64,000 bases of DNA. It comes from Catenuloplanes atrovinosus. GTDB taxonomy: Bacteria > Actinomycetota > Actinomycetes > Mycobacteriales > Micromonosporaceae. Under the pieces are notes generated by a model. That model made no database searches, was not told the DNA's origin, and worked only from the letters and a program-made list of their open reading frames with translations. The DNA lies in NCBI RefSeq assembly GCF_031458235.1, contig NZ_JAVDYB010000001.1, forward strand, positions 3,741,001 through 3,805,000. Direction: 5' to 3'. This document shows, one piece after another, positions 1 through 64,000 of this stretch. The position numbers were made by a program, and so were the translations under genes. The first letter of the stretch is position 1. Each line of letters opens with the position of its first letter.

Positions 1-1
1 C

Positions 2-727
2 GCCATCGAGACCGGCCGGATGGTGCTGCACTACCAGCCCGAGTTCGCGCTCGCGGACAACCGGATCACCGCGATCGAGGCGCTGGTCCGCTGGGACCAC
101 CCCACGCACGGCCTGCTGATGCCGGAGGACTTCATCGACCTCGCGGACGAGACCGGCGCGATCGCCCAGCTCGGCGACTGGGTGTTGCGGACCGCGTGCC
201 GGGAGGCGCTGGACTTCCCGTGCCGGGTCGCGGTCAACGTCTCCGCCCGGCAGCTCGCCCAGCCGAACCTGGTCACGTCCGTGGCGCGCATCCTCGGCGA
301 GACCGGCCTGCCCGGCGGCCGGCTCACGCTGGAGCTGGCCGAGGGCGCGCTGCTGCCGATCGACGAGCACCTGAAGGCGCGGCTGGACGGGCTGTGCGCG
401 CTCGGCGTCACGCTCAGCGTGGACGACTTCGGCCTCGGTCACGCCGCGCTCAACGTGCTGCGCGACCTGCCGGTCAGCACGGTCAAGCTGCACGGCTCGC
501 TCACCGCCGGCGTGCACACCGACCGGGCCGCGCACGACCTGGCCGCGGCGCTGGTCGCGGCCGGGCACGCGCTGGGGCTGTCCGTGGTGGCGGAGGCGGC
601 CGAGCACGAGGCGCAGGTGGCGGCGCTGCGGGCGATGGGCTGCGACCGGGCGCAGGGGTTCGGGCTGTGCCCGCCGCTCTCGCGGACGCGGCTGGACGAG
701 CGACTGGCCGATCCCGCGCGGGCGTGA
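2..727 (+). CDS. EAL-domain c-di-GMP phosphodiesterase, 5' truncated by window edge
   Basis: The frame is open from base 2 to a stop at 725-727, so only the C-terminal 241 residues of a longer, probably GGDEF-EAL, protein are visible. The EAL signature is EALVRW. Family catalytic positions follow in order: N in VAVNVSARQL, E in LELAE, DD in VDDFG, K in VKLHG, E in VVAEAAE and Q in QGFG. The usual KID is KLH, so the aspartate after the catalytic lysine is a histidine; activity is therefore likely but not certain. EAL domains hydrolyse cyclic di-GMP. The next genes are a lone receiver domain and a KaiC-like ATPase in the same direction, suggesting a signalling cluster. Confidence 0.88.
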   Translation, partial: AIETGRMVLHYQPEFALADNRITAIEALVRWDHPTHGLLMPEDFIDLADETGAIAQLGDWVLRTACREALDFPCRVAVNVSARQLAQPNLVTSVARILGETGLPGGRLTLELAEGALLPIDEHLKARLDGLCALGVTLSVDDFGLGHAALNVLRDLPVSTVKLHGSLTAGVHTDRAAHDLAAALVAAGHALGLSVVAEAAEHEAQVAALRAMGCDRAQGFGLCPPLSRTRLDERLADPARA

Positions 728-806
728 CGTGCGCTTTTCAGCCTGTACGCCCTTATTTCCACCCGTACCGTGGAATGATCACTGGGTCTGATGAGCGGAT
801 GGATCC

Positions 807-1163
807 ATGGCGAAGGTGTTGGTGGTCGACGACGAACCGGACCTGCGGTTCGTACATCGTCGCATCCTCGGCCGCGCCGGCCACGACGTCACCGAGGCCG
901 GCGACGGCGCGGCGGCGCTCCGGACCGTCCGGGAACTGCGGCCGGACCTGGTGGTCACGGACATGATGATGCCGGTCATGGGCGGCGACGAGCTGATCCG
1001 CCGGCTGCGGGCCGACCCGGCGACCGCGGACATCCCCATCCTGGTGATCAGCGGCGACTGGCAGCTCGCCTCCGGCGCGGACGCCGTGCTCGCCAAGCCG
1101 TGCCGCGGCCAGGACCTGATCAACGCGACCGAGAGCCTGCTACAGAGGGGACGGCAGGAGTGA
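807..1163 (+). CDS. Single-domain response regulator (CheY-like receiver)
   Basis: A 118-residue stand-alone receiver domain without output domain. The acidic pocket is VVDDE near residue 7, the phosphoacceptor is the aspartate of VTDMMMP near residue 53, the switch serine is in VISGD and the conserved lysine is in LAKPC. Its TGA stop overlaps the GTG start of the next gene (GTGA at 1160-1163), so the receiver and the KaiC-like ATPase are translationally coupled and probably act on one pathway. No histidine kinase is in the window; the input kinase must lie elsewhere. Confidence 0.93.
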   Translation: MAKVLVVDDEPDLRFVHRRILGRAGHDVTEAGDGAAALRTVRELRPDLVVTDMMMPVMGGDELIRRLRADPATADIPILVISGDWQLASGADAVLAKPCRGQDLINATESLLQRGRQE

Positions 1164-2605
1164 AGCGGCTGTCGACCGGGGCGTCCGACCTCGACCTGAT
1201 CCTGGGCGGGGGCTTGGAGCCCGGGTCCGTGGTCGTGCTGTCCGGCCCGCCCGGCGCGGGCAAGACCATCCTGGCGCAGCAGATGTGCTTCGCGGGCGCG
1301 GCCGAGGGGCGCAAGGCCGTCTACTACACGGCGCTGTCGGAGCCGCACTCGAAGCTGGTGGAGCACCTGCGCGGCTTCAGCTTCTTCGCGCCCGAGCACC
1401 TCGGGCCCAGCATCCGGTACGTACACCTCGGCGACATGCTCCGGGACCGCAGCCAGGGCACGTTCGCCGCGCTGATCGACGAGGTGGTGCGCACCGCGTT
1501 CGAGGAGGAGCCGTCGCTGGTCGTCATCGACAGCATGAAGATGGTGCGTGACTTCGTCGGCGAGCACGACCTGCGGATGTCGCTCTACGACCTGACCAGC
1601 CGCGTCGCGCACAGCGGCGTGGTGCTGCTGCTGCTCGGCGAGTACACGCCGGAGGAGACGCAGACCGGCGCGGAGTTCGCCATCGCGGACGGCATCATCC
1701 AGATGTCGTACGAGTTCACCGCACCGATGGACCGCCGCGGCCTGCGCGTGCTCAAGCTGCGCGGCACCCCGCACCTGGCCGGCACGCACACCATGCACAT
1801 CACCTCGGACGGCGTCCGGGTGCACCCGCGGGTCGAGTCGCTCAAGCAGGGCGAGGTGCGCCTCCGCGGCGAGCGCGTGCGCACCGGCATCCCCGGCCTG
1901 GACGAGCTGACGGGCGGCGGCATCCCGCGCGACGACGCCACGCTGGTGCTCGGGCCCACCGGCGTCGGGAAGACCATCGGCTGCCTGCACTTCCTCGCGG
2001 AGGGCATCGGCCAGGGCGGGCGCTGCCTGTACATCACGTTCCAGGACACGCCGGAGGAGCTGATCCAGACCGCGGCCACGTTCGGCTGGGACTTCGAGGC
2101 CGCTCGGAAGGACGGCACGCTGATCATCTCGCACGTGCCGATGGGCGACCTCGACCTCGACGCGCTCGCCTCGGTGGCCCGCCACGCGCTCGCCGACGGG
2201 ACCATCATCCGGATCGTCATCGACGGCCTGTCCGAGATGGCGAACGCGGCCCGGCAGGCGCAACGCTTCCCCGCGTACCTGCGCAGCCTGCTGGGCGTGA
2301 TCCGGGCCGGCGGCGCCTCGCTCTGGGTGACCAGCGAGACCGGCGCGTTCGGCCCGATCGAGGAGCCGCTGGCCGGGCTGATGTTCCTGTTCCACAACGT
2401 GATCCAGCTGCGCTACATCGAACACTGCGCGGAGATCGGGCGGGCCGTGAACATCCTCAAGATGCGCAACAGCCCGCACGACTCCGGCCTGCACACCTGC
2501 CACGTCACCGGCGCCGGGCTGACGATCGGCGAGCGCCTGCGGAACGCGTCCGGCATGCTCGCCTGGACCGTGCTGCGCGACTGCCCGCCGCCCGGCGAAC
2601 GCTAG
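1160..2605 (+). CDS. KaiC-like tandem RecA-fold ATPase
   Basis: A 481-residue protein with two KaiC/RadA-type ATPase domains. The first Walker A is GPPGAGKT (about residue 30), the second GPTGVGKT (about residue 268); hydrophobic Walker B strands are LVVIDS and RIVIDG. The GTG start at 1160 was chosen because it overlaps the receiver stop and immediately precedes the domain. The paired glutamates that follow the Walker A strand in clock KaiC appear degenerate (one E in LSEP, QD in FQDT), so a KaiABC clock is unlikely. In non-cyanobacteria such proteins occur with two-component and c-di-GMP proteins, as here. The stop lies in the same CTAG (2602-2605) as the stop of the convergent reductase. 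Confidence 0.88.
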   Translation: MKRLSTGASDLDLILGGGLEPGSVVVLSGPPGAGKTILAQQMCFAGAAEGRKAVYYTALSEPHSKLVEHLRGFSFFAPEHLGPSIRYVHLGDMLRDRSQGTFAALIDEVVRTAFEEEPSLVVIDSMKMVRDFVGEHDLRMSLYDLTSRVAHSGVVLLLLGEYTPEETQTGAEFAIADGIIQMSYEFTAPMDRRGLRVLKLRGTPHLAGTHTMHITSDGVRVHPRVESLKQGEVRLRGERVRTGIPGLDELTGGGIPRDDATLVLGPTGVGKTIGCLHFLAEGIGQGGRCLYITFQDTPEELIQTAATFGWDFEAARKDGTLIISHVPMGDLDLDALASVARHALADGTIIRIVIDGLSEMANAARQAQRFPAYLRSLLGVIRAGGASLWVTSETGAFGPIEEPLAGLMFLFHNVIQLRYIEHCAEIGRAVNILKMRNSPHDSGLHTCHVTGAGLTIGERLRNASGMLAWTVLRDCPPPGER

Positions 2606-3441
2606 GCCACCTTCTCCAGCACGGCGAACTCGTCGTCGGTCAGCGTGATCGACGAGGCGGCCAGGTTCTCCTCCAGGTGCGCGGTCGACCTCGTGCCCGG
2701 GATCGGCAGCATCACCGGCGAGCGGCGCAGCAGCCAGGCGAGCGCGAGCTGGTTGATCGAGGCGCCGTGACCGGCCGCGATCGCGGCGACCGCGCCGTCC
2801 GGGTCGGGCAGACCGGTGCCGGCCAGCGGGTACCACGGGATGAACGCGATGCCCTCCCGCTCCGCGTACTCCAGCACGTCCGCGGCGGTCCGGTCGGTGA
2901 GGTTGAACAGGTTCTGCACGGACGCGATCGGCGTCACCGCCTGCGCGGCCCGCACCTGCTCGACCGTCACCTCGGACAGCCCGATGTGCCGGACCTTGCC
3001 CTCGCGCCGCAGGTCGGCGAGCGTGCCCACCTGGTCCTCGATCGGCACGTGCGGGTCGACGCGGTGCAGCTGGAGCAGGTCGATCCGGTCGAGGCCGAGC
3101 ACGCGCAGGCTCAGCTCGGTCTGCTGGCGCAGGTACTCCGGGCGGCCGACCGGCACCCACTCGCCCGGGCGCGGCCGGCTGACGCCGACCTTCGTGGCGA
3201 TGACCAGATCACGGGGGTACGGGTGCAGCGCGCGGCGGATGAGCTCGTCCGTGACGAACGGGCCGTAGGCGTCCGCGGTGTCGATGAGCGTGACGCCGCG
3301 CTCCACCGCGCGGCGCAGCACCGCGACCGCGCCGTCCTGGTCAGTCGGGTACCCGAAGAACCCGGGGCCGGTCAGCTGCATGGCGCCGTAGCCGAGCCGG
3401 CCCACGCTCAGATCTCCACCGATGGCAAAAGAAGACGACAT
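2602..3441 (-). CDS. Aldo/keto reductase
   Basis: A 279-residue NADPH-dependent aldo/keto reductase of the TIM-barrel family. The tetrad can be read: D and Y in DTADAYG, K in ATKVG, H in LQLHRVD. The start at 3441 (MSSSF) has an AAAGGTG ribosome site just upstream; an extension to 3480 is open but lacks such support. Divergent from an MmyB-type XRE regulator with about 130 bp between them, an arrangement in which the regulator commonly controls the reductase (family knowledge; inferred here). Substrate unknown. Confidence 0.92.
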   Translation of the reverse strand: MSSSFAIGGDLSVGRLGYGAMQLTGPGFFGYPTDQDGAVAVLRRAVERGVTLIDTADAYGPFVTDELIRRALHPYPRDLVIATKVGVSRPRPGEWVPVGRPEYLRQQTELSLRVLGLDRIDLLQLHRVDPHVPIEDQVGTLADLRREGKVRHIGLSEVTVEQVRAAQAVTPIASVQNLFNLTDRTAADVLEYAEREGIAFIPWYPLAGTGLPDPDGAVAAIAAGHGASINQLALAWLLRRSPVMLPIPGTRSTAHLEENLAASSITLTDDEFAVLEKVA

Positions 3442-3525
3442 TTCACACCTTTTCCGGTGAGGCGGTTGATCGGCTACCACCGTGCGCCGGGTGCCGGGGT
3501 GCCGCCCAGACCCGCTTGTGGGTAT

Positions 3526-3536
3526 CCCTGGCAGGG
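3526..3536. promoter_or_regulatory. Candidate operator: perfect 11-bp palindrome
   Basis: CCCTG-G-CAGGG lies in the divergent region 40 bp before the regulator start and about 85 bp before the reductase start. It is the clearest dyad in this intergenic region and a plausible binding site for the adjacent HTH protein. Confidence 0.45.
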
Positions 3537-3575
3537 TCAGGCACCGGGCCGGGCCGGCCGCGCATACTCGATGTC

Positions 3576-4469
3576 ATGACGACCAGCCCGCTCGGCGAGT
3601 TCCTCGCGGCCCACCGCGCCCGCATCACCCCGGAGCAGGCCGGGCTGCCGCGCTACGGCGACCGGCGGCGCGTCGACGGGCTGCGGCGCGAGGAACTGGC
3701 GATGCTGGCCGGCGTCAGCTCCTCCTACTACACGCGCCTGGAGCAGGGGCAGTCCCGCAACGCCTCGCCGCAGGTGGTGGACGCGCTCGCCACCGCGCTG
3801 CGGCTGGACGAGACCGAGCGGCTGCACCTGCACCGGCTGGCCGCCGCGGAGACCCGCCCGCACCGGGTCCGCCGGCCGGCCGCGCAGACGCCGGATCCGG
3901 GGCTGGTGGAGCTGCTCGGCGCGATGTCGGCCGTACCGGCGATGGTGGTCGGGTCGCGCAAGGACGTGCTGGCGTGGAATCCGCTCGGTCACGCGCTGCT
4001 CGCCGGCCACCTGCCCGCGGACGCGCCGGCCCGGCCCGGCACCCGCCCGAACCTGGCCCGTCTGATCTTCCTCGATCCGGAGCTGCGCGAGCTGTTCGTG
4101 GACTGGCCGGCCAAGGCGCGCGCGGACGTCGGCTGCCTGCGCCTGTTCGCCGGTCAGTACCCGGACGACCCGGCGCTGGCCGAGCTGGTCGGGCAGTTGG
4201 CGGTGGGCAGCCCGGAGTTCGCGGCGTACTGGGCGGACCATCGTGTGGTGGCGTGCACGTCCTCCGCCTACGAACTGCGGCACCCGCTGGTCGGCCGGAT
4301 CACGGTGACCGAGCAGGCGCTGAGCACCAACGAGTCGATCGGCCAGCGGCTGGTCACCTACACCGCGCCGGGCGGTTCGCCGTCCGCTGAGGCGCTCGCG
4401 CTGCTCGCGCAGCTGGTCGGCGACGCGGCCCGGAGCCCGCGGCCGGTACCCGCCTCGTCCGGGGTCTGA
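3576..4469 (+). CDS. MmyB-like XRE-family transcriptional regulator
   Basis: A 297-residue regulator. The N-terminal helix-turn-helix runs from LGEFLAAHRARITPEQAG through RVDGLRREELAMLAGVSSSYYTRLEQG (residues 5-60). The C-terminal two thirds match the MmyB-like ligand-binding domain (PAS-like) family by length and by the pattern VVGSRKDVLAWNPLGHALL and NLARLIFLDPELRELF. Start at 3576 (MTTSP) was preferred over the upstream in-frame ATG at 3516 because the HTH begins directly after it. It probably controls the divergent aldo/keto reductase and itself. Confidence 0.9.
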   Translation: MTTSPLGEFLAAHRARITPEQAGLPRYGDRRRVDGLRREELAMLAGVSSSYYTRLEQGQSRNASPQVVDALATALRLDETERLHLHRLAAAETRPHRVRRPAAQTPDPGLVELLGAMSAVPAMVVGSRKDVLAWNPLGHALLAGHLPADAPARPGTRPNLARLIFLDPELRELFVDWPAKARADVGCLRLFAGQYPDDPALAELVGQLAVGSPEFAAYWADHRVVACTSSAYELRHPLVGRITVTEQALSTNESIGQRLVTYTAPGGSPSAEALALLAQLVGDAARSPRPVPASSGV

Positions 4470-4502
4470 CGGGCACCCCCTCCTCCCGCTACGCTGCCTC
4501 GC

Positions 4503-5207
4503 ATGCCGCTTCCCGCCGACGTGCAGAGCCGCCTCCGCGATCCCGGCTTCTGGCGTGCGTACCTCTTCGAGCCGCAGGACGAGGACGACGACCTTTACGA
4601 CGATCTCGACGAGGACGACGACGAGGACGCCTCGTTCGTCGTGGAGTTCCCGGTCGGTGACGGCTACGCGCTGGTCCTGGACATCGACGTGTCGATCAGG
4701 ATGGTGAACCTGGCGCTGCGCACGCCGGACAGCGACGAGACGCTGGAGCTGGGCTGGGACGACGAGGCGCACTGGCACCCGCACGCGCTCCGCTGGGTGG
4801 AGCTGGACCTCATCGCCCGCGCCGCCGCCGCGCTCGACCCCGGGCTGCCGCACCCCGGCCCGGTCGTCGCGCTCACGTCCCGGTTCGTCGTGCTGGCCGC
4901 CACCGAGCCCGGCGACCCCGACGACGTGGGCCCGCTCGACGAGATCACCCGGCTGCTCGACCACGCCTACGGTCCTCCCCCGGCCGGCGCGCCGTGGTGG
5001 CCGAGCGCGGACGACCTGCTGGACCGCATCGACGGCCGCGGCAACGGCGTGGTGTGGCGGCGTGACGCGGTCGGCGACTGGACGGTCGACCAGGACGAGA
5101 CGGACCCGGCCGGCTTCGCGCTCTACAGCACGCGCGTGCCCGGCGGCGAGTTCCCGTTCGCGCGGTGGCGCGAGCTGCTGGCCGCCGCCGCGGCCACGCT
5201 CACCTGA
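4503..5207 (+). CDS. Hypothetical protein with acidic N-terminal tract
   Basis: A 234-residue soluble protein I do not recognise. Residues 19-42 form a nearly uninterrupted Asp/Glu stretch (DEDDD, DLDEDDDEDA). The rest is a mixed alpha/beta protein with WDDEAHWHPHALRW and a C-terminal segment GEFPFARWRELLAAAAATL. No signal peptide or membrane segment. Codon use is as GC-rich as its neighbours and the frame is intact, so it is very likely real. Its 3' end overlaps by 8 bp the stop-bearing end of an ABC permease relic on the opposite strand. Confidence 0.75.
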   Translation: MPLPADVQSRLRDPGFWRAYLFEPQDEDDDLYDDLDEDDDEDASFVVEFPVGDGYALVLDIDVSIRMVNLALRTPDSDETLELGWDDEAHWHPHALRWVELDLIARAAAALDPGLPHPGPVVALTSRFVVLAATEPGDPDDVGPLDEITRLLDHAYGPPPAGAPWWPSADDLLDRIDGRGNGVVWRRDAVGDWTVDQDETDPAGFALYSTRVPGGEFPFARWRELLAAAAATLT

Positions 5208-5307
5208 GCCCGGTGGTGGCGATGCCCTTGACCGGGTACGTGTGGCCGGCGACGAAGAGGCCGAGCACCGGGGCGACGGAGACGAACGACATGGCGAACA
5301 GCTGACC
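5200..5307 (-). pseudogene. C-terminal relic of a carbohydrate ABC transporter permease
   Basis: Read on the minus strand, 5307 to 5200 encodes GQLFAMSFVSVAPVLGL followed by FVAGHTYPVKGIATTGLR and a TGA stop. This is the last membrane helix and the GIATTGL tail typical of MalG/LacG-type sugar permeases. Nothing recognisable as permease continues upstream: the remainder is gone and an IS4 element begins about 170 bp further on. Only 36 residues survive and no partner ATPase or binding protein is nearby, so this is a deletion scar, not a gene. Confidence 0.65.
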
Positions 5308-5470
5308 CCACCGGCTCCTAGCCCTCCGCCGCCTTCCGCTCGATCTGGACCGGATTCACCTGACCTGGCGATCGATGCGACGGAATCCGCCTAGCTCGCC
5401 GCGGATGGGCGGGCGGGGACGGGGTGTGGTGACCAGCGGCGGTGCCGGCAGGGAGGCCGGCCAACGGCCG

Positions 5471-5478
5471 ACCGGTGC
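5471..5478. repeat. Target-site duplication of the IS4 element, left copy
   Basis: ACCGGTGC flanks the element at 5471-5478 and again at 7031-7038. The following CC on the right also matches the first two bases of the left terminal repeat, so 8 bp is the conservative length. Confidence 0.85.
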
Positions 5479-5512
5479 CCAATGCCACTTAGCTTATTTT
5501 GATCTTGGTGGT
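5479..5512. repeat. Left terminal inverted repeat of IS4 element
   Basis: 34 bp, identical in inverse orientation to 6997-7030. It contains an AT-rich core (AGCTTATTTTGATC) that stands out from the surrounding GC-rich DNA. Confidence 0.93.
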
Positions 5513-5695
5513 GGGTGGAAGCGGTACGTGGCGGGGCTGGGGTGGCGGGTGGAGGCGGGTTCGTGGCGTTGTTTGGGTCGGTACATGTTGCGGCGGCAGC
5601 GTTTGACGGCGCGGGGGCAGGTGCGGTGGCGGCGGGCGGGGTTGAGTGTGCGGGTGATCTGGGCCCAGATGCGGGGTAGTCGGGTGGTCCAGTCT

Positions 5696-6961
5696 TCAGG
5701 GGGAAATGGCCGCTGAGCCGGTGGCTGAGCGGCGCGCGAGGCGTAGTGCGCGGGTGAAGCTGATCCGGTCGGGGTCGATCGCGGCAGCGTCGGCGGCGCG
5801 GGTGATCAGCACGGTCATGGCGTGCTGGATTAGTAGCCAGGCCCAGATTTCCTGGTGGACGAGGTCGGGCAGTTTCGAGCGCAGGATCCGGCCGGGCCCG
5901 CGGAGGTGGGTTTTGAGCTGGTCGTTGGCGGTTTCGTGTTCCCAGCGCAGGTGGTATGCCTCGGCGAGTTCGTCCGGGCCGGCCTGGGCGGGGTCGATGA
6001 TGGTGGTGGCCAGGGTGATCAGTTCGCTGGTGCCGTTACCACTACGGTCGGGTACGTCGTATGCGACGACTCGGGCGAGGTGGGCGGCGGGCAGGCCACG
6101 GTCGTTGATCGCGTCGTCGCAGGTGTCCAGGGTCCGGTCGGCCGCGGCGGCCAGGATCCGGTCCCGGCGGCCACCACGGATCGTCTTGTCCATCAACACG
6201 GTCAGATAGGTGCCGTCGGCCAAAACCTCGATCACCGGCAGCCGGATCCCGGCCTGGATCCGCCAGAGCAGGTCCGCGCCGGTCGCCTGCGCCCGGTCCC
6301 ACGCCGCGAACGAGTAAAACGACCGGTCCGCGGTCAGTAGTTCCCCGCGGCGCAGCCGTGCATACAACGGCATGGCCAGGGTCTGTTCCCCGACCGCATA
6401 CGCGCCGACCTCCGCCGCCAAAAACGCGTGCGTCCCGCACTCAGTCAACGCCACGACCCGGGCCTTCGGGAACGCCGACGGGCCACCACCGGTCCGGGAA
6501 TACCCGAACTCGGCCGCGTTCTCCGTCGTGTCCGGCACGTCCACGTCGAACCCGTCGATGGCAAGGACCCGCCAGTCCCGCAACCACGCACCTGACGTGA
6601 CCGCGGACGCGACCGGCCGGGCGACCCGCTCGAACACCTCCGCCAGCACATCCCGGCCCAGCCGCTTACGGGCCTGACTGATCCCACCGGCCGTCGGCGG
6701 CGACCACCCCGCGTCCCAGCACCCGAACCGATCCAACGCCCCGGTCACCTTCACCGCGACCTCGGCATAATCATCATCCGGGAACAGCCACAAACCCATC
6801 GTCAGATACGCCGTCACATGCGGCGGCAACTTCCCATCCGACCGCCTCGCCTGCACCCCACACTCCGCGACCGCGGCATCCACCACGTCCCGCGGCACCG
6901 CCGTGACCAGCACCCCGACCGACACCTGATCCGGCCGCACATCCACACCCGACACCACCAC
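5696..6961 (-). CDS. IS4-family DDE transposase
   Basis: A 421-residue transposase with the IS4 N-terminal domain (residues about 15-110) and a DDE RNase H-like domain. Catalytic aspartates are in VLAIDGFD and LLTADRSF; the third acidic residue is in the IS4 hallmark Y-2-R-3-E-6-K, seen exactly in YHLRWEHETANDQLK. The gene is uninterrupted and fills most of the element, so the copy appears capable of transposition. Start at 6961 lies 36 bp inside the right terminal repeat. Confidence 0.95.
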   Translation of the reverse strand: MVVSGVDVRPDQVSVGVLVTAVPRDVVDAAVAECGVQARRSDGKLPPHVTAYLTMGLWLFPDDDYAEVAVKVTGALDRFGCWDAGWSPPTAGGISQARKRLGRDVLAEVFERVARPVASAVTSGAWLRDWRVLAIDGFDVDVPDTTENAAEFGYSRTGGGPSAFPKARVVALTECGTHAFLAAEVGAYAVGEQTLAMPLYARLRRGELLTADRSFYSFAAWDRAQATGADLLWRIQAGIRLPVIEVLADGTYLTVLMDKTIRGGRRDRILAAAADRTLDTCDDAINDRGLPAAHLARVVAYDVPDRSGNGTSELITLATTIIDPAQAGPDELAEAYHLRWEHETANDQLKTHLRGPGRILRSKLPDLVHQEIWAWLLIQHAMTVLITRAADAAAIDPDRISFTRALRLARRSATGSAAISP

Positions 6962-6996
6962 ATCGAAGCAGACAAACCAGCCACACCACCCACCAG

Positions 6997-7030
6997 ACCA
7001 CCAAGATCAAAATAAGCTAAGTGGCATTGG
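6997..7030. repeat. Right terminal inverted repeat of IS4 element
   Basis: 34 bp perfectly complementary to 5479-5512. The right target duplication ACCGGTGC follows directly at 7031-7038. Confidence 0.93.
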
Positions 7031-7078
7031 ACCGGTGCCCGCGGGAGCATGCGGGTCCCGGCCAGGCCGGAAGCGGGT
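7031..7078. repeat. Dispersed repeat, copy A right part (split by IS4)
   Basis: 7031-7078 together with 5446-5478 reconstitutes a repeat of about 80 bp that recurs at 49543-49624. The segments CCGCGGGAGCATGCGG and GCCGGAAGCGGG are shared. The left part differs by at least one indel, so the repeat is probably non-coding. It ends about 15 bp beyond the stop of the minus-strand gene 7092-7586. Confidence 0.7.
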
Positions 7079-7091
7079 AAATGGGGAAAGG

Positions 7092-7586
7092 TCAGTTCTG
7101 TGTGGGTTCGGGGCCCGCTGCGAGGCCGACGGTCCAGGCGGTGTGGGCGCCGAGGAAGACGAGGAGGGCGAGCATGATGCCCTCGATCTGGAGGGCGGTC
7201 AGCGGCAGGCCGTCGAACGGGACCAGGGCCCACACCGCGATCAGCAGGTAGAGCGGGATGCCGACGACTCGGAGGAGGAGGGCGCCGCGGCGGGTCATCT
7301 CGTTCTCGCGGGCGACGGATGGGGAGAGCAGCAGGATGGAGAGGGCGCCGAGCAGGCCGGCCAGGGCGAACGCGGAGCGCCAGAAGGCGGGGACGTTCGG
7401 GGCGACCTGGGCGAGCAGGGAGAGCGCGCCGGGGATGAGGAACTGCAGCGAGACCGTGTAGGCCATGCGGCGCACCCGGGGGCCGCCCTCGCGGAGCTGG
7501 CGGCGCTCGGTGACGGCGACCCACCAGAGGCCGAGAAGTGTGAAGTTGATGCCGGCGACCGCGGCGTAGAACTGACCGACGTCCAT
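7092..7586 (-). CDS. Hypothetical four-helix membrane protein
   Basis: A 164-residue protein with four predicted membrane segments: FYAAVAGINFTLLGLWWVAV at the N-terminus, LQFLIPGALSLLAQVAP, AFALAGLLGALSILLLS and a pair in the C-terminal half (VVGIPLYLLIAVWALVPF, IMLALLVFLGAHTAWTV). No catalytic motif is visible and I assign no function. Start at 7586 (MDVGQFY) was chosen because the membrane-protein character begins there; upstream in the same frame is antisense to the MFS gene. A hairpin at 7620-7648 separates it from the upstream MFS gene. Confidence 0.75.
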   Translation of the reverse strand: MDVGQFYAAVAGINFTLLGLWWVAVTERRQLREGGPRVRRMAYTVSLQFLIPGALSLLAQVAPNVPAFWRSAFALAGLLGALSILLLSPSVARENEMTRRGALLLRVVGIPLYLLIAVWALVPFDGLPLTALQIEGIMLALLVFLGAHTAWTVGLAAGPEPTQN

Positions 7587-7619
7587 GGCGCGGGAGGGTA
7601 GCGAGTCGCGCGGACGGCG

Positions 7620-7648
7620 ACGGCCCCGGGGGATCTCCCCGAGGCCGT
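7620..7648 (-). terminator. Hairpin after the MFS gene
   Basis: Arms ACGGCC and GGCCGT enclose a second stem CGGGG/CCCCG around GATCT, with one C/A mismatch. It starts about 13 bp after the MFS stop on the minus strand. No U-tract follows, as is common in high-GC actinobacteria. Confidence 0.5.
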
Positions 7649-7660
7649 ACGGATGATCCG

Positions 7661-9223
7661 TCAGTGAACCATGATCGGCGCGGCGGCCGGCTGGTCGTCG
7701 TTCAGGTGCGCGACCTCGCGCTTGCGCGGGAGGAACAGCGCGGGTACGAACGTGCACAGCACCAGGGCGAACGCGACCCAGAAGGTGTGCGCGAACGCGG
7801 TGGCGGCGAAGTCGAGGCCGCGCTGGATGAGCGACGGGTCGATGCCCTGCGCGGACTCGGGGTTGATCTGCGAGCCGATCGCCAGCTGCGCCTCGGTGGC
7901 GGTCTGGCCGTTCGGCAGCGGGACCGGCGTCGAGTCGTTGAGGTTGCTGGTCAGCAGCACGGACATGATCGCGGTGCCGACCGAGCCGCCGATCTGCTGG
8001 AGGATGTTGACCAGGGTGGAGCCGCGCGCGACCTCGTGGCTGGTGAGCGTCTTCAGCGCGGACGTCATGATCGGCATCATCGTGCCGCCCATGCCGAGGC
8101 CCATCACGAACAGCGAGCCGCACAGCAGCCAGTACGACGTGTCCGCGTCCAGCTGGGTGAACGTGAACAGCCCGAGCGCGATCAGGACCAGCGCGAACGG
8201 GACGGTACGGCCGACCGGGACCCGGTCCGCCAGCGTGCCCGCGATCGGCATGGTGACCATCGCGCCGAGGCCCTGCGGCGCCATCAGCAGGCCCGCGTGC
8301 AGCGTCGACTCGCCGCGCACCTGCAGGAAGTAGCTCGGGAACAGCAGTCCGGCGCCCATGAACGCGATGATGAACACGGTGATCGTGATCGAGGCGACGG
8401 TCAGGTTCCGGTTGCGGAACAGCCGCAGGTCGAGCAGCGGGTGCCGGGGCGTGAACGAGTAGAGCACGAAGCCGATCACCAGCAGCGCGCCCACCACCAT
8501 CGGCGCCCACACCTTGGCCGAGCTCATCGTGCCCTCCTCGGGCAGCGACGACAGGCCGAACAGCAGCGACGCCAGGCCCGGCGAGAGCATCAGCATGCCG
8601 AGGAAGTCGAACGACTCGGACGGTTCCGGCGCGTCCTTGGGCAGCACCACGTACGCGTAGATCAGCGCGATGATGCCGATCGGCAGGTTGATCAGGAAGA
8701 TCCAGTGCCAGGTGGCCACGTCGATCAGCCAGCCGCCGAGGATCGGGCCCATGATCGGGCCGAGCAGCATCGGGATGCCGAGCACCGCCATCAGCCGGCC
8801 GATCCGCTCCGGGCCGGCCGCGCGCGTCATGATCGTCATGCCGAGCGGCATCAGCATGCCGCCGCCGAGCCCCTGGAGCACGCGGAACGCGATCAGCGTG
8901 GTGATCGAGTCGGCCATGGCGCAGAGCACGGAACCGATCGTGAACAGCGCGACCGCGGCCATGTAGAGCCGCTTGGTGCCGAACCGGTCGGCCGCCCATC
9001 CGGTGAGCGGGATGACGGTGGCGAGCGCCAGCGTGTACCCCGTCATAGTCCAGGCGACGCGCGCGTAGGAGGCGCCGAACTCCTCCTGGAACGTCGGCAG
9101 CGCCACGCTGACGACCGTCACGTCCAGGATCGACATGATCGCGCCGAGCACGACGACGCCGGCGACCCGCAGGACCGCGCCATCGAGTTTCTGCGATGTG
9201 ACGGGCGCTGATTGACTATTCAT
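7661..9223 (-). CDS. DHA2-type MFS drug/proton antiporter (EmrB/QacA family)
   Basis: A 520-residue multidrug efflux protein. The family motif in the first helix reads SILDVTVVSVALPTFQ, followed by WTMTGYTLALATVIPLTGWAADRFGTKR (motif A) and RVLQGLGGGMLMPLGM. Fourteen membrane segments are expected for this length and family, with a basic C-terminal tail (LPRKREV). Start at 9223 (MNSQS) has a strong GGGGAG ribosome site 6 bp upstream; an in-frame extension to 9265 lacks one. No TetR or MarR gene is adjacent, so regulation is unclear. Exports hydrophobic compounds; substrate unknown. Confidence 0.93.
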   Translation of the reverse strand: MNSQSAPVTSQKLDGAVLRVAGVVVLGAIMSILDVTVVSVALPTFQEEFGASYARVAWTMTGYTLALATVIPLTGWAADRFGTKRLYMAAVALFTIGSVLCAMADSITTLIAFRVLQGLGGGMLMPLGMTIMTRAAGPERIGRLMAVLGIPMLLGPIMGPILGGWLIDVATWHWIFLINLPIGIIALIYAYVVLPKDAPEPSESFDFLGMLMLSPGLASLLFGLSSLPEEGTMSSAKVWAPMVVGALLVIGFVLYSFTPRHPLLDLRLFRNRNLTVASITITVFIIAFMGAGLLFPSYFLQVRGESTLHAGLLMAPQGLGAMVTMPIAGTLADRVPVGRTVPFALVLIALGLFTFTQLDADTSYWLLCGSLFVMGLGMGGTMMPIMTSALKTLTSHEVARGSTLVNILQQIGGSVGTAIMSVLLTSNLNDSTPVPLPNGQTATEAQLAIGSQINPESAQGIDPSLIQRGLDFAATAFAHTFWVAFALVLCTFVPALFLPRKREVAHLNDDQPAAAPIMVH

Positions 9224-9496
9224 GGGCTCCCCCCGCGACAAAAAATCCGGGCCCAGCCTAATCATGACGCCGACTCGTCCGCTTCCGGATTAAAACCGTC
9301 GGCGGTACGGGTGGAGGAGCGCATCACCCCACGTCACGGCCGCTCTCATAGTGACGGGTGTGGCCTTTGTCCACGCTTGCGAAATCATGCCGCAACAATG
9401 CGATGGAGACGATCCTCACTCGCGGAATAACGGACGCCGCGGCGGTAAGTTACCCGCCCGTTGCATACATGCCCAGCCCTCGGTGTGACCTGCGCC
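9224..9496. other. Intergenic region, upstream of MFS pump
   Basis: 273 bp with lower GC than its surroundings and no credible reading frame. It should contain the promoter of the MFS gene on the minus strand. No strong dyad was found. Confidence 0.4.
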
Positions 9497-9506
9497 AAAA
9501 AAGGAC

Positions 9507-9665
9507 TCGGAGGAGCCCGGGCCGCTGGACCCGGCGCGACTGCCGGTCGGCGCGGAGACGGATGCGTATCTGTGCGGGCCGGTCTCGTTCATGCGCACGG
9601 TCCGCGCGGCACTGCCGACCCGCGGCGTGCCGACCGAGCGGGCGACCGTGCCGGCGGCGGTGTAA
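9507..9665 (+). pseudogene. C-terminal relic of a flavohemoprotein (NO dioxygenase)
   Basis: The frame reads GPLDPARLPVGAETDAYLCG then PVSFMRTVRAALPTRGVPTE and stops at 9663-9665. YLCGP-x-x-FMR and the ALxxRGVP helix are the NAD-binding C-terminus of Hmp-type flavohemoproteins. The globin and FAD domains are absent upstream, and the usual end (RIHYEVFG) is replaced by RATVPAAV. It has no start or ribosome site. A both-ends-truncated remnant of a nitric-oxide detoxification gene. Confidence 0.7.
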
Positions 9666-9837
9666 CCGGGCCGAACGGACTCGCGGACGGCCCGGTTCAG
9701 GTGGGTTCCGGCCATGGCCGGCAATCGGGACCCGGGCTCTTGGCACTCCGCGCCCAACATTTCGGCATCGACGACCCGGCCATCGCCTCGGTGACCGGGC
9801 CGGCCACGGGTGCGGTTCCGGCTCGGTCCGTGGCGCG
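9666..9837. other. Intergenic region after flavohemoprotein relic
   Basis: Contains an open stretch reading GIDDPAIASVTGPATG with no start or recognisable homology; probably more degenerate coding DNA. It lies at the 3' end of the toxin/immunity operon. Confidence 0.3.
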
Positions 9838-10377
9838 TCAGCGGCCGGTGGCTTCGAGTTGATCGAATGCCATGTTCCACCACGATTCCGGGTCGGCGAA
9901 CGCGGAGGGATCGACATTGATGAGTTCGGCGCGGATCGCGGCGGCGCGGTCCGCGCGGGCACGGCCGCCCGGGTCGTTGACGATGAGCCGCCCGAGCCGG
10001 TAGAGGAACTCGACGAATGCCGCGAGCGTGCCGTTGACCGCCTCGAAGTTCGGCGTCTCCAGGTCGAGTAGCACGACCGCGCCGGTCACCGAGTCCACGC
10101 AGAAGAGCATCTGTGGATCCTCCGGCGAACTGCCCAGCACGATGTAGATCCGCGGCCCCTCGTCGCCGATCTCAATCTTCAGTTTGGAGAACAGCCCGAT
10201 GCCCTCGACCCGGGTGTCGGCCATGAACAGAATCGGCACGGCGCCCGGCAGGACACCGGCCGGTGGCAGGGCTTCCGGCGGGAGCGGGCTCAGCACGTCG
10301 TCGAATCGCTCGAACGGGAATCGGATCAGTCCCTCGCTTCCCCAGAGGGCGGCGAGCTGGTCGTAGGTGACGGTCAT
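9838..10377 (-). CDS. SUKH-4-like immunity protein
   Basis: A 179-residue protein resembling the SUKH-4 immunity family: N-terminal LWGSEGLIRFPFERF, then GIGLFSKLKIEI, IVLGSSPEDPQMLFCVDSVTGAVVLLDLETP and a C-terminal helix with FVEFLYRLGRLI. SUKH proteins bind and neutralise cognate toxins of polymorphic toxin systems. Its start overlaps the stop of the upstream gene by 4 bp (ATGA), so it is co-translated with the other immunity gene and the nuclease. Last gene of the operon. Confidence 0.82.
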   Translation of the reverse strand: MTVTYDQLAALWGSEGLIRFPFERFDDVLSPLPPEALPPAGVLPGAVPILFMADTRVEGIGLFSKLKIEIGDEGPRIYIVLGSSPEDPQMLFCVDSVTGAVVLLDLETPNFEAVNGTLAAFVEFLYRLGRLIVNDPGGRARADRAAAIRAELINVDPSAFADPESWWNMAFDQLEATGR

Positions 10378-10916
10378 GCGCCCGGTTCCCCGTCCTCGTC
10401 ATCGGAGCCGGCCACACCCTGATCCGCGAGGAAGTTCCACCACTCGTCGTCGTCGGCACCGAGCTCGGCATATCCCGCGCCGAAGACGTAGTAGGCGAGA
10501 AACGAGTCAAGGTCGCTCGCGACTCCCTCGAACTCCTCGCGCATGTACCACTCGTCGCCGTCGGTGCGCGGGAAGTACCAGACGGCGCCGGTCTCGCGGT
10601 GCAGCAGCAGCGGCTCCTCGTGCAGCCTGCCGAAGACGAACCACTTGTCGGGTTCGTCGGAGACGCGGGTGAAGCCCGGCATATCGCCGAGGACGGACTG
10701 GAAATACCCGTACGTGCGCGTGCTGGACAGGCTGAAGGCGCCGGCCAGGATGCCGTCGGCCACCTCCAGCAGTTCCCGTACGGGCTGCGGCACATCGTCG
10801 GGGATCTTGTCGCTCGGCACGGCGCCCTGGATCTCCGCCCAGCTGAGGGTTTCGGGCTGGCCGGCCTCGAGGTCGGCGCGTAACTCCTCAATGAGTTCGC
10901 GCAGGTCCGGATTCAA
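10374..10916 (-). CDS. SMI1/KNR4 (SUKH)-family immunity protein
   Basis: A 180-residue acidic protein. SUKH-type features are PQPVRELLEVADGILAGAFSL, FTRVSDEPDKWFVFGRLHEEPLLLHRETGAVWYFP and SDLDSFLAYYVFGAGY, which follow the order of the SUKH fold (helix, sheet with ligand groove, C-terminal helix). It overlaps the nuclease stop by 4 bp and the next SUKH gene by 4 bp. The two SUKH proteins may both guard against the upstream nuclease, or one may be an orphan acquired from another toxin. Confidence 0.85.
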   Translation of the reverse strand: MNPDLRELIEELRADLEAGQPETLSWAEIQGAVPSDKIPDDVPQPVRELLEVADGILAGAFSLSSTRTYGYFQSVLGDMPGFTRVSDEPDKWFVFGRLHEEPLLLHRETGAVWYFPRTDGDEWYMREEFEGVASDLDSFLAYYVFGAGYAELGADDDEWWNFLADQGVAGSDDEDGEPGA

Positions 10917-11473
10917 TCCACTACCTCTATTCGGATGGGTGTCCCATCGGGCAGGGTCCTGATCTGCTGCCAGATCTGATTACCGATGTCCCGGTTGGTA
11001 TCAGCGTCCAACAACCGTAGATTACTGGCGTCGTCCGCACCCCCCAGCTGCAACTCCCACACATGATCGGGGTCGAGGGTGTCCAGCTTGTCGGTGAGCT
11101 TCCGGGACGTCTCCTTGTCGTGCGGCCAGTACTTCTTCCAGATCGCCTCCCGCACCCGCTGCTTGTACGCCTTGGTGATCGCATCGTTCCGCGCGACCGG
11201 GTTGGCCTGCTTGAACAGCTTGCCGTCGTCGCTGAGCCTCTGCAGTGCGCGCATCTTGCGGTCGAACGGGCCCTGCTTGTACCCGGCCTTGCGCTGAACC
11301 TTGATCGTGACCTCGGGCAGGTTGTTGTTCCGGGTCACCGGCGGCGCGGGCGGTTTACGCGGCTTGGGCGGCTTCGCCGCCGCCTCCACGGCCTTGGTGA
11401 CGAGCGTGCCAGCCTTCGTCGGCTTCTGCGCACCGCCGCGCGCCTTCGAGCCCTTCGGAGCGCTGCTACGCAT
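10913..11473 (-). CDS. HNH/endonuclease VII-type nuclease toxin domain
   Basis: A 186-residue very basic protein. Residues 1-50 are a Lys/Pro/Ala-rich linker; the C-terminal half holds the nuclease signature DHVWELQLGGADDASNLRLL followed by NRDIGNQIWQQI, the H-(x)-ELQxGG-x(5)-N-x(6)-N order of treble-clef nuclease toxins. The presumed metal/catalytic histidine is the H of LDPDHV. The ATG at 11473 lies inside the last codons of the upstream carrier gene (8-bp overlap), in a different frame. In most homologous systems carrier and toxin are one polypeptide; here they are two. SUKH immunity genes follow directly, supporting toxin identity. It would degrade DNA in target or competitor cells. Confidence 0.82.
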   Translation of the reverse strand: MRSSAPKGSKARGGAQKPTKAGTLVTKAVEAAAKPPKPRKPPAPPVTRNNNLPEVTIKVQRKAGYKQGPFDRKMRALQRLSDDGKLFKQANPVARNDAITKAYKQRVREAIWKKYWPHDKETSRKLTDKLDTLDPDHVWELQLGGADDASNLRLLDADTNRDIGNQIWQQIRTLPDGTPIRIEVVD

Positions 11474-11960
11474 TGAGCAGCTCCTGCAGGACCTGATCGA
11501 TGAGCAGACCGACGATCTCCCGCGTGATCATCTGGAAGATCGGGATCTCCAGCAGCGACGCACCGAAGGTGACAGCCGCGGTCGCGATGGCCTGGGCGAC
11601 CTGAAAGACTAGGATCGCCAGCTGGACGATCACCTGAATCTTCAATGCGAGCACGATCGCGGCGCAGGCGATCAGGCCGGTGCCGATCAGCATGGCCGCC
11701 TGCGAGTAGTTCGGCAGCTGGCCGGGACCGCTGTCGGGGTCCGTCCACCACTTCTGGAACGCCTGCATCGACTCGCCGCGATGCTGCGACCAGACGGCAG
11801 TCGCGGCCGCGCCGGCCTCGCCGGACGCGCCGGCGACCACACCGGAGAAGTCCATCCAGGCCTGGCCCATCTCGAACAGCTTCTCCTCGTCGGCCTCCGG
11901 CCATGACAGGCCGATCCACCCGAGCGCGGTGATGAGTTCGCCAGGTAGCTGAAGTCCCAT
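11466..11960 (-). CDS. WXG100-like N-terminal carrier of a type VII toxin
   Basis: A 164-residue helical protein: N-terminal ELITALGWIGLSWPEADEEK, WMDFSGVVAGASGEAGAAA, AFQKWWTD (WxW-type helix-turn region) and a long hydrophobic pair of helices AAMLIGTGLIACAAIVLALK and VIVQLAILVFQVAQAIATAA. This matches the WXG100-like domain found at the N-terminus of CpnT-type and other ESX-exported polymorphic toxins. It ends LLIDQVLQELLNA-stop, exactly where the Pro/Lys linker of the nuclease begins in another frame. It probably escorts the nuclease through a type VII system; no ESX core genes are in the window. Confidence 0.8.
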   Translation of the reverse strand: MGLQLPGELITALGWIGLSWPEADEEKLFEMGQAWMDFSGVVAGASGEAGAAATAVWSQHRGESMQAFQKWWTDPDSGPGQLPNYSQAAMLIGTGLIACAAIVLALKIQVIVQLAILVFQVAQAIATAAVTFGASLLEIPIFQMITREIVGLLIDQVLQELLNA

Positions 11961-11964
11961 GCGC

Positions 11965-12288
11965 TCAGCCCAGCATTCCCTGGATGCCCCGCATCGCGTT
12001 GGCGGCGTCTTGCTCGACCTGCTCGAAGTTGTCCGCCATCTGCGTCAGGTCACTACCCGCCTCGCCGATCTCCTCGGCGGCCAGGCCGATACAGTCCAAC
12101 ACCCAGGCCGAGGCCGCCGTGTACGCCATCCCGATCAGTGAACCGATGTCGTCGGCACCCCATGGCTCCCCGTAGCCCTCCATCCGGGCCTCGAAGGCCT
12201 CCAATTGATCGATGAAGCGCCGGCCGGCGTCGATCACCTGGTCGCCACCGGCACGCAGCTGGGCGGGTTCGACCTCGAAACCGCTCAC
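11965..12288 (-). CDS. EspC/WXG100-like small secreted protein
   Basis: A 107-residue helical hairpin protein: MSGFEVEPAQLRAGGDQV, a central WGADDIGSLIG turn and a second helix ending GMLG. The length, the W-G-x-DD turn and the position fit the ESX-associated EspC-like family. It overlaps the upstream YbaB-like gene by 4 bp and lies 4 bp from the carrier gene. Probably a partner that forms a helical heterodimer with the carrier for export. Confidence 0.78.
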   Translation of the reverse strand: MSGFEVEPAQLRAGGDQVIDAGRRFIDQLEAFEARMEGYGEPWGADDIGSLIGMAYTAASAWVLDCIGLAAEEIGEAGSDLTQMADNFEQVEQDAANAMRGIQGMLG

Positions 12289-12701
12289 CGGGAACCCCCT
12301 CCGGCCATCCGCTGCTGTGCCTCGGTCAGCGTCTGCAGGAACGCGCTGAGACGAGGAACCGCCGTATCGCGTACCTGCTCCAGCTGTTCGGCCAGTTGCG
12401 AGAGATCTCCCGGCGCAGGGACCTGCGCCGTGCCACGCATCGAGTCGATCGCCGCGTTCACCGCCGCGATGACCCGATCACCGACCTCCGCCGAGCCGAG
12501 CCGCATGACCCGCGGGTCCAGGACCAGCGACTCCAATCGGCCGTCAGCGCCGAACTCGGCACGGACCTGCCCATCCTCGGACTCGCCGATCCGGCGTAGG
12601 CGTGCCGTCTCCTCGTCCTCGGGCTCTGCGCCGGTGGCGCGTAGCGCGCCCACCGTAGCGTCCAGCATCCGAGCGAACTCCCCGCTCGCCGGCCCACTCA
12701 T
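12285..12701 (-). CDS. YbaB/EbfC-family protein of the type VII toxin operon
   Basis: 138 residues from the ATG at 12701; another ATG lies two codons upstream (12707). The ribosome site GGGAGGG (12711-12717) is 9 bp from the 12701 start and only 3 bp from the other. The pattern GQVRAEFGADGRLESLVLDPRVM, then VIAAVNAAI and coiled-coil helices before and after, is the YbaB/EbfC fold. In actinobacteria these proteins commonly precede EspC/WXG100 genes; their role there (chaperone or DNA binding) is unsettled. First strongly supported gene of the operon. Confidence 0.78.
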   Translation of the reverse strand: MSGPASGEFARMLDATVGALRATGAEPEDEETARLRRIGESEDGQVRAEFGADGRLESLVLDPRVMRLGSAEVGDRVIAAVNAAIDSMRGTAQVPAPGDLSQLAEQLEQVRDTAVPRLSAFLQTLTEAQQRMAGGGSR

Positions 12702-12882
12702 CGACATACGCCCTCCCGACGGCATGCAAGACACCGCAGAGCGTAGTCAGGACGAGCAACGCCACCCCAGCGCACACACCCCGGGGACGCCTCGCCGTCA
12801 ATATCGAACGCTCGATCAGCGGGTCCTCCGGGTTTCGCGGCGTCAAGGCTCCAGGCGGATCACCGTCGATGGGGTCCGACAT
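12544..12882 (-). CDS. Possible small single-pass membrane protein
   Basis: An open frame of 112 residues beginning MSDPIDGDPPGALTPRNPED with one convincing membrane segment (GVCAGVALLVLTTLCGVLHA) and then an Arg-rich tail. The tail overlaps the YbaB-like gene by about 160 bp in another frame, so only the first 65 residues look natural; the gene may be frameshifted or have lost its stop. No good ribosome site. Included because of its position at the head of the toxin operon. Confidence 0.35.
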   Translation of the reverse strand: MSDPIDGDPPGALTPRNPEDPLIERSILTARRPRGVCAGVALLVLTTLCGVLHAVGRAYVDEWAGERGVRSDAGRYGGRATRHRRRARGRGDGTPTPDRRVRGWAGPCRVRR

Positions 12883-13202
12883 CGCTGCTCGTCCGGCGCC
12901 GCCCCACCCTATCGCCAAGGCAACGGCGGGACGCCGCTCACGTTCGTCGTCGAGCAGATGCATCAGTCGCTGCCGTGTTCTCACCCGGGCAACTGGTGAG
13001 GGCCGCCGAGCGAGCCGGTTCTGCCGCGGATCGACGCCGCCGCAATCCGCGAGGCGACGGCGTCAGCCTGGCGGCGCTCACGGCCACGGCCACCCTTCCG
13101 GGTGGAGCTTCCGCGAACGTAGCCACCTCGGCCTTGCCCCAACGGCCCTCCGCGCGGCCGCCGCGTCGCACCGCTCGGCCACAAGCGTGCCGAAGGCACA
13201 CC
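12883..13202. other. Intergenic region between toxin operon and Clp-N gene
   Basis: 320 bp without a supportable gene. Should contain the promoter of the toxin operon on the minus strand. No clear operator or hairpin was recognised. Confidence 0.35.
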
Positions 13203-14408
13203 CTAGGACCACGACGCCGACTGCCGCAGCCGCACCGTGTCCACGCCGAGGTCGTGCAGCCAGCGCACCGCCGCCGACTCGGCGTCGTCCAGCGCCGCGG
13301 CCAGCACGTGCGTGGTGCCGATGTCCGAATGCCCGGCCGCCCGGGCCAGCTCGCCCGCCCGGTCCAGCGCGTCGATCACCCGGCGGCCCCATACCGGGTC
13401 GCCGGGACGGCCGCCGCTCCACAGTCGCCGCGCGGTCTCCTCCGGGCCGAGCACGTCGCCGGGCTCGGCGCCGTCCGCGGGCTCCGGCGCGGCGGGCAGC
13501 CCGGCGGCGCGCAGCAGCTCGCCACCCCGGTTGTGCGCCCGGAACCGCTCGGCCAGCCGGACGCCGCCCGCCGCCAACTGGGCGTCCAGGCTGAGCACGG
13601 CGAGCAGCAGCGCCTCGGTGGTCACCCGGTCGTGGCCGGCCCGAACCGCCTGGCGCAGCACCTCACTCTCCAGGTTCGGCAGGACCGGGCCGCCCCAACG
13701 TGGATCACGACCGACCCGCCGGGCGACGAAGCCGGTGAGCAGCCGCAGCGGCGCCGGCAACGGCGGGTCCAGCGCCTGCAGCGGGGTGAGCATGCCCAGC
13801 ATCGGCGTGTACGGCTCCACGGCGCTGCCGGGTGCGGACCGGACCGCCCGGGCGATGCCGGGCAGGTCGGCCCCGGCCGCGGCGGCCCAGGCGGTCAGCT
13901 CCGGGTCGGGGTGCCGCAGCGCCGCGGCGGCCAGCACCCCGATCCCGATCCAGCCACCGTCGCCGGCCTGCGCCGCGGCCTCGGCCAGCGCCGTGCGCAG
14001 CCCCGCCGACCAGACCGGGTCCCCGCCCGCGTCGGCGTGGGCCCGGTCCCGGCCGGACAGGTTGCGCAGCACCCACCACCGGGCCTCCCGCAGCGACGCG
14101 GCCCCCGGTCCGTGGGCGACGTCGACCGCCCGCCCGGAGTCCGCACCGCCCGCTGCAGGTTGTCTCACCGCAGCCCCAGGCCGCTCGGCTGGGCCGGCGG
14201 ACTGCCCGGTGGAAGCGTCAGCGCCGAGAGCGTCGGCGGTGAGGCCGGGCAGCCGGTCGCGGAGATCGGCGTGCTCCTTCGCGATCACGGCGAGCAGCAG
14301 GCCGGTTGTCACGGCCGGCCGGCCCCGAACCAGGGCCGCGCGCCAGGCGGCCGCCAATGCCTCGGAACTCGGCAGGTCCGGCTCCGGGCCGAATGGTGCG
14401 TCTCCCAT
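13203..14408 (-). CDS. Clp-N (ClpR) double-domain protein without ATPase
   Basis: A 401-residue protein built of Clp N-terminal repeats and lacking AAA+ motifs. The C-terminal repeat is clearest: ALDRAGELARAAGHSDIGTT, HVLAAALDDAESAAVRWLHD, LGVDTVRLRQ, with a preceding half ESEVLRQAVRAGHDRVTTEALLLAVL. The N-terminal half is more diverged. Such domains bind substrates or adaptors in ClpA/ClpC; stand-alone versions act as adaptors or are uncharacterised. Start at 14408 (MGDAPFG) has only a weak purine-rich ribosome site. Divergent from the MFS exporter gene. Confidence 0.72.
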   Translation of the reverse strand: MGDAPFGPEPDLPSSEALAAAWRAALVRGRPAVTTGLLLAVIAKEHADLRDRLPGLTADALGADASTGQSAGPAERPGAAVRQPAAGGADSGRAVDVAHGPGAASLREARWWVLRNLSGRDRAHADAGGDPVWSAGLRTALAEAAAQAGDGGWIGIGVLAAAALRHPDPELTAWAAAAGADLPGIARAVRSAPGSAVEPYTPMLGMLTPLQALDPPLPAPLRLLTGFVARRVGRDPRWGGPVLPNLESEVLRQAVRAGHDRVTTEALLLAVLSLDAQLAAGGVRLAERFRAHNRGGELLRAAGLPAAPEPADGAEPGDVLGPEETARRLWSGGRPGDPVWGRRVIDALDRAGELARAAGHSDIGTTHVLAAALDDAESAAVRWLHDLGVDTVRLRQSASWS

Positions 14409-14707
14409 CGGAGTTTCTCTTTCGCCGTGCACCGATTGTCGGTCGCGTAGCCCCACCACGAACCTACCGCCTTGGCCGCTCCCGACCAGCCAAAACCGTC
14501 GCGGCCGGCACGACGGACCCTCCGAGAGGATGACGAGTCGACCCTGCCTCGTCGCAAGGTCGCGGCACACCTCGAACTGCCCAGGCGAGACTCACTGTCC
14601 GGATCTCCGGCCGAGCGTGCGGAGTGGGTGGCGGGCGGCAATTTCGGCGAGGCCGGGTTCGTTCCGGTTATCCTGCGTCGGCAGTCGATCCGCAGTGGGG
14701 AGTTGGG

Positions 14708-14764
14708 ATGCGCCTCTTCAAGGTCACGGTCACCGCTTCGCCGCGAGAGCACACCGCGCGTTAG
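14708..14764 (+). CDS. Candidate 18-codon leader peptide of the MFS exporter
   Basis: The frame encodes MRLFKVTVTASPREHTAR then TAG. A strong ribosome site GGGGAG (14697-14702) sits 5 bp before its ATG, better than most genes here. The stop is 96 bp before the exporter's TTG start. Ten bases inside this ORF (14732-14741) are exactly complementary to 14810-14819 in the downstream leader, so translation of the ORF would change the fold of the mRNA. Probably a regulatory peptide of a ribosome-mediated attenuator rather than a functional protein. Confidence 0.55.
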   Translation: MRLFKVTVTASPREHTAR

Positions 14765-14860
14765 TCGGTCCACCGTCGGGCTCCGGCCCACGGTGTGGTG
14801 CTCCTCGCCGCGAAGCGGTCGCTCACGCGACGACCGTTTCCCCTTGCTCGAGGAGCTATT
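14732..14860 (+). promoter_or_regulatory. Attenuator-type 5' leader with SD-sequestering helix
   Basis: Three sets of pairings can be read. GCTCCTCG at 14800-14807 is the exact complement of CGAGGAGC at 14849-14856, which contains the exporter's Shine-Dalgarno. Inside that, 14813-14821 pairs with 14831-14839 (9 bp with one G-U). Competing with both, 14810-14819 pairs perfectly over 10 bp with 14732-14741 inside the leader ORF. A separate hairpin is at 14771-14795. Mutually exclusive helices plus a well-started short ORF are the layout of translational attenuators of resistance genes. Confidence 0.55.
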
Positions 14861-16066
14861 TTGCGTGCCCTTTTCTCCGCGCGTCTCGGCGCGGACTTCA
14901 CCAGACTCTGGACCGCCGCCGCGGTGTCCAACATCGGAGACGGCATCACCATGGCGGCCGGCCCGCTGCTGATCTTGTCCCTCACCACCGACCCGGCCCT
15001 CGTCGGCGGCGCCGTCTTCGTCCAACAACTACCCTGGCTACTGTTCGCATTGATCAGCGGCGCCTACGTCGACCGGCTCGACCGCCGCAAACTGGTCGTC
15101 ACGGTCAATACCTTGCGCGCGGTGGCGCTCGCCGCGCTGACCTTCGCCGTCGCCGCCGACATCCTCACCGTCGCCATGATCTACACGGTGTTCTTCCTCC
15201 TCGGTACCGGGGAAACGTTGGCCGACACCGCCTCCGGCGCGTTCCTGCCCGCCATCGTGGCACCGGACCGGCTGGCCACCGCCAACGCCCGGCTGATGGC
15301 CACCTTCACCATCGCCAACCAGTTCGTGGCCAAGCCGCTGGGTGCGTGGCTATTCGTGATCGCCGCCGCCGTACCGTTCGGCGTCAACGCGATGACCTTC
15401 GCCGTGGCCGCGGCGCTGATGGCGACGATCCGGCCGATCCCCGCGCAGCCGTCCGCACCACGTCGGGGCCTGCATGCGGAGATCACCGACGGTGTCCGCT
15501 GGCTCTGGGAACACCGCCTGCTGCGCACGCTCGCCGTGAGCACCGGGCTGGCGAACGTCGCATTCTGCGCCGCTTTCGCCACTCTGGTGCTCTACGCCCG
15601 GCAACGGCTCGGCCTGTCCGACGTCGGCTTCGGCTTCCTGCTGACCACCTTCGCCGTCGGTGGGCTGCTCGGCACCGTACTCGCGCCGAGGCTGCTACGC
15701 ATTGTCGGGGCCTGCACCCTGCTGCGCGCCGGCCTCCTCGTCGAGGGCATCACCCACACCACCCTGGCGATCACCACGACGCCGCTCGTTGCCGCCACAA
15801 TCCTGATCGTTTTTGGGATACACACCATGGTCTGGGGCGTCATCGTGGTGACCCTGCGCCAACGCATGGTGCCCGAGAGCCTGCTCGGCCGGGTCGGCAG
15901 CGCCTACTCGCTGCTCGATGTCGGCGGCGCTGCCCTCGGCTCGCTCCTCGGCGCAACCCTCGCCCACCTCTGGGGCCTCACCACACCATTCTGGATCGCC
16001 GCCGCCGTGATGGCACTCCTCGCTACCGCCACCTGGCGGCCACTGCGTCAAGCATCAGCCGCCTGA
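14861..16066 (+). CDS. MFS exporter (MFS_3/EntS-like, macrolide-efflux-type)
   Basis: A 401-residue twelve-helix transporter. It begins with LGADFTRLWTAAAVSNIGDG, has motif A GAYVDRLDRRKLV, and VPESLLGRVGSAYSLLDVGGAALGSLLGA in the second half, all typical of the MFS_3 group that contains EntS and Mef-type pumps. The TTG start at 14861 was chosen because AGGAG sits exactly 5 bp upstream; ATG-like extension to 14795 is also open but would run through the regulatory leader. Substrate unknown; the attenuator-like leader suggests induction by a ribosome-targeting compound. Confidence 0.88.
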   Translation: MRALFSARLGADFTRLWTAAAVSNIGDGITMAAGPLLILSLTTDPALVGGAVFVQQLPWLLFALISGAYVDRLDRRKLVVTVNTLRAVALAALTFAVAADILTVAMIYTVFFLLGTGETLADTASGAFLPAIVAPDRLATANARLMATFTIANQFVAKPLGAWLFVIAAAVPFGVNAMTFAVAAALMATIRPIPAQPSAPRRGLHAEITDGVRWLWEHRLLRTLAVSTGLANVAFCAAFATLVLYARQRLGLSDVGFGFLLTTFAVGGLLGTVLAPRLLRIVGACTLLRAGLLVEGITHTTLAITTTPLVAATILIVFGIHTMVWGVIVVTLRQRMVPESLLGRVGSAYSLLDVGGAALGSLLGATLAHLWGLTTPFWIAAAVMALLATATWRPLRQASAA

Positions 16067-16076
16067 CGCATCCAAA

Positions 16077-16117
16077 GGGTTCCGCCTGGCCACGTACCGG
16101 CGCGCCAGGCGGAACCC
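16077..16117 (+). terminator. Strong hairpin terminator after MFS exporter
   Basis: A perfect 14-bp stem (GGGTTCCGCCTGGC, 16077-16090, with its complement 16104-16117) and a 13-base loop, starting 10 bp after the exporter stop. Confidence 0.8.
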
Positions 16118-16510
16118 GGTCGTACGGCAACGCGATCCGCGCCTCACACCCATCGACGCCTCGCGGCGGACACCGACGAGTTCTTACGGATCTCCGCGGG
16201 CCGAGCCGGTCGGCGATTACGCCGCTAGGTCGCCACCGGCGCGGCAGCGCACGACCGGCGGCAGAAGAGCGCCGTAGGTACTCGACGCGTGGCTTCCTCG
16301 AGAATACGAAGAAGCGTGTCCGTGGTCTTGCGCGCCTCCAAACTCGTCCCGCCATCCTCACTGCTGGGCCGGCTGCTGAGCGGCTTACACGCTTCGACGC
16401 TGTTGTCCTCGATCGGACAGCGGGACCACCGCTCGGGACGATGGACGGATCTCGATGGTGGACGGATCGTTTGCTCGTCCCGGTGGTGCGCACCTGAACG
16501 AGGTCGTGGA
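16118..16510. other. Intergenic region
   Basis: About 390 bp after the terminator. Short overlapping frames only; none has a ribosome site or recognisable composition. It should hold the promoter of the next gene. Confidence 0.35.
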
Positions 16511-17539
16511 ATGACGAAGAGCCAGAGTAGCGATAGGCGTTGGATCGGCGTTTGGGGCGCAATTTTGACCCTGGTCGCGGTGGTGATTCCGTTGGGAGCC
16601 GGGTCGCTGTTCGGCTACTCAGACAAGATGCTGGTGTACGCGGGCGCCGTGGTCACCGCGCTCGTCGCCCACACACTGACCCGGCAGTCCAACCGCCGGC
16701 TCGCGGTCGAACAGAAGAACAGCTTCGACCAGCTGAAGCTGGAAGCGGCGATGCGTGCCGGGCAGCTCGTCAGCTGCAAGGACGGCCTGGGCGTCGACCG
16801 GGCCGCAGCCGCCTCCAGCCTGCTGGCGCTGACTCGCCTCGACCAGCCCGGGCTCGCTGTCGCCATGCTGGTCGACCTCTGGGACGGGGGAAAGGACAAG
16901 GTCTCCACCGAAACCGCGATCCTGGTCATCGATGGGGCGCTGCGGTCGGATCAGCGCAACGCCCAACTGATGGCGGCCGAGTTGCTCTGCCGCAACGCTC
17001 GCAGTCTCGACGCGTGCCAGTCGCTGCACTGGCCGAGCGCGATCGATGGGGGCTGGGATCCCCGCTTCGGCGACAAGACCAAGCTTCTACTGTTCGAGGC
17101 GCTGCTCGACATGACATTGACAACGACGCCGAACGAGAACGCTCTCCGTTCGGTCGCCGTCCGCCTCTACGGCGTGTGGGCGGCCGAGGCCGCAGTGGCC
17201 GACAGATCGCAGGACGTGAGCCATGCCAGGGTGATGGGCTGCGTCGGCACTTTGATCAAGGCACTCCTGCCGCAGATGGAGGTGCTCGGCTACACCGACT
17301 TCAACCAGGGCGACAGTCGGGTAACCCTCAAAGACTTCGCGGCCGCGGCGGCAACCGCGGCCGACAATCCCGACGAGTTCCTGCACCGAATCGTCGCGCA
17401 GCGCGCCGAGGAGCTCATCGCTTGGTCCCTCCTGTGCGACTGCGTCGACCTGTCCCAGGGAAGCATCGCAAGTGCCGTCGGCCAGGGCGGATCTCTGTTG
17501 CTGGCGGTCGACCGATCAAAGCTTCAACAGCCCCGATGA
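16511..17539 (+). CDS. Hypothetical protein with two N-terminal membrane helices
   Basis: A 342-residue protein. Two membrane segments (GVWGAILTLVAVVIPLGAGS and MLVYAGAVVTALVAHTL) near residues 12-55 anchor a long cytoplasmic alpha-helical domain beginning RQSNRRLAVEQKNSFDQLKLE. I recognise no family. GC and codon use are visibly less extreme than in the flanking metabolic genes, suggesting acquisition. Start at 16511 (MTKSQ) follows a GAGG; the in-frame open stretch upstream is not coding-like. Confidence 0.7.
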   Translation: MTKSQSSDRRWIGVWGAILTLVAVVIPLGAGSLFGYSDKMLVYAGAVVTALVAHTLTRQSNRRLAVEQKNSFDQLKLEAAMRAGQLVSCKDGLGVDRAAAASSLLALTRLDQPGLAVAMLVDLWDGGKDKVSTETAILVIDGALRSDQRNAQLMAAELLCRNARSLDACQSLHWPSAIDGGWDPRFGDKTKLLLFEALLDMTLTTTPNENALRSVAVRLYGVWAAEAAVADRSQDVSHARVMGCVGTLIKALLPQMEVLGYTDFNQGDSRVTLKDFAAAAATAADNPDEFLHRIVAQRAEELIAWSLLCDCVDLSQGSIASAVGQGGSLLLAVDRSKLQQPR

Positions 17540-17653
17540 TGCCGCAGGTGCTTGTCGCGTCCGCGACCGAGGTCGCCGAGGCGGGCAACGCAGACCTCGC
17601 CGCTCCTTATCCGCGGCATGACAGTGCGTCGGCACAGCGCTTGACATATCGAT

Positions 17654-17663
17654 GAGATATCTC
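17654..17663. promoter_or_regulatory. Promoter-like region with GAGATATCTC palindrome
   Basis: A consensus -35 hexamer TTGACA at 17641-17646 is followed by the perfect 10-bp palindrome GAGATATCTC, 35 bp before the next ATG. Overlap of a -35 box and a dyad suggests operator control. Confidence 0.35.
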
Positions 17664-17698
17664 CCGTACTACCCGGCGACAGGCGAGAGAGATCGTGT

Positions 17699-18082
17699 AT
17701 GTCCAGTGGCACGCCGACGGTTCGAGTTCGTGGCCTCGTCGTACCCGAACTGCTACTGCACTTGCTGCAACGTGGCGCGTGGCGCCACCCCGGCGAGAAG
17801 GCTCTTGCTCGAACGATTCCCTGGTTCGCGGACGAGCTGGATTTCCTCGCCACCGTGCACGACATGGAGTGGGAGTCTTGCGCACTCGACCACCTGGTCG
17901 AAGACGAGACCACAGCCCAGATCTTCAGCCTCGCCCGAGGCGGCTCGACGGTCCCCGTCTCGCCGCCCCGGCTGGACGTGGACAAGGCATTCTTCATCGC
18001 CGTAGCCAGGTACGCAGGCGACGACACCGCGGTCGCGCTCGACTATCGAACAAACGCTTCGGACCCTTCGCCGCTTGGATAG
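17699..18082 (+). CDS. Probable truncated SUKH/SMI1-like protein
   Basis: 127 residues. The pattern VPELLLHLLQRGAWRHPGEK, then IPWFADELDFLATVHDMEWES and FFIAVARYAGDDTAVALDYR resembles actinobacterial SMI1/KNR4-like proteins, but those normally continue for another 30-40 residues after the VALDYR strand (a tryptophan-rich end), which is missing: the frame ends NASDPSPLG. It may be a 3'-truncated immunity gene left after recombination. A GAGAGA ribosome site precedes the start. No toxin gene is adjacent. Confidence 0.5.
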   Translation: MSSGTPTVRVRGLVVPELLLHLLQRGAWRHPGEKALARTIPWFADELDFLATVHDMEWESCALDHLVEDETTAQIFSLARGGSTVPVSPPRLDVDKAFFIAVARYAGDDTAVALDYRTNASDPSPLG

Positions 18083-18271
18083 AGCGCAGAGAAGATGCCG
18101 CAGAAGCTGTTGCCATTCTGCGCGCTGGTGTTCCCACCATGCTGCGATAGCAGCGGCACGTGGCTGCTATCCGCCATGGCGACGGTTCCGCGGGGCGAAT
18201 AGGTACGTCCGCCCATCGGCATGTCCACCCGTCGTATCACCGAAGACGAGGATTGAGTGCCGTGTCCGAGG

Positions 18272-19264
18272 TCATTGATCATCTTGGTCGAGACCGTCAA
18301 GCGGGGGTCGGCCGAGTGCGGACCGTGCCTCAGCCAGGACGGCCGGCGCGGTGACACTGGACAGCACGTGTCGCAATGCCTTCCGATAGGCCACCTCGAA
18401 AGCCTCTGCGGCGGGTACGGCCACGTCGGGTTCCACGCCGCCGCCCTCCCAGTTGGTGCCGGTGAGTGGGTTGACGGAACGTGCCACCGGTACCGCGATC
18501 TCGAAGGTCGGCGTGATCGGGAAGGCCTCCGTCGGATGGGCGCCTCCCCGGGTTGTCTCCCCGACCAGGATCGCGCGCCCCTGCGCCTTGAGGTTGTAGC
18601 AGATCTCCTCGCCGCCCGAGAACGTGACTCCGCTGGTCAGCAGGTACACGGGCCGGTCGAGATATCGCTCGCCGGGTAGCCAGGCATGGCTCCAGTACTG
18701 ACGGGTACGTCCGGTGGCACCTTCGTAGACGCTGTTGAGGTGGGTTTCCCCGTCCGGGAAGAAGTAGCTCGTCCAGAAGACGGCACCGTCCGGAGATCCA
18801 CCCCGGTTATCCCGAAGATCGACGATCAGCGCATGGGTATGTGACACCAATTCCATGGCCGCCACGATCGCGCGCCCGCCCAGACCAGCCGAGGCGACGG
18901 TTCGCAGCTCCAGCAGCCCGACGTTGCCGTCCATCCGCTGCACCCGCGCGATGCCGTAATTATGGAGCCGTTGCTGCTCCCGCCAGACCGCCTCGAATTC
19001 GGACTTGGTAGATACCTCGCGCATTTCCTGCGCACGCACCCGCACCCGCAAATGCTTGTCCTGACAGACCTCGAACAGGTCCGCCGTCAACCGCTCACCG
19101 AGGGTCTCCTCATCCAGTCGGTCATATTCACCGGCGGTCAGCCGCTCGCGTACGCGGTCGGCCGCCACGTGCGCCCTGTCGGGAAAGACGTATGTGCCGC
19201 ACAACAGCTCAAGTGCTTTCTCCACGAGATACACCGACATCGAACGACCATATCGAAGACTCAT
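18272..19264 (-). CDS. S41-family (tail-specific) peptidase
   Basis: A 330-residue protease of the C-terminal-processing/IRBP-like S41 group. The N-terminal helical domain (YLVEKALELLCGTYVFPDRA) leads into the catalytic core: substrate strand VGLLELRTVASAGLGG, ALIVDLRDNRGGSPDG, and the nucleophile region LLTSGVTFSGGEEICYNLK with the presumed serine in TFSGGEE, followed by VGETTRGGAHP. No signal peptide or PDZ domain is visible, so it may act in the cytoplasm. ATG at 19264 follows an in-frame GTG at 19270; neither has a strong ribosome site. Divergent from the isochorismatase-like gene. Confidence 0.85.
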   Translation of the reverse strand: MSLRYGRSMSVYLVEKALELLCGTYVFPDRAHVAADRVRERLTAGEYDRLDEETLGERLTADLFEVCQDKHLRVRVRAQEMREVSTKSEFEAVWREQQRLHNYGIARVQRMDGNVGLLELRTVASAGLGGRAIVAAMELVSHTHALIVDLRDNRGGSPDGAVFWTSYFFPDGETHLNSVYEGATGRTRQYWSHAWLPGERYLDRPVYLLTSGVTFSGGEEICYNLKAQGRAILVGETTRGGAHPTEAFPITPTFEIAVPVARSVNPLTGTNWEGGGVEPDVAVPAAEAFEVAYRKALRHVLSSVTAPAVLAEARSALGRPPLDGLDQDDQ

Positions 19265-19437
19265 CGTCACCCGCGAGGCGTCCGCTCATCGACAGATCCG
19301 GATTGGAGTGTCGCTCCGGCCACGGCTGCACCGTGTGACAACTCGCCCGGGGGGCGTGCGCTGGGACGGTGGCAGATCCGGGTCTCGGACGGCCACCTCG
19401 GCTGCGTAGGCATGTGCGTCGCGTCTAGCATCCCGGC

Positions 19438-19953
19438 GTGAGCTTCACCGTCGGACGAGCCGCGCTCGTCATTGTGGATCTGATGCCGAGACTGGTGAGC
19501 CTGGATCTCGGCCCGCATCTCGGCGCGGATGTGGTGGCCCGGGCGGCACTTCTGGCAAACGCCTGGCGGCGGGCCGGGGCGCCGGTCGTGTTGGTGCGAG
19601 TGGAACGTCCTGGCGTCACATCACAACCGCCGGGCAGCGACTTCGTACCGGAGATCCAGCCCCAGGAATGCGACATCGTCGTCGTCAAACGCACGATCGG
19701 GGCCTTCTACGGAACCGACCTGTCCGTCCGGCTGCGGGAACGAGGCGTTGACACTGTGGTCATGACCGGTCTGGCCACGACCATGGGCGTCGAATCCACC
19801 GCCCGCGCTGCTGCCGACCACGGCTTCGACGTGCTGTTTGTAGCCGACGCCATGAGTGGCATGACGACCGCCGAACACCACCACGCTCTTTCTGTGGTTC
19901 TCCCGCGCTTCGGCCCTGTGGTCCAGACCGAGGAGATATTAGCCTGGCTCTGA
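19438..19953 (+). CDS. Isochorismatase-like hydrolase lacking the nucleophilic cysteine
   Basis: A 171-residue protein of the isochorismatase/cysteine hydrolase fold. The catalytic Asp is in LVIVDLMPRL, the Lys in VVVKRTIGAF, and the third position, normally Cys in a TNxCVESTAR loop, is Gly in LATTMGVESTARAAAD. True isochorismatases such as PhzD also lack this Cys, whereas nicotinamidases need it. Reaction therefore unpredictable: vinyl-ether hydrolase or non-enzymatic. GTG start at 19438 has no clear ribosome site. Confidence 0.82.
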   Translation: MSFTVGRAALVIVDLMPRLVSLDLGPHLGADVVARAALLANAWRRAGAPVVLVRVERPGVTSQPPGSDFVPEIQPQECDIVVVKRTIGAFYGTDLSVRLRERGVDTVVMTGLATTMGVESTARAAADHGFDVLFVADAMSGMTTAEHHHALSVVLPRFGPVVQTEEILAWL

Positions 19954-20118
19954 CCCGCGGGCTCCGAGCCTGCCGGCTTCCGTGTGCAATCGGCTCGCCG
20001 AAGAGATGGGGCTGGCCGTCTCTGTTGACCGCAAGCAGCCCGGGCGGTGGGTGCGGGAACCGCCGACCGAAGCGGGGGTTACCGTGGATCAATAGCAAAC
20101 CCCAGGATGAGGCCGCAG

Positions 20119-20478
20119 ATGATTAACATGCAGGAGTTCGCGCGGCGGCTGAGCACTCTCGGAGCCGGTGTGTACACCAGCGACGACGTCGTGGATCTGG
20201 CGACGGCCGCCGATGTTCGTATCAGTGCTGACCGCGAGATCGACGCCGCCATGGCGCAGCGTTTGCTCAACCAGATCTCGCCCACGCCGCCCGTCACCGG
20301 AGCACAGATCACGGCATCGCAGTGGCCGCCACCTGTGTCTTCCCAGCGTGCAGCGCCTCCGGTGTCGTTTTCCAGCCCCGGTGCCGTCGACGGCCCGGCT
20401 GATCAGCCGTCGCGACCCCGCAGGCCTGGGCCCGCGCGCAGCAATCGGCGACCGGGCACTCGACCAACTGGCAGGTGA
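20119..20478 (+). CDS. Hypothetical protein, possibly truncated
   Basis: 119 residues. The first 60 (MINMQEFARRLSTLGAGVYT, VVDLATAADVRISADREIDA) look like a helical domain; the remainder is Pro/Arg/Ser-rich and low in information, as in a frame that has run out of its gene. GAGG sits 7 bp before the ATG at 20119. Unknown function. Confidence 0.4.
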   Translation: MINMQEFARRLSTLGAGVYTSDDVVDLATAADVRISADREIDAAMAQRLLNQISPTPPVTGAQITASQWPPPVSSQRAAPPVSFSSPGAVDGPADQPSRPRRPGPARSNRRPGTRPTGR

Positions 20479-21021
20479 CACTACTAACCCGCTCCGGCAG
20501 TTCCTGCGGCTCGGATGGCGGCGCGTGGTCGACACCGCCGGGTACCGACTTGTTGCCGGTCGCACGGGGCTCGTAGACGGCTGGACCGCATCTCGCTTCC
20601 GCCGAAGTCACGGGCTGCTTGTGCTGAGTGGCTGGCAGCATGGCAGGCCAGCAGCGCGGATCGCGGCAGATGCGGGCACGTGCGCCCCGATTGACTTCAC
20701 CGTCGCTTACGCGGAGCGTGGACAGGTCCCGGAGGCGGGGTCGCGGGCTGCTCGATGTGCCGGCCATGCCGGCGCCGGGCCGCCGTCGCTTGTCCGGTCA
20801 GCGGGTGGGACTGTCGCCGCGCCGTGCGTGGCACTGGGTGCGGTCGGCGCACATATCGCCAGGCGGTGCTGCGGCGCGAGCGAGGCTCCAGGAGCGGCAT
20901 CGGGTTTGGCCGGTTCGATGTCTTACCCGGAGCCTCGCCTTCGTTGATGTACGACTCCTATGTGCCCGCGCTGACCTGCAAGCTCATCGGTTACCGCAGA
21001 AGAGCGGGCCGATCGGTGGGC
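20479..21021. other. Degenerate region without a supportable gene
   Basis: About 540 bp with several competing frames and no start with a ribosome site. Short motifs such as CGRRTYRQAV (near 20850) recall ISL3-type transposase N-termini but are too short to annotate. Likely decayed mobile or coding DNA. Confidence 0.35.
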
Positions 21022-21737
21022 TTACGATCGCGCCGGCTGGACGAGCCGCAGGATTGCGTTCGCCACTTCTCCGGGATGGGTCACCATCGACTGCCGCGGC
21101 CCACCGGCTGCGGAGTCAGCCCGAGGCGCGCGGCGAATTCGGCGCCGGGGCGGATCAGGACCTGGTCGTTGTCGCTGAGCAGGTAGTGCATCGGCACGCT
21201 CAGCCCGGAGATGTCGGCGACATCGAGCGCCTCCGTGAAATAGCCGCCCGGCATCGGCACCATCAGGTCCGCGAAGAAGGATCGCAGTTCCTCACCGGAT
21301 TCCGGCAACAGCAACGGCAGATACCCCGGTTCGACCGGAATCGTGCCGTCCGGGGTGGCCTCGATCGCCGCCCGGAGCTGCGGGCCCATCAGGTCGCTCT
21401 CGTCGGCGACTGACACGCCCTTGCGCGGCACCATGGCGTTGAACAACACGATCCCGCTCAGCCGTCCGGCCACCCGGTGCGCGGCACCCGTGACCGGGTA
21501 GCCGCCCCAACTGTGCGCGACCAGCACCACGTCACGCAGATCCCGCTTCTCGATCTCGGCGATCAGATGCTCGACCGCGTCGGACAGGTGCAGGCCGGAA
21601 CGTACGTCCCCGCCGGCCAGCCCGGGTGAGGTGATGGTGATCGCGGTGTGCCCCGCGGCACGCAGCCGCTCGGCCACCGGCTGCCAGACCCAGCCACCCT
21701 GCCAGGCGCCGGGAACGAGTACGAAGGTCGTGGACAT
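21022..21737 (-). pseudogene. Alpha/beta hydrolase with C-terminal frameshift
   Basis: The main frame (21081-21737, 218 residues) is a small esterase-type alpha/beta hydrolase: FVLVPGAWQGGWVWQPVAERL, the nucleophile elbow VLVAHSWGGYP, and VPMHYLLSDNDQVLIRPGAEFAARLGL. It then ends abruptly as TPQPVGRGSRW. In another frame just beyond, MVTHPGEVANAILRLVQPAR (stop at 21022-21024) is the expected C-terminus, where HPGEV-type loops follow the catalytic-histidine strand. One net base change near 21095 would restore it. Either a genuine inactivating frameshift or a sequencing error. An ECF sigma factor gene follows in the same direction upstream. Confidence 0.75.
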
Positions 21738-21803
21738 CGGCGAATGCCTTCCGATTCGGAGACGAGACGCCCACAGGATGCGGATCGAACCCCGGATGTT
21801 CGG

Positions 21804-22718
21804 TCAGCCGGCGAAAAAGACCCGCAAATCTCTCACCCGGCCTCGCTGGGACGAGAGCAGCCAGTACGCGTACGCCGAACACGTGCGTTCCGTGTCCTCG
21901 TCGCTGCGCACCTCGATCTCCCACAACGTCAGCTCACGGGTGGCCGACACCCCCGCCACGTGCGGCCGCATTCCCGCGGACACGTTGCGGTCCATCACCT
22001 CGCCCAGCGGCGGGATACCCCGAGTACGCCGCCCGGTCGACCACGCGCCGGTGACCTCGGGATGCCAGCTGTCGCGCAGATACGCCTCGAACGTTCCCTC
22101 GTTGCCGGCCGCGGCCGCATGCCGCGCCTCGGCCCAGTGCCTTGACATATCGGCCGCGCCGTCGGCGTATCCGTCCCTGGCCGCGGTGAGCTTTCCGGCC
22201 AGGAGTCTGCGCGCCTCGTGCAGACGACGGCGGACCGTGCCCGACGGCACCCCGCAGAGCGCCGCGATGTCCTCGTACGCGGTCACGGGCGAGAAATAGC
22301 GCAGCAGGGTGACCGTGCGCAGCGGCAACGACAGCTCGCCGATCGCGTGTGCCACCCAGTCCCGCAGGGCCCGCCCCTCCAGCAGCGAATCCTGGTCGCC
22401 GGACCCCGACGCCGCCTCCAGCAGCTCGACGGGCAGGGCCGTTCGGGCGCGCAGGCGCATCCGGCAACAGTTGCGGACTATCGCCCGTAGCCACGGGCCG
22501 GCGGCAGCCGGGTCGCGCAGCTCGCCGATCCTCGCCAGGGCGATCAGGGCGGCGTCCTGGACGGCGTCCTCGGCCTCGTCGCCGCGGGGCAGCACGCTCA
22601 GCGCGACCGCCATCATCCCGGCGCGGTGGCGGGCCAGCAGCTCACCGAGCGCCCCGGCATCGCCACGCTGTGCCAGCAACGCCAACTCGGTGCCCGCCTC
22701 GGCGGGGTGTGCCAGCAT
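21804..22718 (-). CDS. ECF sigma factor with SnoaL-like C-terminal extension
   Basis: A 304-residue extracytoplasmic-function sigma factor. Region 2 is LGELLARHRAGMMAVALSVL, EAEDAVQDAALIALARI and WLRAIVRNCCRMRLR; region 4 is LSLPLRTVTLLRYFSPVTAYEDIAALCGVPSGTVRRRLHEARRLL (described by key segments). About 110 further residues (HWAEARHAAAAGNEGTFEAY, then WHPEVTGAWSTGR and LTLWEIEVRSDEDTERT) form a SnoaL/NTF2-like domain that in such groups replaces an anti-sigma factor. It lies upstream of, and co-directional with, the hydrolase gene 66 bp away and may control it. Confidence 0.88.
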   Translation of the reverse strand: MLAHPAEAGTELALLAQRGDAGALGELLARHRAGMMAVALSVLPRGDEAEDAVQDAALIALARIGELRDPAAAGPWLRAIVRNCCRMRLRARTALPVELLEAASGSGDQDSLLEGRALRDWVAHAIGELSLPLRTVTLLRYFSPVTAYEDIAALCGVPSGTVRRRLHEARRLLAGKLTAARDGYADGAADMSRHWAEARHAAAAGNEGTFEAYLRDSWHPEVTGAWSTGRRTRGIPPLGEVMDRNVSAGMRPHVAGVSATRELTLWEIEVRSDEDTERTCSAYAYWLLSSQRGRVRDLRVFFAG

Positions 22719-22827
22719 GCGCGAAGTCTAGCGACGATTCCGGTGACCAAGAGCCTCACCCTCATCGATCTCCGCTACGTTGCCGCCTGCGGTCGCCCAG
22801 CGGCGCTGATACGTACGGTGGATCACT

Positions 22828-22846
22828 TCATGGAGAAATTCCATGA
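22828..22846. promoter_or_regulatory. Candidate MarR operator 1
   Basis: TCATGGA-GAAAT-TCCATGA is a perfect 7-bp dyad with a 5-base spacer, 24 bp before the MarR ATG. The core GAGAAA-N-TC recurs in the dyad before the next gene (23319-23337), pointing to one repressor acting on both. Confidence 0.6.
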
Positions 22847-22869
22847 GTACGTGTCAGTAAGCTTTGTCC

Positions 22870-23295
22870 ATGGCGGTGGATGAGATTGCGGCGTCGTTGC
22901 TCCATCAGGTGACGACCATCGCCGGTCAGGTGACCGGCCGGATGCAGGAGGGCCTCGAGCGCCTGGACCTGACCGGACCGACGGCGAACCTGCTATGGGT
23001 GCTGAATCCCGAGGACGACCCGCAGTCGCTGCGCAGGCTGGCCACCCTGCTTCACTGCGACCCCTCCAACATCAGCCTGCTGAGCGCGCAGTTGGAGGAG
23101 CGCGGGCTGGCCGAGCGACATCCGCATCCGCGCGATCGACGCGTACGGACGCTGGTGTTGACGCCGGAGGGCAGGAAGGTTCGTGAGCGCCTGCTTACCG
23201 TCGTCGCGCAGCGTTCCCCCTTCGCTGATCTTGACGGCGAGGAGCAGCGGCTCCTGCAGTCCCTGCTGGCCAAGGCGCTCAACGGTCCGCAGTGA
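22870..23295 (+). CDS. MarR-family transcriptional regulator
   Basis: A 141-residue winged-helix regulator. The recognition region is DPQSLRRLATLLHCDPSNIS, LLSAQLEERGLAERHPHPRD and the wing RDRRVRTLVLTPEGRKVRER. ATG at 22870 is used; a TTG two codons upstream is possible. It is followed 53 bp later by a quinone oxidoreductase, and matching dyads stand before both genes, so it probably represses itself and the oxidoreductase in response to a quinone or other electrophile (inference). Confidence 0.9.
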   Translation: MAVDEIAASLLHQVTTIAGQVTGRMQEGLERLDLTGPTANLLWVLNPEDDPQSLRRLATLLHCDPSNISLLSAQLEERGLAERHPHPRDRRVRTLVLTPEGRKVRERLLTVVAQRSPFADLDGEEQRLLQSLLAKALNGPQ

Positions 23296-23318
23296 GGGCG
23301 GTCACCGGCACCTGATAA

Positions 23319-23337
23319 TACTTGAGAAACTCATGTA
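23319..23337. promoter_or_regulatory. Candidate MarR operator 2
   Basis: TACTTGAG-AAA-CTCATGTA is a dyad with 7 of 8 bases paired per arm, 11 bp before the oxidoreductase ATG. It shares the GAGAAA-N-TC core and overall 19-bp size with the dyad before marR. Confidence 0.55.
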
Positions 23338-23348
23338 GCTTGTAAAGC

Positions 23349-24332
23349 ATGAGCGATGGCACAGGTCCAAGACGGGTACGGCTGACGGCGGCCGGCGGCG
23401 CCGACGTCCTGAGGGTGGAGCCCATGTCGGTGCCGGAGCCCGGCCCGGGGCAGATACTCATCAAGGTGGAGGCCGCGGGGGTGGCCTTCAACGACATCTC
23501 GACGCGTGCGGGCCTCAACCCCGGCCCGCTGCCCGACGTGCTCGGGTTCGACGTCGTCGGCCATGTCGAGAAGGTGGGAGCCGGCGTCGAGGACGTCGCC
23601 GTCGGCCAGCGGGTCGGCGCGCTCGTCGGCACCGGCGGGTACGCGACCCACGCACTGGCCACCTCGCGGCGGACCGCGCGGCTGCCCGAGGGGCATCCCG
23701 CCGAGGAACTCGACGCGCTCGTGCTCAACTACCTCACGGCCTGGCAGATGTTCCACCGCATAGCCCAGCCGGCCCCGGGGCAGGCGGTGCTGGTCATCGG
23801 CGCGGCCGGCGGCGTCGGGTCGGCGTTGTGCCAGATCGCCAGCGCTGCCGGCGTCGAGGTCTACGGCACCTCCAGCCGGGCCCGGCGGGCTCGGGTCGAA
23901 GCCAACGGAGCCACCTGGGTAGCCGGCGCGGAAGACGTGCCGGTGCCGGTCGCGGCCACATTCGACCCGGTGGGCGGGCCGTCGCTCGCACGTTCGCGTC
24001 GCGCCACGAAACGGTCAGGCGTGGTCGTGTCGTACGGCTTCAGCTTCACCGTCGGCGCCGGATACTCCAAGGCCGGTGCGATGGCGCGCACCGTCCTCGC
24101 CCTCCTGCGAGCGAAACTCTCACCGGGCGCCCGCGTGGTGGTGCACATGGTGGAACGACGCGTCGACAAGGACCTGGCCGGCTTCCGGGCCGATATGACC
24201 GCGCTGGTCGAGCAACTGCGGACCGGGGCCCTCAAACCGGAGGTCACCACCCTGCCGCTCGACCGGGCCGCCGACGCGCACCGCCGCCTCGAAAACCGCG
24301 AAGTCGACGGCAAACTCGTCCTCATCCCGTGA
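23349..24332 (+). CDS. NADPH:quinone oxidoreductase-like zinc-free alcohol dehydrogenase
   Basis: A 327-residue medium-chain dehydrogenase/reductase. N-terminal GroES-like domain (VPEPGPGQILIKVEAAGVAF, LPDVLGFDVVGHVEKVGAGV) and a Rossmann domain with VLVIGAAGGVGSALCQIASA. Zinc ligands of classical alcohol dehydrogenases are absent, as in QOR-type enzymes, which reduce quinones or enones with NADPH. Directly downstream of marR with an operator-like dyad between, so probably the regulated target. The C-terminus ends normally (DGKLVLIP). Confidence 0.9.
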   Translation: MSDGTGPRRVRLTAAGGADVLRVEPMSVPEPGPGQILIKVEAAGVAFNDISTRAGLNPGPLPDVLGFDVVGHVEKVGAGVEDVAVGQRVGALVGTGGYATHALATSRRTARLPEGHPAEELDALVLNYLTAWQMFHRIAQPAPGQAVLVIGAAGGVGSALCQIASAAGVEVYGTSSRARRARVEANGATWVAGAEDVPVPVAATFDPVGGPSLARSRRATKRSGVVVSYGFSFTVGAGYSKAGAMARTVLALLRAKLSPGARVVVHMVERRVDKDLAGFRADMTALVEQLRTGALKPEVTTLPLDRAADAHRRLENREVDGKLVLIP

Positions 24333-24716
24333 CGGGGAGCGAACCGCGGCCATCTCCCATGAGTCGCCGTACGCGATATATCCGCGCTCGGGCCGCTCGG
24401 GATCGACACACATGTACACGGCGGTGCGATCGTTGAACGTGTCACGCATGATCTCGTGCTTCAACGGCCGCGAGACACGGCATCGACCCCAAACGCGCGG
24501 TGGCGCGCCCGTTCGCCAACACCGTCTCGTCGATTCCTCCCTCGCCGAGAGTTCCGCGACAGGCGGCATGACCGGGATCCGTCCCGGCTGATCCTCCAGC
24601 ACCGTTCCCCGTCGGGTCCGCACACCCGTACTTGGTCGCCGCCCGCGGCGCCGGGTGTGGCGGGCGCTACTTCCACCGCATAGATTGGTCGCTGTCTGTA
24701 CGGCGGGGAGGGCGGC
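24333..24716. other. Intergenic region with an unidentified minus-strand fragment
   Basis: On the minus strand 24340-24480 reads MRDTFNDRTAVYMCVDPERP followed by ERGYIAYGDSWEMAA, which looks like real protein but has no start, stop or identifiable family and runs into antisense of the oxidoreductase. Probably a gene remnant. The promoter of the STAND gene should lie near 24650-24700. Confidence 0.35.
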
Positions 24717-27700
24717 TTGGCGGGCAACGGCGAACCGGTGGCGGTCGCGCGCATCCGCACCTCTGCCGGTCACCTCGTCGGCACCGGTTTCCTGGTCGCT
24801 TCGGACCTGGTGCTGACCTGTACCCACGTCGTTCGTGCCGCGCTGGCGGCTGACTTCACCGCGGAGCCGCCGGCCGACACCGTGGAACTCGAGTTTCCGA
24901 TGCCGCACGGGACCTTCCGCGCGCAGGGACACGTGGCCGCCTGGACGTCGGAGGAATCGGGCAGCCGCGGCGACACCGCCCTGCTGCGCCTGACCACCGC
25001 CCCGCCGCCGGAGCTGCCGGTCGCCCGTCTCGGCTCGACGGGGACGGCCCGCGACGAGCCGGTCCGGATCTACGGTCACGCGCTGCAGCGCGCCCACGGT
25101 CCGGGGGACGTGATCGTCGGCACGGCGGTCAGTGGGCGGGTCGGGCTGCTGCAGATCAACACCGAGGGCGGGCTGCAGGTCGAGCCGGGTTACAGCGGGT
25201 CACCGGTCTACCAGGCGTCCACCGGCCTGGTCGTGGGCATGGTCGTTCAGCGGATCACCGGCCGGTCCACCTGCAACGCCGTGCCGGTCGAGGCCGTTCT
25301 GGAGAACTTCCCCGAGCTGGCCGAGCCGGCACCGCGGGCCACGTCGCCGTACCGCGGGCTGGAACCGTTCGACGCACAGCACGCGGCCTGGTTCAAGGGG
25401 CGGGAGGCGCTCACCGAACGCCTTACCACCGCGATCACCAACCGGCCACTGCTGATTCTCGTGGGCTCGTCCGGCAGCGGCAAGTCCTCCGTGATCCGGG
25501 CCGGGCTGATCCCGGCCCTGCGGGCGCGGGGCGTCGAGGCCTTCACGGAACGGTTGTTGCTCCGCGACGCCGTGGAGAACGTGGTGGCCCGCCTGGTCCT
25601 GCGTGCGATCAAGCCGGACGCCGTGGCCGAGGAGGAACCCCGGATGGCCGAGCGCCTGCGCACCGATGCCATGAGCACCGTGTTCGGCTTGGCCGGGGCG
25701 CTCGACGAGCGGGCCGGCGACGGCGGTCTGCTGTTCTTCGTCGACCAGCTCGAGGAGGCGCCGCCGGAGGCGGTCGACACCGCGCTGCTGCTCCTCGACG
25801 CCCTGGTGCGAACCGCTCGGCGGCATCCGGACGGGACCGTGCGGGTCGCCGCGGCGGTCACCTTGCGTGCCGGGTTCCTCGAGAAGGTGGTCCGTGACGA
25901 GAGCAGCGGCGTGGTCGACCGGGCCGCGCTCGACGTCGTCTGGCCGATGCGGCGCGAGGAGTTGCGGGCCGCGGTACGAGCGGGCGGTGTGCGGTTCGAG
26001 AGCGGGCTGGACGAGGTGATCCTGGCCGACGCGGGCAGCGAGCCCGGGAAGCTGCCACTGATCGAGTTCACCCTGGAGCTGTTGTGGCAGCGCCGTCGCC
26101 GGCACGACGAACTGACGCTCGCCGCGTACGAGAGGCTGGGCGGGGTCTCGGGTGCGCTCGCCACCTACGCCGACCAGGTTCTCGACCAGCATCCGAAGGC
26201 CGGTCGCGAACGCATCCGTGCCGTGCTGACCGCGATGGCCAGACCGTCGGACGACGGCACCGGCTTCCGACGCCGGCCGCTCGAACTTCCCGATCACGGG
26301 TCACCGGACCGGGCCGTCATCGAGTTGCTGGCCGCCCGGCGACTGGTCGTGGTGACCGTGCCGCAGGACCGGCCCGCCTACGCCGAGCCGGCGCACCAGG
26401 CGCTGCTGGATGGCTGGCCCACCTTGCGCGGGTGGCTCGACGAGGACCGGGAGTTCCTGGCCTGGCACGATCAGGTGCGCGCCGACCGCCGGCGCTGGGT
26501 CGTGGCCGGCCGCGACCCGGACGCGCTGCTGCGCGGTACGGCCCTGGGCGAGGCGCTCCGCTGGACGGCCGAGCGAGGCGGTGAACTCGGCGAGGCGGAC
26601 CGCGCCTTCGTGGCCGAGAGCGGCGCCCGGGCGAGGCGTCGGCGGAATCTTCTGCGTGCCGTGGTCGCGGCCGTCTCGGTGCTGGCACTGGTCGCCGGCG
26701 TGTCCGCGGTGGTGGCCCTGCTTCAGAACGCGGAGCTGAGCGAGCGGGCGCGCGCCGCCGCGTCGCGCCAGTTCGCCTCGCATTCGCTGCGCTTCCGCGA
26801 CACCGACCCGGCGAAGGCCCTACAGTTCGCGCAGGCGGCCTGGCGGGCCGACGAAACCCCGGAGGCGTACGGGGCGCTGCTGACCCAGTATGCGAGGCTC
26901 GACCCCGTCGACCGGGTGTTCCCGTACCTCTGGGAGGGAACCGCCGAGCAGATTCAGGCCAGCGACGACGGCCGGGTAGTGACCGTGACCGGCGGCGAGA
27001 CCCCGGTCGTCTGGACCGGCCTGACCGGCGGGGCCCCGCAGCGGGTGCGGCTGGACGGGGTCGAAGCCGTCACACAGCTTCAGGTCGATCCGTCCGGCCG
27101 CTATGTGGCCGGTGCCGCCGACGACGGCACGGTCCTGGTGTGGGACCTCACGCGACCGCAGGCACCCCGCACGCTGGCGACCGCGTCCACCGCCGGCCAG
27201 GTGAGCCGGCTGATGGTCGAGCACATCGCGTTCAGTGACGACGGGACCCGGCTGGCGGTGTCCCGGACGGTCAACATTGCGGGCGGTGGTGTCCCCCCGG
27301 ACGCGAAGCCGGACGTGCGGATCTGGGACCTGACCGCCGGCGTCCCGGTCCCCTCGGCCGTGCCGCTCAGCAACGACTTCTTTCGCGCCTACCTCGGATC
27401 GCAGCCGGGGACCGTGGTGTTCCAGGAGGCCCAGGGCGTGGTCCTGTACGACCTCGCCTCCGGCCGGGCCCGCGCGTCCTATCGCGAGAGGAGTGCCCTG
27501 GTGGCCGACAACGGCGCGGCGGTGGCGGACTGCGAGAACGGGCAACTGCGGGTCCGGGACTCGGCGACCGGCAAGCTCCGCCGGAACACCGCGGTGGCCT
27601 GCGGCCTCATATCCGTCGACAGCACCACGAACGCGATCGTCAGCGACGGCAACGTGGTGGATCTGAGCACCGGTGTCGCCCACCGTACCTCTCTGCCGCC

Positions 27701-28883
27701 CGTCGTCGAAGGACTCACCGGGGGCCCACAGCCCGGGGTGAGTGTGGTGACCGCACCGGACGGCGGCCTGCTCGCCCTGGGCGTACGCGGTGAGGCGCTC
27801 TACCGGACGCGCCCGGCTCGGTTGCCTGACGGCGCGCTGCGGGAGGCCGACGACGTCGTCTGGCAAGCGCGGTGGATGGTGACACCGGACGGCAGGTACG
27901 CGATGACCGCCCGCACCTCGGGTGAGATCGAGCTGTCCGACGCGGCGACCGGCCGATTGATATCCCGCATCCGTACGTCGGAGAAGCAGGGATCCGGGTC
28001 CTGGGCTCCGCCGTTCGCCTTCACGCCGGACAGCCGTCACCTGATCGGCATCGGGGCCGACGCCCTGTCCGTCTACGCGCTGCCGACACTGACGCTCGAA
28101 CGGCGTATCCCGCTTCCGTTACCCGGCCAGGAATCGACGGCTCCCGGAGCCGGGGACGCGTCCAATGCCAGCTTCGCCGTGACGGGAGAGGATCGCGTCG
28201 TGGTGCTCCACCAGGGCGTACTCTCCTGGTTGACGATCAGCACGGGGCAGCCGGCCGGTCCGCCGCTCCCCCTTGCCGAAAGCGGCGTTTACGCGGGCTA
28301 TCAGGCCGTGTTCGCGGGGATCGCCGCCGTGCGGCCCGGCCATCCGCACGAGATCGCCGTCAACCGCGCGGTGGGAGTGCTGGAGATCTGGAGTCTCGAT
28401 CAGCGCGAGGTCGTGCGGACGCTCGACGTCGGCCCGGGAGCCGGTCCGGGGGCCGTCGTCTTCGACGCGAACGGCGAACAGGTGGCGGTGGCGACGAGTT
28501 CCGGTCTGCTGGAGGTCTGGGACGTCGATGACGAGAGCCTGCTGCGACCGGTGCCCGCGCCGACACACAGCGAACCTCTCGGGTTCACACCGGAGGGTTA
28601 CCTGATCGTCGAGGAAAGCACCGGGTCCGACAACAGTACGCAGGTCTGGGACGTCGATGCGGGGGTGACTCTCGCGGAGATACCGGTCGGCGGTCCGTAC
28701 GGTTCATGGCGATTGGACGGTGCCGTTCTGATCAGGCGGGTCTACGAGGTCGATCAGGCCATTCCGCTCGATCCCGGCCGCTGGGCCCAGCGGCTGTGCG
28801 AGCTCAACGACCGGCCCTTCACCGAAGGGGAGCGAGAGATCTTGCGCCGCGACGGGTTGTCCACCGACGCTCCGTGCCGATGA
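24717..28883 (+). CDS. Trypsin-like protease / nSTAND1 NTPase / beta-propeller fusion
   Basis: A 1388-residue modular protein. Residues 1-200 are a trypsin-like serine protease with the full triad: H in LTCTHVV (about 36), D in SRGDTALLRL (about 85), S in PGYSGSPVY (about 160). A linker with SPYRGLEPFDAQHAAWFKGR leads to the nSTAND1 NTPase: Walker A GSSGSGKSS (about 249), Walker B-like LLFFVDQLEEAP (about 342). A membrane segment (LLRAVVAAVSVLALVAGVSA, about 640-662) precedes an AAASRQFASHSL helix and a 600-residue WD40-like propeller (for example DGTVLVWDLTRP, VRIWDLTAG, GLLEVWDVDD). TTG start follows GGGGAG. STAND proteins oligomerise on a trigger sensed by the repeats and activate the N-terminal effector, here a protease. 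A Trypco1-like gene follows 30 bp later. Confidence 0.92.
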   Translation: MAGNGEPVAVARIRTSAGHLVGTGFLVASDLVLTCTHVVRAALAADFTAEPPADTVELEFPMPHGTFRAQGHVAAWTSEESGSRGDTALLRLTTAPPPELPVARLGSTGTARDEPVRIYGHALQRAHGPGDVIVGTAVSGRVGLLQINTEGGLQVEPGYSGSPVYQASTGLVVGMVVQRITGRSTCNAVPVEAVLENFPELAEPAPRATSPYRGLEPFDAQHAAWFKGREALTERLTTAITNRPLLILVGSSGSGKSSVIRAGLIPALRARGVEAFTERLLLRDAVENVVARLVLRAIKPDAVAEEEPRMAERLRTDAMSTVFGLAGALDERAGDGGLLFFVDQLEEAPPEAVDTALLLLDALVRTARRHPDGTVRVAAAVTLRAGFLEKVVRDESSGVVDRAALDVVWPMRREELRAAVRAGGVRFESGLDEVILADAGSEPGKLPLIEFTLELLWQRRRRHDELTLAAYERLGGVSGALATYADQVLDQHPKAGRERIRAVLTAMARPSDDGTGFRRRPLELPDHGSPDRAVIELLAARRLVVVTVPQDRPAYAEPAHQALLDGWPTLRGWLDEDREFLAWHDQVRADRRRWVVAGRDPDALLRGTALGEALRWTAERGGELGEADRAFVAESGARARRRRNLLRAVVAAVSVLALVAGVSAVVALLQNAELSERARAAASRQFASHSLRFRDTDPAKALQFAQAAWRADETPEAYGALLTQYARLDPVDRVFPYLWEGTAEQIQASDDGRVVTVTGGETPVVWTGLTGGAPQRVRLDGVEAVTQLQVDPSGRYVAGAADDGTVLVWDLTRPQAPRTLATASTAGQVSRLMVEHIAFSDDGTRLAVSRTVNIAGGGVPPDAKPDVRIWDLTAGVPVPSAVPLSNDFFRAYLGSQPGTVVFQEAQGVVLYDLASGRARASYRERSALVADNGAAVADCENGQLRVRDSATGKLRRNTAVACGLISVDSTTNAIVSDGNVVDLSTGVAHRTSLPPVVEGLTGGPQPGVSVVTAPDGGLLALGVRGEALYRTRPARLPDGALREADDVVWQARWMVTPDGRYAMTARTSGEIELSDAATGRLISRIRTSEKQGSGSWAPPFAFTPDSRHLIGIGADALSVYALPTLTLERRIPLPLPGQESTAPGAGDASNASFAVTGEDRVVVLHQGVLSWLTISTGQPAGPPLPLAESGVYAGYQAVFAGIAAVRPGHPHEIAVNRAVGVLEIWSLDQREVVRTLDVGPGAGPGAVVFDANGEQVAVATSSGLLEVWDVDDESLLRPVPAPTHSEPLGFTPEGYLIVEESTGSDNSTQVWDVDAGVTLAEIPVGGPYGSWRLDGAVLIRRVYEVDQAIPLDPGRWAQRLCELNDRPFTEGEREILRRDGLSTDAPCR

Positions 28884-28913
28884 TCGGTTGACCGTGCCAA
28901 TAGGCTCGGCCAC

Positions 28914-29240
28914 ATGACACAGGTCTTGGTTATGCCCCTGGACGACGGCGGGTCCGTGCTCGTGGAGGTCCCCGACGAGCCCGGCAGCCTGGCGAACGCC
29001 GGCCGCGCCACCGAGGCGATCACGAACGCCACGGAGACCCTCCAGCAGGCCCTGGCCCGGGTCCGCCCGGCGGCCGCGGCGATCCGCGACAGCATCCGGG
29101 AGATGGTCGATCCACCTGAGCGAATCGGTGTCGAGTTCGGAGTGAGGGTCACCGCCGAGGCCGGGGTGGTCATCGCCAAGGCCAAGAGCGAGGCCAATTT
29201 CACCGTACGGCTGGAGTGGGGAAAGCCGCCGGGAGCATAG
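28914..29240 (+). CDS. Trypsin-co-occurring domain 1 (CU044_2847-like) protein
   Basis: A 108-residue protein: beta-rich start VLVMPLDDGGSVLVEVPDEP, a helix AITNATETLQQALARVRPAA, then PPERIGVEFGVRVTAEAGVVIAKAKSEANFTVRLEW. The IGVEFGVxVTAEAGxxIAK-xxxEAxFxVxLxW pattern is the signature of the Trypco1 family, named for its genomic association with trypsin-like proteases. Its gene follows the trypsin/nSTAND1 gene after 30 bp, exactly the predicted association. Probably a partner, substrate or inhibitor of the protease; mechanism unknown. Confidence 0.88.
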   Translation: MTQVLVMPLDDGGSVLVEVPDEPGSLANAGRATEAITNATETLQQALARVRPAAAAIRDSIREMVDPPERIGVEFGVRVTAEAGVVIAKAKSEANFTVRLEWGKPPGA

Positions 29241-29531
29241 GCGACAGCTCAAGACGCGTGCGGCGTCACACGCGCCGCGGATTTCCCCGCCGACGATCCG
29301 GTTGAAGGACGCGTCCCGCGCGGCGGCGAGCCATAACCCTCATCGGTACGGGCCGAGGCTCGCCGTCGTTCGGGGCGGCCTGATCGCCGCGATCGACGAG
29401 TACGCGAACCCGGCCGCCCGGACCAACCTGGGCCTCTGCATCCGCAGCGCGGATTTGGAGTCGTGGGACGCCTCGACCATCGTGATCAGTGCCTCCCACG
29501 TCGCGGTGTGGTTGGCTGGACACTACGTGGA
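29241..29531. other. Region between Trypco1 gene and asnB operator
   Basis: About 290 bp. One plus frame reads LAVVRGGLIAAIDEYANPAA and LGLCIRSADLESWDASTIVI, which looks protein-like, but it has no ribosome site and would overlap the asnB start; possibly a remnant. The asnB promoter must lie here. Confidence 0.3.
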
Positions 29532-29551
29532 GACAGACATGAATGTCTGTC
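29532..29551. promoter_or_regulatory. Candidate asnB operator, perfect 9-bp dyad
   Basis: GACAGACAT-GA-ATGTCTGTC lies 16 bp before the asnB ATG, between promoter position and ribosome site. A perfect 9-bp inverted repeat with 2-bp spacer is strong for a dimeric repressor site. The regulator is not obvious in the neighbourhood. Confidence 0.6.
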
Positions 29552-29567
29552 CGGATGTGGGGTGGCC

Positions 29568-31430
29568 ATGTGCGGGATTGTCGGCTGGGTGGACTTCGCC
29601 CGGGACCTGACGGCGGAGCATGCGACCATCCGCGCGATGACCGCCACGATGGCGCTGCGCGGCCCCGATGACGAGGGCGTCTGGCTCGACGAGAGCGTCG
29701 CGCTCGGACATCGGCGGCTCGCGGTCATCGACATCCCCGGCGGGACCCAGCCGATGACCGTCCGGCGCGACGGCACCGTGACCGCCGTACTCACCTACAG
29801 CGGCGAGGTCTACAACTTCCGGGAACTACGCACCGAACTACGCGGCCACGGCCACCCGTTCCGCACCGACAGCGACACCGAGGTACTCCTGCGCGCCTAT
29901 CTACAGTGGGGCGACCGATTCGTCGAACGGCTACGCGGCATCTTCGCCTTCGGCCTGTGGGACCACGCGCACCAACGCCTGATCCTGGGCCGCGACCGGA
30001 TCGGCGTCAAACCGCTGTACTACCGGCCCACCCCACACGGGCTCCTCTTCGCCTCCGAACCGAAAGCAATCCTGGCCCACCCCACCGTCACCGCCGAGGT
30101 CGACCCGGACGGACTGCGTGAACTGCTGACACACTTCACCTCCCCCGGCCGAACCCCCTACCGCGACATGTACGACGTACGGCCAGGACAACTGATAATC
30201 ACGGACCGAACCGGCGTGCGCCACCAGCGCTACTGGTCGCTGCACACCGACGAGCACCCCGACGACCTGCCCACCACCGTACGCACCGTACGGCAACTCC
30301 TGGAGGAGGCGGTCACCGAGCAACTGATCGCCGACGTGCCACTGTGCACACTGCTCTCCGGCGGCCTGGACTCCTCGACACTCACCGCCATCGCCGCCGG
30401 CTCACCGACGACCGGCTCACGCATCCGCACCTATGCCATCGACTTCGCCGGGCAGACCGAGAACTTCCGGCCCGACGCGGTACGGGACGCACCCGACACC
30501 CCGTTCGTGCACGACGTGGTGGCGCATCTGGGCGGTCATCGGGTCGAGCACCGGGACATCGTGCTGGACACCGCGATGATGATGGATCCGCTGCACCGTA
30601 CCGGTGTCCTGCTCGCCAATGACCTGCCCACCCCGATGGGCGACATGTACCAGTCGCTGTACCTGCTGTTCCGGGCGGTGCGCGAACATTCGACGGTGGC
30701 CCTGTCCGGCGAGGTCGCCGATGAGGTGTTCGGCGGCTACTGGTGGTTCCATGACCGGTCGGCGATCGCCAACGACACGTTCCCGTGGCTGTTTCCCCGC
30801 CACCCGGCGGCCGGCGGAGGGAACCCGATCGTCGAGTTGCTCGACCCCGGCCTGGCCGCCCTGCTGGACCTGCCCGGATATCAGGCCGATCGGTACCGCG
30901 ACGCGCTCGCCGAGGTCGACCACCTGCCCGGCGAGGACCCGTGGGAGCGGCGGATGCGCGAGGTGAGCTACCTGGCCCAGATCTGGTGGGTGCCGTTCCT
31001 GCTCGCCCGCAAGGACCGGATGAGCATGGCGCACGGCCTCGAGGTCCGGGTGCCGTTCGCCGACCATCGGCTGCTGGAGTACGTCTACCGCGTACCGTGG
31101 TCGATGAAGTTCTTCGACGGGCAGGAGAAGAGCCTGCTCCGTGCGGCCGTCGCGGACCTGTTGCCGGATTCGGTGCTCCAGCGGCGAAAGAGTCCCTATC
31201 CGTCCACTCAGGACGTGCGGTACGAGCGGATGCTGCGGGCACGTGCCGGCGAGATCCTCGCCGATCCGGCGGCGCCGAGCGCCGGGCTGCTCAACGTGCC
31301 GGCGTTGACGGAGCTGTTCCGGTCGCCGCTGGAGAGCAGCGGGTTCGGCCCACGGCGGCGCTCCGCCGAGCTGGTGGTCGGGCTCGACGACTGGCTGCGC
31401 CGCTATCCGGTGCGGTTGCGGCTGTCCTGA
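29568..31430 (+). CDS. asnB: Asparagine synthase (glutamine-hydrolysing)
   Basis: A 620-residue class B asparagine synthetase that makes asparagine from aspartate, ATP and glutamine. After the initiator Met comes the glutaminase nucleophile Cys2 (MCGIVGWVDF). The glutaminase domain shows ALRGPDDEG and HRRLAVIDIPGG; the synthetase PP-loop is LLSGGLDSS (about residue 265), then SGEVADEVFGGYWWFHD and RKDRMSMAHGLEVRVPFAD. The ATG at 29568 is fixed by the need for Cys at position 2. Convergent with an ABC permease 13 bp away. Such enzymes also occur in secondary metabolism, but the sequence looks housekeeping-like. Confidence 0.95.
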   Translation: MCGIVGWVDFARDLTAEHATIRAMTATMALRGPDDEGVWLDESVALGHRRLAVIDIPGGTQPMTVRRDGTVTAVLTYSGEVYNFRELRTELRGHGHPFRTDSDTEVLLRAYLQWGDRFVERLRGIFAFGLWDHAHQRLILGRDRIGVKPLYYRPTPHGLLFASEPKAILAHPTVTAEVDPDGLRELLTHFTSPGRTPYRDMYDVRPGQLIITDRTGVRHQRYWSLHTDEHPDDLPTTVRTVRQLLEEAVTEQLIADVPLCTLLSGGLDSSTLTAIAAGSPTTGSRIRTYAIDFAGQTENFRPDAVRDAPDTPFVHDVVAHLGGHRVEHRDIVLDTAMMMDPLHRTGVLLANDLPTPMGDMYQSLYLLFRAVREHSTVALSGEVADEVFGGYWWFHDRSAIANDTFPWLFPRHPAAGGGNPIVELLDPGLAALLDLPGYQADRYRDALAEVDHLPGEDPWERRMREVSYLAQIWWVPFLLARKDRMSMAHGLEVRVPFADHRLLEYVYRVPWSMKFFDGQEKSLLRAAVADLLPDSVLQRRKSPYPSTQDVRYERMLRARAGEILADPAAPSAGLLNVPALTELFRSPLESSGFGPRRRSAELVVGLDDWLRRYPVRLRLS

Positions 31431-31443
31431 TCGGTGCGCCGTC

Positions 31444-32247
31444 TCACGCCCGGTGGGCGGAGATGTCCCGGGCCCATGGCAGCATCAGCCGTTCCAGGCC
31501 GGCGACCAGATAGAACAGGCCCGCGCTGAGCAGGGCGAGCAACACCAGGCTCACGAACGCCAGCGGGGTCTCGAACTGCGCGGACGCCTTGACGATGACG
31601 CTACCGAGCCCGGAGTTCGGGTTGTTGGTCTCGGCCACGACGGCACCGATCACCGCGAGCGGCACGGAGAGTTTGAGCCCCACGAAGATCTGCGGCAGTG
31701 CCCACGGCACCCGTACCTTGACGTACGCCTGCCAGCGGGAGGCGGCCAGCGACTCGGTGAGCTCGCCCAACTCGGCCGGGGTCGAGGCGAGGCCGGACAT
31801 GGTCGTCACCAGCATCGGGAAGAAGCAGATGAGGACGACCAGCACGACCTTCGGCTCGATGTCGAATCCGAGCCACACGACCAGCAGCGGGGCCAGCCCC
31901 ACCTTCGGCACGGCGTTGAGCGCCACGAGCACCGGCATGACCGCACGCTCGACGCCACGGAACGCGGCCAGCAGCAGGGCGACGGCGAATCCGCCGCCCA
32001 TGGCGATGCCGAAGCCGATCAGCGTCACCTTCACGGTCTCCAGCGAACGCTCCAGGAGGTACTGCCCGCGCCCCGGCTCCCGCAGCGACTCGACGAGGTC
32101 GGGTGGCCCGGGCAGGAACAGCGGGCTGACCTCGAACAACGCGGTGAACAGCCACCACAGTCCGACCGCCACGGCGATCCCGAGCAGCGGCAGCCCGAGC
32201 GCCGGCGGGCGCCACCGCACCCGGCCGCCGGCCGGTTCAGCGTTCAC
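31444..32247 (-). CDS. ABC transporter permease (NMT1/THI5-like or nitrate/taurine type)
   Basis: A 267-residue BPD-type permease of the SsuC/TauC/ThiX group. It has about six membrane helices and the EAA loop in the form LTESLAASRWQAYVKVRVPWALPQIFVGLK. GTG start at 32247 overlaps the stop of the upstream binding-protein gene (GTGA), so both are translationally coupled. No ATP-binding subunit follows; the next gene is convergent asnB. An orphan ATPase elsewhere, or loss, must be assumed. Confidence 0.88.
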   Translation of the reverse strand: MNAEPAGGRVRWRPPALGLPLLGIAVAVGLWWLFTALFEVSPLFLPGPPDLVESLREPGRGQYLLERSLETVKVTLIGFGIAMGGGFAVALLLAAFRGVERAVMPVLVALNAVPKVGLAPLLVVWLGFDIEPKVVLVVLICFFPMLVTTMSGLASTPAELGELTESLAASRWQAYVKVRVPWALPQIFVGLKLSVPLAVIGAVVAETNNPNSGLGSVIVKASAQFETPLAFVSLVLLALLSAGLFYLVAGLERLMLPWARDISAHRA

Positions 32248-33272
32248 CTGTCGCTCGTGGGAAGGAACCGGGCGTCGGCGACGTCGGCGGGGCTCAGCCC
32301 GGGAGGGATCAGGCCGAGCTCCTGCAACAGGGCGATGTTGCGCGCCATCCGCGCCTCGTCGAAGGTGCCCACCGCAACGCCGGCCGCCGGCAGGCTGTTC
32401 GGCTTGAGGATCGCCAGCTCCTGTGCCGCCTGGCCGGCATCGACCGTGTTGTCGATCCCGCGCAGCACCTCGCCGATCTCCTCCGGGTTGTCGACGGCGT
32501 ACCTGACCCCGCGCATGATCGCCTGGTTGAAGCGCCGGACCAGGTCCGGGCTCCGGTCGATGACGTTCTGGTGCGTCATGATCGTCATGCCGTACAGGTC
32601 GGCGATGAAGTCGCTGTAAGGGAACATCATCACGGTACGGCCGCCGGCCAGCTTCTCCAGGCCGGGCTTCGTCGGCAGCTGGGTGGCCAGCGCCGCTACC
32701 CGGTTGCTCACCAGCAGATTCCCGCTGTTCTGCGTGGTCGCGTCGACCCACGTGATGCTCTTCTCGTCGATGCCGGCCAACCGGGCGAACGCCGGAAACA
32801 GTGCTCTCGGCGCCGCACCCACCACCGCGCCCAACGTCTTGCCCCGCAGGTCGCGTGGTGCGGTGAAACCCATGTCCGCGAAGGCGGCCACCGCGTTGAG
32901 GGTGCGCTGGTGCACCACACCGATGATCCGTAGCGAGCGGTCCTCCGGCTTCGCGGCCTTGCCGGCCCGGATGATCGCCCCGGCGGCGTCGATCGAGGCG
33001 AACTGGGCCTGCCCGGCGAGCAGCTGATTGTGGTTGTAGTCGCCGGCCTGGCCGTACTGGACGTTGACCTCGATCCCGGCCTCGGCGAAGTACTCCTTGT
33101 GCACCGCGGCGTGGATGTACGCGTCCCGGCCGAGATTGCCGAACGACGTGAGGTATGTGACCCGGTCGAGCGTGCCGCCGCCCGTCCGGCCGTCGCGGGA
33201 ACAGGCGGCGAGTGCCGCGCCCGCGGCCGAAGCGGTCGTCACGGCCATGAACGTCCTGCGCGAGAGCGTCAT
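32244..33272 (-). CDS. NMT1/THI5-like ABC substrate-binding lipoprotein
   Basis: A 342-residue binding protein. It begins with a Tat-like twin Arg (SRRTFMAV) and a lipobox ALAAC with Cys 23, so it is membrane-anchored outside. The NMT1/THI5-like domain follows: VTYLTSFGNLGRDAYIHAAV, EYFAEAGIEVNVQYGQAGDY, QFASIDAAGAIIRAGKAA. This family binds thiamine pyrimidine precursors, riboflavin, sulfonates or similar aromatic or small sulfur compounds; the ligand cannot be told. No TPP riboswitch was found upstream. Partner permease overlaps its stop. Confidence 0.88.
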   Translation of the reverse strand: MTLSRRTFMAVTTASAAGAALAACSRDGRTGGGTLDRVTYLTSFGNLGRDAYIHAAVHKEYFAEAGIEVNVQYGQAGDYNHNQLLAGQAQFASIDAAGAIIRAGKAAKPEDRSLRIIGVVHQRTLNAVAAFADMGFTAPRDLRGKTLGAVVGAAPRALFPAFARLAGIDEKSITWVDATTQNSGNLLVSNRVAALATQLPTKPGLEKLAGGRTVMMFPYSDFIADLYGMTIMTHQNVIDRSPDLVRRFNQAIMRGVRYAVDNPEEIGEVLRGIDNTVDAGQAAQELAILKPNSLPAAGVAVGTFDEARMARNIALLQELGLIPPGLSPADVADARFLPTSDR

Positions 33273-33745
33273 CGCACTTCCATCCGTGTCAGGTGACGTG
33301 CGGGGCCGGTGCGTCGGCGGTACGCCCGCGTCGACAGCACCGTCCGGACGCCAGCGGACGAGGAGTGACGATCACCTGGGAACCGAGCGAAGGGCGCTCG
33401 ACGAATCCGACCAAGACCGCTTCCCCCGGTGCGCTGGTCCGGCGGCCCGACGCTACAACGTCCATCGACGTCCGACGACATCGAAGCTGGTCTTTCACGG
33501 GTGGTGAGAGATGTCGGTCCGGCGACACGACACCTGCCCGGCGGCGTGCATGATGCCGATTCGCCGACCGGTCCGACTCCGACGACCCACCCGGGCGCCC
33601 CGTGCGGCTGATTGCGGGGCGGTTAGCGAGATCGTCCAGACGCGGCACGGTACGAGTGGTCGCACCGGTCACGTCCGCCGCGGTCCGCCCCCTTTCCGCA
33701 ACAACCGGTTCCAACGCCGGCAGAACGAGCTTGAGAGCTCAACGC
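33273..33745. other. Intergenic region upstream of binding protein
   Basis: 470 bp between the divergent-facing ABC gene and the TetR gene end. I looked for thiamine, cobalamin and S-box leader signatures on the minus strand and saw none. Overlapping short frames have no support. Confidence 0.35.
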
Positions 33746-34342
33746 TCACGCGCTCGCGCGCGTGGGCTTGAGCGTGATGCCGTCGATCGCGGCGTCGGCG
33801 ATGCGGTTCAGCGTCTCGGTGTCGACCCCCGCCTTGAGCAGTGCTTCGAGTCCGCGGTGGGTGGCGAGAATGAGCCCGCCGAGCGCCCCGGAGTCGGCGG
33901 CCGGGTCAACCTGCCCGGCACGCTGAGCCTGCTCGACGAGCAGACGGCAGCTCTCATGCAGCGTCTCGTACGCCGCGAGCGATCGGGCAGCGATGCGCTC
34001 GTCCTCCCACGCCAGTTCGGCGGTGGTCTTGGCCAGCAGGCAGCCACGCCGGTCGGGGCAACCCTCCGGCGCCGTCAGCCAGGCGCGGAGGCGGTCGAGC
34101 GCCTGATCCTCTGGACCGTCGACCCGGGCCGCGGCGCTTCGGTCGGAGTTCTCGCAGTACTCCTCGAAGATGCGCCGGAACAGCGAGTCCTTGTCGCCGA
34201 AAGCGCTGTAGAGGCTGCCTTTGCTGAGCCCCGTCACGCGGGAGAGATCCTCGACCGAGGTGCCGTGGTAGCCGGTTTCGTTGAACTGCCGGCGCACAGC
34301 GACCAGCACGTCGTGCTCATCGAACTTTCGTGGACGCCCCAT
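33746..34342 (-). CDS. TetR-family transcriptional repressor
   Basis: A 198-residue regulator. The HTH is VRRQFNETGYHGTSVEDLSR, VTGLSKGSLYSAFGDKDSLF (residues 15-50), preceded by GRPRKFDEH. The ligand domain resembles the TetR_C group with GCLLAKTTAELAWED. Divergent from an SDR gene; the 79-bp gap carries three related dyads of which one covers the SDR start codon, so it very probably represses the SDR gene and itself. Confidence 0.93.
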   Translation of the reverse strand: MGRPRKFDEHDVLVAVRRQFNETGYHGTSVEDLSRVTGLSKGSLYSAFGDKDSLFRRIFEEYCENSDRSAAARVDGPEDQALDRLRAWLTAPEGCPDRRGCLLAKTTAELAWEDERIAARSLAAYETLHESCRLLVEQAQRAGQVDPAADSGALGGLILATHRGLEALLKAGVDTETLNRIADAAIDGITLKPTRASA

Positions 34343-34362
34343 ATCTGCACGATACTCCGTTC

Positions 34363-34428
34363 TGAACGCCGGTTCAAAATAGTTCTGGACATCCGTTCCA
34401 GAATCTGCTTATTCTGAACGCATGTTCA
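34363..34428. promoter_or_regulatory. Three TetR-type operators between tetR and SDR gene
   Basis: Site 1 (34363-34376) is TGAAC-GCCG-GTTCA. Site 3 (34415-34428) is TGAAC-GCAT-GTTCA and includes the SDR ATG (34422-34424). Site 2 (34383-34403) is TTCTGGA-CATCCGT-TCCAGAA, a looser version. Sites 1 and 3 share 17 of 20 bases including flanks (TTCTGAAC...GTTCAAAA). They are spaced about 26 bp centre to centre. Confidence 0.8.
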
Positions 34429-35201
34429 AAACTCTTGTTCCTGCAGACATCACCGAGTTCGCCGGCAAGCGCGCGATCGTCACCGGCGGCTCTCGCGGCA
34501 TCGGTGCGGCCATCGTGCAGCGGCTGCTCGACGGCGGTGCGAGCGTCGTCACCACGGCACGCAACGCCACCGACGAGACGCCGAAGGGCGCCACCTTCAT
34601 TCAGGGCGACATCAGCACGCTCGCCGGCGTTCAGGCGTTCGCCGCGGCCGCGCTGCGCGAACTCGGCGGTGTCGACATCGTGGTGAACAACGCGGCCGCG
34701 GCCCGGACCCACCTCGGCGGCATCGCGTCCATCCCCGACGAGGAATGGCTCGACGCGCTCGACCTCAACTACCTGTCCGCCGTACGAGTCAACAACGCGC
34801 TGCTGCCGGCACTGCGCGAGGCCGGGGCGGGCGGCGTGATCGTCAACATCTCGTCCGGGTCGGCGATCCTGCCGGGCCCGCCGCTGGCGCACTACGGTGC
34901 CGCGAAGGCGGCGCTCAACACCTACGGCAAGGCGCTCGCCGCCGAGCTCGCGCCGGCCGGAATCCGGGTCACCACGATCATGCCCGGCAACGTGCTCACC
35001 CCCGGAGCCGACGTGATCCGCCAGAACTTCGCCGACGCGATGGGCGTCGAGCTCGCCGCGATCACCGCGGGCATCCCGCTCGGCCGCCCCGGTGACCCGC
35101 GTGACATCGCGGAGGCCGTCGCCTTCCTCGCCTCCGACCGAGCCCAGTGGATCACCGGCACCAGCCTGAACGTCGACGGCGGCGAACTTCCCGCCATCTA
35201 G
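34422..35201 (+). CDS. Short-chain dehydrogenase/reductase
   Basis: A 259-residue classical SDR. Cofactor motif TGGSRGIGAA (TGxxxGxG), NNAAAA in place of NNAG, catalytic S in VNISSGSAI, Y and K in HYGAAKAAL, and a C-terminal WITGTSLNVDGGEL. NAD(P)H-dependent oxidation or reduction of an unknown alcohol or ketone. Start at 34422 sits inside a TetR-type operator, so translation start and repressor site coincide. A strong hairpin follows at 35209-35263. Confidence 0.93.
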   Translation: MFKTLVPADITEFAGKRAIVTGGSRGIGAAIVQRLLDGGASVVTTARNATDETPKGATFIQGDISTLAGVQAFAAAALRELGGVDIVVNNAAAARTHLGGIASIPDEEWLDALDLNYLSAVRVNNALLPALREAGAGGVIVNISSGSAILPGPPLAHYGAAKAALNTYGKALAAELAPAGIRVTTIMPGNVLTPGADVIRQNFADAMGVELAAITAGIPLGRPGDPRDIAEAVAFLASDRAQWITGTSLNVDGGELPAI

Positions 35202-35208
35202 CTCCAGA

Positions 35209-35263
35209 CCCGGTCGGCCGCGCGGGCCCAGCCTTTTTCGCCGGGCCCGCCCGGCCGACCGGG
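35209..35263. terminator. Large hairpin after the SDR gene
   Basis: Outer stem of 12 bp (CCCGGTCGGCCG, 35209-35220, with 35252-35263), a 2x2 internal loop, then 7 bp (CGGGCCC/GGGCCCG) and a 13-base loop containing five T. It begins 8 bp after the SDR stop and probably ends that transcript before the LLM gene. Confidence 0.75.
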
Positions 35264-35355
35264 GTCGTCCCCGACTTCCGCGCCGCGAGGCCGGTCGTCG
35301 CGACCGGCGGCCTTCTCGCGCACAGCCCCATACCAACGACTGGCAGGACGATCAC

Positions 35356-36303
35356 ATGACCGGCGATCCGGCGACAGCATCGAAGGACAGCGGCGCTGCG
35401 ACAAGCGCCCACGGCAACCGTGCGCTGTGGCGCGAGCGGCTCGGCCGGGTCGGCGTGTGGAGCATGCAGCTGCGCACCGCTCCCGCCCAGGCCATCGAAC
35501 ACGCCGCGCATGATCTGGACGACGCCGGGTTCCGCGCACTGTGGATTCCCGGGCTGGACGGCGGTCCGGTGTTCGCCGACGCGCAACGCCTACTGACGGC
35601 CACCGGGCAGGCGTCCGTCGTCATCGGCGTACAGAGCATCTGGAAGCAGGAGTCCGCCGAGCTGGCCGCACACGCCGCCACGGTCGAGTCGCGTTTCCCC
35701 GGCCGGCTGCTCACCGGGCTGGGCGTGAGCGCCGCCGAAGTAGCCCGTGCCCTCGGCAAACCGTTCAGCACGGCCGTCCAGGAGATGGACAACTACCTGC
35801 AAGGCCTCGACGACGCGCCGACGCCGCTTGCCCAGCAGCGCCGGCTGCTGGGCTCGCTCGGACCCGCAATGGCCCGGCTCGCCGGAGCCCGGACCGCAGG
35901 ACTACACCCGTTCCTCGTGCCGGCCGAGGCCGCCGCCGGCTACCGCGAGAATCTCGGCAACGACGCCCTGCTCGCCCCGCACCTGGCCGTCGTCCTGGAC
36001 ACCGACCCGAGCCGGGCCCGCGAGATCGCCCGGGGTGGCATCGGCTTCTTCCTCGGCCTGCACACCTACCAGGGCAACCTGCGCCGGCTCGGATTCTCCG
36101 ACGCCGACTTCGTGCCCGGCGGCAGCGACCGCCTGATCGACGCCCTGGTCGCCTGGGGCGACCTCGACGCCGTCCACGCCCGGATCCAGCAGCACCTGGA
36201 CGCCGGCGCCGACCACGTCGCGCTGCACGTCATCACCCCCGGACAGCAGATCCCCAGCCGGCAGTGGGCCGAACTCGCCACCCTCCTACCGCACCTCACC
36301 TGA
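35356..36303 (+). CDS. LLM-class F420-dependent oxidoreductase
   Basis: A 315-residue luciferase-like monooxygenase-family protein. N-terminal RLGRVGVWSMQLRTAPAQAI and the barrel segments FRALWIPGLDGGPVFADAQR, RLLTGLGVSAAEVARALGKP, then LAGARTAGLHPFLVPAE fit the group that uses deazaflavin F420 in actinobacteria. Substrate unknown. Same direction as the SDR gene but separated by 154 bp with a terminator-like hairpin, so it is likely a separate unit. Confidence 0.87.
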   Translation: MTGDPATASKDSGAATSAHGNRALWRERLGRVGVWSMQLRTAPAQAIEHAAHDLDDAGFRALWIPGLDGGPVFADAQRLLTATGQASVVIGVQSIWKQESAELAAHAATVESRFPGRLLTGLGVSAAEVARALGKPFSTAVQEMDNYLQGLDDAPTPLAQQRRLLGSLGPAMARLAGARTAGLHPFLVPAEAAAGYRENLGNDALLAPHLAVVLDTDPSRAREIARGGIGFFLGLHTYQGNLRRLGFSDADFVPGGSDRLIDALVAWGDLDAVHARIQQHLDAGADHVALHVITPGQQIPSRQWAELATLLPHLT

Positions 36304-36437
36304 CCCCGATGCCCGACCACGGCCACTCCCCCGCTGTTCTCCGCCTCCCGGACGGCACCACGCATTGATGACAGCGACACCGACGAGTGGGTGATCCATC
36401 TTCATGGGGAGCAGCCCGGACCCGTTGTGACCAGCGC

Positions 36438-38849
36438 CTAGATGCCTAGAGCGGTCAGGTGAGCGCGGATCTGGTCGGCTCCTGGCAGGCCGAGGTCGAT
36501 GTGGATGGCGAAGGCATGCCGGTAGTGCCGGCGGGCAAGGGCCCGGTTACCTCGGGCTCGATGAGCGTGACCGAGGCCGGTGTGGGCGCGGGCCTGTTGG
36601 ACCCGGGCGCCGGTCTCGACAGCGAGGGTGTGGGCCGCGGTGTGGTGGCGGAATGCGATGTCCGGCCGGCCCGCGGCCTGAGCTGCCTCACCGAGTCCGT
36701 TGTACGTGAACACCCGGCCCTCCCGGTGGCCGATCTGCTCGTACAGGGCTCCAGCCGCCTGGTGGCGCTTCGTAGCTTCGGTGGGCTGCCCGAGGCGGAG
36801 GAAGAGCATGCCGAGGCTGTCCAGCGTGCTGGCTTCGGCCAGGAGGTTGCCGGTCTCTCGGGACAGGCGCAGGGCCTCGTCGAGGTAGCCGGTGGACAGA
36901 CCGTACCGTCCCTGCTGCAGTTCGAGGTCGCCAAGGCAGATCAACGGATATGCCTCGCCGATGCGGTTTCCGGCCCGGCGGTACAACCGGTGGGCGGCTT
37001 TCAGGTGTGCGATCGCCGACGGGTACCGGCCGCGCAATCTGTCGATCACGCCCAGGTTGGTACAGGCACGGGCCTGGCCGTCGAGATCATTATTCCGCCG
37101 GTACAGGCGCAGTGCCTGCCGCAGCTGGTCGGTCGCCTGCTCGAGCCGGCCCAATTGGCCGAGCACGCCGCCGAGGCCGAGGCGCGCATGAGCTTTCGCG
37201 GTCGGATCATCCGTCTGGAGAGCACAGCCATGGATGGCCAACGCGTCGGTGAGGTATCCCCCGTCGAGATAGCCGAACAGGATGCGAGAGAGTCGCGCCG
37301 TGTGGGCCGGCCAGCCGTGCGCGGCGGCGTGCGCGGCGACGGCGATCAGAGTAGGCCGTTCGCTGTCCAACCAGCCCCGGGCAAGCTCCCGGCCGGTGAG
37401 ACAGGGAACGTGTGTGCTGGCCTGGCCGATGTGAGGCCGCAGGTGGGCGTCGAAAGGGTGCAGACTGTTCACGGCGGCCGCGGTCGCGGTGAGGTAATAG
37501 TCGAAGAGGCGGGTCAGCGCGGCGCGGCGGGCGGCCGGACGGTCTTCGTCGGTGGCTTGCGTGGTGGCGTAGGCGCGAACGAGGTCGTGGAAGGAGTACC
37601 GTCCCGGTACGGCCTGCTGCAGCAGATGATCGCGGTGAAGTCGGTCGAGATCGGCCCGAACGGTGGTCGGATCGGTGCCGACGATGGCCGCGGCGGCGTA
37701 GGCGTCGAAGTCCTGGCCCGGGTGCAGGGCGAGCAGCCGGAGTGTCCGTCGCTGGTCGGCGGGCAGGTGCTGGTAGGACAGGTGGAGGGCGACCTCGACG
37801 CCGGCATCCAGGCGCCGCTGGTGATGGCGTTCGTCGAGCCGGTCGGCGTGGTCGGTCAACGTCCAGCCCGGTGTGCCGCTGATGTGCCCGGTAGTCAGGC
37901 TCAGGGCCAGGGGGAGATAGTCGCACCGCCGGGCGATCCGCGCGGCAGCGTGCGGATCGGGGCCCATAGGTGCGTCGGGGACGGCCCGGGTGAGAAACGC
38001 CAGCGCCTCATCGGGGGTGAACACGTCCACCGGCAGGTGGACCGCGGAACGCAGGCCGGTGAGGCGGCGCCGGCTGGTGATCAGGGTGAGACACCCCGGG
38101 AGGGTCGCGAGCAGCGGGCGGACCTGCTCGGTGGAGGCGGCGTTGTCCAGCACAACCAGGGCCCGGATACCGGCGAGGTGGTCACGGTAGGCGGCGGTGC
38201 GCCCGGCGAGGTCGTGCGGAATCCGCTGGCCGGGCATCCCGAGCAGGCGCAGGAATCCGTCCAGGACCGCAGCCGGGTCCGCCGGCGGCTGCGCGGGGTC
38301 GGGATCGAAGCCGCGCACGTTGACGAAGAGCACCCGCTCGAACGGCTGCTGCCGGTGGAGCAGGTGTCCGGCACGCACCGCGAGCTCGGTCTTGCCGACC
38401 CCGGCCATGCCCTCGATCGCGACGACCGCCACCGCATGCTCGTCCTGTCCCGCGTGACGGATCCGGTCGAGTTCATCGGTGCGGCCGGTGAACCAGGTCG
38501 GTTCCGGCGGGAGGCGGTCCCGCACACGGACCTGGGACACCGCCTCGATCTCCCCGTCCACCACACGTAGGGCCTGCCGCCACGCCGTCACGTACCCGGT
38601 ATCGGGATGCAGCGCATGGACCACCGCCACCACCAGGTCGGCGTCCATCCGCCGCCGGCCCGGCCGGAAGCAGTACGCGACGGTGGACCTGGACACCAGC
38701 TCACGGGCCGGCCGGCCCGCCGCGGTCCAGGCCGCGTTCACCCGGCCTTTGATCGTCTCGTAGGACGGATTACCGGCCCAGGCCTTCAGCCGGCGCAGCT
38801 GTTCGACGAGATCATCAAGGCTGGCGGCCCCCGAGGGGTTGGGCAGCAT
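36438..38849 (-). CDS. NB-ARC/TPR STAND regulator
   Basis: An 803-residue STAND protein. The N-terminal 110 residues (LDDLVEQLRRLKAWAGNPSY, LVSRSTVAYCFRPGRRRMDA) form a helix-turn-helix-like domain common in actinobacterial NB-ARC regulators. NB-ARC follows: IEGMAGVGKTELAV (Walker A), IRALVVLDNAAST (Walker B), LTLITSRRRL (sensor), with a winged-helix stretch VALHLSYQHLPADQRRTLRL. The C-terminal 300 residues are TPR repeats (ARACTNLGVIDRLRGRYPSA, LAEASTLDSLGMLFLRLGQP). ATG at 38849 has AGGAG 7 bp upstream; the frame is open further upstream but non-coding in character. Role: signal-responsive regulator or conflict sensor. Confidence 0.88.
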   Translation of the reverse strand: MLPNPSGAASLDDLVEQLRRLKAWAGNPSYETIKGRVNAAWTAAGRPARELVSRSTVAYCFRPGRRRMDADLVVAVVHALHPDTGYVTAWRQALRVVDGEIEAVSQVRVRDRLPPEPTWFTGRTDELDRIRHAGQDEHAVAVVAIEGMAGVGKTELAVRAGHLLHRQQPFERVLFVNVRGFDPDPAQPPADPAAVLDGFLRLLGMPGQRIPHDLAGRTAAYRDHLAGIRALVVLDNAASTEQVRPLLATLPGCLTLITSRRRLTGLRSAVHLPVDVFTPDEALAFLTRAVPDAPMGPDPHAAARIARRCDYLPLALSLTTGHISGTPGWTLTDHADRLDERHHQRRLDAGVEVALHLSYQHLPADQRRTLRLLALHPGQDFDAYAAAAIVGTDPTTVRADLDRLHRDHLLQQAVPGRYSFHDLVRAYATTQATDEDRPAARRAALTRLFDYYLTATAAAVNSLHPFDAHLRPHIGQASTHVPCLTGRELARGWLDSERPTLIAVAAHAAAHGWPAHTARLSRILFGYLDGGYLTDALAIHGCALQTDDPTAKAHARLGLGGVLGQLGRLEQATDQLRQALRLYRRNNDLDGQARACTNLGVIDRLRGRYPSAIAHLKAAHRLYRRAGNRIGEAYPLICLGDLELQQGRYGLSTGYLDEALRLSRETGNLLAEASTLDSLGMLFLRLGQPTEATKRHQAAGALYEQIGHREGRVFTYNGLGEAAQAAGRPDIAFRHHTAAHTLAVETGARVQQARAHTGLGHAHRARGNRALARRHYRHAFAIHIDLGLPGADQIRAHLTALGI

Positions 38850-39370
38850 CGCGAACTCCTGCGCCGACGTGGTCACGGGGTCACCCGGCACGGCATCGCC
38901 CCCATCAGCCGGATCCGATGTCCGTGTCGATGTTAGCGCTCGCGGCGCTGGCGGCAGGTCACACGGGACGGTCGCCGTGATCGTCCGGATCGCCGGCGGC
39001 CGGCCCGCGGTCGGCATCCGAATTCGTCCGAAGTTCGCTGTCGCCCGGGGATCGACGTCCAACACTGAGCGGGCCGTCCACCGGTGAACGACCCGCGGAT
39101 CATCCGACGAAGGGACGTGCCACATGCGAATCGCTCCGCGGCCGATTCCCTCACCACGTCGGCGGCGGCCGCCACGCTGCTCATCGGCGGCGCGACCGGT
39201 GCCGACGTCTCGCAGCCGACCGGGAGCCCGCAGCACGGCGTACAAGCCGTGGGCGCAAGGCCCCCACGGCTGCTGGTGCGGATGACGCCGGGTCGCCAGC
39301 CTCGGACAGCGGTGGGCCGGAACGCCGGCCCGATGTCCATGTCGATCGGTACAAGACGGAGGGATGCTTC
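38850..39370. other. Intergenic region between divergent STAND and PG-binding genes
   Basis: 520 bp. A plus frame from 39084 with SAADSLTTSAAAATLLIGGA has no support beyond being open. Promoters of both divergent genes should lie here. Confidence 0.35.
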
Positions 39371-39883
39371 ATGTCGAAGAACAAACGCCGGGTCGCCGGA
39401 ACGCTCACTCTGATGACCATGCTCGCGCTGTGGGCCGCGTTGCTCCCGGGTGGTGCCGCACAAGCGGGCGTGGCGGGGACCGCCGTCGCTCACGCCCGGG
39501 CCGAGGCGGAGGTCGGCTGCACCAGCTTCAGCAACATGTTCCAGCGCTCGCCGGCCTACTACCTGCACATACCGACGGTCGGTTGGGACTCCGGGGACGT
39601 CGACTGCGTCCTGGCCCGGGGCATGAACAACGTCGGCGTGCTGGCCCTGCAGGAAAGCCTGAACAGATGCTACGGGCAAGGGCTCGCTACGGACGGGCAA
39701 TTCGGCGCCAACACGGAGCGAGCCGTGCGCAATGCCCAGAACATCATCAATTCGCAGTACAACGCGGGGATCGCGGTGGACGGACGATACGGCCCCCAGA
39801 CCGCCTTCTGGTTCCACCACCAGATCTACGACCACAACAACGGCGGCTACCACACCGGTGCGTGTTCGCGCTGGGGGTGGTAG
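39371..39883 (+). CDS. Secreted peptidoglycan-binding-domain protein
   Basis: 170 residues with a signal peptide (KNKRRVAGTLTLMTMLALWA, cleavage after AAQA near 32). The mature part is a single PG_binding_1 domain: VLALQESLNRCYGQGLATDG, QFGANTERAVRNAQNIINSQ, GIAVDGRYGPQTAFWFHHQI. Cys pairs suggest disulfides. No catalytic domain. It may bind cell wall or serve as a secreted carrier. GGAGGG precedes the ATG. Followed by another small secreted lectin in the same direction. Confidence 0.85.
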   Translation: MSKNKRRVAGTLTLMTMLALWAALLPGGAAQAGVAGTAVAHARAEAEVGCTSFSNMFQRSPAYYLHIPTVGWDSGDVDCVLARGMNNVGVLALQESLNRCYGQGLATDGQFGANTERAVRNAQNIINSQYNAGIAVDGRYGPQTAFWFHHQIYDHNNGGYHTGACSRWGW

Positions 39884-39978
39884 AGCCGCGACCGTAGCGC
39901 AGGCGCCGCTTATACAGCCGCGCAGCTGGCGCCGTCTATGACGTCTATTCGATCGTTGAAAGATGGAGACGAAATCTC

Positions 39979-40569
39979 ATGCTGAAAAGCGAACACCGAA
40001 TCGCGCGGGCGTTCGGCCTGCCGGCCGGCCGCGCCGGCACCTTCCGCGTCAGTTCCAGGCCCGGGTGGCGCCGATCCTCAATGCGGATCAGGACGCTGTT
40101 CGTCGCCGTCGTCGCCCTGACCGCGGTCACCGCGGTCGCTCCGCAGGCGGCGTCCGCCGCGGACGTACCGATGAAACTCATCAACGCCTACAACGACCGT
40201 ACGCACTGCCTCAACTTTGACGACAACGTCGTATACCTCGACGAGTGCAGCACTTCCGGAACGACGCGGTGGCTGTTCGTCCCGAATCCGGACAGCATCG
40301 TGAACAACTATCGGCTGATCGCGTACGGTCACGGGGTCAACAACTACTGCCTCACGCAGCCGGACAAGTTCAACGCTCACGTCATGGTCAGCTGGTGCAG
40401 CGGCGCGCAAACCCAGTCATGGACCATCTCCTACAACGGCCCGGGCAACAGGATCACCAACGACAACAGCGGGAAATGCCTCGACGCGTCGTGGGACAGT
40501 GCAGGCACCATAACCGCCTGGACCTGCTACAACCCGCTCACCCTCAATCAACAGTGGTTCAACGCATAA
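39979..40569 (+). CDS. Secreted ricin B-type beta-trefoil lectin
   Basis: 196 residues from the ATG at 39979, which has GGAG 9 bp upstream; a second ATG at 40081 (MRIRTLFVAVVALTAVTAVA) would give a more typical signal peptide but has no ribosome site, so the protein may carry a 34-residue basic N-extension. Mature part is one beta-trefoil: HCLNFDDNVVYLDECSTSGT with RWLF, NYCLTQPDKFNAHVMVSWCS with QSW, and GKCLDASWDSAGTITAWTCY with QQWFNA, i.e. three QxW-type subdomains. Binds carbohydrates outside the cell. Confidence 0.83.
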   Translation: MLKSEHRIARAFGLPAGRAGTFRVSSRPGWRRSSMRIRTLFVAVVALTAVTAVAPQAASAADVPMKLINAYNDRTHCLNFDDNVVYLDECSTSGTTRWLFVPNPDSIVNNYRLIAYGHGVNNYCLTQPDKFNAHVMVSWCSGAQTQSWTISYNGPGNRITNDNSGKCLDASWDSAGTITAWTCYNPLTLNQQWFNA

Positions 40570-40703
40570 GCTGAGCTCCGACCTCGGCCGGCGGTGCACT
40601 ACCGCCGGCCGACCTCGGCCGCGAGAACCGGTCTCCGCGACCCCCAGCGGCTGCCCGCCGGTCCGAGCCACACGACCCCCTCGGCGGTACGACTCCGCCC
40701 CGG

Positions 40704-41327
40704 TCAGAGCCCTCGGACCAGCCCCCCGGACGGGGGAAGCTCCCACCCCGGCATCGTGTCGCCGAGCTGGTGGTGCCGGAAGAACTCGGTGACCGCGGCG
40801 CGCTCTTCGGCGTCGGGTTCGGTGTTCGTGCACTCGGGCTGAGGGAGAGCCATCACCTTCGTGCAGTCCTCGCGTTGGAGGTCGCCCAGGGACAGCATGT
40901 GACCCAGCTCGTGCACCAGGACGCGGACGGCACCGTACCGCCTGGCGTCGGTCACGTCGATGTAGATCAGACCCATGCCGAGGCCGACCGGGTCCACGCG
41001 CGACTGGTGGCCGTCCGGGGTCTCGATCTCCTCAACGCTGAGCGTGGCAGGCGTCGACTGCTCGACGAACCGGATCGACGGTACGGCACGATTCCAGATG
41101 GCGATGGCCTCACGGCCCGCGTCCACGCTGCTGCCGGCGGCCAGGAAGTCGATCGGCACCGTCACCGGGGGCGGCCCGGCCGGGTCCGCGTGCGAGGGCG
41201 GCGCACCGGCGATTCCGGCGACGAGCAGGCCCGCGGCCGCAACGGCCACCGCCAGCGTCGCCACCCGCCCGCGCCAACTGGTGTACGCCGACCGGCCCGT
41301 GCCCGGCGGGAGCAGATCGTCTGTCAT
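40704..41327 (-). CDS. Snapalysin-like (M7) secreted metalloprotease
   Basis: 207 residues with an N-terminal membrane/signal segment (VATLAVAVAAAGLLVAGIAG). The zinc site is VLVHELGHMLSLGD, the HExxHxxxxxD of snapalysins, but the conserved Gly before the third ligand is Ser. CTKVMALPQPECTNTEPDAE matches the snapalysin Cys loop and Met-turn. Expected to be a small secreted neutral protease. The N-terminus (MTDDLLPPGTGRSAYTSWRG) is longer than a normal signal peptide, so it might stay membrane-anchored. Confidence 0.85.
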   Translation of the reverse strand: MTDDLLPPGTGRSAYTSWRGRVATLAVAVAAAGLLVAGIAGAPPSHADPAGPPPVTVPIDFLAAGSSVDAGREAIAIWNRAVPSIRFVEQSTPATLSVEEIETPDGHQSRVDPVGLGMGLIYIDVTDARRYGAVRVLVHELGHMLSLGDLQREDCTKVMALPQPECTNTEPDAEERAAVTEFFRHHQLGDTMPGWELPPSGGLVRGL

Positions 41328-41698
41328 GCGGAACTCCTGATGGTCACGCCCGGCGCGCGCCGGGGCACTGCTGCTTGGCTCGTTACGATATCCGTCCTAT
41401 ATGGAAGGCCGATATGGATTGCCGGGTACATCCGATACGTGGCTGTCCGCGGCGGCCGGGCGAAACCACCGCGGACAGCCGCCGCTGCTACACGGGTTGG
41501 GTGACTCCGCCGTGGCGCTGCTCGCCCGGCTCTAACCGGAGTCGGGCCAGGCCCCGCAACGGCTGACATGAGGGCTCATACGTCGACGTCGCGGTCCGCA
41601 GCCGGCGACCGGATGTGGCTGCCGCACCACCGTGATCGGGCGGGCGGTCCTCGTCCCGCACCAGGTCGACAACAACCGCGGCCCAGGATGAACAGGGC
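41328..41698. other. Intergenic region
   Basis: 370 bp. Contains a direct repeat ATATGGA at 41399-41405 and 41412-41418 (13-bp period) in an AT-richer patch upstream of the snapalysin-like gene, possibly a regulator site. No gene is supported. Confidence 0.35.
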
Positions 41699-43933
41699 TC
41701 ATTGTGTGTCCGGCCGGAACAGGCGCGGGGCGAAATCGATGAGGTTCTTCTGCCATGCGTCCCAGCCGTGCGGGCCCTCGGTGACCCCGGCGAACTCGTA
41801 CCGGATGCCCAGGCGGTCGAACGCGGCCATCGTGGCCATCGTGAAGGGGTACACGAAGTCGGTCGCGTTGCCGACGTACACCCGGAGCAGTTTCGTGCCG
41901 TTGTTGATGGCCTCGGCGTCATAGCCGGTGGGGTCGACGCCGCCGCCGGGCGTGCCGATCGCCGAGGAGAACGTGCCGATGTAGGCGAACTCGCCGGGGT
42001 GCGTCTTGAGGACGTCGTACGTCTGGAATCCGCCCATCGACAGACCGGCGAGCGCCTGTCCCGCCGGATCCTCGGCGATGTGGTATTCGGCGCGGGCCGC
42101 CGGGAGGATGTTCTCCCGCAGCTCCTTGGTGAAGTCGGGAACGTTGCCGTTGCCCATCACGACCACCATCGGGACGATGTCGCCGTCACGGAACTCGTTG
42201 TCGAGAATCTGTTTGGCGCGGCCCATCTCGACCCAGTCGGTGTAGCTCTGGCCACCGCCGTGCTGCAGATAGAGCACCGGGTACGGGGCCGGCCGGTGCG
42301 GATCGTAGCCCGGTGGCGTCCACACGTAGGCCGAGCGTTGCTCTCCGGCCACGGTGCTGTGATAGGTGAGCGTCTCGACCGTGCCGCCCTGGCCGGGCGG
42401 GACGTCGGTGAGCAGGCGCGCCCGCTCACCGGGGACCAGGAACGTGCTCCACGTCGGCTCCGTGGTGATCCTCGTCGGGTTCGAGGTGTCCTTCTTCGAG
42501 ACGCCGTCCACGATGAACTTGTAGTAGTAGAACCACGGCTTGAGGGGTCCCACGGTTCCCCGCCACCGGTCACCGACGCGGGTCAGCGGAACATTGACCC
42601 AGCTGCCGCCGGGCGCCCAGTTGCCCCAGAGCGTGACCTGCTGCGCGCCGGCGAACTCGGTGCCGGTCTCGACCGTGACGAAGGTGTCGCCGTTGGCGAG
42701 GGTGGTGAGCCACGGAGTCGGGGTCGTCCCGGGCGCCGGCGGCGTGAACTCGTGCCGCAGGGGCAGGTGGCCGCGGCTCGGGCCGTGGTCCGGCGCGGAA
42801 CGGAACAGCCTGGGCACGAAATCGGCCAGATTCTCCTGCCAAGCCGTCCAGTTGTGACCGGCGTCGGGGTTGACCCCGTCGAATTGATGCCTGACGCCGA
42901 CCCGGTCCAGCCTGCGCAGCAACCGGTAGGTGGGGTTGTACGCGGCGTCGGTCACGTTGCCGGTGTACAGCCGCAGCAACCGGGTGCCCGCGTTGACCGA
43001 TCGGGCGTCGGCGTGGAGGCCGCCCTCGGGGTAGCCGCCGGCGAACGACCCGACGTACGCGAATTCGCCCGGGCGGGTCAACGCGATGCGAAGGGCCTGC
43101 GCGCCACCGGACGACGCGCCGGCGAGTGCCTGGCGCTCCGGGTCGCGGGCAACGTTGTACCTGGCGTGCACGGCGCGCATGAGGTGCTTCAGCTCGGTCC
43201 GGAAGTCGGCGGTGTCGCTGCCGCCCATCACGACGACCATCGGCTCCATCCGGCCCTCGACCGAGAGGTTGTCCAAGATCTGCCGGGCGCGTCCGAGCTC
43301 GGCCCAGTCGGCGTGGCCGCCACCCGCACCGTGCTGCAGGTACAGCACCGGGTACGGCCGGGTACGGCGCGCGTCGTACCGCGGCGGGGTCCAGACGTTC
43401 GCCGCCCGGCCCCGGTAGGTGACCGTCGTGATCGCGCCGCCCTGGCCCGCCGGCACGTCGGTGAGGAGCCGCGCCGAGTCACCCGGGATGAACAGGGTAC
43501 GCCAGCTCGGATCCGAGGTGACCGTCGCGTCGTTCGTGGAATCCGCGAAGATCCTCGTGCCGTCACCCTTGAGCCGGTAGTGGTACAACCCGGCCGGCAG
43601 CGGCCCGATCACCGACGTCCAGGCATCGCCGGAGCGGCTCAGGCCGAGTTCCGACACGTTCGAGGACGGGCCGAAGTTCGCCTCGACGACGACCGACGAC
43701 ACGGTGCCGACGGCGTCCTGAACGTCGGCGGCCGGAACGCGGAACGACACGAAACCTCCGGACACGGTGACCCACGGCGCCGCCGCGGCGGCCACCGGTT
43801 GCGCCCCGGCCAACCCGGCCGCGCCGCAGATGACAGCGGTGACGAGGACCGCGACGAACCGCTGACGTACGGCAGACCGCAGCGATCGCAGCGATCGCCG
43901 TGATCGCCGCCGGAGACGGGAAGTGGGAGTCAT
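41699..43933 (-). CDS. Secreted tandem esterase (two E-set plus Fes/EstD-like units)
   Basis: 744 residues with an Arg-rich signal peptide (SLRSLRSAVRQRFVAVLVTA, cleavage after VAAAAA near 50). The protein is an internal duplication: each half is an Ig-like E-set domain (WTSVIGPLPAGLYHYRLKGD and WRGTVGPLKPWFYYYKFIVD) followed by an esterase-D/enterochelin-esterase-type hydrolase (PYPVLYLQHGAGGGHADWAE and PYPVLYLQHGGGQSYTDWVE). Nucleophile elbows are LAGASSGGAQ and LAGLSMGGFQ, acids in YTGNVTDAAY and YVGNATDFVY, histidines in HNW and HGW, so both triads look complete. AGGAGGAG lies 5 bp before ATG. Probably a polysaccharide or siderophore ester hydrolase. Confidence 0.9.
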   Translation of the reverse strand: MTPTSRLRRRSRRSLRSLRSAVRQRFVAVLVTAVICGAAGLAGAQPVAAAAAPWVTVSGGFVSFRVPAADVQDAVGTVSSVVVEANFGPSSNVSELGLSRSGDAWTSVIGPLPAGLYHYRLKGDGTRIFADSTNDATVTSDPSWRTLFIPGDSARLLTDVPAGQGGAITTVTYRGRAANVWTPPRYDARRTRPYPVLYLQHGAGGGHADWAELGRARQILDNLSVEGRMEPMVVVMGGSDTADFRTELKHLMRAVHARYNVARDPERQALAGASSGGAQALRIALTRPGEFAYVGSFAGGYPEGGLHADARSVNAGTRLLRLYTGNVTDAAYNPTYRLLRRLDRVGVRHQFDGVNPDAGHNWTAWQENLADFVPRLFRSAPDHGPSRGHLPLRHEFTPPAPGTTPTPWLTTLANGDTFVTVETGTEFAGAQQVTLWGNWAPGGSWVNVPLTRVGDRWRGTVGPLKPWFYYYKFIVDGVSKKDTSNPTRITTEPTWSTFLVPGERARLLTDVPPGQGGTVETLTYHSTVAGEQRSAYVWTPPGYDPHRPAPYPVLYLQHGGGQSYTDWVEMGRAKQILDNEFRDGDIVPMVVVMGNGNVPDFTKELRENILPAARAEYHIAEDPAGQALAGLSMGGFQTYDVLKTHPGEFAYIGTFSSAIGTPGGGVDPTGYDAEAINNGTKLLRVYVGNATDFVYPFTMATMAAFDRLGIRYEFAGVTEGPHGWDAWQKNLIDFAPRLFRPDTQ

Positions 43934-44194
43934 TCGGACTCCTCCTGGGACGGCGATCCGACTCCTCAGGATTACATAGATGGCTCTGAATGTGTATGCG
44001 GCGCCGGAGCGCAATTCCGGTCACCATCGGGGGCCTGGTAGACAAAGTGGTTCACGTGGTGGGGCGGGCGGTGACAGCCACACCGGCGACGCCGCGTTCG
44101 AGCTGGCCCTGAGTGGCGCTCAGCGCCCGACGTCGCGATGGTCAACGGTCGAAAACCGGTAGCTCGTCGGCGCACCCGAGGCGATCATGGCAGC
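43934..44194. other. Intergenic region between divergent genes
   Basis: 260 bp holding promoters of the tandem esterase (minus) and the HflX-N-like gene (plus). No clear dyad seen. Confidence 0.3.
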
Positions 44195-44605
44195 GTGAAG
44201 CAGTACCGGGACCTCGGCGACCCACTCGATGGTGCCGATGTCGTACTCATCGGCCTGTTCTCGGCCAAGGAGAAGCAGTACGAGGCCAGGCTGGACGAAT
44301 TCGCCGGCCTGGTGGAGGCCCGCGGCGGACGGGTGGTGGCCCGGTTTGTCCAGCGCCGGGGGGCCTCCGACCGGTGGAAGCGGCGCCCCGGCGGATCGCT
44401 GCGAATGTCGCAGCCCTTCTCACGCCGCACACTGCTGACCCATGGCAAGCTCCGCGAGATCGCCCAGGCGTGCCGGGAGTCGCAGATAGACGCCGCAGTC
44501 TTCGTGAACACTCTGACACATCGCCAGCGAAGCGTCTTGGCCGGTATTCTCGGCTGCCTCGTTTTCAGCGGCGAAGACCTGGCCGTCCACGGGGAGACCG
44601 GGTAG
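44195..44605 (+). CDS. Stand-alone HflX N-terminal-like domain protein
   Basis: 136 residues from the GTG at 44195. DVVLIGLFSAKEKQYEARLD, EFAGLVEARGGRVVARFVQR, RTLLTHGKLREIAQACRESQ and AAVFVNTLTHRQRSVLAGIL follow the N-terminal domain of HflX GTPases (nucleotide-binding alpha/beta domain that recognises stalled ribosomes), but the GTPase domain is absent. Typical HflX is over 400 residues. It precedes a TIR/STAND gene by about 310 bp in the same direction. Function unknown; possibly a ribosome or nucleotide sensor. Confidence 0.72.
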   Translation: MKQYRDLGDPLDGADVVLIGLFSAKEKQYEARLDEFAGLVEARGGRVVARFVQRRGASDRWKRRPGGSLRMSQPFSRRTLLTHGKLREIAQACRESQIDAAVFVNTLTHRQRSVLAGILGCLVFSGEDLAVHGETG

Positions 44606-44916
44606 TTTCGTCCGCCGAAGCCGGCCCCGTTCGGGGCAGAAGACAGCCGTCGGCAAGTCGCTGCGCGACCGGTTCCGCATCAAGATCCCGCCTACCGGAC
44701 AACAGCGACGTCCGCGTATCGCTTGGATCGCGGCAGATCCGTATATCTGATCATGACTCGGGCAGCTATGGCGTCGATCTTCGAAACGGTGAATTGCCGT
44801 GCTCGGCTGTTCTTCCGCTTCTCTCGTGCTGTCGTGTGTTGACCTATTCTGTGTGCGTTGTGGGTGGTGTGGGCTCGGTAGCATGGGCGTTCGCTGGTTG
44901 CCGGGGAGGCTTTGGG
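44606..44916. other. Intergenic region before TIR/STAND gene
   Basis: 310 bp, AT-richer towards 44800-44860, presumably containing the promoter for the TIR gene. The long open frame running through it has no coding character before the GTG at 44917. Confidence 0.35.
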
Positions 44917-47900
44917 GTGGCTGGAGAGCGGTCGGGGCTGGATTTCTTCATCAGTTATGCGAGTGAGAATCGCGTGTGGGCTGAGTGGATCTCGGTGCAG
45001 CTTGAAGGGGCGGGGTACTCGACGCGGTATCAGGCAGCGGATTTCCGGCCGGGCCGGGATTTCGTGCATGAGATGCAGGCGGCGATTGTGGCCGCGGAGC
45101 GGACGATCGCGGTGTTGTCGCCGGCATATCTGGTGTCGGAATTCGGCGAGTCGGAGTGGCGCGCGGCGTTCGCGCGGGATCCGACGGGTGAACTCGGTGT
45201 GCTGATCCCGGTGTTGGTGCAGCCGTGTGAGCCGCCGGGTTTGCTGGCCAGCCGGGTGTATGTGGACCTGACCGAGGTCGGTGAGGTGGGTGCGCGGCGG
45301 AAGTTGCTGGCGGCGGTGGACACCGACCGGCCACGGCCGGCGTCGGCGCCTTATCCGGGGCGGGGTGGTGTGCCGCGGCCGGTGCGGTTTCCCGGCGCCG
45401 GGCCGGAGGTGGCGAATCTGCCGCAGCGGAATCTGTTGTTCACCGGCCGGGACGGCTTGGTGCGGCAGGTGTATGAGGGGTTGCGGTCACCGGGGCCGGC
45501 GGCGGTGGTGTCGGGGGCGTTGCACGGGCTGGGTGGGGTGGGTAAGACCACCCTGGCGGTCGAGTACGCGTACCGGTTCCGCAGTGATTACGACGTGGTG
45601 TGGTGGATCGACGCGGAGCAGCCCGCGACCGTGGTGGGGCAGTTGGCCGCGCTCGGCCGGGAGTTGGGTTTGACGGTGCCGGTCGACGATCCGGATGTGG
45701 TCGCGGCCGTGTTCGGGCGGTTGCAGGGTTTGGACCGGTGGCTGCTGATCTTTGATAACGCGGAGCATCCGTCGTCGCTTGCCGGTCTGATCCCGGCCGG
45801 TGGTGGGGGGCATGTGCTGGTGACCTCGCGCTGGCCGGATTGGCGGGGGCGGGCGCGCACGGTGCAGGTGGGTGTGTGGCGGCGGGCGGAGTCGGTGGCT
45901 TTCCTGCGGTCCCGGACCCGGCACGACGACGAACGGTTGCTGTCGCAGTTGGCGGAGTTGGTGGGTGACCTGCCGCTGGCGGTGGAAGAGGCCGCGGCCT
46001 ATCTGGAACAGACCGGTGAAGATTTGGCCGTCTACGTCGGGCTGGTCCGCGACCGTGCCCGGGAGATCTTCGCACCAGCCGTGGCAGAGGAGGGTGTGGG
46101 TACGCCGGGGGACGTTGATGGGCGGCGGGTGGCCACGGTGTGGTCGTTGTCGCTGGAACGGGTCCATACGACGCAGCCGCTGGCCGAGCGACTGCTGACG
46201 GTGTTGGCGTTTCTGGCGCCGCAGGTTCCGCGGGGCTTGGTCGCTGAGGCGCCGGACCTGTTGCCGCCGGAGCTTGGTGTGGTGGTGTCGGACCGGCTGG
46301 CCTACAACCGGCTGCTGGAGGCCGCGGGCCGGTACGCGCTGATCGAGCTGACCCCGGCCCATACCGAGATGCACCGCTTGGTTCAGACCGTCGTGCAGGC
46401 CCGCCTCGACCCGGTCGAGGAAGCCCGCTGGGCCGGTGTCGCGATCACACTGGTGCGTGCGCTGTTTCCGGACGACAGCTGGGAGGTGGAGCGCTGGGAT
46501 GACTGCCGGCGTCTGCTGCCACAGGTGCTGGCCGTGGCCGAGCACGCCGAACGCCTGCACGTCGGCGAAGACGACGCGGGCTTCCTGCTGCACCGCGCGT
46601 CCGCCTATCTACGTGAGTCGGGTCAGTACCGGCAAGCCGAACCACTCGCCCGACGCGCCCTGCACCTCACCAGCACCGCATCCGGCCCCGAACACCCCGA
46701 CACCGCCTGGCGCCACGACGAACTCGGCCGCGTCTTACAGGATCTGGGCCAACTGGACGAGGCCCACACCCAGTTCGAGCAGGCCCTGGCGATCGGCCTG
46801 GCCACCTTCGGCCCCGACCACCCGGCCATTGGTATCTGGCGCAACAACCTCGGCCGCGTGTTGCAGGAGTTGGGCCGGCTGGACGAGGCCCACGCCCAGT
46901 TGGAGCTGGCGCTGACGATCGGCCTGGCCGCACTCGGTCCCGACCATCCTCACATCGGCATCTGGCGCGGCAATCTCGGCGGCGTGTTGCAGGAGTTGGG
47001 CCGGCTGGACGAGGCCCACACCCAGTTAGAGCAGGCCCTGACGATCAGCCTGGCCACCCTCGGCCCCAACCACCCCGACATCGGCATCTGGCGCAACAAC
47101 CTCGGCCGCGTGTTGCAGGCGCTGGGCCGACTCGACGAGGCCCACACCCAGTTCGAGCAGGCCCTGACCATCGGCCTGGCCACCCTCGGTCCCGACCACC
47201 CGGAGATCGGCACCTGGCGCGGCAACCTCGGCCGCGTGTTGCAGGCGCTGGGCCGACTCGACGAGGCCCACACCCAGTTGGAGCAGGCCCTGACGATCAG
47301 CCTGGCCGCCCTCGGCCCCGACCACCCCGAAATCGGCATCCGGCGCGGCAACCTCGGCGACGTGTTGCAGGATCTAGGCCGGCTGGACGAGGCCCACACC
47401 CAATACGAGCAGGCCCTGACCATCAGCCTGGCCGCCCTCGGCCCCAACCACCCGCACATCGGCAGTTGGCGCAACAACCTCGGCAGCGTGTTGCAGTCGC
47501 TGGGCCGGCTGGACGAGGCCCACACCCAATACGAGCAGGCCCTGACCATCAGCCTGGCCGCCCTCGGCCCCAACCACCCCGACATCGGCATCCGGCGCAG
47601 CAACCTCGGCGGCGTGTTGCAGGAACTGGGCCGGCTGGACGAGGCCCGCGCTCAATACGAGCAGGCCCTGACCGTCGGCCTGGCCGCCCTCGGCCCCAAC
47701 CACCCCGACATCGGCATCCGGCGCGGCAACCTCGGCAGCGTGTTGCAGGAACTGGGCCGGCTGGACGAGGCCCACACCCAGTACGAGCAGGCCCTGACCA
47801 TCAGCCTGGCCGCCCTCGGCCCCAACCACCCGACCATCGGTATCTGGCGCAGCAACCTCGGCGGCGTGTTGCAGGAACTGGGCCGACTGGACGAGGCCCA

Positions 47901-48072
47901 CACCCAGTACGAGCAGGCCCTGACCATCAGCCTGGCCGCCCTCGGCCCCAACCACCCACAGACCACCGCCATCCGCGCCCACCTCACGCTACTCGACGAT
48001 CACCGCCATCAAGCGGCGCAGCCACCGGAGCCACTCCGGGGAGCAGACAGTGAGTCCGATAAAGGAGGCTGA
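44917..48072 (+). CDS. TIR / NB-ARC / TPR STAND protein
   Basis: 1051 residues from the GTG at 44917, which has GGGGAGG 7 bp upstream. Residues 5-130 are a TIR domain (LDFFISYASENRVWAEWISV, TIAVLSPAYLVSEFGESEWR; the candidate NADase glutamate lies in GESEW). NB-ARC: LHGLGGVGKTTLAVEYAY (Walker A near 205), RWLLIFDNAEHP (Walker B), GHVLVTSRW, then a winged helix. From about residue 598 come ten consecutive 42-residue TPRs with consensus GIWRxNLGxVLQELGRLDEA and HTQxEQALTISLAALGPNHP. Expected to sense a ligand by the repeats, oligomerise and activate TIR, which in bacterial immunity consumes NAD+ or makes signals. Confidence 0.9.
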   Translation: MAGERSGLDFFISYASENRVWAEWISVQLEGAGYSTRYQAADFRPGRDFVHEMQAAIVAAERTIAVLSPAYLVSEFGESEWRAAFARDPTGELGVLIPVLVQPCEPPGLLASRVYVDLTEVGEVGARRKLLAAVDTDRPRPASAPYPGRGGVPRPVRFPGAGPEVANLPQRNLLFTGRDGLVRQVYEGLRSPGPAAVVSGALHGLGGVGKTTLAVEYAYRFRSDYDVVWWIDAEQPATVVGQLAALGRELGLTVPVDDPDVVAAVFGRLQGLDRWLLIFDNAEHPSSLAGLIPAGGGGHVLVTSRWPDWRGRARTVQVGVWRRAESVAFLRSRTRHDDERLLSQLAELVGDLPLAVEEAAAYLEQTGEDLAVYVGLVRDRAREIFAPAVAEEGVGTPGDVDGRRVATVWSLSLERVHTTQPLAERLLTVLAFLAPQVPRGLVAEAPDLLPPELGVVVSDRLAYNRLLEAAGRYALIELTPAHTEMHRLVQTVVQARLDPVEEARWAGVAITLVRALFPDDSWEVERWDDCRRLLPQVLAVAEHAERLHVGEDDAGFLLHRASAYLRESGQYRQAEPLARRALHLTSTASGPEHPDTAWRHDELGRVLQDLGQLDEAHTQFEQALAIGLATFGPDHPAIGIWRNNLGRVLQELGRLDEAHAQLELALTIGLAALGPDHPHIGIWRGNLGGVLQELGRLDEAHTQLEQALTISLATLGPNHPDIGIWRNNLGRVLQALGRLDEAHTQFEQALTIGLATLGPDHPEIGTWRGNLGRVLQALGRLDEAHTQLEQALTISLAALGPDHPEIGIRRGNLGDVLQDLGRLDEAHTQYEQALTISLAALGPNHPHIGSWRNNLGSVLQSLGRLDEAHTQYEQALTISLAALGPNHPDIGIRRSNLGGVLQELGRLDEARAQYEQALTVGLAALGPNHPDIGIRRGNLGSVLQELGRLDEAHTQYEQALTISLAALGPNHPTIGIWRSNLGGVLQELGRLDEAHTQYEQALTISLAALGPNHPQTTAIRAHLTLLDDHRHQAAQPPEPLRGADSESDKGG
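46711..47982 (+). repeat. Ten tandem 126-bp TPR-coding repeats
   Basis: Ten adjacent units of 126 bp encode the TPR sensor of the TIR protein. Units 6-10 are nearly identical at the DNA level over long stretches (for example GGCCGGCTGGACGAGGCCCA in each), the first units more diverged. Such near-identity is typical of arrays that expand and contract by recombination. Confidence 0.88.
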
Positions 48073-48572
48073 ATCTCGGCGAGGCTCGTGCAGGCACCGG
48101 CAGGTCCGGATGGCGGCCACCCTGCGGACCCGGCTGCACCGTGTGGCACTCGCTTAAGGCTGGCGCGTGCTTGGACAGCGGCAGATCCGTGGGGTTCCAG
48201 TCGTACAGCAATGTGCATTGTCGTGGGAGCTGATCGAGCCGTTGCTGCCGACGTGGCGGGAGAATCGTCCGTGGCCGGTGCGGTGCCGGTGTGCCTGCGG
48301 ACGCTCCTGCCGGGCCACAGGCTTGCGGCCTGTGGGGCGTGGTCGGCGTGGTCGCGGCGGATCTTCTCGTGCTCGTCCCGGTCGAGGTCGGCGTCGTCGT
48401 TCGCGGTGAGCGTCGCGCCGGCGGCTACCCATCGGCATCCCGAGCACGGGCGCCGGTCGGGCCGATGTCGGCCCGACCGGTGTACCGTGCCGCTCCGGGG
48501 CGGGCTCGGGCGTTTCTGAGTTCGGTCCTGGCCGTCAGCGGCGTGCGGGAGCCGCGGCCGGGCTGATCGGCG
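48073..48572. other. Degenerate region with an IS5-type transposase fragment
   Basis: 500 bp without an intact gene. On the plus strand 48221-48270 reads SWELIEPLLPTWRENRPW, the conserved N-terminus of IS5-family transposases (WxLIEPLLP), after which the frame is lost. Left-over of an old insertion. Confidence 0.55.
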
Positions 48573-49037
48573 TCACCCCCGTGGGCCGTTGTTGACGCAG
48601 TCGAGCCAGTCGTCGTTGATGCCGAGGTATACGGGGACCTCCTGCGTGTGTGAGCCCGAGGTGGCGCGCACCTTCAGCACGTACTCGGACTTCTCCGGGA
48701 TCGGCGGCATCCAGGCCGATGCCCCGCCCACCGCGCCGTGGTCGTCCGAGTGGCCGGGCGGGAGGTTCGGGCCCTGGGCGGGCTCGAACCCCGGCGGAGT
48801 GTCCACGAGCCTGATCCGAAGCTCCTCCGACCAGGTGCCCTCGATGAAGACCGGGAAGTAGATGATGCGTCCGAGATCGGTGGGCGTGCAGAACCGCTGA
48901 TGCAGGTCGATCAGCCGCCACGTCGCCGGCGAGGCGGTCGCCGCCGCGGCGGGGGTGGGTGGGCCGGCGGTTACGGCCAGCGCCAGCCCGACCGCGAGGC
49001 CGAGGATCGAGCGGGCGAGGATTCGACGTCGTGTCAC
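48573..49037 (-). CDS. Small secreted protein of unknown function
   Basis: 154 residues from the GTG at 49037, which has GGAGG 5 bp upstream. Signal peptide RRRILARSILGLAVGLALAV with AAAA cleavage region, then a beta-rich domain: WRLIDLHQRFCTPTDLGRII, YFPVFIEGTWSEELRIRLVD, EYVLKVRATSGSHTQEVPVY, LGINDDWLDCVNN. Two Cys may form one disulfide. It resembles actinobacterial secreted DUF5980-type proteins, but I am not certain of the family. Confidence 0.68.
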   Translation of the reverse strand: MTRRRILARSILGLAVGLALAVTAGPPTPAAAATASPATWRLIDLHQRFCTPTDLGRIIYFPVFIEGTWSEELRIRLVDTPPGFEPAQGPNLPPGHSDDHGAVGGASAWMPPIPEKSEYVLKVRATSGSHTQEVPVYLGINDDWLDCVNNGPRG

Positions 49038-49542
49038 GGTTGCCTCCAGCAAGGATCGGGCGGGTCGTAGCACCGCACGGAGGGAACGTAACCGACAAAT
49101 CTCAGCCCGAATTCAGAACAGACCCCGGCGAATCGGCCACCTCCCGGCCTCGTGCGCTAGAGATCCCGTCCGGGTGGGGCGGAGCGGCGGTGCGGGGCGC
49201 TCGGCGATGCCGATCACCCGCGCGGTAGACCCGGCAACAAGCGCATCCGATCGCCGACGGCGCAGGGACGCGGCTCGACGTGATCACGATCGGCGCGACC
49301 GTGCCGGACATCAGCATGGCCGTGGCCCTGCTCGGTTCCGTGCCGCCGATCGCCGGCGGGGGTGTGCGGCCACGCTTCCGGTGCTGGCTGGCACGGGCCG
49401 CGACGGCAAGGGTCTCCGAGCCGAGTGCCGCGGTCGCGGCATCAGGCCGGTAATCCGCAACGCGGACGCACGCACACCAGAGGCCCCGGACGGGTTGCGC
49501 GACGTCGTCGAACAGGGCATCGCCCCGCTCCATCTACCGCGG
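49038..49542. other. Intergenic region
   Basis: About 500 bp. A frame near 49260 reads RLDVITIGATVPDISMAVAL, possibly an eroded gene. Nothing that can be annotated firmly. Confidence 0.3.
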
Positions 49543-49624
49543 GACCGGCAGGGAGGAGCGCCAGCGACGACCGGTGCCCGCGGGAGCATGCGGATCGGCA
49601 CCACGCCGGAAGCGGGACAATGGA
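49543..49624. repeat. Dispersed repeat, copy B
   Basis: Uninterrupted copy of the repeat split by the IS4 element at 5479-7030. It shares CCGGCAGGGAGG, GACCGGTGCCCGCGGGAGCA and GCCGGAAGCGGG in the same order. Like copy A it lies just past the stop of a minus-strand gene (27 bp from the stop at 49650). Confidence 0.7.
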
Positions 49625-49649
49625 ACTCGTGGTCTTCGTCGTGGCTCCG

Positions 49650-50795
49650 CTAGCCCTTCATGATCGGGGAGGAGTAGACCGAGGAGACGCGGAAGCCGGC
49701 GAGCCAGTCCGTCAGGCGCCTGGCCTCCGCATGAAGCAGTTCCTCCTCCACCGCGGACACCGGCTCGGCCAGCCGGATGCGCACCGCGCCGGACGGGTCC
49801 TGGATCCAGGCGCCGACGACGCGGCCGTTCACCCAGGCGGTGGTGCCGGCGTTGCCGCGGGTGTCGAAGATCAGGTCGCGGTGGGGGCCGAGGTAGAAGT
49901 CGCGGGACTGCCAGCCCATCACGGTCGGGTCGAGCACGGGGAGCAGGGCGGCCCACGGGGCGGGGGCGGGCACCTCGTCGAGGTCGTCGGGGAGGAGCCA
50001 GCCGGTGCGGCCGGAGTCGAGGGTGACCTGCTCGGCGGCGAGGGTGGTGAGGGCGGCGCGGACGGTGGACTTGGTGCCGCCGAGCCACCACACCAGGTCG
50101 TCCTCGGTGCCGGGGCCGAACGACCAGAGCCAGCGGCGGATGATCTCGCGGTATCCGTCGGCGGCGGTCGGCCAGCTGGGGGACGTGCCGAGCCAGTCGG
50201 CCATCGGGGTCCAGCGGGGGCGGGAGACGTGCCAGCCGCCGGTGTTGGTGCCGCGCACGAGGTCGGCGGTGAGGCCGAGGTGGTTGAGGACGCGGCCGGC
50301 GACGGGGAGGCCGGCGGCCTTGACGTCGATCATGGGTACGGCGAGGCGGATCTCCTGTGCGGTGCGGCCGCCGGGCACGCCGTCCAGCGCGGCCAGCACC
50401 TCGGCGCGTGCCCGGTCCAGCCAGGCGCCGCCGTCGGGGGTGAGGCCGTCGGTGACCACGTCCTTGGCGAGGCGGGCGCGCTCGGTGGCGGCGACCCGCG
50501 CGGACGCGCTCGGCCAGGCGAAGGGCAGCAGGTCGCGCGGGAAGACGAAGAGGGTGCGCCGCATCGCGAGCTGCTTGACCAGGGTGCGGTCGGCGTGGAG
50601 TGCGCGGTCCAAATCGTCGGGCTTCAGCGTGTCCATCCGCGCCCAGCAGGACAGGTAGACCGTGGGCGGCTCGGTGGCGTGCAGCACGGTCACGGCGCGG
50701 GCGGCGTCCTCCACGGTGGTGGCGCGGAACGGCGGGGCCAGGGCGTGGCGGACGCCCAGCCGGGCGCGCCGCTCATGATCGGACACGTGACGCAT
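49650..50795 (-). CDS. Winged-helix DNA-binding / AlkZ-like protein
   Basis: 381 residues of the HTH_42/AlkZ-like superfamily (crosslink DNA glycosylase relatives). Characteristic stretches: VLHATEPPTVYLSCWARMDT, LHADRTLVKQLAMRRTLFVF, YREIIRRWLWSFGPGTEDDL with WWLGG, and DPTVMGWQSRDFYLGPHRDL. The Q-x-D/Q catalytic motif of AlkZ is not seen at the N-terminal position (TEPP instead), so glycosylase activity is doubtful; it may bind DNA structures. Start ATG at 50795. Confidence 0.83.
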   Translation of the reverse strand: MRHVSDHERRARLGVRHALAPPFRATTVEDAARAVTVLHATEPPTVYLSCWARMDTLKPDDLDRALHADRTLVKQLAMRRTLFVFPRDLLPFAWPSASARVAATERARLAKDVVTDGLTPDGGAWLDRARAEVLAALDGVPGGRTAQEIRLAVPMIDVKAAGLPVAGRVLNHLGLTADLVRGTNTGGWHVSRPRWTPMADWLGTSPSWPTAADGYREIIRRWLWSFGPGTEDDLVWWLGGTKSTVRAALTTLAAEQVTLDSGRTGWLLPDDLDEVPAPAPWAALLPVLDPTVMGWQSRDFYLGPHRDLIFDTRGNAGTTAWVNGRVVGAWIQDPSGAVRIRLAEPVSAVEEELLHAEARRLTDWLAGFRVSSVYSSPIMKG

Positions 50796-50825
50796 GCCGA
50801 CATGCTGTCACAGGGGTACGACAAT

Positions 50826-51527
50826 TCAGCCGTTCACCAGCTTGGAGAGGTTGGTCAGGCTGGTGACCAGCGCGGTCGTGTACATCAGGATGCGGCCGGC
50901 CCACTTCGCGACCGCGGCCACGATCTGGGCGGCGATCACCGGGATGGTGACCACGAAGATGGCCTCGACCGCCCAGACGATCACACGGGCGACCAGGTCG
51001 GCGATCAGGTCGCGGACCACCTCGCGGACGAACGTGACCAGGTTTCCGGCGGCGGTGGTCGCGGACGCCATCGCCACCGAGATGCCGCCGAGCCCGGCGA
51101 CCGCGGCCACGTTGTGGCCCATCAGCGACTGGTACGCCTCGGCCGCGTGCCCGGCCCAGTCCGGCACGTCGCCGGCCAGGTGCGACTGGAGGTCTACGGA
51201 CATCTGCTGGAGCGCGCCGGCCATGTTCTCCCAGGTGGCGGCGTGCGAGGCGATCACGTCGGGCATGCCGGTGAGCGCGTCCAGCATCTCGCGCAGCGGC
51301 TCGAAGTACTCCATCGCCCAGCTGATGCCGCTGGCCAGCAGCGCGCTGAACGGGTCCAGCACGGTGGAGACCGCGTCCAGGCCGAACGCGGCACCGGCGA
51401 GCAGGTCGTCGACCCAGCCCTCGCTCTGGATCGCCGCGTTCAGGTCGGCGAAGCCCTCGGCCAGCGAGATGCCGGTGTATCCGGTGCGCGTCGACTCGAC
51501 CGGCGCGACGAGCGAGCCATCGGCCAT
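50826..51527 (-). CDS. WXG100/PPE-like helical protein of a type VII cassette
   Basis: 233 residues, almost entirely helical. SLAEGFADLNAAIQSEGWVD, ISWAMEYFEPLREMLDALTG, VPDWAGHAAEAYQSLMGHNV (W-x-G turn) and a hydrophobic C-terminal third (VIVWAVEAIFVVTIPVIAAQ, WAGRILMYTTALVTSL). This is the WXG100-type carrier region usually fused to a toxin; here the protein ends at KLVNG with no toxin. Its ATG overlaps the upstream EspC-like gene stop by one base. Confidence 0.78.
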   Translation of the reverse strand: MADGSLVAPVESTRTGYTGISLAEGFADLNAAIQSEGWVDDLLAGAAFGLDAVSTVLDPFSALLASGISWAMEYFEPLREMLDALTGMPDVIASHAATWENMAGALQQMSVDLQSHLAGDVPDWAGHAAEAYQSLMGHNVAAVAGLGGISVAMASATTAAGNLVTFVREVVRDLIADLVARVIVWAVEAIFVVTIPVIAAQIVAAVAKWAGRILMYTTALVTSLTNLSKLVNG

Positions 51528-51850
51528 CAGGTGAGCCGCCCTTCCAGGCCCTTCATCGAGTTCTCCGCGTCGCTGTCGGCCGCCTCGTACGCGTCCGCGG
51601 TCTTGCGGAGCAGGTCGGCCGCGATGCGGAGGTTCTCCTCGACGTACGCGATGATCTCGTCCTGCCGGGTGTGCCGGCTCTCCAGGATGCCGGCGATCCA
51701 GCCGCAGAGCAGCCCGTACGCCGCGTCGTCCTGGCCGATGTGCGTGCTCGCGTCCTTGACCGGCCCGAACGCCGCGCGGACCGCGTCGATGTTGCCGGCG
51801 TGCGCGCGGATCTGGTCCGCGTCGACCGCCCAGCCCTCCCCGGCCGCCAT
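51527..51850 (-). CDS. EspC/WXG100-like small secreted protein
   Basis: 107 residues of two helices: WAVDADQIRAHAGNIDAVRA and HTRQDEIIAYVEENLRIAAD with a central GLLCGWIAG turn. Same length and position as the EspC-like protein at 11965-12288 in the first toxin operon. Overlaps the carrier gene and starts 3 bp after the YbaB-like gene, so the three are one operon. Confidence 0.78.
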   Translation of the reverse strand: MAAGEGWAVDADQIRAHAGNIDAVRAAFGPVKDASTHIGQDDAAYGLLCGWIAGILESRHTRQDEIIAYVEENLRIAADLLRKTADAYEAADSDAENSMKGLEGRLT

Positions 51851-51853
51851 CCG

Positions 51854-52306
51854 CTACCCCCGCCAGCCGTGGCCGTCGTATCCGGAGCCGGGCCGCCACT
51901 CGTCGGGGTCCGGCTCCGGGCGCAGCCGGCGGTCGACCCGCTCGGCGATCGCGCGTGCGGCGGCGGAGTCGGTGCCCACGGTCTCCGCGATGATCTCCTG
52001 GGAGCGGTCCGCGATCTGCGTCTTCGCCAGCCGGATCGTGTCCATGATCGTGCGCGCGACGACCTCGGGCGCGACGCGCTGGATGCCGCGGCCGAGCGTC
52101 AGGTCGAGCAGCGCGCCGGTGTTGTCCACCGTGACCTCGCACAGGCCGTGCTCGTCGGAGACCGTCACGCGGAGCCCGTCGAGCCGCTCGCTCATCGCCC
52201 TGGTGTCCGCGGCGAGCTTGTCGATCCGGCCCTTCCAGGCGCGCATCCGATCCATAGCGCCCTCGGGATCGAGAATCCCGCCCCCGCTCAGAGCCCCGGT
52301 CTCCAT
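51854..52306 (-). CDS. YbaB/EbfC-family protein of second type VII cassette
   Basis: 150 residues from ATG 52306 (METGAL), which follows GGAGGGAGG. DPEGAMDRMRAWKGRIDKLA (coiled coil), VTVSDEHGLCEVTVDNTGAL, LDLTLGRGIQRVAPEVVART (YbaB sheet and helix) and a Pro/Asp-rich tail. Equivalent to the gene at 12285-12701. Divergent from a methyltransferase with 77 bp between. Confidence 0.8.
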   Translation of the reverse strand: METGALSGGGILDPEGAMDRMRAWKGRIDKLAADTRAMSERLDGLRVTVSDEHGLCEVTVDNTGALLDLTLGRGIQRVAPEVVARTIMDTIRLAKTQIADRSQEIIAETVGTDSAAARAIAERVDRRLRPEPDPDEWRPGSGYDGHGWRG

Positions 52307-52383
52307 GCGCCTCCCTCCACCGGCCCGTGTCCCGCCGCAACATCGTAAGGGCCCGCCGCCCGCCACCCGGTACCGTCCCCGGC

Positions 52384-53028
52384 ATGACCAGCCACCTCGA
52401 CGCCGTTCGCGCCTCCTACGACACCGTGGCGGCGGCCTACGCCGATCAGCTCGCGGACGAGCTGGCCGGCAAGCCGGTGGACCGGGCGATGCTCGGTGTG
52501 CTGGCCGCGCTCGCCGGTGACGGCCCGGTCGGCGACCTCGGGTGCGGGCCGGGGCGGGTCTCCGCGTACCTGCACGGGCTGGGCGTTCCGGACGTGGTGG
52601 GCGTGGATCTGTCGCCGGCGATGATCGCGGAGGCGCGGCGCCGCTATCCGGGGCCGCGGTTCGAGGTGGGGTCGATCGACCGGCTGGACGGGATCGCGGA
52701 CGGTGGGCTGGCCGGTGCGGTCGCGTGGTACTCGATCATTCACACGCCGCGGGAGGGGGTGCCGGGGCTGCTGGCGGAGTGTCGCCGCGTGGTGCGGCCG
52801 GGCGGTCCGCTGCTGCTGGCCTTTCAGTCCATCCACCCCGGGATGCCCGATCGGGTACGGGTGGAGCGCGCGTACGGGCACGAGGGCCTGACGCTCGACG
52901 CGTACCGGTGGGATCCCGGCACCGTGATGGCTCTGCTGGTGGCGGCCGGTTTCGTGGCGCACACGACGGCGGTGCGGGAGCCGCAGGGGCGGGAGCGGAC
53001 GCCGCAGGCGTACCTCATCGCCGTCTGA
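52384..53028 (+). CDS. Class I SAM-dependent methyltransferase
   Basis: 214 residues. Motif I is VGDLGCGPGRVSAYL, motif II VVGVDLSPAMIAEARRRYPG, motif IV GLAGAVAWYSIIHTP, and RVVRPGGPLLLAFQ follows. Substrate not predictable. Start at 52384 (MTSHL) chosen over the upstream ATG since the domain begins at DAVRASYDTVAAAYADQL. Confidence 0.9.
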   Translation: MTSHLDAVRASYDTVAAAYADQLADELAGKPVDRAMLGVLAALAGDGPVGDLGCGPGRVSAYLHGLGVPDVVGVDLSPAMIAEARRRYPGPRFEVGSIDRLDGIADGGLAGAVAWYSIIHTPREGVPGLLAECRRVVRPGGPLLLAFQSIHPGMPDRVRVERAYGHEGLTLDAYRWDPGTVMALLVAAGFVAHTTAVREPQGRERTPQAYLIAV

Positions 53029-53137
53029 TTGTGGGGGTTTCGGCGCAAGAATAAGACGGGATTACGGAAATGTTGCGCACGCGTCTTGCGCGGGGATCGG
53101 TGCGCTTCGTAGTGTCGGGCACCCATCGACGAATCGA

Positions 53138-55138
53138 GTGTCCGTGATGTCCTCGCCCCGCCGCGCGGGACGGGTGATCGTGACCGCCGTGCTCCTCTCC
53201 GGTCTCGTCGCCGCGCCCGCGCACGCCTCGCCCACGCCCACGCCGGTGACCCGGGCCGGCATCGACCCCGCGCTCACCGCCGGGCGCGGCGCGGACGTGC
53301 CGTTCCTGGAGCAGGAGGCGGAGCGCGCCGCCACCAGCGGGACCGTGATCGGCCCGTCGCGCGACGCCTACACGCTGCCGGCGGAGGCGTCCGGGCGCAG
53401 CGCGGTCTCGCTCGCGCCCGGGCAGTGGGTGGAGTTCACGCTGCCGCGCGCGGCCGACGCGATCACGGTGCGCTACAGCATCCCGGACGCGCCGGGCGGC
53501 GGCGGGATCACCGCGCCGCTGACCGTCACCGTCAACGGCCGCGACGCCCGCACCATGACGCTGACCTCGGAATACTCCTGGCTGTACAACCAGTATCCGT
53601 TCACCAACGACCCGGGCGCGGACCTGCTGCACCCGGACTGGTGGATCACCGAGTGCGGGTGCGTGCCGGCCGCCACCACGCCCGCACCGGTCATCACGAA
53701 GCCGTTCCGGCCGAGCCACTTCTACGACGAGCAGCGGCTGCGGCTGGATCGGGTGTACCGGGCCGGCGACCGGGTGCGGCTGACCGCGCCGACCGGGACG
53801 CGCGCGGCGTGGACCGTGATCGACCTGCTCGACTCCGAGCTCGCCGGGCCGCCGCGGGTGCTGACGCGGGCCGCGAACGTGCTGGCGTTCGGCGCGGACC
53901 CGACCGGGCGGCGGGACGCGGCGCCGGCGATCGAGCGGGCCATCGCGTTCGCCCGCAAGGTGCGCGTGCCGGTCTATCTGCCGCCCGGCACGTTCCAGGT
54001 GAACCGGCACATCATCGTGGACGACGTGACGATCGAGGGCGCCGGCACCTGGCACACGATCGTCAAGGGCCGGCAGGTCGCGCTGGATCCGCCCGCGCCG
54101 GACGGGTCCGTGCACACCGGCGTCGGGTTCTACGGCGCGGACGGCGGCTCCCGGAACGTACGGCTGGCGCACTTCGCGATCGAGGGCGACGTCCGCGAAC
54201 GGATCGACACCGACCAGGTCAACGGCGTCGGCGGGGCGATGAGCGACTCCGTGATCGAGCACCTGCACATCCGGCACACCAAGGTCGGCCTCTGGTTCGA
54301 CGGCCCGATGACCCGCATGCGCGTGCTGAACAACATGATCGTCGACCAGATCGCGGACGGGCTCAACTTCCACACCGGCGTCACCGACTCGGTGGTGCGC
54401 AACAACGTGGTGCGCAACTCCGGCGACGACGCGCTGGCGATGTGGTCGGAGACGACCGCGAACGCGCGCAACGTCATCGACCGCAACACCGTGCAGACCC
54501 CGGTGCTGGCCAACGGCATCGCCGTCTACGGCGGCACGGACAACACGGTCTCCGGCAACCTGGTCGCCGACCCGATCCGCGAGGGCAGCGCGCTGCACGC
54601 CGGTTCCCGCTTCGGCGCCGAGCCCTTCGCCGGCACGTTGCGCTTCACCGGCAACACGACGGTACGGGCCGGCACGTTCGAGCTGAACTGGCGGGTCGGG
54701 CTGGGGGCTCTGTGGCTGTACGCACTGGAGAGCGACATCGACTCCGGCGTCCGCGCGTCCGGCAACCACTTCCTGGACAGCACGTACAACGCGGTCATGC
54801 TGGTCTCCGACTGGCCGGTCAAGGACCTCTACTCGATCAGCGACGTGGTGGTCAGCGACACCCGCGTGGACGGCACCGGCACCTCGGTGATCAGCGCGCG
54901 GGTGGCGGGCTCGCTCACGGTGACCGATGTGGACGCCCGGAACGTGGGCGCGGTGGGCGTCAACAACTGCGGCAGCTTCGGCTTCCCGCCCTCCGGCTCC
55001 GAGTTCACCATCCTCGACGGCGGCGGCAACGACGGCGGCTGGCTCGCCCCCTGGATGCTCCCCAACACCATCACCTGCGACGACCGCCCACCGGTGGTCC
55101 CACCGCCCCCACCGTCGCCGTGGGGCGGTCAGCGGTAG
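53138..55138 (+). CDS. Secreted right-handed beta-helix enzyme, GH87-like (alpha-1,3-glucanase/mycodextranase)
   Basis: 666 residues with a signal peptide (GRVIVTAVLLSGLVAAPAHA). A CBM-like sandwich (residues 60-230: WVEFTLPRAADAITVRYSIP, TVTVNGRDARTMTLTSEYSW) precedes the parallel beta-helix (VLAFGADPTGRRDAAPAIER onward). The GH87 signature RNNVVRNSGDDALAMWSE with paired aspartates and NGIAVYGGTDNTVSGN is present. Pro-rich C-terminus. GTG at 53138 or ATG at 53147 can start. It should degrade alpha-glucans of fungi or biofilm outside the cell. Confidence 0.87.
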   Translation: MSVMSSPRRAGRVIVTAVLLSGLVAAPAHASPTPTPVTRAGIDPALTAGRGADVPFLEQEAERAATSGTVIGPSRDAYTLPAEASGRSAVSLAPGQWVEFTLPRAADAITVRYSIPDAPGGGGITAPLTVTVNGRDARTMTLTSEYSWLYNQYPFTNDPGADLLHPDWWITECGCVPAATTPAPVITKPFRPSHFYDEQRLRLDRVYRAGDRVRLTAPTGTRAAWTVIDLLDSELAGPPRVLTRAANVLAFGADPTGRRDAAPAIERAIAFARKVRVPVYLPPGTFQVNRHIIVDDVTIEGAGTWHTIVKGRQVALDPPAPDGSVHTGVGFYGADGGSRNVRLAHFAIEGDVRERIDTDQVNGVGGAMSDSVIEHLHIRHTKVGLWFDGPMTRMRVLNNMIVDQIADGLNFHTGVTDSVVRNNVVRNSGDDALAMWSETTANARNVIDRNTVQTPVLANGIAVYGGTDNTVSGNLVADPIREGSALHAGSRFGAEPFAGTLRFTGNTTVRAGTFELNWRVGLGALWLYALESDIDSGVRASGNHFLDSTYNAVMLVSDWPVKDLYSISDVVVSDTRVDGTGTSVISARVAGSLTVTDVDARNVGAVGVNNCGSFGFPPSGSEFTILDGGGNDGGWLAPWMLPNTITCDDRPPVVPPPPPSPWGGQR

Positions 55139-55161
55139 GGCCGGGCCTAGGCTGGCTCGTC

Positions 55162-56664
55162 GTGACGAGCTGGAACCCGTACCTCGACGACCCCGCCCTG
55201 CTCCCGGACGGCGAGGCGGCACCGGTTCACGGCCTCGCCGTCAATCCGGCCGCGCCGGTGGAGCTGCTCCTGCGGATGCTCGACCGGCGCCCGGACGCCA
55301 TGGCCGTGGCGCTGCGGCACCGTCCGGACCTGCCGCATCCGGTCGCCGAGGCCGCGGCCCGGCACCCGGACGAGGCGACCCGCCGGGCGCTCGCGGGCAA
55401 CCCGGACCTGACTCCGGGCATCCGGTCGGTGCTCGCGCACGACCCGATCATGGCGATCGCGGAATGCGCGGCGGGGCGCGCGGCCTCGCCGCCCTGGCCG
55501 GAAGCGGCGCGCACGCTGGCGGTCCGGCAGATCGAGCGGATGCTGTCGCTGTTCCGGCGTGCGCGCATGGAGGAGCACGAACTGCTCGACGAGATCGCCC
55601 GGGAGCTGCCCTACCGGAACGAGGCGGTGCCGGCGGTCGCGGCGGAGCATCCGGACCCGCTGATCCGGCGCGCCGCCGCACTGGTCGTGCCGATCGACGG
55701 ACCGCACTGGCGCCGCCTCACCGCGGACGAGGACGAGCGGGTGCGCTCGGAGATCGAGCGCCGCGCGGGCGACCGGGCCCGCCGGCGCGACCATGTGTAC
55801 ACGATGGACGATCTGCGGGTACGGATGAACGGGTACGCGTACCGCGCGCTGATGGCCGAGTGCCGCCTCGCGCCGGAGCTGATCGCGTACACGCTGGAGA
55901 CCGGCGTGGCCAGTGGCGGCGCCGAGGCCGTCGCCGGCAACCCGCACCTGACGCCGGACGCCGTCGAAGCCGTGGCCGGCCACCCCGCGCCGGAGGTGCG
56001 GGCCGCGGCGGCGCGGCGCCCGGACCTGACCCGCGCGCAGCTCGACCGGCTCGCCGCCGACCCGGACGCGTCCGTGCGCACCCGCGTGTCCCTGCACCCC
56101 GCGCTCACCGAGCCGGAACGCGCGGCGATCGACATCGACGTCTCCACGATGCCCCGCTCGTTCCCGTCCGCGCCGTGCGAGGACGTGGCCGACTCGGTCC
56201 GGATGGCCGCGTCCGTGAATCCGCTGCTGCGCCGCCGGGCCGCGATCGACCCGCGCCTGCCCGCCGGCCCGGTGGCCGCGCTCGCCGAGGACGCCGACCC
56301 GGTGGTGCGCGATCTGCTCGCCCGCCACCATCCGGACGCGCCGCCCGCCGTGCTGCTGGACGCCTTCCGGCGGAACCGGCACCGAAGGGAGCTGACCCGG
56401 CATCGGAACTTCCCGACGACCGGCCTGGCGCCGCTGGCCGCCGACGCTGATCCGCAGCTCAGGATCGTGGCGCTCCGCGATCCACGGCTCGATCCGGCGA
56501 CGCTGCTGGACGACCGCGATCCCACGGTACGCCGGGCGGCGGCGGCCTGCCCCCGCCTGCCGGCCGCCCGGATCGTCGCGCTGTTGGAGCAGCCCGGCCT
56601 GTGCGCCGCGGCAGCGTCCAATGAGGCCTTGCCCGTACCGTCGATGTGGAAGGTTCTTTCATGA
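55162..56664 (+). CDS. Leucine-rich repeat variant (LRV/HEAT-like) protein
   Basis: 500 residues from GTG 55162. Multiple helical repeats with HPDxxVRRALAxNPDLT pattern: NPAAPVELLLRMLDRRPDAM, HPDEATRRALAGNPDLTPGI, NPHLTPDAVEAVAGHPAPEV, DPDASVRTRVSLHPALTEPE, DPQLRIVALRDPRLDPATLL. No catalytic domain. Such proteins are likely scaffolds; function unknown. Codon use is standard for the genome. Confidence 0.83.
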   Translation: MTSWNPYLDDPALLPDGEAAPVHGLAVNPAAPVELLLRMLDRRPDAMAVALRHRPDLPHPVAEAAARHPDEATRRALAGNPDLTPGIRSVLAHDPIMAIAECAAGRAASPPWPEAARTLAVRQIERMLSLFRRARMEEHELLDEIARELPYRNEAVPAVAAEHPDPLIRRAAALVVPIDGPHWRRLTADEDERVRSEIERRAGDRARRRDHVYTMDDLRVRMNGYAYRALMAECRLAPELIAYTLETGVASGGAEAVAGNPHLTPDAVEAVAGHPAPEVRAAAARRPDLTRAQLDRLAADPDASVRTRVSLHPALTEPERAAIDIDVSTMPRSFPSAPCEDVADSVRMAASVNPLLRRRAAIDPRLPAGPVAALAEDADPVVRDLLARHHPDAPPAVLLDAFRRNRHRRELTRHRNFPTTGLAPLAADADPQLRIVALRDPRLDPATLLDDRDPTVRRAAAACPRLPAARIVALLEQPGLCAAAASNEALPVPSMWKVLS

Positions 56665-56760
56665 CCCCGTCGCCGGGTGGGCGTTGCGGTGCGGGCGGCG
56701 GGTCAGGGCCGAGCCGTACCGCGGGAGTCACGGTCCGCTCACGAGGCGACCGGGCGCCGG

Positions 56761-57543
56761 TCAGCCGAACCGCGTCGGTACGACCGTCAGGTCCGCGAGG
56801 TTGACCCGCGCGGGGACGGACACCGAGAACGTGATCGCCGCGGCCACGTCGTCGGCCGTGATGGTTTCGATGGCGGCCCGCAGCTCGCCCAGGCCGGCGC
56901 GGGTGGCCTCGTGCGTCATGTCGTCGCCGAGTTCGGTGACGGCGAAGGCGGGGGCGATCGTGCGCACCCGCACGCCGCGCGGGCCGAGGGAGGCGCGCAG
57001 ATTCCGGGTCAACTGCGCGACGGCGGCCTTGGTGGCGCCGTAGACCGGGTAGTCCGCGAAGATCGTGTCGGCCGCGATGGAGCCGACGTTGACCAGGTCC
57101 GCGGCGCGGCCGTCGCCGGCCGCGCCGAGCAGGTCGCCGACGAACGCGCGGCCGGTGGCCACCAGGCCCCGCAGGTTCACGTCGATCATGCGGTCCCATT
57201 CGGCCGGGTCGGCGACCTCGAACGGCGCGCCGAGCATCGTGCCGGCGTTCGCCACGACCAGGTCGGGCCGGCCGAGCGCGTCCCGGATCGCGGTGGCGGC
57301 GCCGGTCAGCGCGGACGGCACGCCGACGTCGACCGGCAGCGGGAGCACCGCCGCGGCGCCGGAGGCGCGCAGTTCCGCGGCGAGCTCGTCGAGTCGCGCG
57401 GCGCGCCGGCCGAGCAGCGCGACCGCCGCGCCCTCGGCGGCGAACCGGCGTGCGGTGGCGGCGCCGATGCCCGCGCTGGCTCCGGTGATCACGGCGACGC
57501 GCCCGGCGAGCGCGCCGGTGGCTGAGGTGTGGATATCGCTCAT
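56761..57543 (-). CDS. Short-chain dehydrogenase/reductase
   Basis: 260 residues. TGASAGIGAA (TGxxxGxG), VANAGTMLG (NAG), S in VNVGSIAAD, Y and K in YPVYGATKAAV. Classical NADP(H) SDR; the LGRRAARLDELAAEL helix after strand 2 suggests NADP preference. Start at 57543 (MSDIH). Divergent from a VOC gene 94 bp away; no regulator adjacent. Confidence 0.92.
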   Translation of the reverse strand: MSDIHTSATGALAGRVAVITGASAGIGAATARRFAAEGAAVALLGRRAARLDELAAELRASGAAAVLPLPVDVGVPSALTGAATAIRDALGRPDLVVANAGTMLGAPFEVADPAEWDRMIDVNLRGLVATGRAFVGDLLGAAGDGRAADLVNVGSIAADTIFADYPVYGATKAAVAQLTRNLRASLGPRGVRVRTIAPAFAVTELGDDMTHEATRAGLGELRAAIETITADDVAAAITFSVSVPARVNLADLTVVPTRFG

Positions 57544-57637
57544 GACCTCGATGCTTCGCCGCCGGGCGGGCGCGTTCCAGGACGGAATCCGTCCTGGGTG
57601 CGTCGCACCCTGGCTGCGCGCGGCGGACAATCACGGG

Positions 57638-58342
57638 ATGCTGACATGGGTCACCGCGTACCTGGACCGGCCGGAGCGGGCGCTCGACGAGGCGGTCGCC
57701 TTCTGGGAGTCCGTGACCGGCGCGTTCGCGGTGCCGCAGCGGTCGCCGCGGTTCGTCGGGCTGCGACCGGTCGCCGGGGACGTGAGCGTGATGGTGCAGG
57801 GCGTCCAGGACGGGCCGGGCGGCGTGCACCTGGACCTGGCGGTGGAGAACGTGCCCGCGTTCGCCGCGCTCGCGGTCCGGGCCGGCGCCGCCGAGGTGGC
57901 CGATCACGGCGCGTGGCGGGTGCTGCGCTCCCCCGCCGGGCTGACGTTCTGCGTGGACACCGCGGACGGCCGGCACGTGCGGCCGGCGCCGGCCGAGGGC
58001 GTGCTGCTCGACCAGGTGTCGCTGGACATCGGCCCGGACGCGCACGATGCCGAGCTGGCGTTCTGGACCGCGATCACCGGCTGGGACCCGCGGCCGACCT
58101 CGCTGCCGGAGCTGCGGCGGCTGCACCCGCCGGCGGGTGCGCCGATCCAGTTGCTCGTCCAGCGCTGCGCGACGGAGCGGCCGGCCGGCGCGCACCCGGA
58201 CCTGGCGTGTGCGGACATTCCCGCGGTCCGGGCCCGGCACGAGGCGCTGGGCGCGGCGTTCGTGGCCGAGTTCCCCGGCTGGACCGTGATGCGGGACCCG
58301 GCCGGCGGCGTCTACTGCCTCACCGGCCGCCCGCCGGTCTGA
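57638..58342 (+). CDS. Double VOC (glyoxalase/bleomycin-resistance fold) protein
   Basis: 234 residues with two vicinal-oxygen-chelate modules: residues 1-115 (LDEAVAFWESVTGAFAVPQR, VHLDLAVENVPAFAALAVRA, LRSPAGLTFCVDT) and 120-234 (DAELAFWTAITGWDPRPTSL, HPDLACADIPAVRARHEALG, MRDPAGGVYCLTG). This is the CfbA-like glyoxalase_6 type. Binding or enzymatic role unknown. A perfect hairpin follows, shared with the convergent putA. Confidence 0.88.
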   Translation: MLTWVTAYLDRPERALDEAVAFWESVTGAFAVPQRSPRFVGLRPVAGDVSVMVQGVQDGPGGVHLDLAVENVPAFAALAVRAGAAEVADHGAWRVLRSPAGLTFCVDTADGRHVRPAPAEGVLLDQVSLDIGPDAHDAELAFWTAITGWDPRPTSLPELRRLHPPAGAPIQLLVQRCATERPAGAHPDLACADIPAVRARHEALGAAFVAEFPGWTVMRDPAGGVYCLTGRPPV

Positions 58343-58353
58343 CACGACGACGA

Positions 58354-58386
58354 ATCCGGCGGGGGTACGCCGTACCCCCGCCGGAT
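58354..58386. terminator. Perfect bidirectional terminator hairpin
   Basis: ATCCGGCGGGGGTAC-gcc-GTACCCCCGCCGGAT: a 15-bp perfect stem with 3-base loop between the convergent stops of the VOC gene (58342) and putA (58396). Confidence 0.88.
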
Positions 58387-58395
58387 CGTGATCTT

Positions 58396-61300
58396 CTAGA
58401 GGACCGCGGCCGCGACGCCGTCCGGGTTGCCGAAGCGGTGCGCGGTGATGCTGACCGCCTGCTCGCGCAGGAACGGCAGCAGCTCGATGCGGCCCGACTC
58501 GGTCACCGGGCCGCCGTAGACGGCCAGGTCGGGACGGCCGCCGGTGGCGGTGACCACGGCGGGGACCGAGCCGCCGACCAGGCGGGCGCGGCCCGGGCCG
58601 AGGCGCGCGGTCCACGCCTCCAGCGGCTCGACCGTGTGCGCGATGCCGAGCGCCTCGGGCAGCGGCACCGCGGTGGAGACGGTCAGGTCCGCGCCGGCCA
58701 GCGTGCCGGCCACGACCAGGCGGACCAGCTCCGCGACCGAGCCGCCGGCCTCGAGGCGCAGCTCGACCGGGACCGGCAGGTAGCGCAGCACGTTGCGCTC
58801 CGCGGCCAGGCCGGAGACGTCCGAGGGCGCGAAGTGGCCCGCCCACGCCTCGGCGTCGCTGCGGGCGGCGCGCTCCAGGTAGGCGGCGTCGTCGCCGGAC
58901 AGGGCCTGCTTAGCGCGGCCGAGCAGGTTGCGGACGCGCGCGCTCGGCTCGGTGACCGCGGCGGCCGGGCGGGACGCCCAGTCACCGAGGCCGATCAGGT
59001 AGTTCGGGCCGCCGGCCTTGGTGCCGGGGCCGACCGAGGAGCGCTTCCAGCCGCCGAACGGCTGCCGGCGCACGATCGCGCCGGTGGTGCCGCGGTTGAC
59101 GTAGAGGTTGCCGGCCCGGACCCGGTTGAGCCAGGTGCGCAGCTCGGCCACGTCCAGCGAGTGGATGCCGGAGGTCAGGCCGTACTCGACCTCGTTGACG
59201 ATGTCGATCGCCTCGCTGAGCGTGTCCGCGGTCATGATGCCGAGGATCGGGCCGAAGTACTCGGTGTGGTGGTAGGCGGAGCCGCGCCGCACGCCGTCCC
59301 GCACGCCGGGGCTCCACAGCCGGCCGGTCTCGTCGAGCCGCTTCGGTTCCAGCAGCCAGGACTCGCCCTCGCCGAGCGTGGTCAGGCCGTCGAGCAGCTT
59401 GCCGGTGGCCGGCTCGATCACCGGGCCGACCTGCGCGGCCGGGTCCCACGGGTAGCCGACCGTGAGTGAGGAGACCGCGTCCAGCAGCTGGGTGCGGAAC
59501 CGCGTGGAGCGGGCGACGGAGCCGACCAGCACGACCAGCGACGCGGCCGAGCACTTCTGCCCGGCATGGCCGAACGCGGAGTGGACCACGTCCTTGACCG
59601 CGAGGTCGAGGTCCGCGCTGGGCGTCACGATGATCGCGTTCTTGCCGCTGGTCTCGGCCAGCAGCGGCAGGTCGGGGCGGAACGAGCGGAACAGCTCCGC
59701 GGTCTCGTACGCGCCGGTCAGGATCGTCCGGTCGATCTTCGGGTGGGCGATCAGCGACGCGCCCAGCTCGCCCTCGTCGACCTGCACCAGCGTGAGCACG
59801 TCGCGGGAGACGCCGGCGTCGTCGAGCGCCTCCCAGATCGCCTCGGCCAGCACGGCGCCGCAGCGCTCGGCCGGGCCGGCGGGCTTGAGCACGGCGGCGG
59901 ACCCGGCGGCGAGCGCGGCCAGCACGCCGCCGGCCGGGATCGCGACCGGAAAGTTCCACGGCGGCGTGACCAGCGTGATCCCGGCGGGCGTGAACGCGGC
60001 GCCGTCGACGTCGTCCAGCTCGCGGGCCAGTTCCGCGTAGTAGTGGGCGAAGTCGACGGCCTCGGACACCTCGGGGTCGGCCTGGTCCGCGGTCTTGCCG
60101 GCCTCCGCGGCCATCACCTCGATCAGCGCGGCGCGGTGCGCCTCGATCCGCTCACCGACGCGGTGCAGCACCTTGGCCCGGTCCTCGCCGGTGACGCCGC
60201 CCCAGGTGGTGGCGCCGGCCTTCTCGAGGAGGTCGTTGAGCGCGGCCGTGCTGTCGATCCGGGCCGCGTCGATCCGCGCCGTACCGATGTCGGAGCTCTC
60301 GGCCTTTCGCACGGCGGCGCGGACCCAGTCGCGGTTGGTGGCCACCGACGGGTCCGTGTCCGGCGTGTTCTCGAAGTGCCCGATCGTGGCGACCGGGACG
60401 ACCGCGTGCCGGTCCGCGACCCGGTGCGCCGGCGGCACCTCGGCGTCCAGCGCGGCCAGCGAGGCCTCGAACCGGCGCCGCTCCCGCTCGAAGAGCGCCT
60501 CGGAGGAGTTCAGGTCGAACACCGCGGACATGAAGTTCTCGCTGCTCGCGCCCTCTTCCAGGCGGCGGATCAGGTACGCGATCGCCACGTCGAACTGGGC
60601 CGGCTTGACCACCGGCGTGTAGAGCAGCAGCCCGCCGACCTCGCGCCGGACCGCCTCCGCCTGGCCCTGCGCCATGCCGAGCAGCATCTCGAACTCGATG
60701 CCGTCCCGGACGCCGCGCTCGCCGGCCAGCAGCCACGCGTACGCCACGTCGAACAGGTTGTGGCCGGCCACGCCCAGTCGCACGTTCCCGATCCGGTCCG
60801 GGTGCAGCGCGTAGTCCAGCACCCGCTTGTAGTTCGTGTCCGTCTCGACCTTGCTGCCCCAGGTGGCCAGCGGCCAGCCGTGCAGCGACGCCTCGACCTG
60901 CTCCATCGGCAGGTTCGCGCCCTTCACCAGGCGCACCTTGATGCCGGCGCCGCCCCGGGCGCGCCGGGCCGCGGACCACTCCTGCAGCCGCATCATGGCG
61001 GACAGGGCGTCCGGGAGGTACGCCTGGAGCACGATCCCGGCCTCCAGGTCCAGGAACTCCGGGCGGTCGAGCAGGCGGGTGAAGACCTCGATGGTCAGAT
61101 CGAGGTCCTTGTACTCCTCCATGTCGAGGTTGATGAACTTGCGCTCGTCCCGGGCGCGGGTGAACAGCGGCGTCAACCGCGTCTGGATGTGCGCGACCGC
61201 CTCGTCGAACGCCCACGGGTTGTGCGGCGCGACCGTGGCCGACACCTTGATCGAGACGTAGTCGACGTCCGGGCGGGCGAGCAGCCGCTCGGTCTCGGTC

Positions 61301-61773
61301 AGCCGGTGCGCGGCCTCGCCCCGGCCCAGCACGGCCTCGCCGAGGAGGTTGACGTTGAGCCGTACCCCCTGGCCCTTGATCTTCTGGATGGCCTTGCCGA
61401 GGCGGGCGTCGGTCGCGTCGACGATCAGGTGGCCGACCATCTCGCGCAGCACGCGGCGGGCGATCGGCACCACCACGCCGGGCATCGTGGGGGCGAGCGC
61501 GCCACCGGCCTTCACGGCCGCGCGCAACGGCGCGGGCAGGAACGACGGCACGTCGCGGGCCAGGCGGCTGAGCGCGCGGGCGCTGACCCGCGGATCCTCC
61601 GGCCGGACGACGCCGTCGACGAAGCCGACCGCGAACGACAGGCCCTTGGGGTCGCGCAGCACGCCGGCCAGCTGGGCGGCGGAGCCGGAGACGGGATACG
61701 TCTCGGCCTCACGCAGCCAGCGCCGGACCAGGGTGACGGCCGCGGCGCTCAGCTCGGGGTCGGTGGCGTTCAT
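58396..61773 (-). CDS. putA: Bifunctional proline dehydrogenase / P5C dehydrogenase
   Basis: 1125 residues. The PRODH barrel (about 60-420) has VSIKVSATVAPHNPWAFDEA, LDMEEYKDLDLTIEVFTRLL and VRLVKGANLPMEQ; the aldehyde dehydrogenase domain (about 450-960) has ITLVTPPWNFPVAIPAGGV, LLAETSGKNAIIV with the general base Glu and FGHAGQKCSAASLVV with the nucleophile Cys, then RRQPFGGWKRSSVGPGTKAG. Converts proline via P5C to glutamate, with FAD and NAD. No RHH DNA-binding domain, so it is not the autoregulatory type. Start at 61773 has GGAGGG 10 bp upstream; ATG 61791 is an alternative. A divergent LysR gene may control it. Confidence 0.95.
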   Translation of the reverse strand: MNATDPELSAAAVTLVRRWLREAETYPVSGSAAQLAGVLRDPKGLSFAVGFVDGVVRPEDPRVSARALSRLARDVPSFLPAPLRAAVKAGGALAPTMPGVVVPIARRVLREMVGHLIVDATDARLGKAIQKIKGQGVRLNVNLLGEAVLGRGEAAHRLTETERLLARPDVDYVSIKVSATVAPHNPWAFDEAVAHIQTRLTPLFTRARDERKFINLDMEEYKDLDLTIEVFTRLLDRPEFLDLEAGIVLQAYLPDALSAMMRLQEWSAARRARGGAGIKVRLVKGANLPMEQVEASLHGWPLATWGSKVETDTNYKRVLDYALHPDRIGNVRLGVAGHNLFDVAYAWLLAGERGVRDGIEFEMLLGMAQGQAEAVRREVGGLLLYTPVVKPAQFDVAIAYLIRRLEEGASSENFMSAVFDLNSSEALFERERRRFEASLAALDAEVPPAHRVADRHAVVPVATIGHFENTPDTDPSVATNRDWVRAAVRKAESSDIGTARIDAARIDSTAALNDLLEKAGATTWGGVTGEDRAKVLHRVGERIEAHRAALIEVMAAEAGKTADQADPEVSEAVDFAHYYAELARELDDVDGAAFTPAGITLVTPPWNFPVAIPAGGVLAALAAGSAAVLKPAGPAERCGAVLAEAIWEALDDAGVSRDVLTLVQVDEGELGASLIAHPKIDRTILTGAYETAELFRSFRPDLPLLAETSGKNAIIVTPSADLDLAVKDVVHSAFGHAGQKCSAASLVVLVGSVARSTRFRTQLLDAVSSLTVGYPWDPAAQVGPVIEPATGKLLDGLTTLGEGESWLLEPKRLDETGRLWSPGVRDGVRRGSAYHHTEYFGPILGIMTADTLSEAIDIVNEVEYGLTSGIHSLDVAELRTWLNRVRAGNLYVNRGTTGAIVRRQPFGGWKRSSVGPGTKAGGPNYLIGLGDWASRPAAAVTEPSARVRNLLGRAKQALSGDDAAYLERAARSDAEAWAGHFAPSDVSGLAAERNVLRYLPVPVELRLEAGGSVAELVRLVVAGTLAGADLTVSTAVPLPEALGIAHTVEPLEAWTARLGPGRARLVGGSVPAVVTATGGRPDLAVYGGPVTESGRIELLPFLREQAVSITAHRFGNPDGVAAAVL

Positions 61774-61954
61774 CTCGGTGGTTCCCTCCATGGCTTGAGA
61801 TGCCCAGTTTCGGTCCCCTCCTTGCATTAGGAAAAGCGATCGTTTGTGACGGGTATTCTTCAGGCTGGGTTAACTGTCTCTCCGCGGGTGCGCGACAACA
61901 CGGTCTTCGTTTCCCGCACCCGCGCTCTTGATCAGATCAGCGAGGAGTGACCGG
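61774..61954. promoter_or_regulatory. Divergent putA-lysR promoter region
   Basis: 180 bp between divergent starts. A dyad-like AAAGCGATCGTTT (61833-61845, centre CGATCG) lies in it and could be a regulator site of the LysR protein. No consensus promoter could be assigned with confidence. Confidence 0.45.
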
Positions 61955-62848
61955 ATGCTGGAGATCCGCCGGCTCGTGCTGCTGCGCGAGCTCGCCATCC
62001 GGGGCACGATCGCGGCCGTCGCCGAGGCGCTCAACTTCTCCCCCTCCGCCGTTTCCCAGCAGCTCAGCCTGCTGGAGAAGGAGACCGGCATGGTGCTGCT
62101 GCGCAAGTCCGGCCGGCGGCTGCAGCTCACCCCGCAGGCCGAGGTGCTGGTCGCGTCCGCGGGCGAGGTGCTGGACACCCTGGAGCGCGCGGAGGCCGCG
62201 TTGCAGGCCTCGCTCACCCGGGTCAGCGGGCGCGTGCGGGTGGCCGTGTTCCAGTCCGCGGCGCTGGCGCTGATGCCGGCCGCGCTGCGCAGCATGGCGG
62301 AGAACCATCCGGACGTACGCGTGGAGATGGTGCAGCGGGAGCCGGAGGAGGCGCTGCGCGAGACCTGGGCGCGCGACTTCGACATGGTGGTCGCGGAGCA
62401 GTACCCGGCGCACGCGGCACCGCACCACCCCGGCCTGGACCGGCGCGACCTGACCACGGACGCGATCCGGCTCGCGCTGCCGCCGGCCGAGACGTCGCCG
62501 CGCCCGGTCAGCGACCTCCGCGACGCCCGCGACATGCCGTGGGTGATGGAGCCGCACGGCACCGCGTCCCGGCACTTCGCGCTGCAGACCTGCCGGGTCG
62601 CCGGGTTCGAGCCGGACGTGCGCTACGAGACCGCGGACCTGCAGTCGCAGATCCGGCTGGTCGAGTCCGGCAACGCGGTCGCGCTCATCCCGGACCTGGT
62701 CTGGACCGGACGGTCCACGTCGTGCCGGCTGGTGGAGCTGCCGTCCGCGCCGCGCCGCACCATCTTCACGGCGCAGCGCGTCGCGGGCGCGGCGTCGCCG
62801 GCGGCCCGCGCGTTCCGGCAGACCCTCGAACGGGCCGCGGCCGGCTAG
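61955..62848 (+). CDS. LysR-family transcriptional regulator
   Basis: 297 residues. N-terminal winged HTH MLEIRRLVLLRELAIRGTIA, AVAEALNFSPSAVSQQLSLL, EKETGMVLLRKSGRRLQLTP; C-terminal substrate-binding domain from GRVRVAVFQSAALALMP. GAGGAG lies 8 bp before ATG 61955. Divergent from putA, so probably its proline-responsive regulator (inferred from position; family members commonly control the adjacent divergent gene). Confidence 0.92.
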   Translation: MLEIRRLVLLRELAIRGTIAAVAEALNFSPSAVSQQLSLLEKETGMVLLRKSGRRLQLTPQAEVLVASAGEVLDTLERAEAALQASLTRVSGRVRVAVFQSAALALMPAALRSMAENHPDVRVEMVQREPEEALRETWARDFDMVVAEQYPAHAAPHHPGLDRRDLTTDAIRLALPPAETSPRPVSDLRDARDMPWVMEPHGTASRHFALQTCRVAGFEPDVRYETADLQSQIRLVESGNAVALIPDLVWTGRSTSCRLVELPSAPRRTIFTAQRVAGAASPAARAFRQTLERAAAG

Positions 62849-62877
62849 AGCCTTTATCGAAGGGGGGCGGAGCGAGG

Positions 62878-63999
62878 CTAGAGCCAGCGGACCTCGGTCA
62901 CGGTGCCCTGCGGGTCGAACGTGAGCCGGAAGCCGCCGGTGGTGTCGTCGCGCGCGCTCAGGTCCGTGAACAGCTCGTCCACGCTGCTCGGTGTGCGGTC
63001 CGCGCGCCACACCTCGGCGGCCGGGTCGACCCGGACCGTCACCCACGGCCCGGTGCCGTCGATCGTCTCCCGGTTCTCATCCTGGCTCGCCTGGCGAACC
63101 CGCAGCAGCAGCCGGCCGGAGGAACGGTCCCGGCCGGCGCTGTCGATCTGCATGAAGAACTCGCCGTTCCAGACGTTCTCGGTGACGGTCGTGTCGTCGT
63201 ACGGCCCGGTGGTGTTGTCGTCGCCGCGCGGCCAGGCGGCGGCCGTGGCACCGGCGAGCGCGGCCGCCACCACCAGCGCGGCCACGAACATCACCCGGCG
63301 CCCGCGCCCGGCCGGCGTGGAGACCGGGATCGCGGCGGCGCCGTACACCTTCGTCCGGTCCATCGGCCGGGCCGCCTTCACGGTCAGCTCCGCGTCCGGG
63401 CCGCTGACGTCCTCGGCGGTGACCGCGCCGGACGCGACCGCCAGTTCCGGCGCCTCCACCGCGGCCGGCGCCACCCCCAGCGCGCGGTGCAGCAGCGTGG
63501 CCAGCAGCGGCACCCGGCTGCCGCCGCCGACCAGGAACACGCCGCCCAGCGACGACCGCTCCACCCGCGCCTCGCGCAGCACGGCCAGCGTGGCGTCGAC
63601 GGTCCGGTCCAGCACCGGGCGGGCCAGCGCCTCGAACTGCTCGCGGCCCAGCGGCGCCTCCTGCTGGAGGATCGGCAGGTGGATGTGGGTGCCCGGGGAG
63701 CGGGACAGCGCCTCCTTGCCGACCCGCACGCCGGTCCAGAAGGCGCGGGACGCGGCCCGGTCGGCGGGCGCGGACGGCGCGACCAGCCGGGTCCAGGCGG
63801 CGCCGTGGCGCGGCGCGTAGACCGTGCCGAGGTGCGCGACGATCGCGGCGTCCAGGTCCAGGCCGCCGCCGTCCGGCAGGCCGGTCGTGGCCAGCACCTC
63901 GAAGCCGGTCGGCGTGCGGCGGACCACGGACGCGTCCACCGTGCCCGCGCCCACGTCGCAGACCAGCGCGGTGCCGCCGGCCGGGAGCGCGTCACCGGC
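62878..63999 (-). CDS. HSP70-family protein with membrane segment, 5' truncated
   Basis: The visible 373 residues are the C-terminal part of an actin-fold HSP70-like ATPase. The phosphate-2 motif VCDVGAGTVDASVV is at the truncated end (near 63940) and the adenosine motif GVFLVGGGSRVPLLATLL follows, then a membrane helix (RRVMFVAALVVAAALAGATA) and an extracellular beta domain. This HSP70 plus one-TM layout occurs in actinobacterial membrane-bound DnaK-like proteins of unknown client. The start lies beyond the window. Stop is in a decamer repeated near the lysR stop. Confidence 0.85.
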   Translation of the reverse strand, partial: AGDALPAGGTALVCDVGAGTVDASVVRRTPTGFEVLATTGLPDGGGLDLDAAIVAHLGTVYAPRHGAAWTRLVAPSAPADRAASRAFWTGVRVGKEALSRSPGTHIHLPILQQEAPLGREQFEALARPVLDRTVDATLAVLREARVERSSLGGVFLVGGGSRVPLLATLLHRALGVAPAAVEAPELAVASGAVTAEDVSGPDAELTVKAARPMDRTKVYGAAAIPVSTPAGRGRRVMFVAALVVAAALAGATAAAWPRGDDNTTGPYDDTTVTENVWNGEFFMQIDSAGRDRSSGRLLLRVRQASQDENRETIDGTGPWVTVRVDPAAEVWRADRTPSSVDELFTDLSARDDTTGGFRLTFDPQGTVTEVRWL

Positions 64000-64000
64000 G

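Follow-up and report, generated by a model that had tools for sequence, protein, structure and literature searches.

The leader ORF and the MFS exporter of Catenuloplanes atrovinosus

The window analyzed here is a stretch of 64,000 nt of Catenuloplanes atrovinosus DNA (GCF_031458235.1, NZ_JAVDYB010000001.1, positions 3,741,001-3,805,000, forward strand), to whose numbering all coordinates refer. The host, a soil actinomycete of the family Micromonosporaceae, has a genome of 8.9 Mb in one contig. A predicted MFS exporter is encoded behind a short leader ORF, and RNA strands that can pair in competing ways lie in and between the two (Table 1). An original prediction had placed an 18-codon ORF with its own ribosome site before the exporter, and both elements were recovered when the sequence was read (GGGGAG at 14697-14702, followed by ATG at 14708). 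A search of NCBIfam with the leader peptide gave no match. No NCBIfam exporter family, Tap, Tet(V) and Mef(A) among them, was matched by the exporter above its curated cut-off, and because all matches are sub-threshold the substrate of the exporter cannot be named. The closest named relative found is Winogradskya consettensis, with an exporter that is 87% identical, and the TTG start is used in 57 of 59 exporter relatives. Divergently from the exporter, the minus strand encodes a protein with a C-terminal Clp_N domain (13203-14405). A second minus-strand locus (9838-12734) contains a WXG100-like gene (PF25547), a YbaB-like gene, an ORF without a Pfam match (10913-11473) and two SUKH-4 immunity genes in tandem; it resembles a locus of secreted polymorphic toxin and immunity genes.

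Table 1. Features of the leader and exporter region (window coordinates)
Feature	Coordinates	Strand	Sequence or extent	Remarks
Putative -10 element, promoter before the leader	14669..14674	+	TATCCT	TANNNT conserved
Leader Shine-Dalgarno (SD)	14697..14702	+	GGGGAG	read from sequence; purine-rich site at matching place in aligned relatives
Leader ORF	14708..14764	+	MRLFKVTVTASPREHTAR	18 codons plus TAG; ATG 14708-14710, TAG 14762-14764
Strand D	14713..14716	+	CCTC	leader codons 2-3; partner is GAGG within the exporter SD when the RNA carries no ribosome
P5 strand	14726..14731	+	ACGGTC	alternative partner of 14832-14837; 90% of cells paired
Strand A	14734..14752	+		leader codons 9-15; forms anti-sequestor A:B with strand B
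Strand B	14798..14820	+	GTGCTCCTCGCCGCGAAGCGGTC	common to A:B and sequestor B:C, mutually exclusive folds
Hairpin P3	14812..14840	+	14812-14820 with 14832-14840	upper sequestor; inner 8 pairs covary
Strand C	14849..14856	+	CGAGGAGC	holds exporter SD; pairs with 14800-14807 (GCTCCTCG)
MFS exporter (predicted)	14861..16066	+	401 aa, TTG start at 14861	Pfam MFS_3 4.8e-29, MFS_1 7.1e-29

In 59 of 61 relatives the leader ATG is preceded, at a distance of 31-56 nt, by a TANNNT element. It corresponds to TAnnnT, the consensus of -10 elements established by mapping in S. lividans (PMC8079986); no TTGACA-type -35 was seen at the putative promoter ahead of the leader. Transcription starting downstream of 14764 had been named as a point that would speak against the original prediction, and such a main start is unlikely because the TANNNT element precedes the leader ATG.

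Conservation of the leader and its competing helices

Orthologues were collected as exporter matches in genome contigs and in 251 genomes of the family, with 65 matching at E <= 1e-90, and 59 leaders were aligned, among them some from Nonomuraea, Actinomadura, Rhizohabitans and Nocardia. Every row of this alignment retained the leader ATG, indels in the conserved part of the ORF were multiples of three, and 33 of the 59 leaders had exactly 18 codons (range 11-25, as the stop position varies), statistics that are not fully independent because leader picking favored an ATG, an SD and resemblance to the peptide of the window. The purine-rich site of the relatives is likewise partly built in, as the set was selected for having an SD. 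This bias does not extend to the way in which the ATG and the downstream strands line up column by column. At codons 4, 5 and 9 the third position is near-constant and positions 1 and 2 change, a pattern fitting a translated high-GC codon set, although these residues of the peptide are not conserved. The leader ORF is probably translated. The early stops of some relatives would still put a terminating ribosome over strand A.

The 186-nt fold reached -92.9 kcal/mol compared with -73.95 +/- 4.44 for shuffled sequences (z = -4.27; none of the 200 shuffles went so low), and strands A, B and C, which compete for pairing, recur in the 59 aligned leaders. Two complementarities of the original prediction were verified from the sequence, as GCTCCTCG (14800-14807) is the exact reverse complement of CGAGGAGC (14849-14856), and GCGAAGCGGT (14810-14819) that of ACCGCTTCGC (14732-14741). 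The second, a 10-bp match, holds as such, but the helix is longer than had been claimed, and A:B joins 14734-14752 to 14798-14817 through 18 bp with small bulges. The alternative pairing postulated inside the sequestering structure was present in the fold as P3. In the 59 leaders, 86.9% of the alignment cells were paired in A:B (40-58% in slid versions), with changes on both sides at 12 of the 18 pairs, and the inner 8 pairs of P3 were paired in 95.6%. The native covariation was reached by 0/500 shuffles for A:B and for P3 and by 44/500 for P5, where it is weak; these shuffles ignore relatedness and the figures are not probabilities. Bases 14812-14817 take part in both A:B and P3, so that two helices that cannot coexist are both maintained through strand B. 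B:C was paired in 93.8% of cells compared with 54% or less when slid, and it can hardly covary because strand C is the near-invariant SD. A further SD partner, beyond those listed in the original prediction, lies in leader codons 2-3 (14713-14716). This D:C pairing is part of the MFE of the free RNA, and 81% of cells are paired; covariation was not seen, and Salinispora has lost the pairing. No Rfam match was obtained at gathering score in the window, nor did 14600-14900 give one at E values up to 5.

The hairpin P3 is missing from five relatives (L039-L041, L043 and L047), which retain both A:B and B:C. This speaks against the idea that P3 or B:C is a terminator and A:B its antiterminator, as in the transcriptional attenuators of lmrC, vmlR and are5sc. 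The topology does match that of drug-responsive actinomycete ABCF attenuators (PMC12421871), and TTTC follows P3. Nevertheless, the lock ends on the SD across the whole alignment, and a search for intrinsic terminators with a U-tract gave no such site in 14560-14900. Transcriptional attenuation is considered quite unlikely, and would have to rely on the U-less terminators that actinobacteria may use or on Rho-dependent termination. In L039-L041 and L043 the leader itself bears a copy of the SD block, GAGGAGC, which mimics strand C.

Ten further leaders (L067, L068, L084 and L102-L108) precede exporters of about 57-60% identity and form a second class. Their leader is different, such as MRIAPLGTVLVSASPLGTAVS, and the A/B/C wiring is the same as in class 1, being composed of CGCTTCG in the leader, CCTCGCCGCGAAGCGAT in the middle and the SD-bearing ATCGCTTCCGAGG. 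The locked SD of class 2 is that of a second small ORF, such as MFPEIPSGRPAAPGPRTPVRWPA; the TGA of this ORF and the start codon of the exporter overlap in ATGA, which suggests translational coupling. The recurrence of the same leader design in class 2 also speaks against a switch that would operate independently of the leader, such as a metabolite riboswitch or a thermosensor, the short ORF being incidental. RNA pairing explains much of the conservation, given that no third-position excess of change was observed, which such a switch would accommodate. It is very unlikely, however, in view of the invariant ATG, the in-frame indels, the near-constant third positions where the amino acid varies and the failure of any Rfam riboswitch family to match.

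Judged from these alignments, the putative switch is conserved in about 70 relatives. The original prediction had hinged on conservation of the ORF and of the pairings in orthologues, and both are conserved, with A:B and P3 covarying. Most of the more distant MFS relatives (41-55% identity) do not have such a leader. Covariance-model scans of 396 genomes phylum-wide and 299 order-wide returned matches only before this exporter or what is left of it (L078, L079 and L080); under the strict filters used, with few candidates scored, the leader may also stand before other target genes.

Predicted effect of ribosome position on the exporter SD

Constrained folding, with a ribosome footprint masked at each leader codon in turn, was used to obtain the energy needed to open the exporter SD together with its start codon. 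The calculation was applied to 67 leaders (59 of class 1 and 8 of class 2) with three footprint sizes, for which the pattern was stable. The mean opening cost in class 1 was 11.2 kcal/mol for the free RNA, 6.8-8.6 kcal/mol with the ribosome on codons 1-7 and 10.7-12.2 kcal/mol on codons 8-18. The corresponding values for class 2 were 17.5 kcal/mol (free), 8.1-9.5 kcal/mol (codons 1-7) and 11.2-14.6 kcal/mol (later codons), and those for the leader of the window were 10.7 kcal/mol (free), 5.2-7.4 kcal/mol (codons 1-7), 7.2-7.9 kcal/mol (codons 8-10) and 12.2 kcal/mol (codon 13). The lowest cost over codons 3-6 was below both the free RNA and the late mean in 59/59 class 1 and 8/8 class 2 leaders, a comparison that takes the best early value and favors early positions, although the means agree. 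Shuffling of the codon order (30 sequences) reduced the late-minus-early difference from 4.7 +/- 2.4 to 0.3 +/- 2.7 kcal/mol, and 6.7% of the codon-shuffled leaders reached the native median difference.

In the free RNA the SD was paired to the leader with a probability of 0.61 in class 1 and 0.98 in class 2. In class 1 a ribosome on codons 8-10 moved the pairing of the SD to the zone that holds strand B (0.86-0.89), and in the early-stalled states SD pairing to this zone was 0.4-0.65. These early states still hold structure worth about 7 kcal/mol, so the ON state probably requires that A:B is the first helix to form during co-transcriptional folding. The raw probability of an unpaired SD separates the states poorly, at 0.13-0.23 for the free RNA and codons 1-7 and about 0.03-0.10 for codons 8-16; the opening cost is the better measure, and all energies are equilibrium estimates. 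The original prediction had left undecided which state is on, and from the masked and unmasked folding the ON state is proposed to be the one with a ribosome on codons 1-7. According to this model, the exporter is most likely switched on by an early stall and stays off when the leader is translated freely or not at all.

Probable translational attenuation and its relation to known systems

The conserved ORF and pairings, the covariation of A:B and P3 and the upstream promoter element support the translational attenuation layout of the original prediction, and the leader and exporter mRNA is probably a ribosome-mediated translational attenuator. Leader ORF and exporter would be carried on one transcript, in which strand B could pair either with strand A, leaving the exporter SD free, or with strand C together with the arm upstream of it, locking the SD. 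In mRNA without a ribosome, strand D would also lock the SD. A ribosome running through the leader would melt strand A, B would capture C and the exporter would be off. A ribosome parked on codons 1-7, as in drug-arrested initiation or early elongation, would cover strand D and leave A:B intact, so that the TTG start would become usable. Drugs presumably cause this early stall and thereby induction, and the exporter would be expected to remove the drug responsible. The strictly position-selective form, in which the exporter is off without a ribosome (D:C) or during run-through (B:C) and on only with a ribosome halted at codons 1-7, is proposed tentatively, its chances being somewhat short of even.

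Close relatives of such a device are ErmC and ErmB, where a leader ORF and rearranging helices hold the SD of the resistance gene in a lock that a stalled ribosome opens (PMC5118997). Both have a leader ORF that carries an SD of its own on the transcript, and mutually exclusive helices, one of which locks the downstream SD. In contrast to ErmC/ErmB, strand B swaps between leader and SD, the stall would have to precede strand A, the gene is an actinomycete exporter and there is no conserved arrest motif, since codons 2-6 are variable and none is common to both classes. An ErmC-type device, in which a drug-specific arrest peptide would halt the ribosome at one defined codon, is nonetheless worth weighing. 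Many class 1 leaders open with MRL, similar to the beginning of macrolide arrest peptides of the MRLR kind, and T7 V8 and A10 S11 are well conserved. However, T-V and A-S fall within strands P5 and A, the residues at codons 4, 5 and 9 change freely, Q or L is frequent at codon 2 and the class 2 peptides differ at codons 2-6, which makes an arrest peptide unlikely.

The uORF toiL of E. coli pairs with the topAI SD, and a halted ribosome, including one at the start codon, unmasks this SD in response to several drug classes, stalls anywhere being reported as effective (PMC12121999). Strand D may play this role of a uORF pairing with the SD here; unlike in toiL-topAI, a second lock (B:C) should close once the ribosome passes codon 7. 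In the actinobacterial ABCF genes are5sc, tiaA and lmrC, lincosamides, streptogramin A and pleuromutilins stall ribosomes at the uORF start codon, and these attenuators are described as terminator/antiterminator devices (PMC12421871). Actinomycete hosts and the proposed sensing of an early stall are shared with them, but in the leader studied here it is the SD that is locked, the search for a terminator was negative and the gene encodes an MFS exporter. The amino-acid attenuators trpL, leuL and ilvL have a similar topology, in that after an early stall the 5' strand pairs with the shared strand, so that the antisequestor forms, and run-through yields the inhibitory hairpin; the leader studied here would instead act on translation of a transporter. 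An amino-acid-starvation attenuator or reinitiation coupling from leader to exporter is highly improbable, as the leader lacks the runs of repeated regulatory codons and as the exporter SD lies far, 43-90 nt, beyond the leader stop. Since neither the arrest motif of ErmC nor the terminator of the ABCF attenuators was found, the leader is placed outside the named families, and ribosome-mediated translational attenuation is the kind of control to which it would belong.

This leader was not found described in a literature search within open-licence papers. If the model holds, it is a conserved switch by which actinomycetes, antibiotic producers among them, adjust translation of an exporter to drugs, where the described cases found in the same lineage act mainly on transcription, and it would mark an uncharacterized exporter as a probable antibiotic resistance determinant. 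If the position-selective reading is true, the leader would respond, without an arrest peptide, to any drug that arrests ribosomes at initiation or early in elongation and would represent a previously undescribed actinomycete RNA family with two sequence classes. Inducing inhibitors could be predicted from where they halt ribosomes, which would make the leader a possible reporter for early-acting ribosome inhibitors.

Several copies of the module are decaying. A truncated, decayed exporter stands behind an intact leader in L079, the leader has lost its ATG and the exporter is gone in L080, and the exporter of L078/L017 carries an internal deletion. These copies suggest repeated loss of the module.

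Follow-up and report, generated by a model that had tools for sequence, protein, structure and literature searches.

Gene A, which lies at 44917–48072 on the forward strand, probably encodes an NLR-like receptor whose sensor has been diversifying through the exchange of repeat units, and which has become orphaned from a membrane partner. Fungal NLRs, among them self/non-self receptors, are known to diversify their sensors by shuffling similar repeats, whereas the existence of a bacterial NLR-like equivalent is not settled in the literature that we searched. The main evidence for this reading comes from paralogue B, a second receptor copy in the same genome (one contig, 8.9 Mb). Both B and the missing membrane partner lie outside the evidence visible in the window, i.e., the whole 64-kb stretch of DNA that was analysed.

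Architecture of the receptor and its TPR array

The features of the locus are as follows.

44730..48055, + strand: segment common to A and B (promoter region and receptor gene); the homology ends at GACAGTGAGT
44917..48072, + strand: receptor gene A, 1051 amino acids, TIR-NB-ARC-TPR (open reading frame and domain profiles)
44944..45285, + strand: TIR domain (TIR_2), residues 10–123 (Pfam)
45154..45156, + strand: Glu80, candidate catalytic Glu (column aligned with a Glu of the bacterial TIR 7uxr)
45409..46530, + strand: NB-ARC/winged-helix NOD module (NF040586 and structure matches)
45526..45552, + strand: Walker A motif GLGGVGKTT, residues 204–212 (sequence)
46534..46722, + strand: arm and one diverged lead-in TPR (unit comparison and structure model)
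46723..47982, + strand: array of ten TPR units of 126 bp or 42 amino acids (TRF, register alignment and model)
47983..48072, + strand: C-terminal tail of A; in B, the corresponding end and the 5' end of the SLATT-like partner gene overlap

The GTG start codon of A is preceded by GGGGAGG at a spacing of 7 nt, and this arrangement is conserved in B. The TIR domain is recognised with 102.5 bits (TIR_2 in Pfam; cut-off 28). The column of Glu80, which we take from the TIR literature to be that of the catalytic Glu of TIRs and thus a candidate for this role in A, holds a Glu in all 12 aligned TIRs of A's group. Residues 168–538 are spanned by NF040586 (NCBIfam), while the Pfam NB-ARC profile alone gives 21.2 bits, below its cut-off of 23.5. 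Within the Walker A motif, G204, G207, G209 and K210 are invariant among 12 aligned relatives. Further downstream, the TPR_12 and TPR_10 profiles each match 11 stretches. A structure model of A, built from 12 sequences, reaches a mean pLDDT of 84.5 and mostly exceeds 90 in the array, where each unit forms one regular helix pair; the TIR domain folded by itself attained a pLDDT of 38 and was unusable. According to VIA-align, the NOD resembles that of Apaf-1 (3sfz, Z 23.6) and of the plant proteins NRC1 (8bv0, Z 23.2) and NRC2, and the array resembles APPBP2, Rap proteins, MalT domain III and LGN. The 42-residue TPRs of kinesin light chain (3nf1) align by sequence with the array, in register and at equal length, across 184 residues; they bind cargo peptides and, being functionally unrelated to A, serve as a structural guide only. 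TPR-like repeats of 42 residues whose copies are highly identical to one another are known as a structural class. Domain profiles, structure model and structure matches thus agree with the sequence-only reading, which had described a TIR-STAND protein with a TPR sensor. As judged from its sequence, A combines a TIR domain in which the Glu column is kept, a NOD whose Walker A motif is intact and a predicted superhelical sensor of ten TPRs.

TRF reports a single strong array at 46723–47957 (period 126, 9.8 copies, 89% matches, 0% indels) with a score of 1803, whereas none of the other three arrays listed for the window scores above 53. Together with the register of the units (46723–47982), this upholds the ten in-frame 126-bp units proposed beforehand. 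The array had also been called young and several of its units almost identical, which does not hold: pairwise, the units share 97–117 of 126 bases (77–93%) and 26–39 of 42 residues, no two of them are identical, and 15% of the synonymous codons differ. The array is therefore real and strong, yet its copies are not near-identical. A truly young array is found elsewhere, in an NB-ARC-TPR gene of a congeneric genome (L111) whose units are identical at 126/126 bases. The lead-in TPR of A agrees with the array units at only 57–62 of 126 bases. When synonymous codon differences are counted at positions with the same residue, they amount to 0.153 among the units of A versus 0.443 expected from local codon usage, and to 0.391 when the lead-in unit is compared with the array. 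Codon bias was accordingly rejected as the source of the similarity, and the shared synonymous codons (15% differing versus 44% expected) indicate recent common descent of the units.

Paralogue B and the turnover of units

Before the array, A and B are 93–99% identical at the nucleotide level (five segments measured) with an overall dN/dS of 0.20, and both copies are under constraint. The array itself counts ten units in A and seven in B. The end units correspond (A1–B1: 116/126 bases; A10–B7: 115/126 bases), but the interior units are not collinear, as the best collinear score is 796 versus 797.7 ± 3.4 when the interior of A is shuffled (p = 0.75). The possibility that A and B differ just by the loss of three whole units was rejected because the interior order fits no better than a shuffled one. 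Even in the best collinear fit, the interior differs at 31 of 183 synonymous positions and the pre-array part at 55 of 556 (Fisher p = 0.016). PHI tests between units, which ignore linkage within codons, gave p = 0.0005–0.021 over nine settings and suggest that units have recombined with one another. Hence, A and B derive from one common ancestor, with arrays that differ in length and interior order while their ends and the pre-array parts are alike. From unit number, non-collinearity, PHI and synonymous codons, we infer that the units go back to a recent shared pool and that, after A and B split, units were exchanged, gained or lost. The expectation of a recombining, changing array is thereby supported, through a paralogue with seven instead of ten units, non-collinear interiors and PHI. 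Gene conversion could itself explain the identity of A and B before the array, in which case the differences between the arrays may predate the apparent age of the pair.

The genome comparison comprised one genome per species. A relative of the pre-array part occurs in 4 of 354 family genomes at E ≤ 1e-120; at E ≤ 1e-110, the order sample yields 2 of 397 genomes and the class sample 1 of 394. The own genome is included in each count. Within the genus, a search at E ≤ 1e-60 finds matches in four of five genomes, the own one among them, and the best match beyond the own genome is 38% identical. The three family relatives belong to other genera (G333, G306 and G045), and between them their arrays count 4, 5 and 5 units. 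In a unit tree, the units of each of them form one clade (support 0.75 for G333, 0.97 for G306 and 0.37 for G045), with those of G045 placed inside the A/B group. The units of G333 are partly homogenised (79% nucleotide identity), while those of G045 (61%) and G306 (56%) are old. Unit trees and identities thus depict one receptor type whose arrays are static and diverged in some lineages and homogenised in others. Synteny of the flanks of A was not found among the five genomes of the genus: the flanking esterase is present in 2/5 and the gene at 49650–50795 in 5/5, and in G001, the sole other genus genome with both, the two are far apart. A transposase-like reading directly after A found no support in Pfam. 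Viral contigs contained no homologue of the receptor and none of the SLATT-like partner.

The SLATT-like membrane partner of B

B is followed by a gene for a SLATT-like protein with two transmembrane segments, and the two reading frames overlap. This gene, which overlaps the stop codon of B, encodes 147 amino acids with two clear hydrophobic stretches. The homology between A and B halts at GACAGTGAGT, which contains the start codon of the partner. No partner gene was found at A by tblastn of the 64-kb window, and a search of the whole genome at E ≤ 1e-8 yields a single partner homologue, the one at B. A has lost the partner gene or was copied without it.

Partner homologues occur at E ≤ 1e-8 in 16 of the 354 family genomes (20 rows in all). 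Eight are close members, namely the partner of B and seven others that match it at 56% or more, and all eight (8/8) lie at most 1.5 kb from a TIR_2 gene. The TIR gene precedes the partner in B, G045, G265, G039, G034 and G208 (1.4–1.5 kb away in G265 and G208) and comes after it in G135 and G002. For instance, the G045 receptor is followed by a partner homologue (67%). A partner is missing after the G306 receptor, and neither G306 nor G333 has a genome-wide match at E ≤ 1e-8. The TIR proteins beside the partner vary in composition, comprising NB-ARC-TPR, NB-ARC, NACHT and AAA-TPR types and one with a TIR only. In the stretches surrounding eight distant homologues (L147–L154), profiles detected no TIR gene; a ninth distant homologue (G080) falls outside this count. 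G034 also has a broken copy of the partner, likewise behind a TIR gene.

The SLATT assignment is weak by sequence: SLATT_5 matches two of the eight close members (best E = 7.8e-5) and DUF4231 matches two of eight, while the partner of B itself matches just DUF4231, with 17.2 bits versus a cut-off of 24.7. The alignment of SLATT-like proteins had no match among solved structures at E ≤ 1. On a plasmid of Methylobacterium indicum, a DUF4231/SLATT_1 gene is located between two TPR genes annotated as fxsT; of these, one matches TIR_2 and the other, instead, DUF4062. Related TIRs on plasmids make up a list of 17 records, of which H21, H22, H23, H29 and H32 are outside the neighbourhood count. A DUF4231/SLATT gene is annotated in 0/9 of their annotated neighbourhoods, a tenth neighbourhood being unannotated, and no such neighbour is present at H8 (the same as H18) or at H11 (another place on the record of H30). 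TIR-SLATT neighbourhoods are described in firmicute phages by PMC9503650, where SLATT is predicted to be an effector of membrane permeability regulated by ADPr derivatives; PMC7159879 predicts a nucleotide-responsive pore. Similar to these two-gene neighbourhoods (PMC9503650) and to the GTPase-centric systems of PMC7159879, B and its relatives pair a TIR with a two-transmembrane SLATT-like protein. They differ in that the TIR is part of a STAND receptor bearing a TPR array, that A is partnerless and that the SLATT match is this weak.

Groove variability, proposed working and alternatives

In TPRs, the most variable, concave positions are 2, 5, 9, 12, 13, 33 and 34 according to PMC1261162. Residue entropy is 1.05 at these positions versus 0.28 elsewhere (p = 0.0019; last units excluded from the last eight columns), and pairwise dN/dS, from which the last units are likewise excluded, is 1.25–1.59 versus 0.21–0.32. 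A count of minimum changes yields an N/S of 0.69–1.13 at concave positions versus 0.21–0.30 elsewhere, with a Fisher p of 0.057–0.075. The same entropy test on seven arrays, drawn from 89 screened sources and with lead units included, gave p < 0.025 for five of them and not for the other two. Concave variability is strongest in L105 (p = 0.0017), which is old, and is also seen in L065, likewise old, while the excess is absent from the youngest, L111 (p = 0.40). Since old arrays vary at these positions too, groove variability is a general property of TPRs and no proof of positive selection. Of the diversified specificity suggested earlier, the concentration of variation at concave positions stands, while positive selection is not established (Fisher p about 0.06), and old arrays vary at the same positions.

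A is most likely a ligand-gated NLR-like switch with TIR catalysis as its output, which the SLATT-like protein would amplify at locus B. STANDs with a TPR sensor, such as MalT and PH0952, are described as ligand-gated switches (PMC6468293). Unequal crossing-over or gene conversion would exchange, add and remove units, and this exchange would re-deal the residues of the concave groove such that a different peptide or protein may be bound. By analogy with TPR-sensor STANDs and NLRs, ligand binding would free the receptor from autoinhibition by NBD, arm and sensor, upon which the NOD would swap ADP for ATP and oligomerise, and the clustered TIRs would cleave NAD+. The product may open the SLATT-like membrane protein at locus B. 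A would either kill by NAD+ depletion or signal in trans to the partner of B, the latter resulting in two sensors with one effector. A more far-reaching version, which we deem unlikely, is a split system in which recombining, interchangeable TIR-STAND sensors feed a single SLATT-like pore, carried by just one of the two receptor copies, as a counterpart of fungal het-d/het-e. If so, the Methylobacterium plasmid, on which two receptor genes flank a SLATT gene, would provide another, compact case.

The most probable alternative concerns the array, whose turnover may be neutral. The protein would then tolerate 4–10 units, tandem TPR DNA would recombine because it is repetitive, and the concave positions would vary merely because they are least constrained. 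The variability of these positions across TPRs in general (PMC1261162), their variation in the arrays L105 and L065, both old, and a conservative N/S not clearly above 1 all fit this account. Against it, constraint is strong at the remaining positions of the units (N/S 0.21–0.30), and selection maintains A as well as B (pre-array dN/dS 0.20); we regard neutrality as the less probable explanation. That A is a decaying duplicate, with the partner lost at copying and B alone at work, would suit the end of homology at the partner's start codon and the position of the genome's sole partner homologue (E ≤ 1e-8) next to B. It is nevertheless doubtful, as the reading frame of A runs uninterrupted for 1051 codons and retains the TIR Glu and Walker A, and the pre-array differences from B are mostly synonymous (dN/dS 0.20). 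A role as a transcriptional or developmental STAND regulator like AfsR or MalT, rather than in defence, is improbable. Actinomycete NB-ARC-TPR proteins do include AfsR-type regulators, one of them encoded at 36438–38861 in the window, yet domain profiles found no DNA-binding domain in A, which has an N-terminal TIR in its place, and paralogue B is coupled to a SLATT-like protein.

Finally, going by its NCBIfam name, A would be FxsT and act in peptide processing, as the TPR partner within an FxSxx-COOH system. NF040586 indeed scores 598 bits on A (cut-off 300), the domain order equals that of FxsT and the actinobacterial TIR-AP-ATPase-TPR conflict proteins, and a gene of the latter type is described downstream of FxSxx systems (PMC7159879). 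Unlike in FxsT systems, however, FxsC has no match in A's genome at E ≤ 0.001, in a search that was positive in three of four genomes with FxsT-like loci, and the best match to the radical SAM enzyme FxsB remains at 77.2 bits versus a cut-off of 370. Moreover, pairwise alignments place no Glu in the aligned column of many FxsT-like TIRs, while A and the rest of its group (12/12) keep it. Membership of an FxSxx system was therefore rejected for A's genome, which leaves the FxsT reading with very little probability.

Returning to the ligand-gated receptor with exchanging units, A and B constitute a natural pair with nearly the same TIR and NOD and arrays of ten versus seven units, which is suited to asking whether the trigger depends on the repeats and on nothing else. 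B moreover links a TIR-STAND receptor to a SLATT-like protein, and A is a natural copy of the receptor without this partner; the contrast separates NAD+ depletion from membrane signalling.

Among known proteins, the antiviral STANDs Avs and the bacterial NACHT proteins (bNACHT) combine an N-terminal effector, an NTPase and a C-terminal repeat sensor. A has the same layout, with an NB-ARC instead of an Avs or NACHT NTPase. PADLOC matched A to none of the models for these proteins and to no other specific system; its matches were limited to a generic TPR model and to partial, weak TIR ones. Avs and bNACHT proteins are cited in PMC10907252, which describes another route to diversified sensors in multicellular bacteria, namely retroelement hypermutation. 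Our literature search, which covered mainly open-access papers, did not find recombining TPR arrays of bacterial TIR-STANDs. In fungal NLRs, repeats including TPRs are reported to show high internal conservation, number polymorphism and positive selection (PMC4986451, PMC12222747). A resembles the fungal het-d/het-e WD40 genes and the NB-ARC-TPR genes of Podospora in its similar tandem repeats of differing numbers, as well as in the variation of binding positions and the evidence for recombination (PMC4986451, PMC12222747), but it is bacterial and carries a TIR effector. Fungal highly conserved repeats (HIC) are defined as being more than 85% identical over at least 100 amino acids (PMC4986451); the units of A fall below this, with a mean amino-acid identity of 79.3%, and some pairs alone exceed it.

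A young repeat array in a congeneric genome

Repeat units of an NB-ARC-TPR gene in a congeneric genome are of two types and are ordered a', b, b, a, b, a, a, b, a''.

L111 (G001:C1:4999000-5018000), minus strand: NB-ARC-TPR gene with a two-letter array

All four b units are identical over 126/126 bases, and three of the a units are identical to each other. This array is genuinely young. At the beginning of the ORF, no TIR domain was found.

SLATT-like genes beside receptor genes elsewhere

SLATT-like genes also accompany receptor genes at two other loci.

L157, 475-6802, Methylobacterium indicum plasmid NZ_AP024150.1: DUF4231/SLATT_1 gene flanked by two genes annotated as fxsT
L155 (G034:C1:1978000-1988000), near 7298-7705: TIR-NB-ARC-TPR gene, then a SLATT-like partner

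TPRs are abundant in both fxsT-annotated genes of the plasmid, of which one carries an N-terminal TIR_2 and the other DUF4062. At L155, the partner follows after a gap of 27 bp and is split over three frames.

Borders and surroundings of receptor gene A

A 13-bp direct repeat, GCGGCAGATCCGT, occurs at window 44730-44742, the left border of the segment common to A and its paralogue B, and at 48178-48190, about 125 bp past the right border. Paralogue B has a single copy, and in the shuffling control two matches at one mismatch arose in 4 of 100 shuffles. The repeat pair may be a mark left by the copying of the segment.

Immediately upstream of gene A lies a short ORF (44138-44605, +), whose sole match is the HflX N-terminal domain (GTP-bdg_N, 40.2 bits); the GTPase domain is absent from its domain matches. 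It is either a domain relic or a stand-alone gene. Based on domain matches, the window encodes two further STAND proteins:

24717-28883, +: trypsin-nSTAND1-WD40 STAND protein
36438-38861, -: AfsR/HaaT-like NB-ARC-TPR STAND protein
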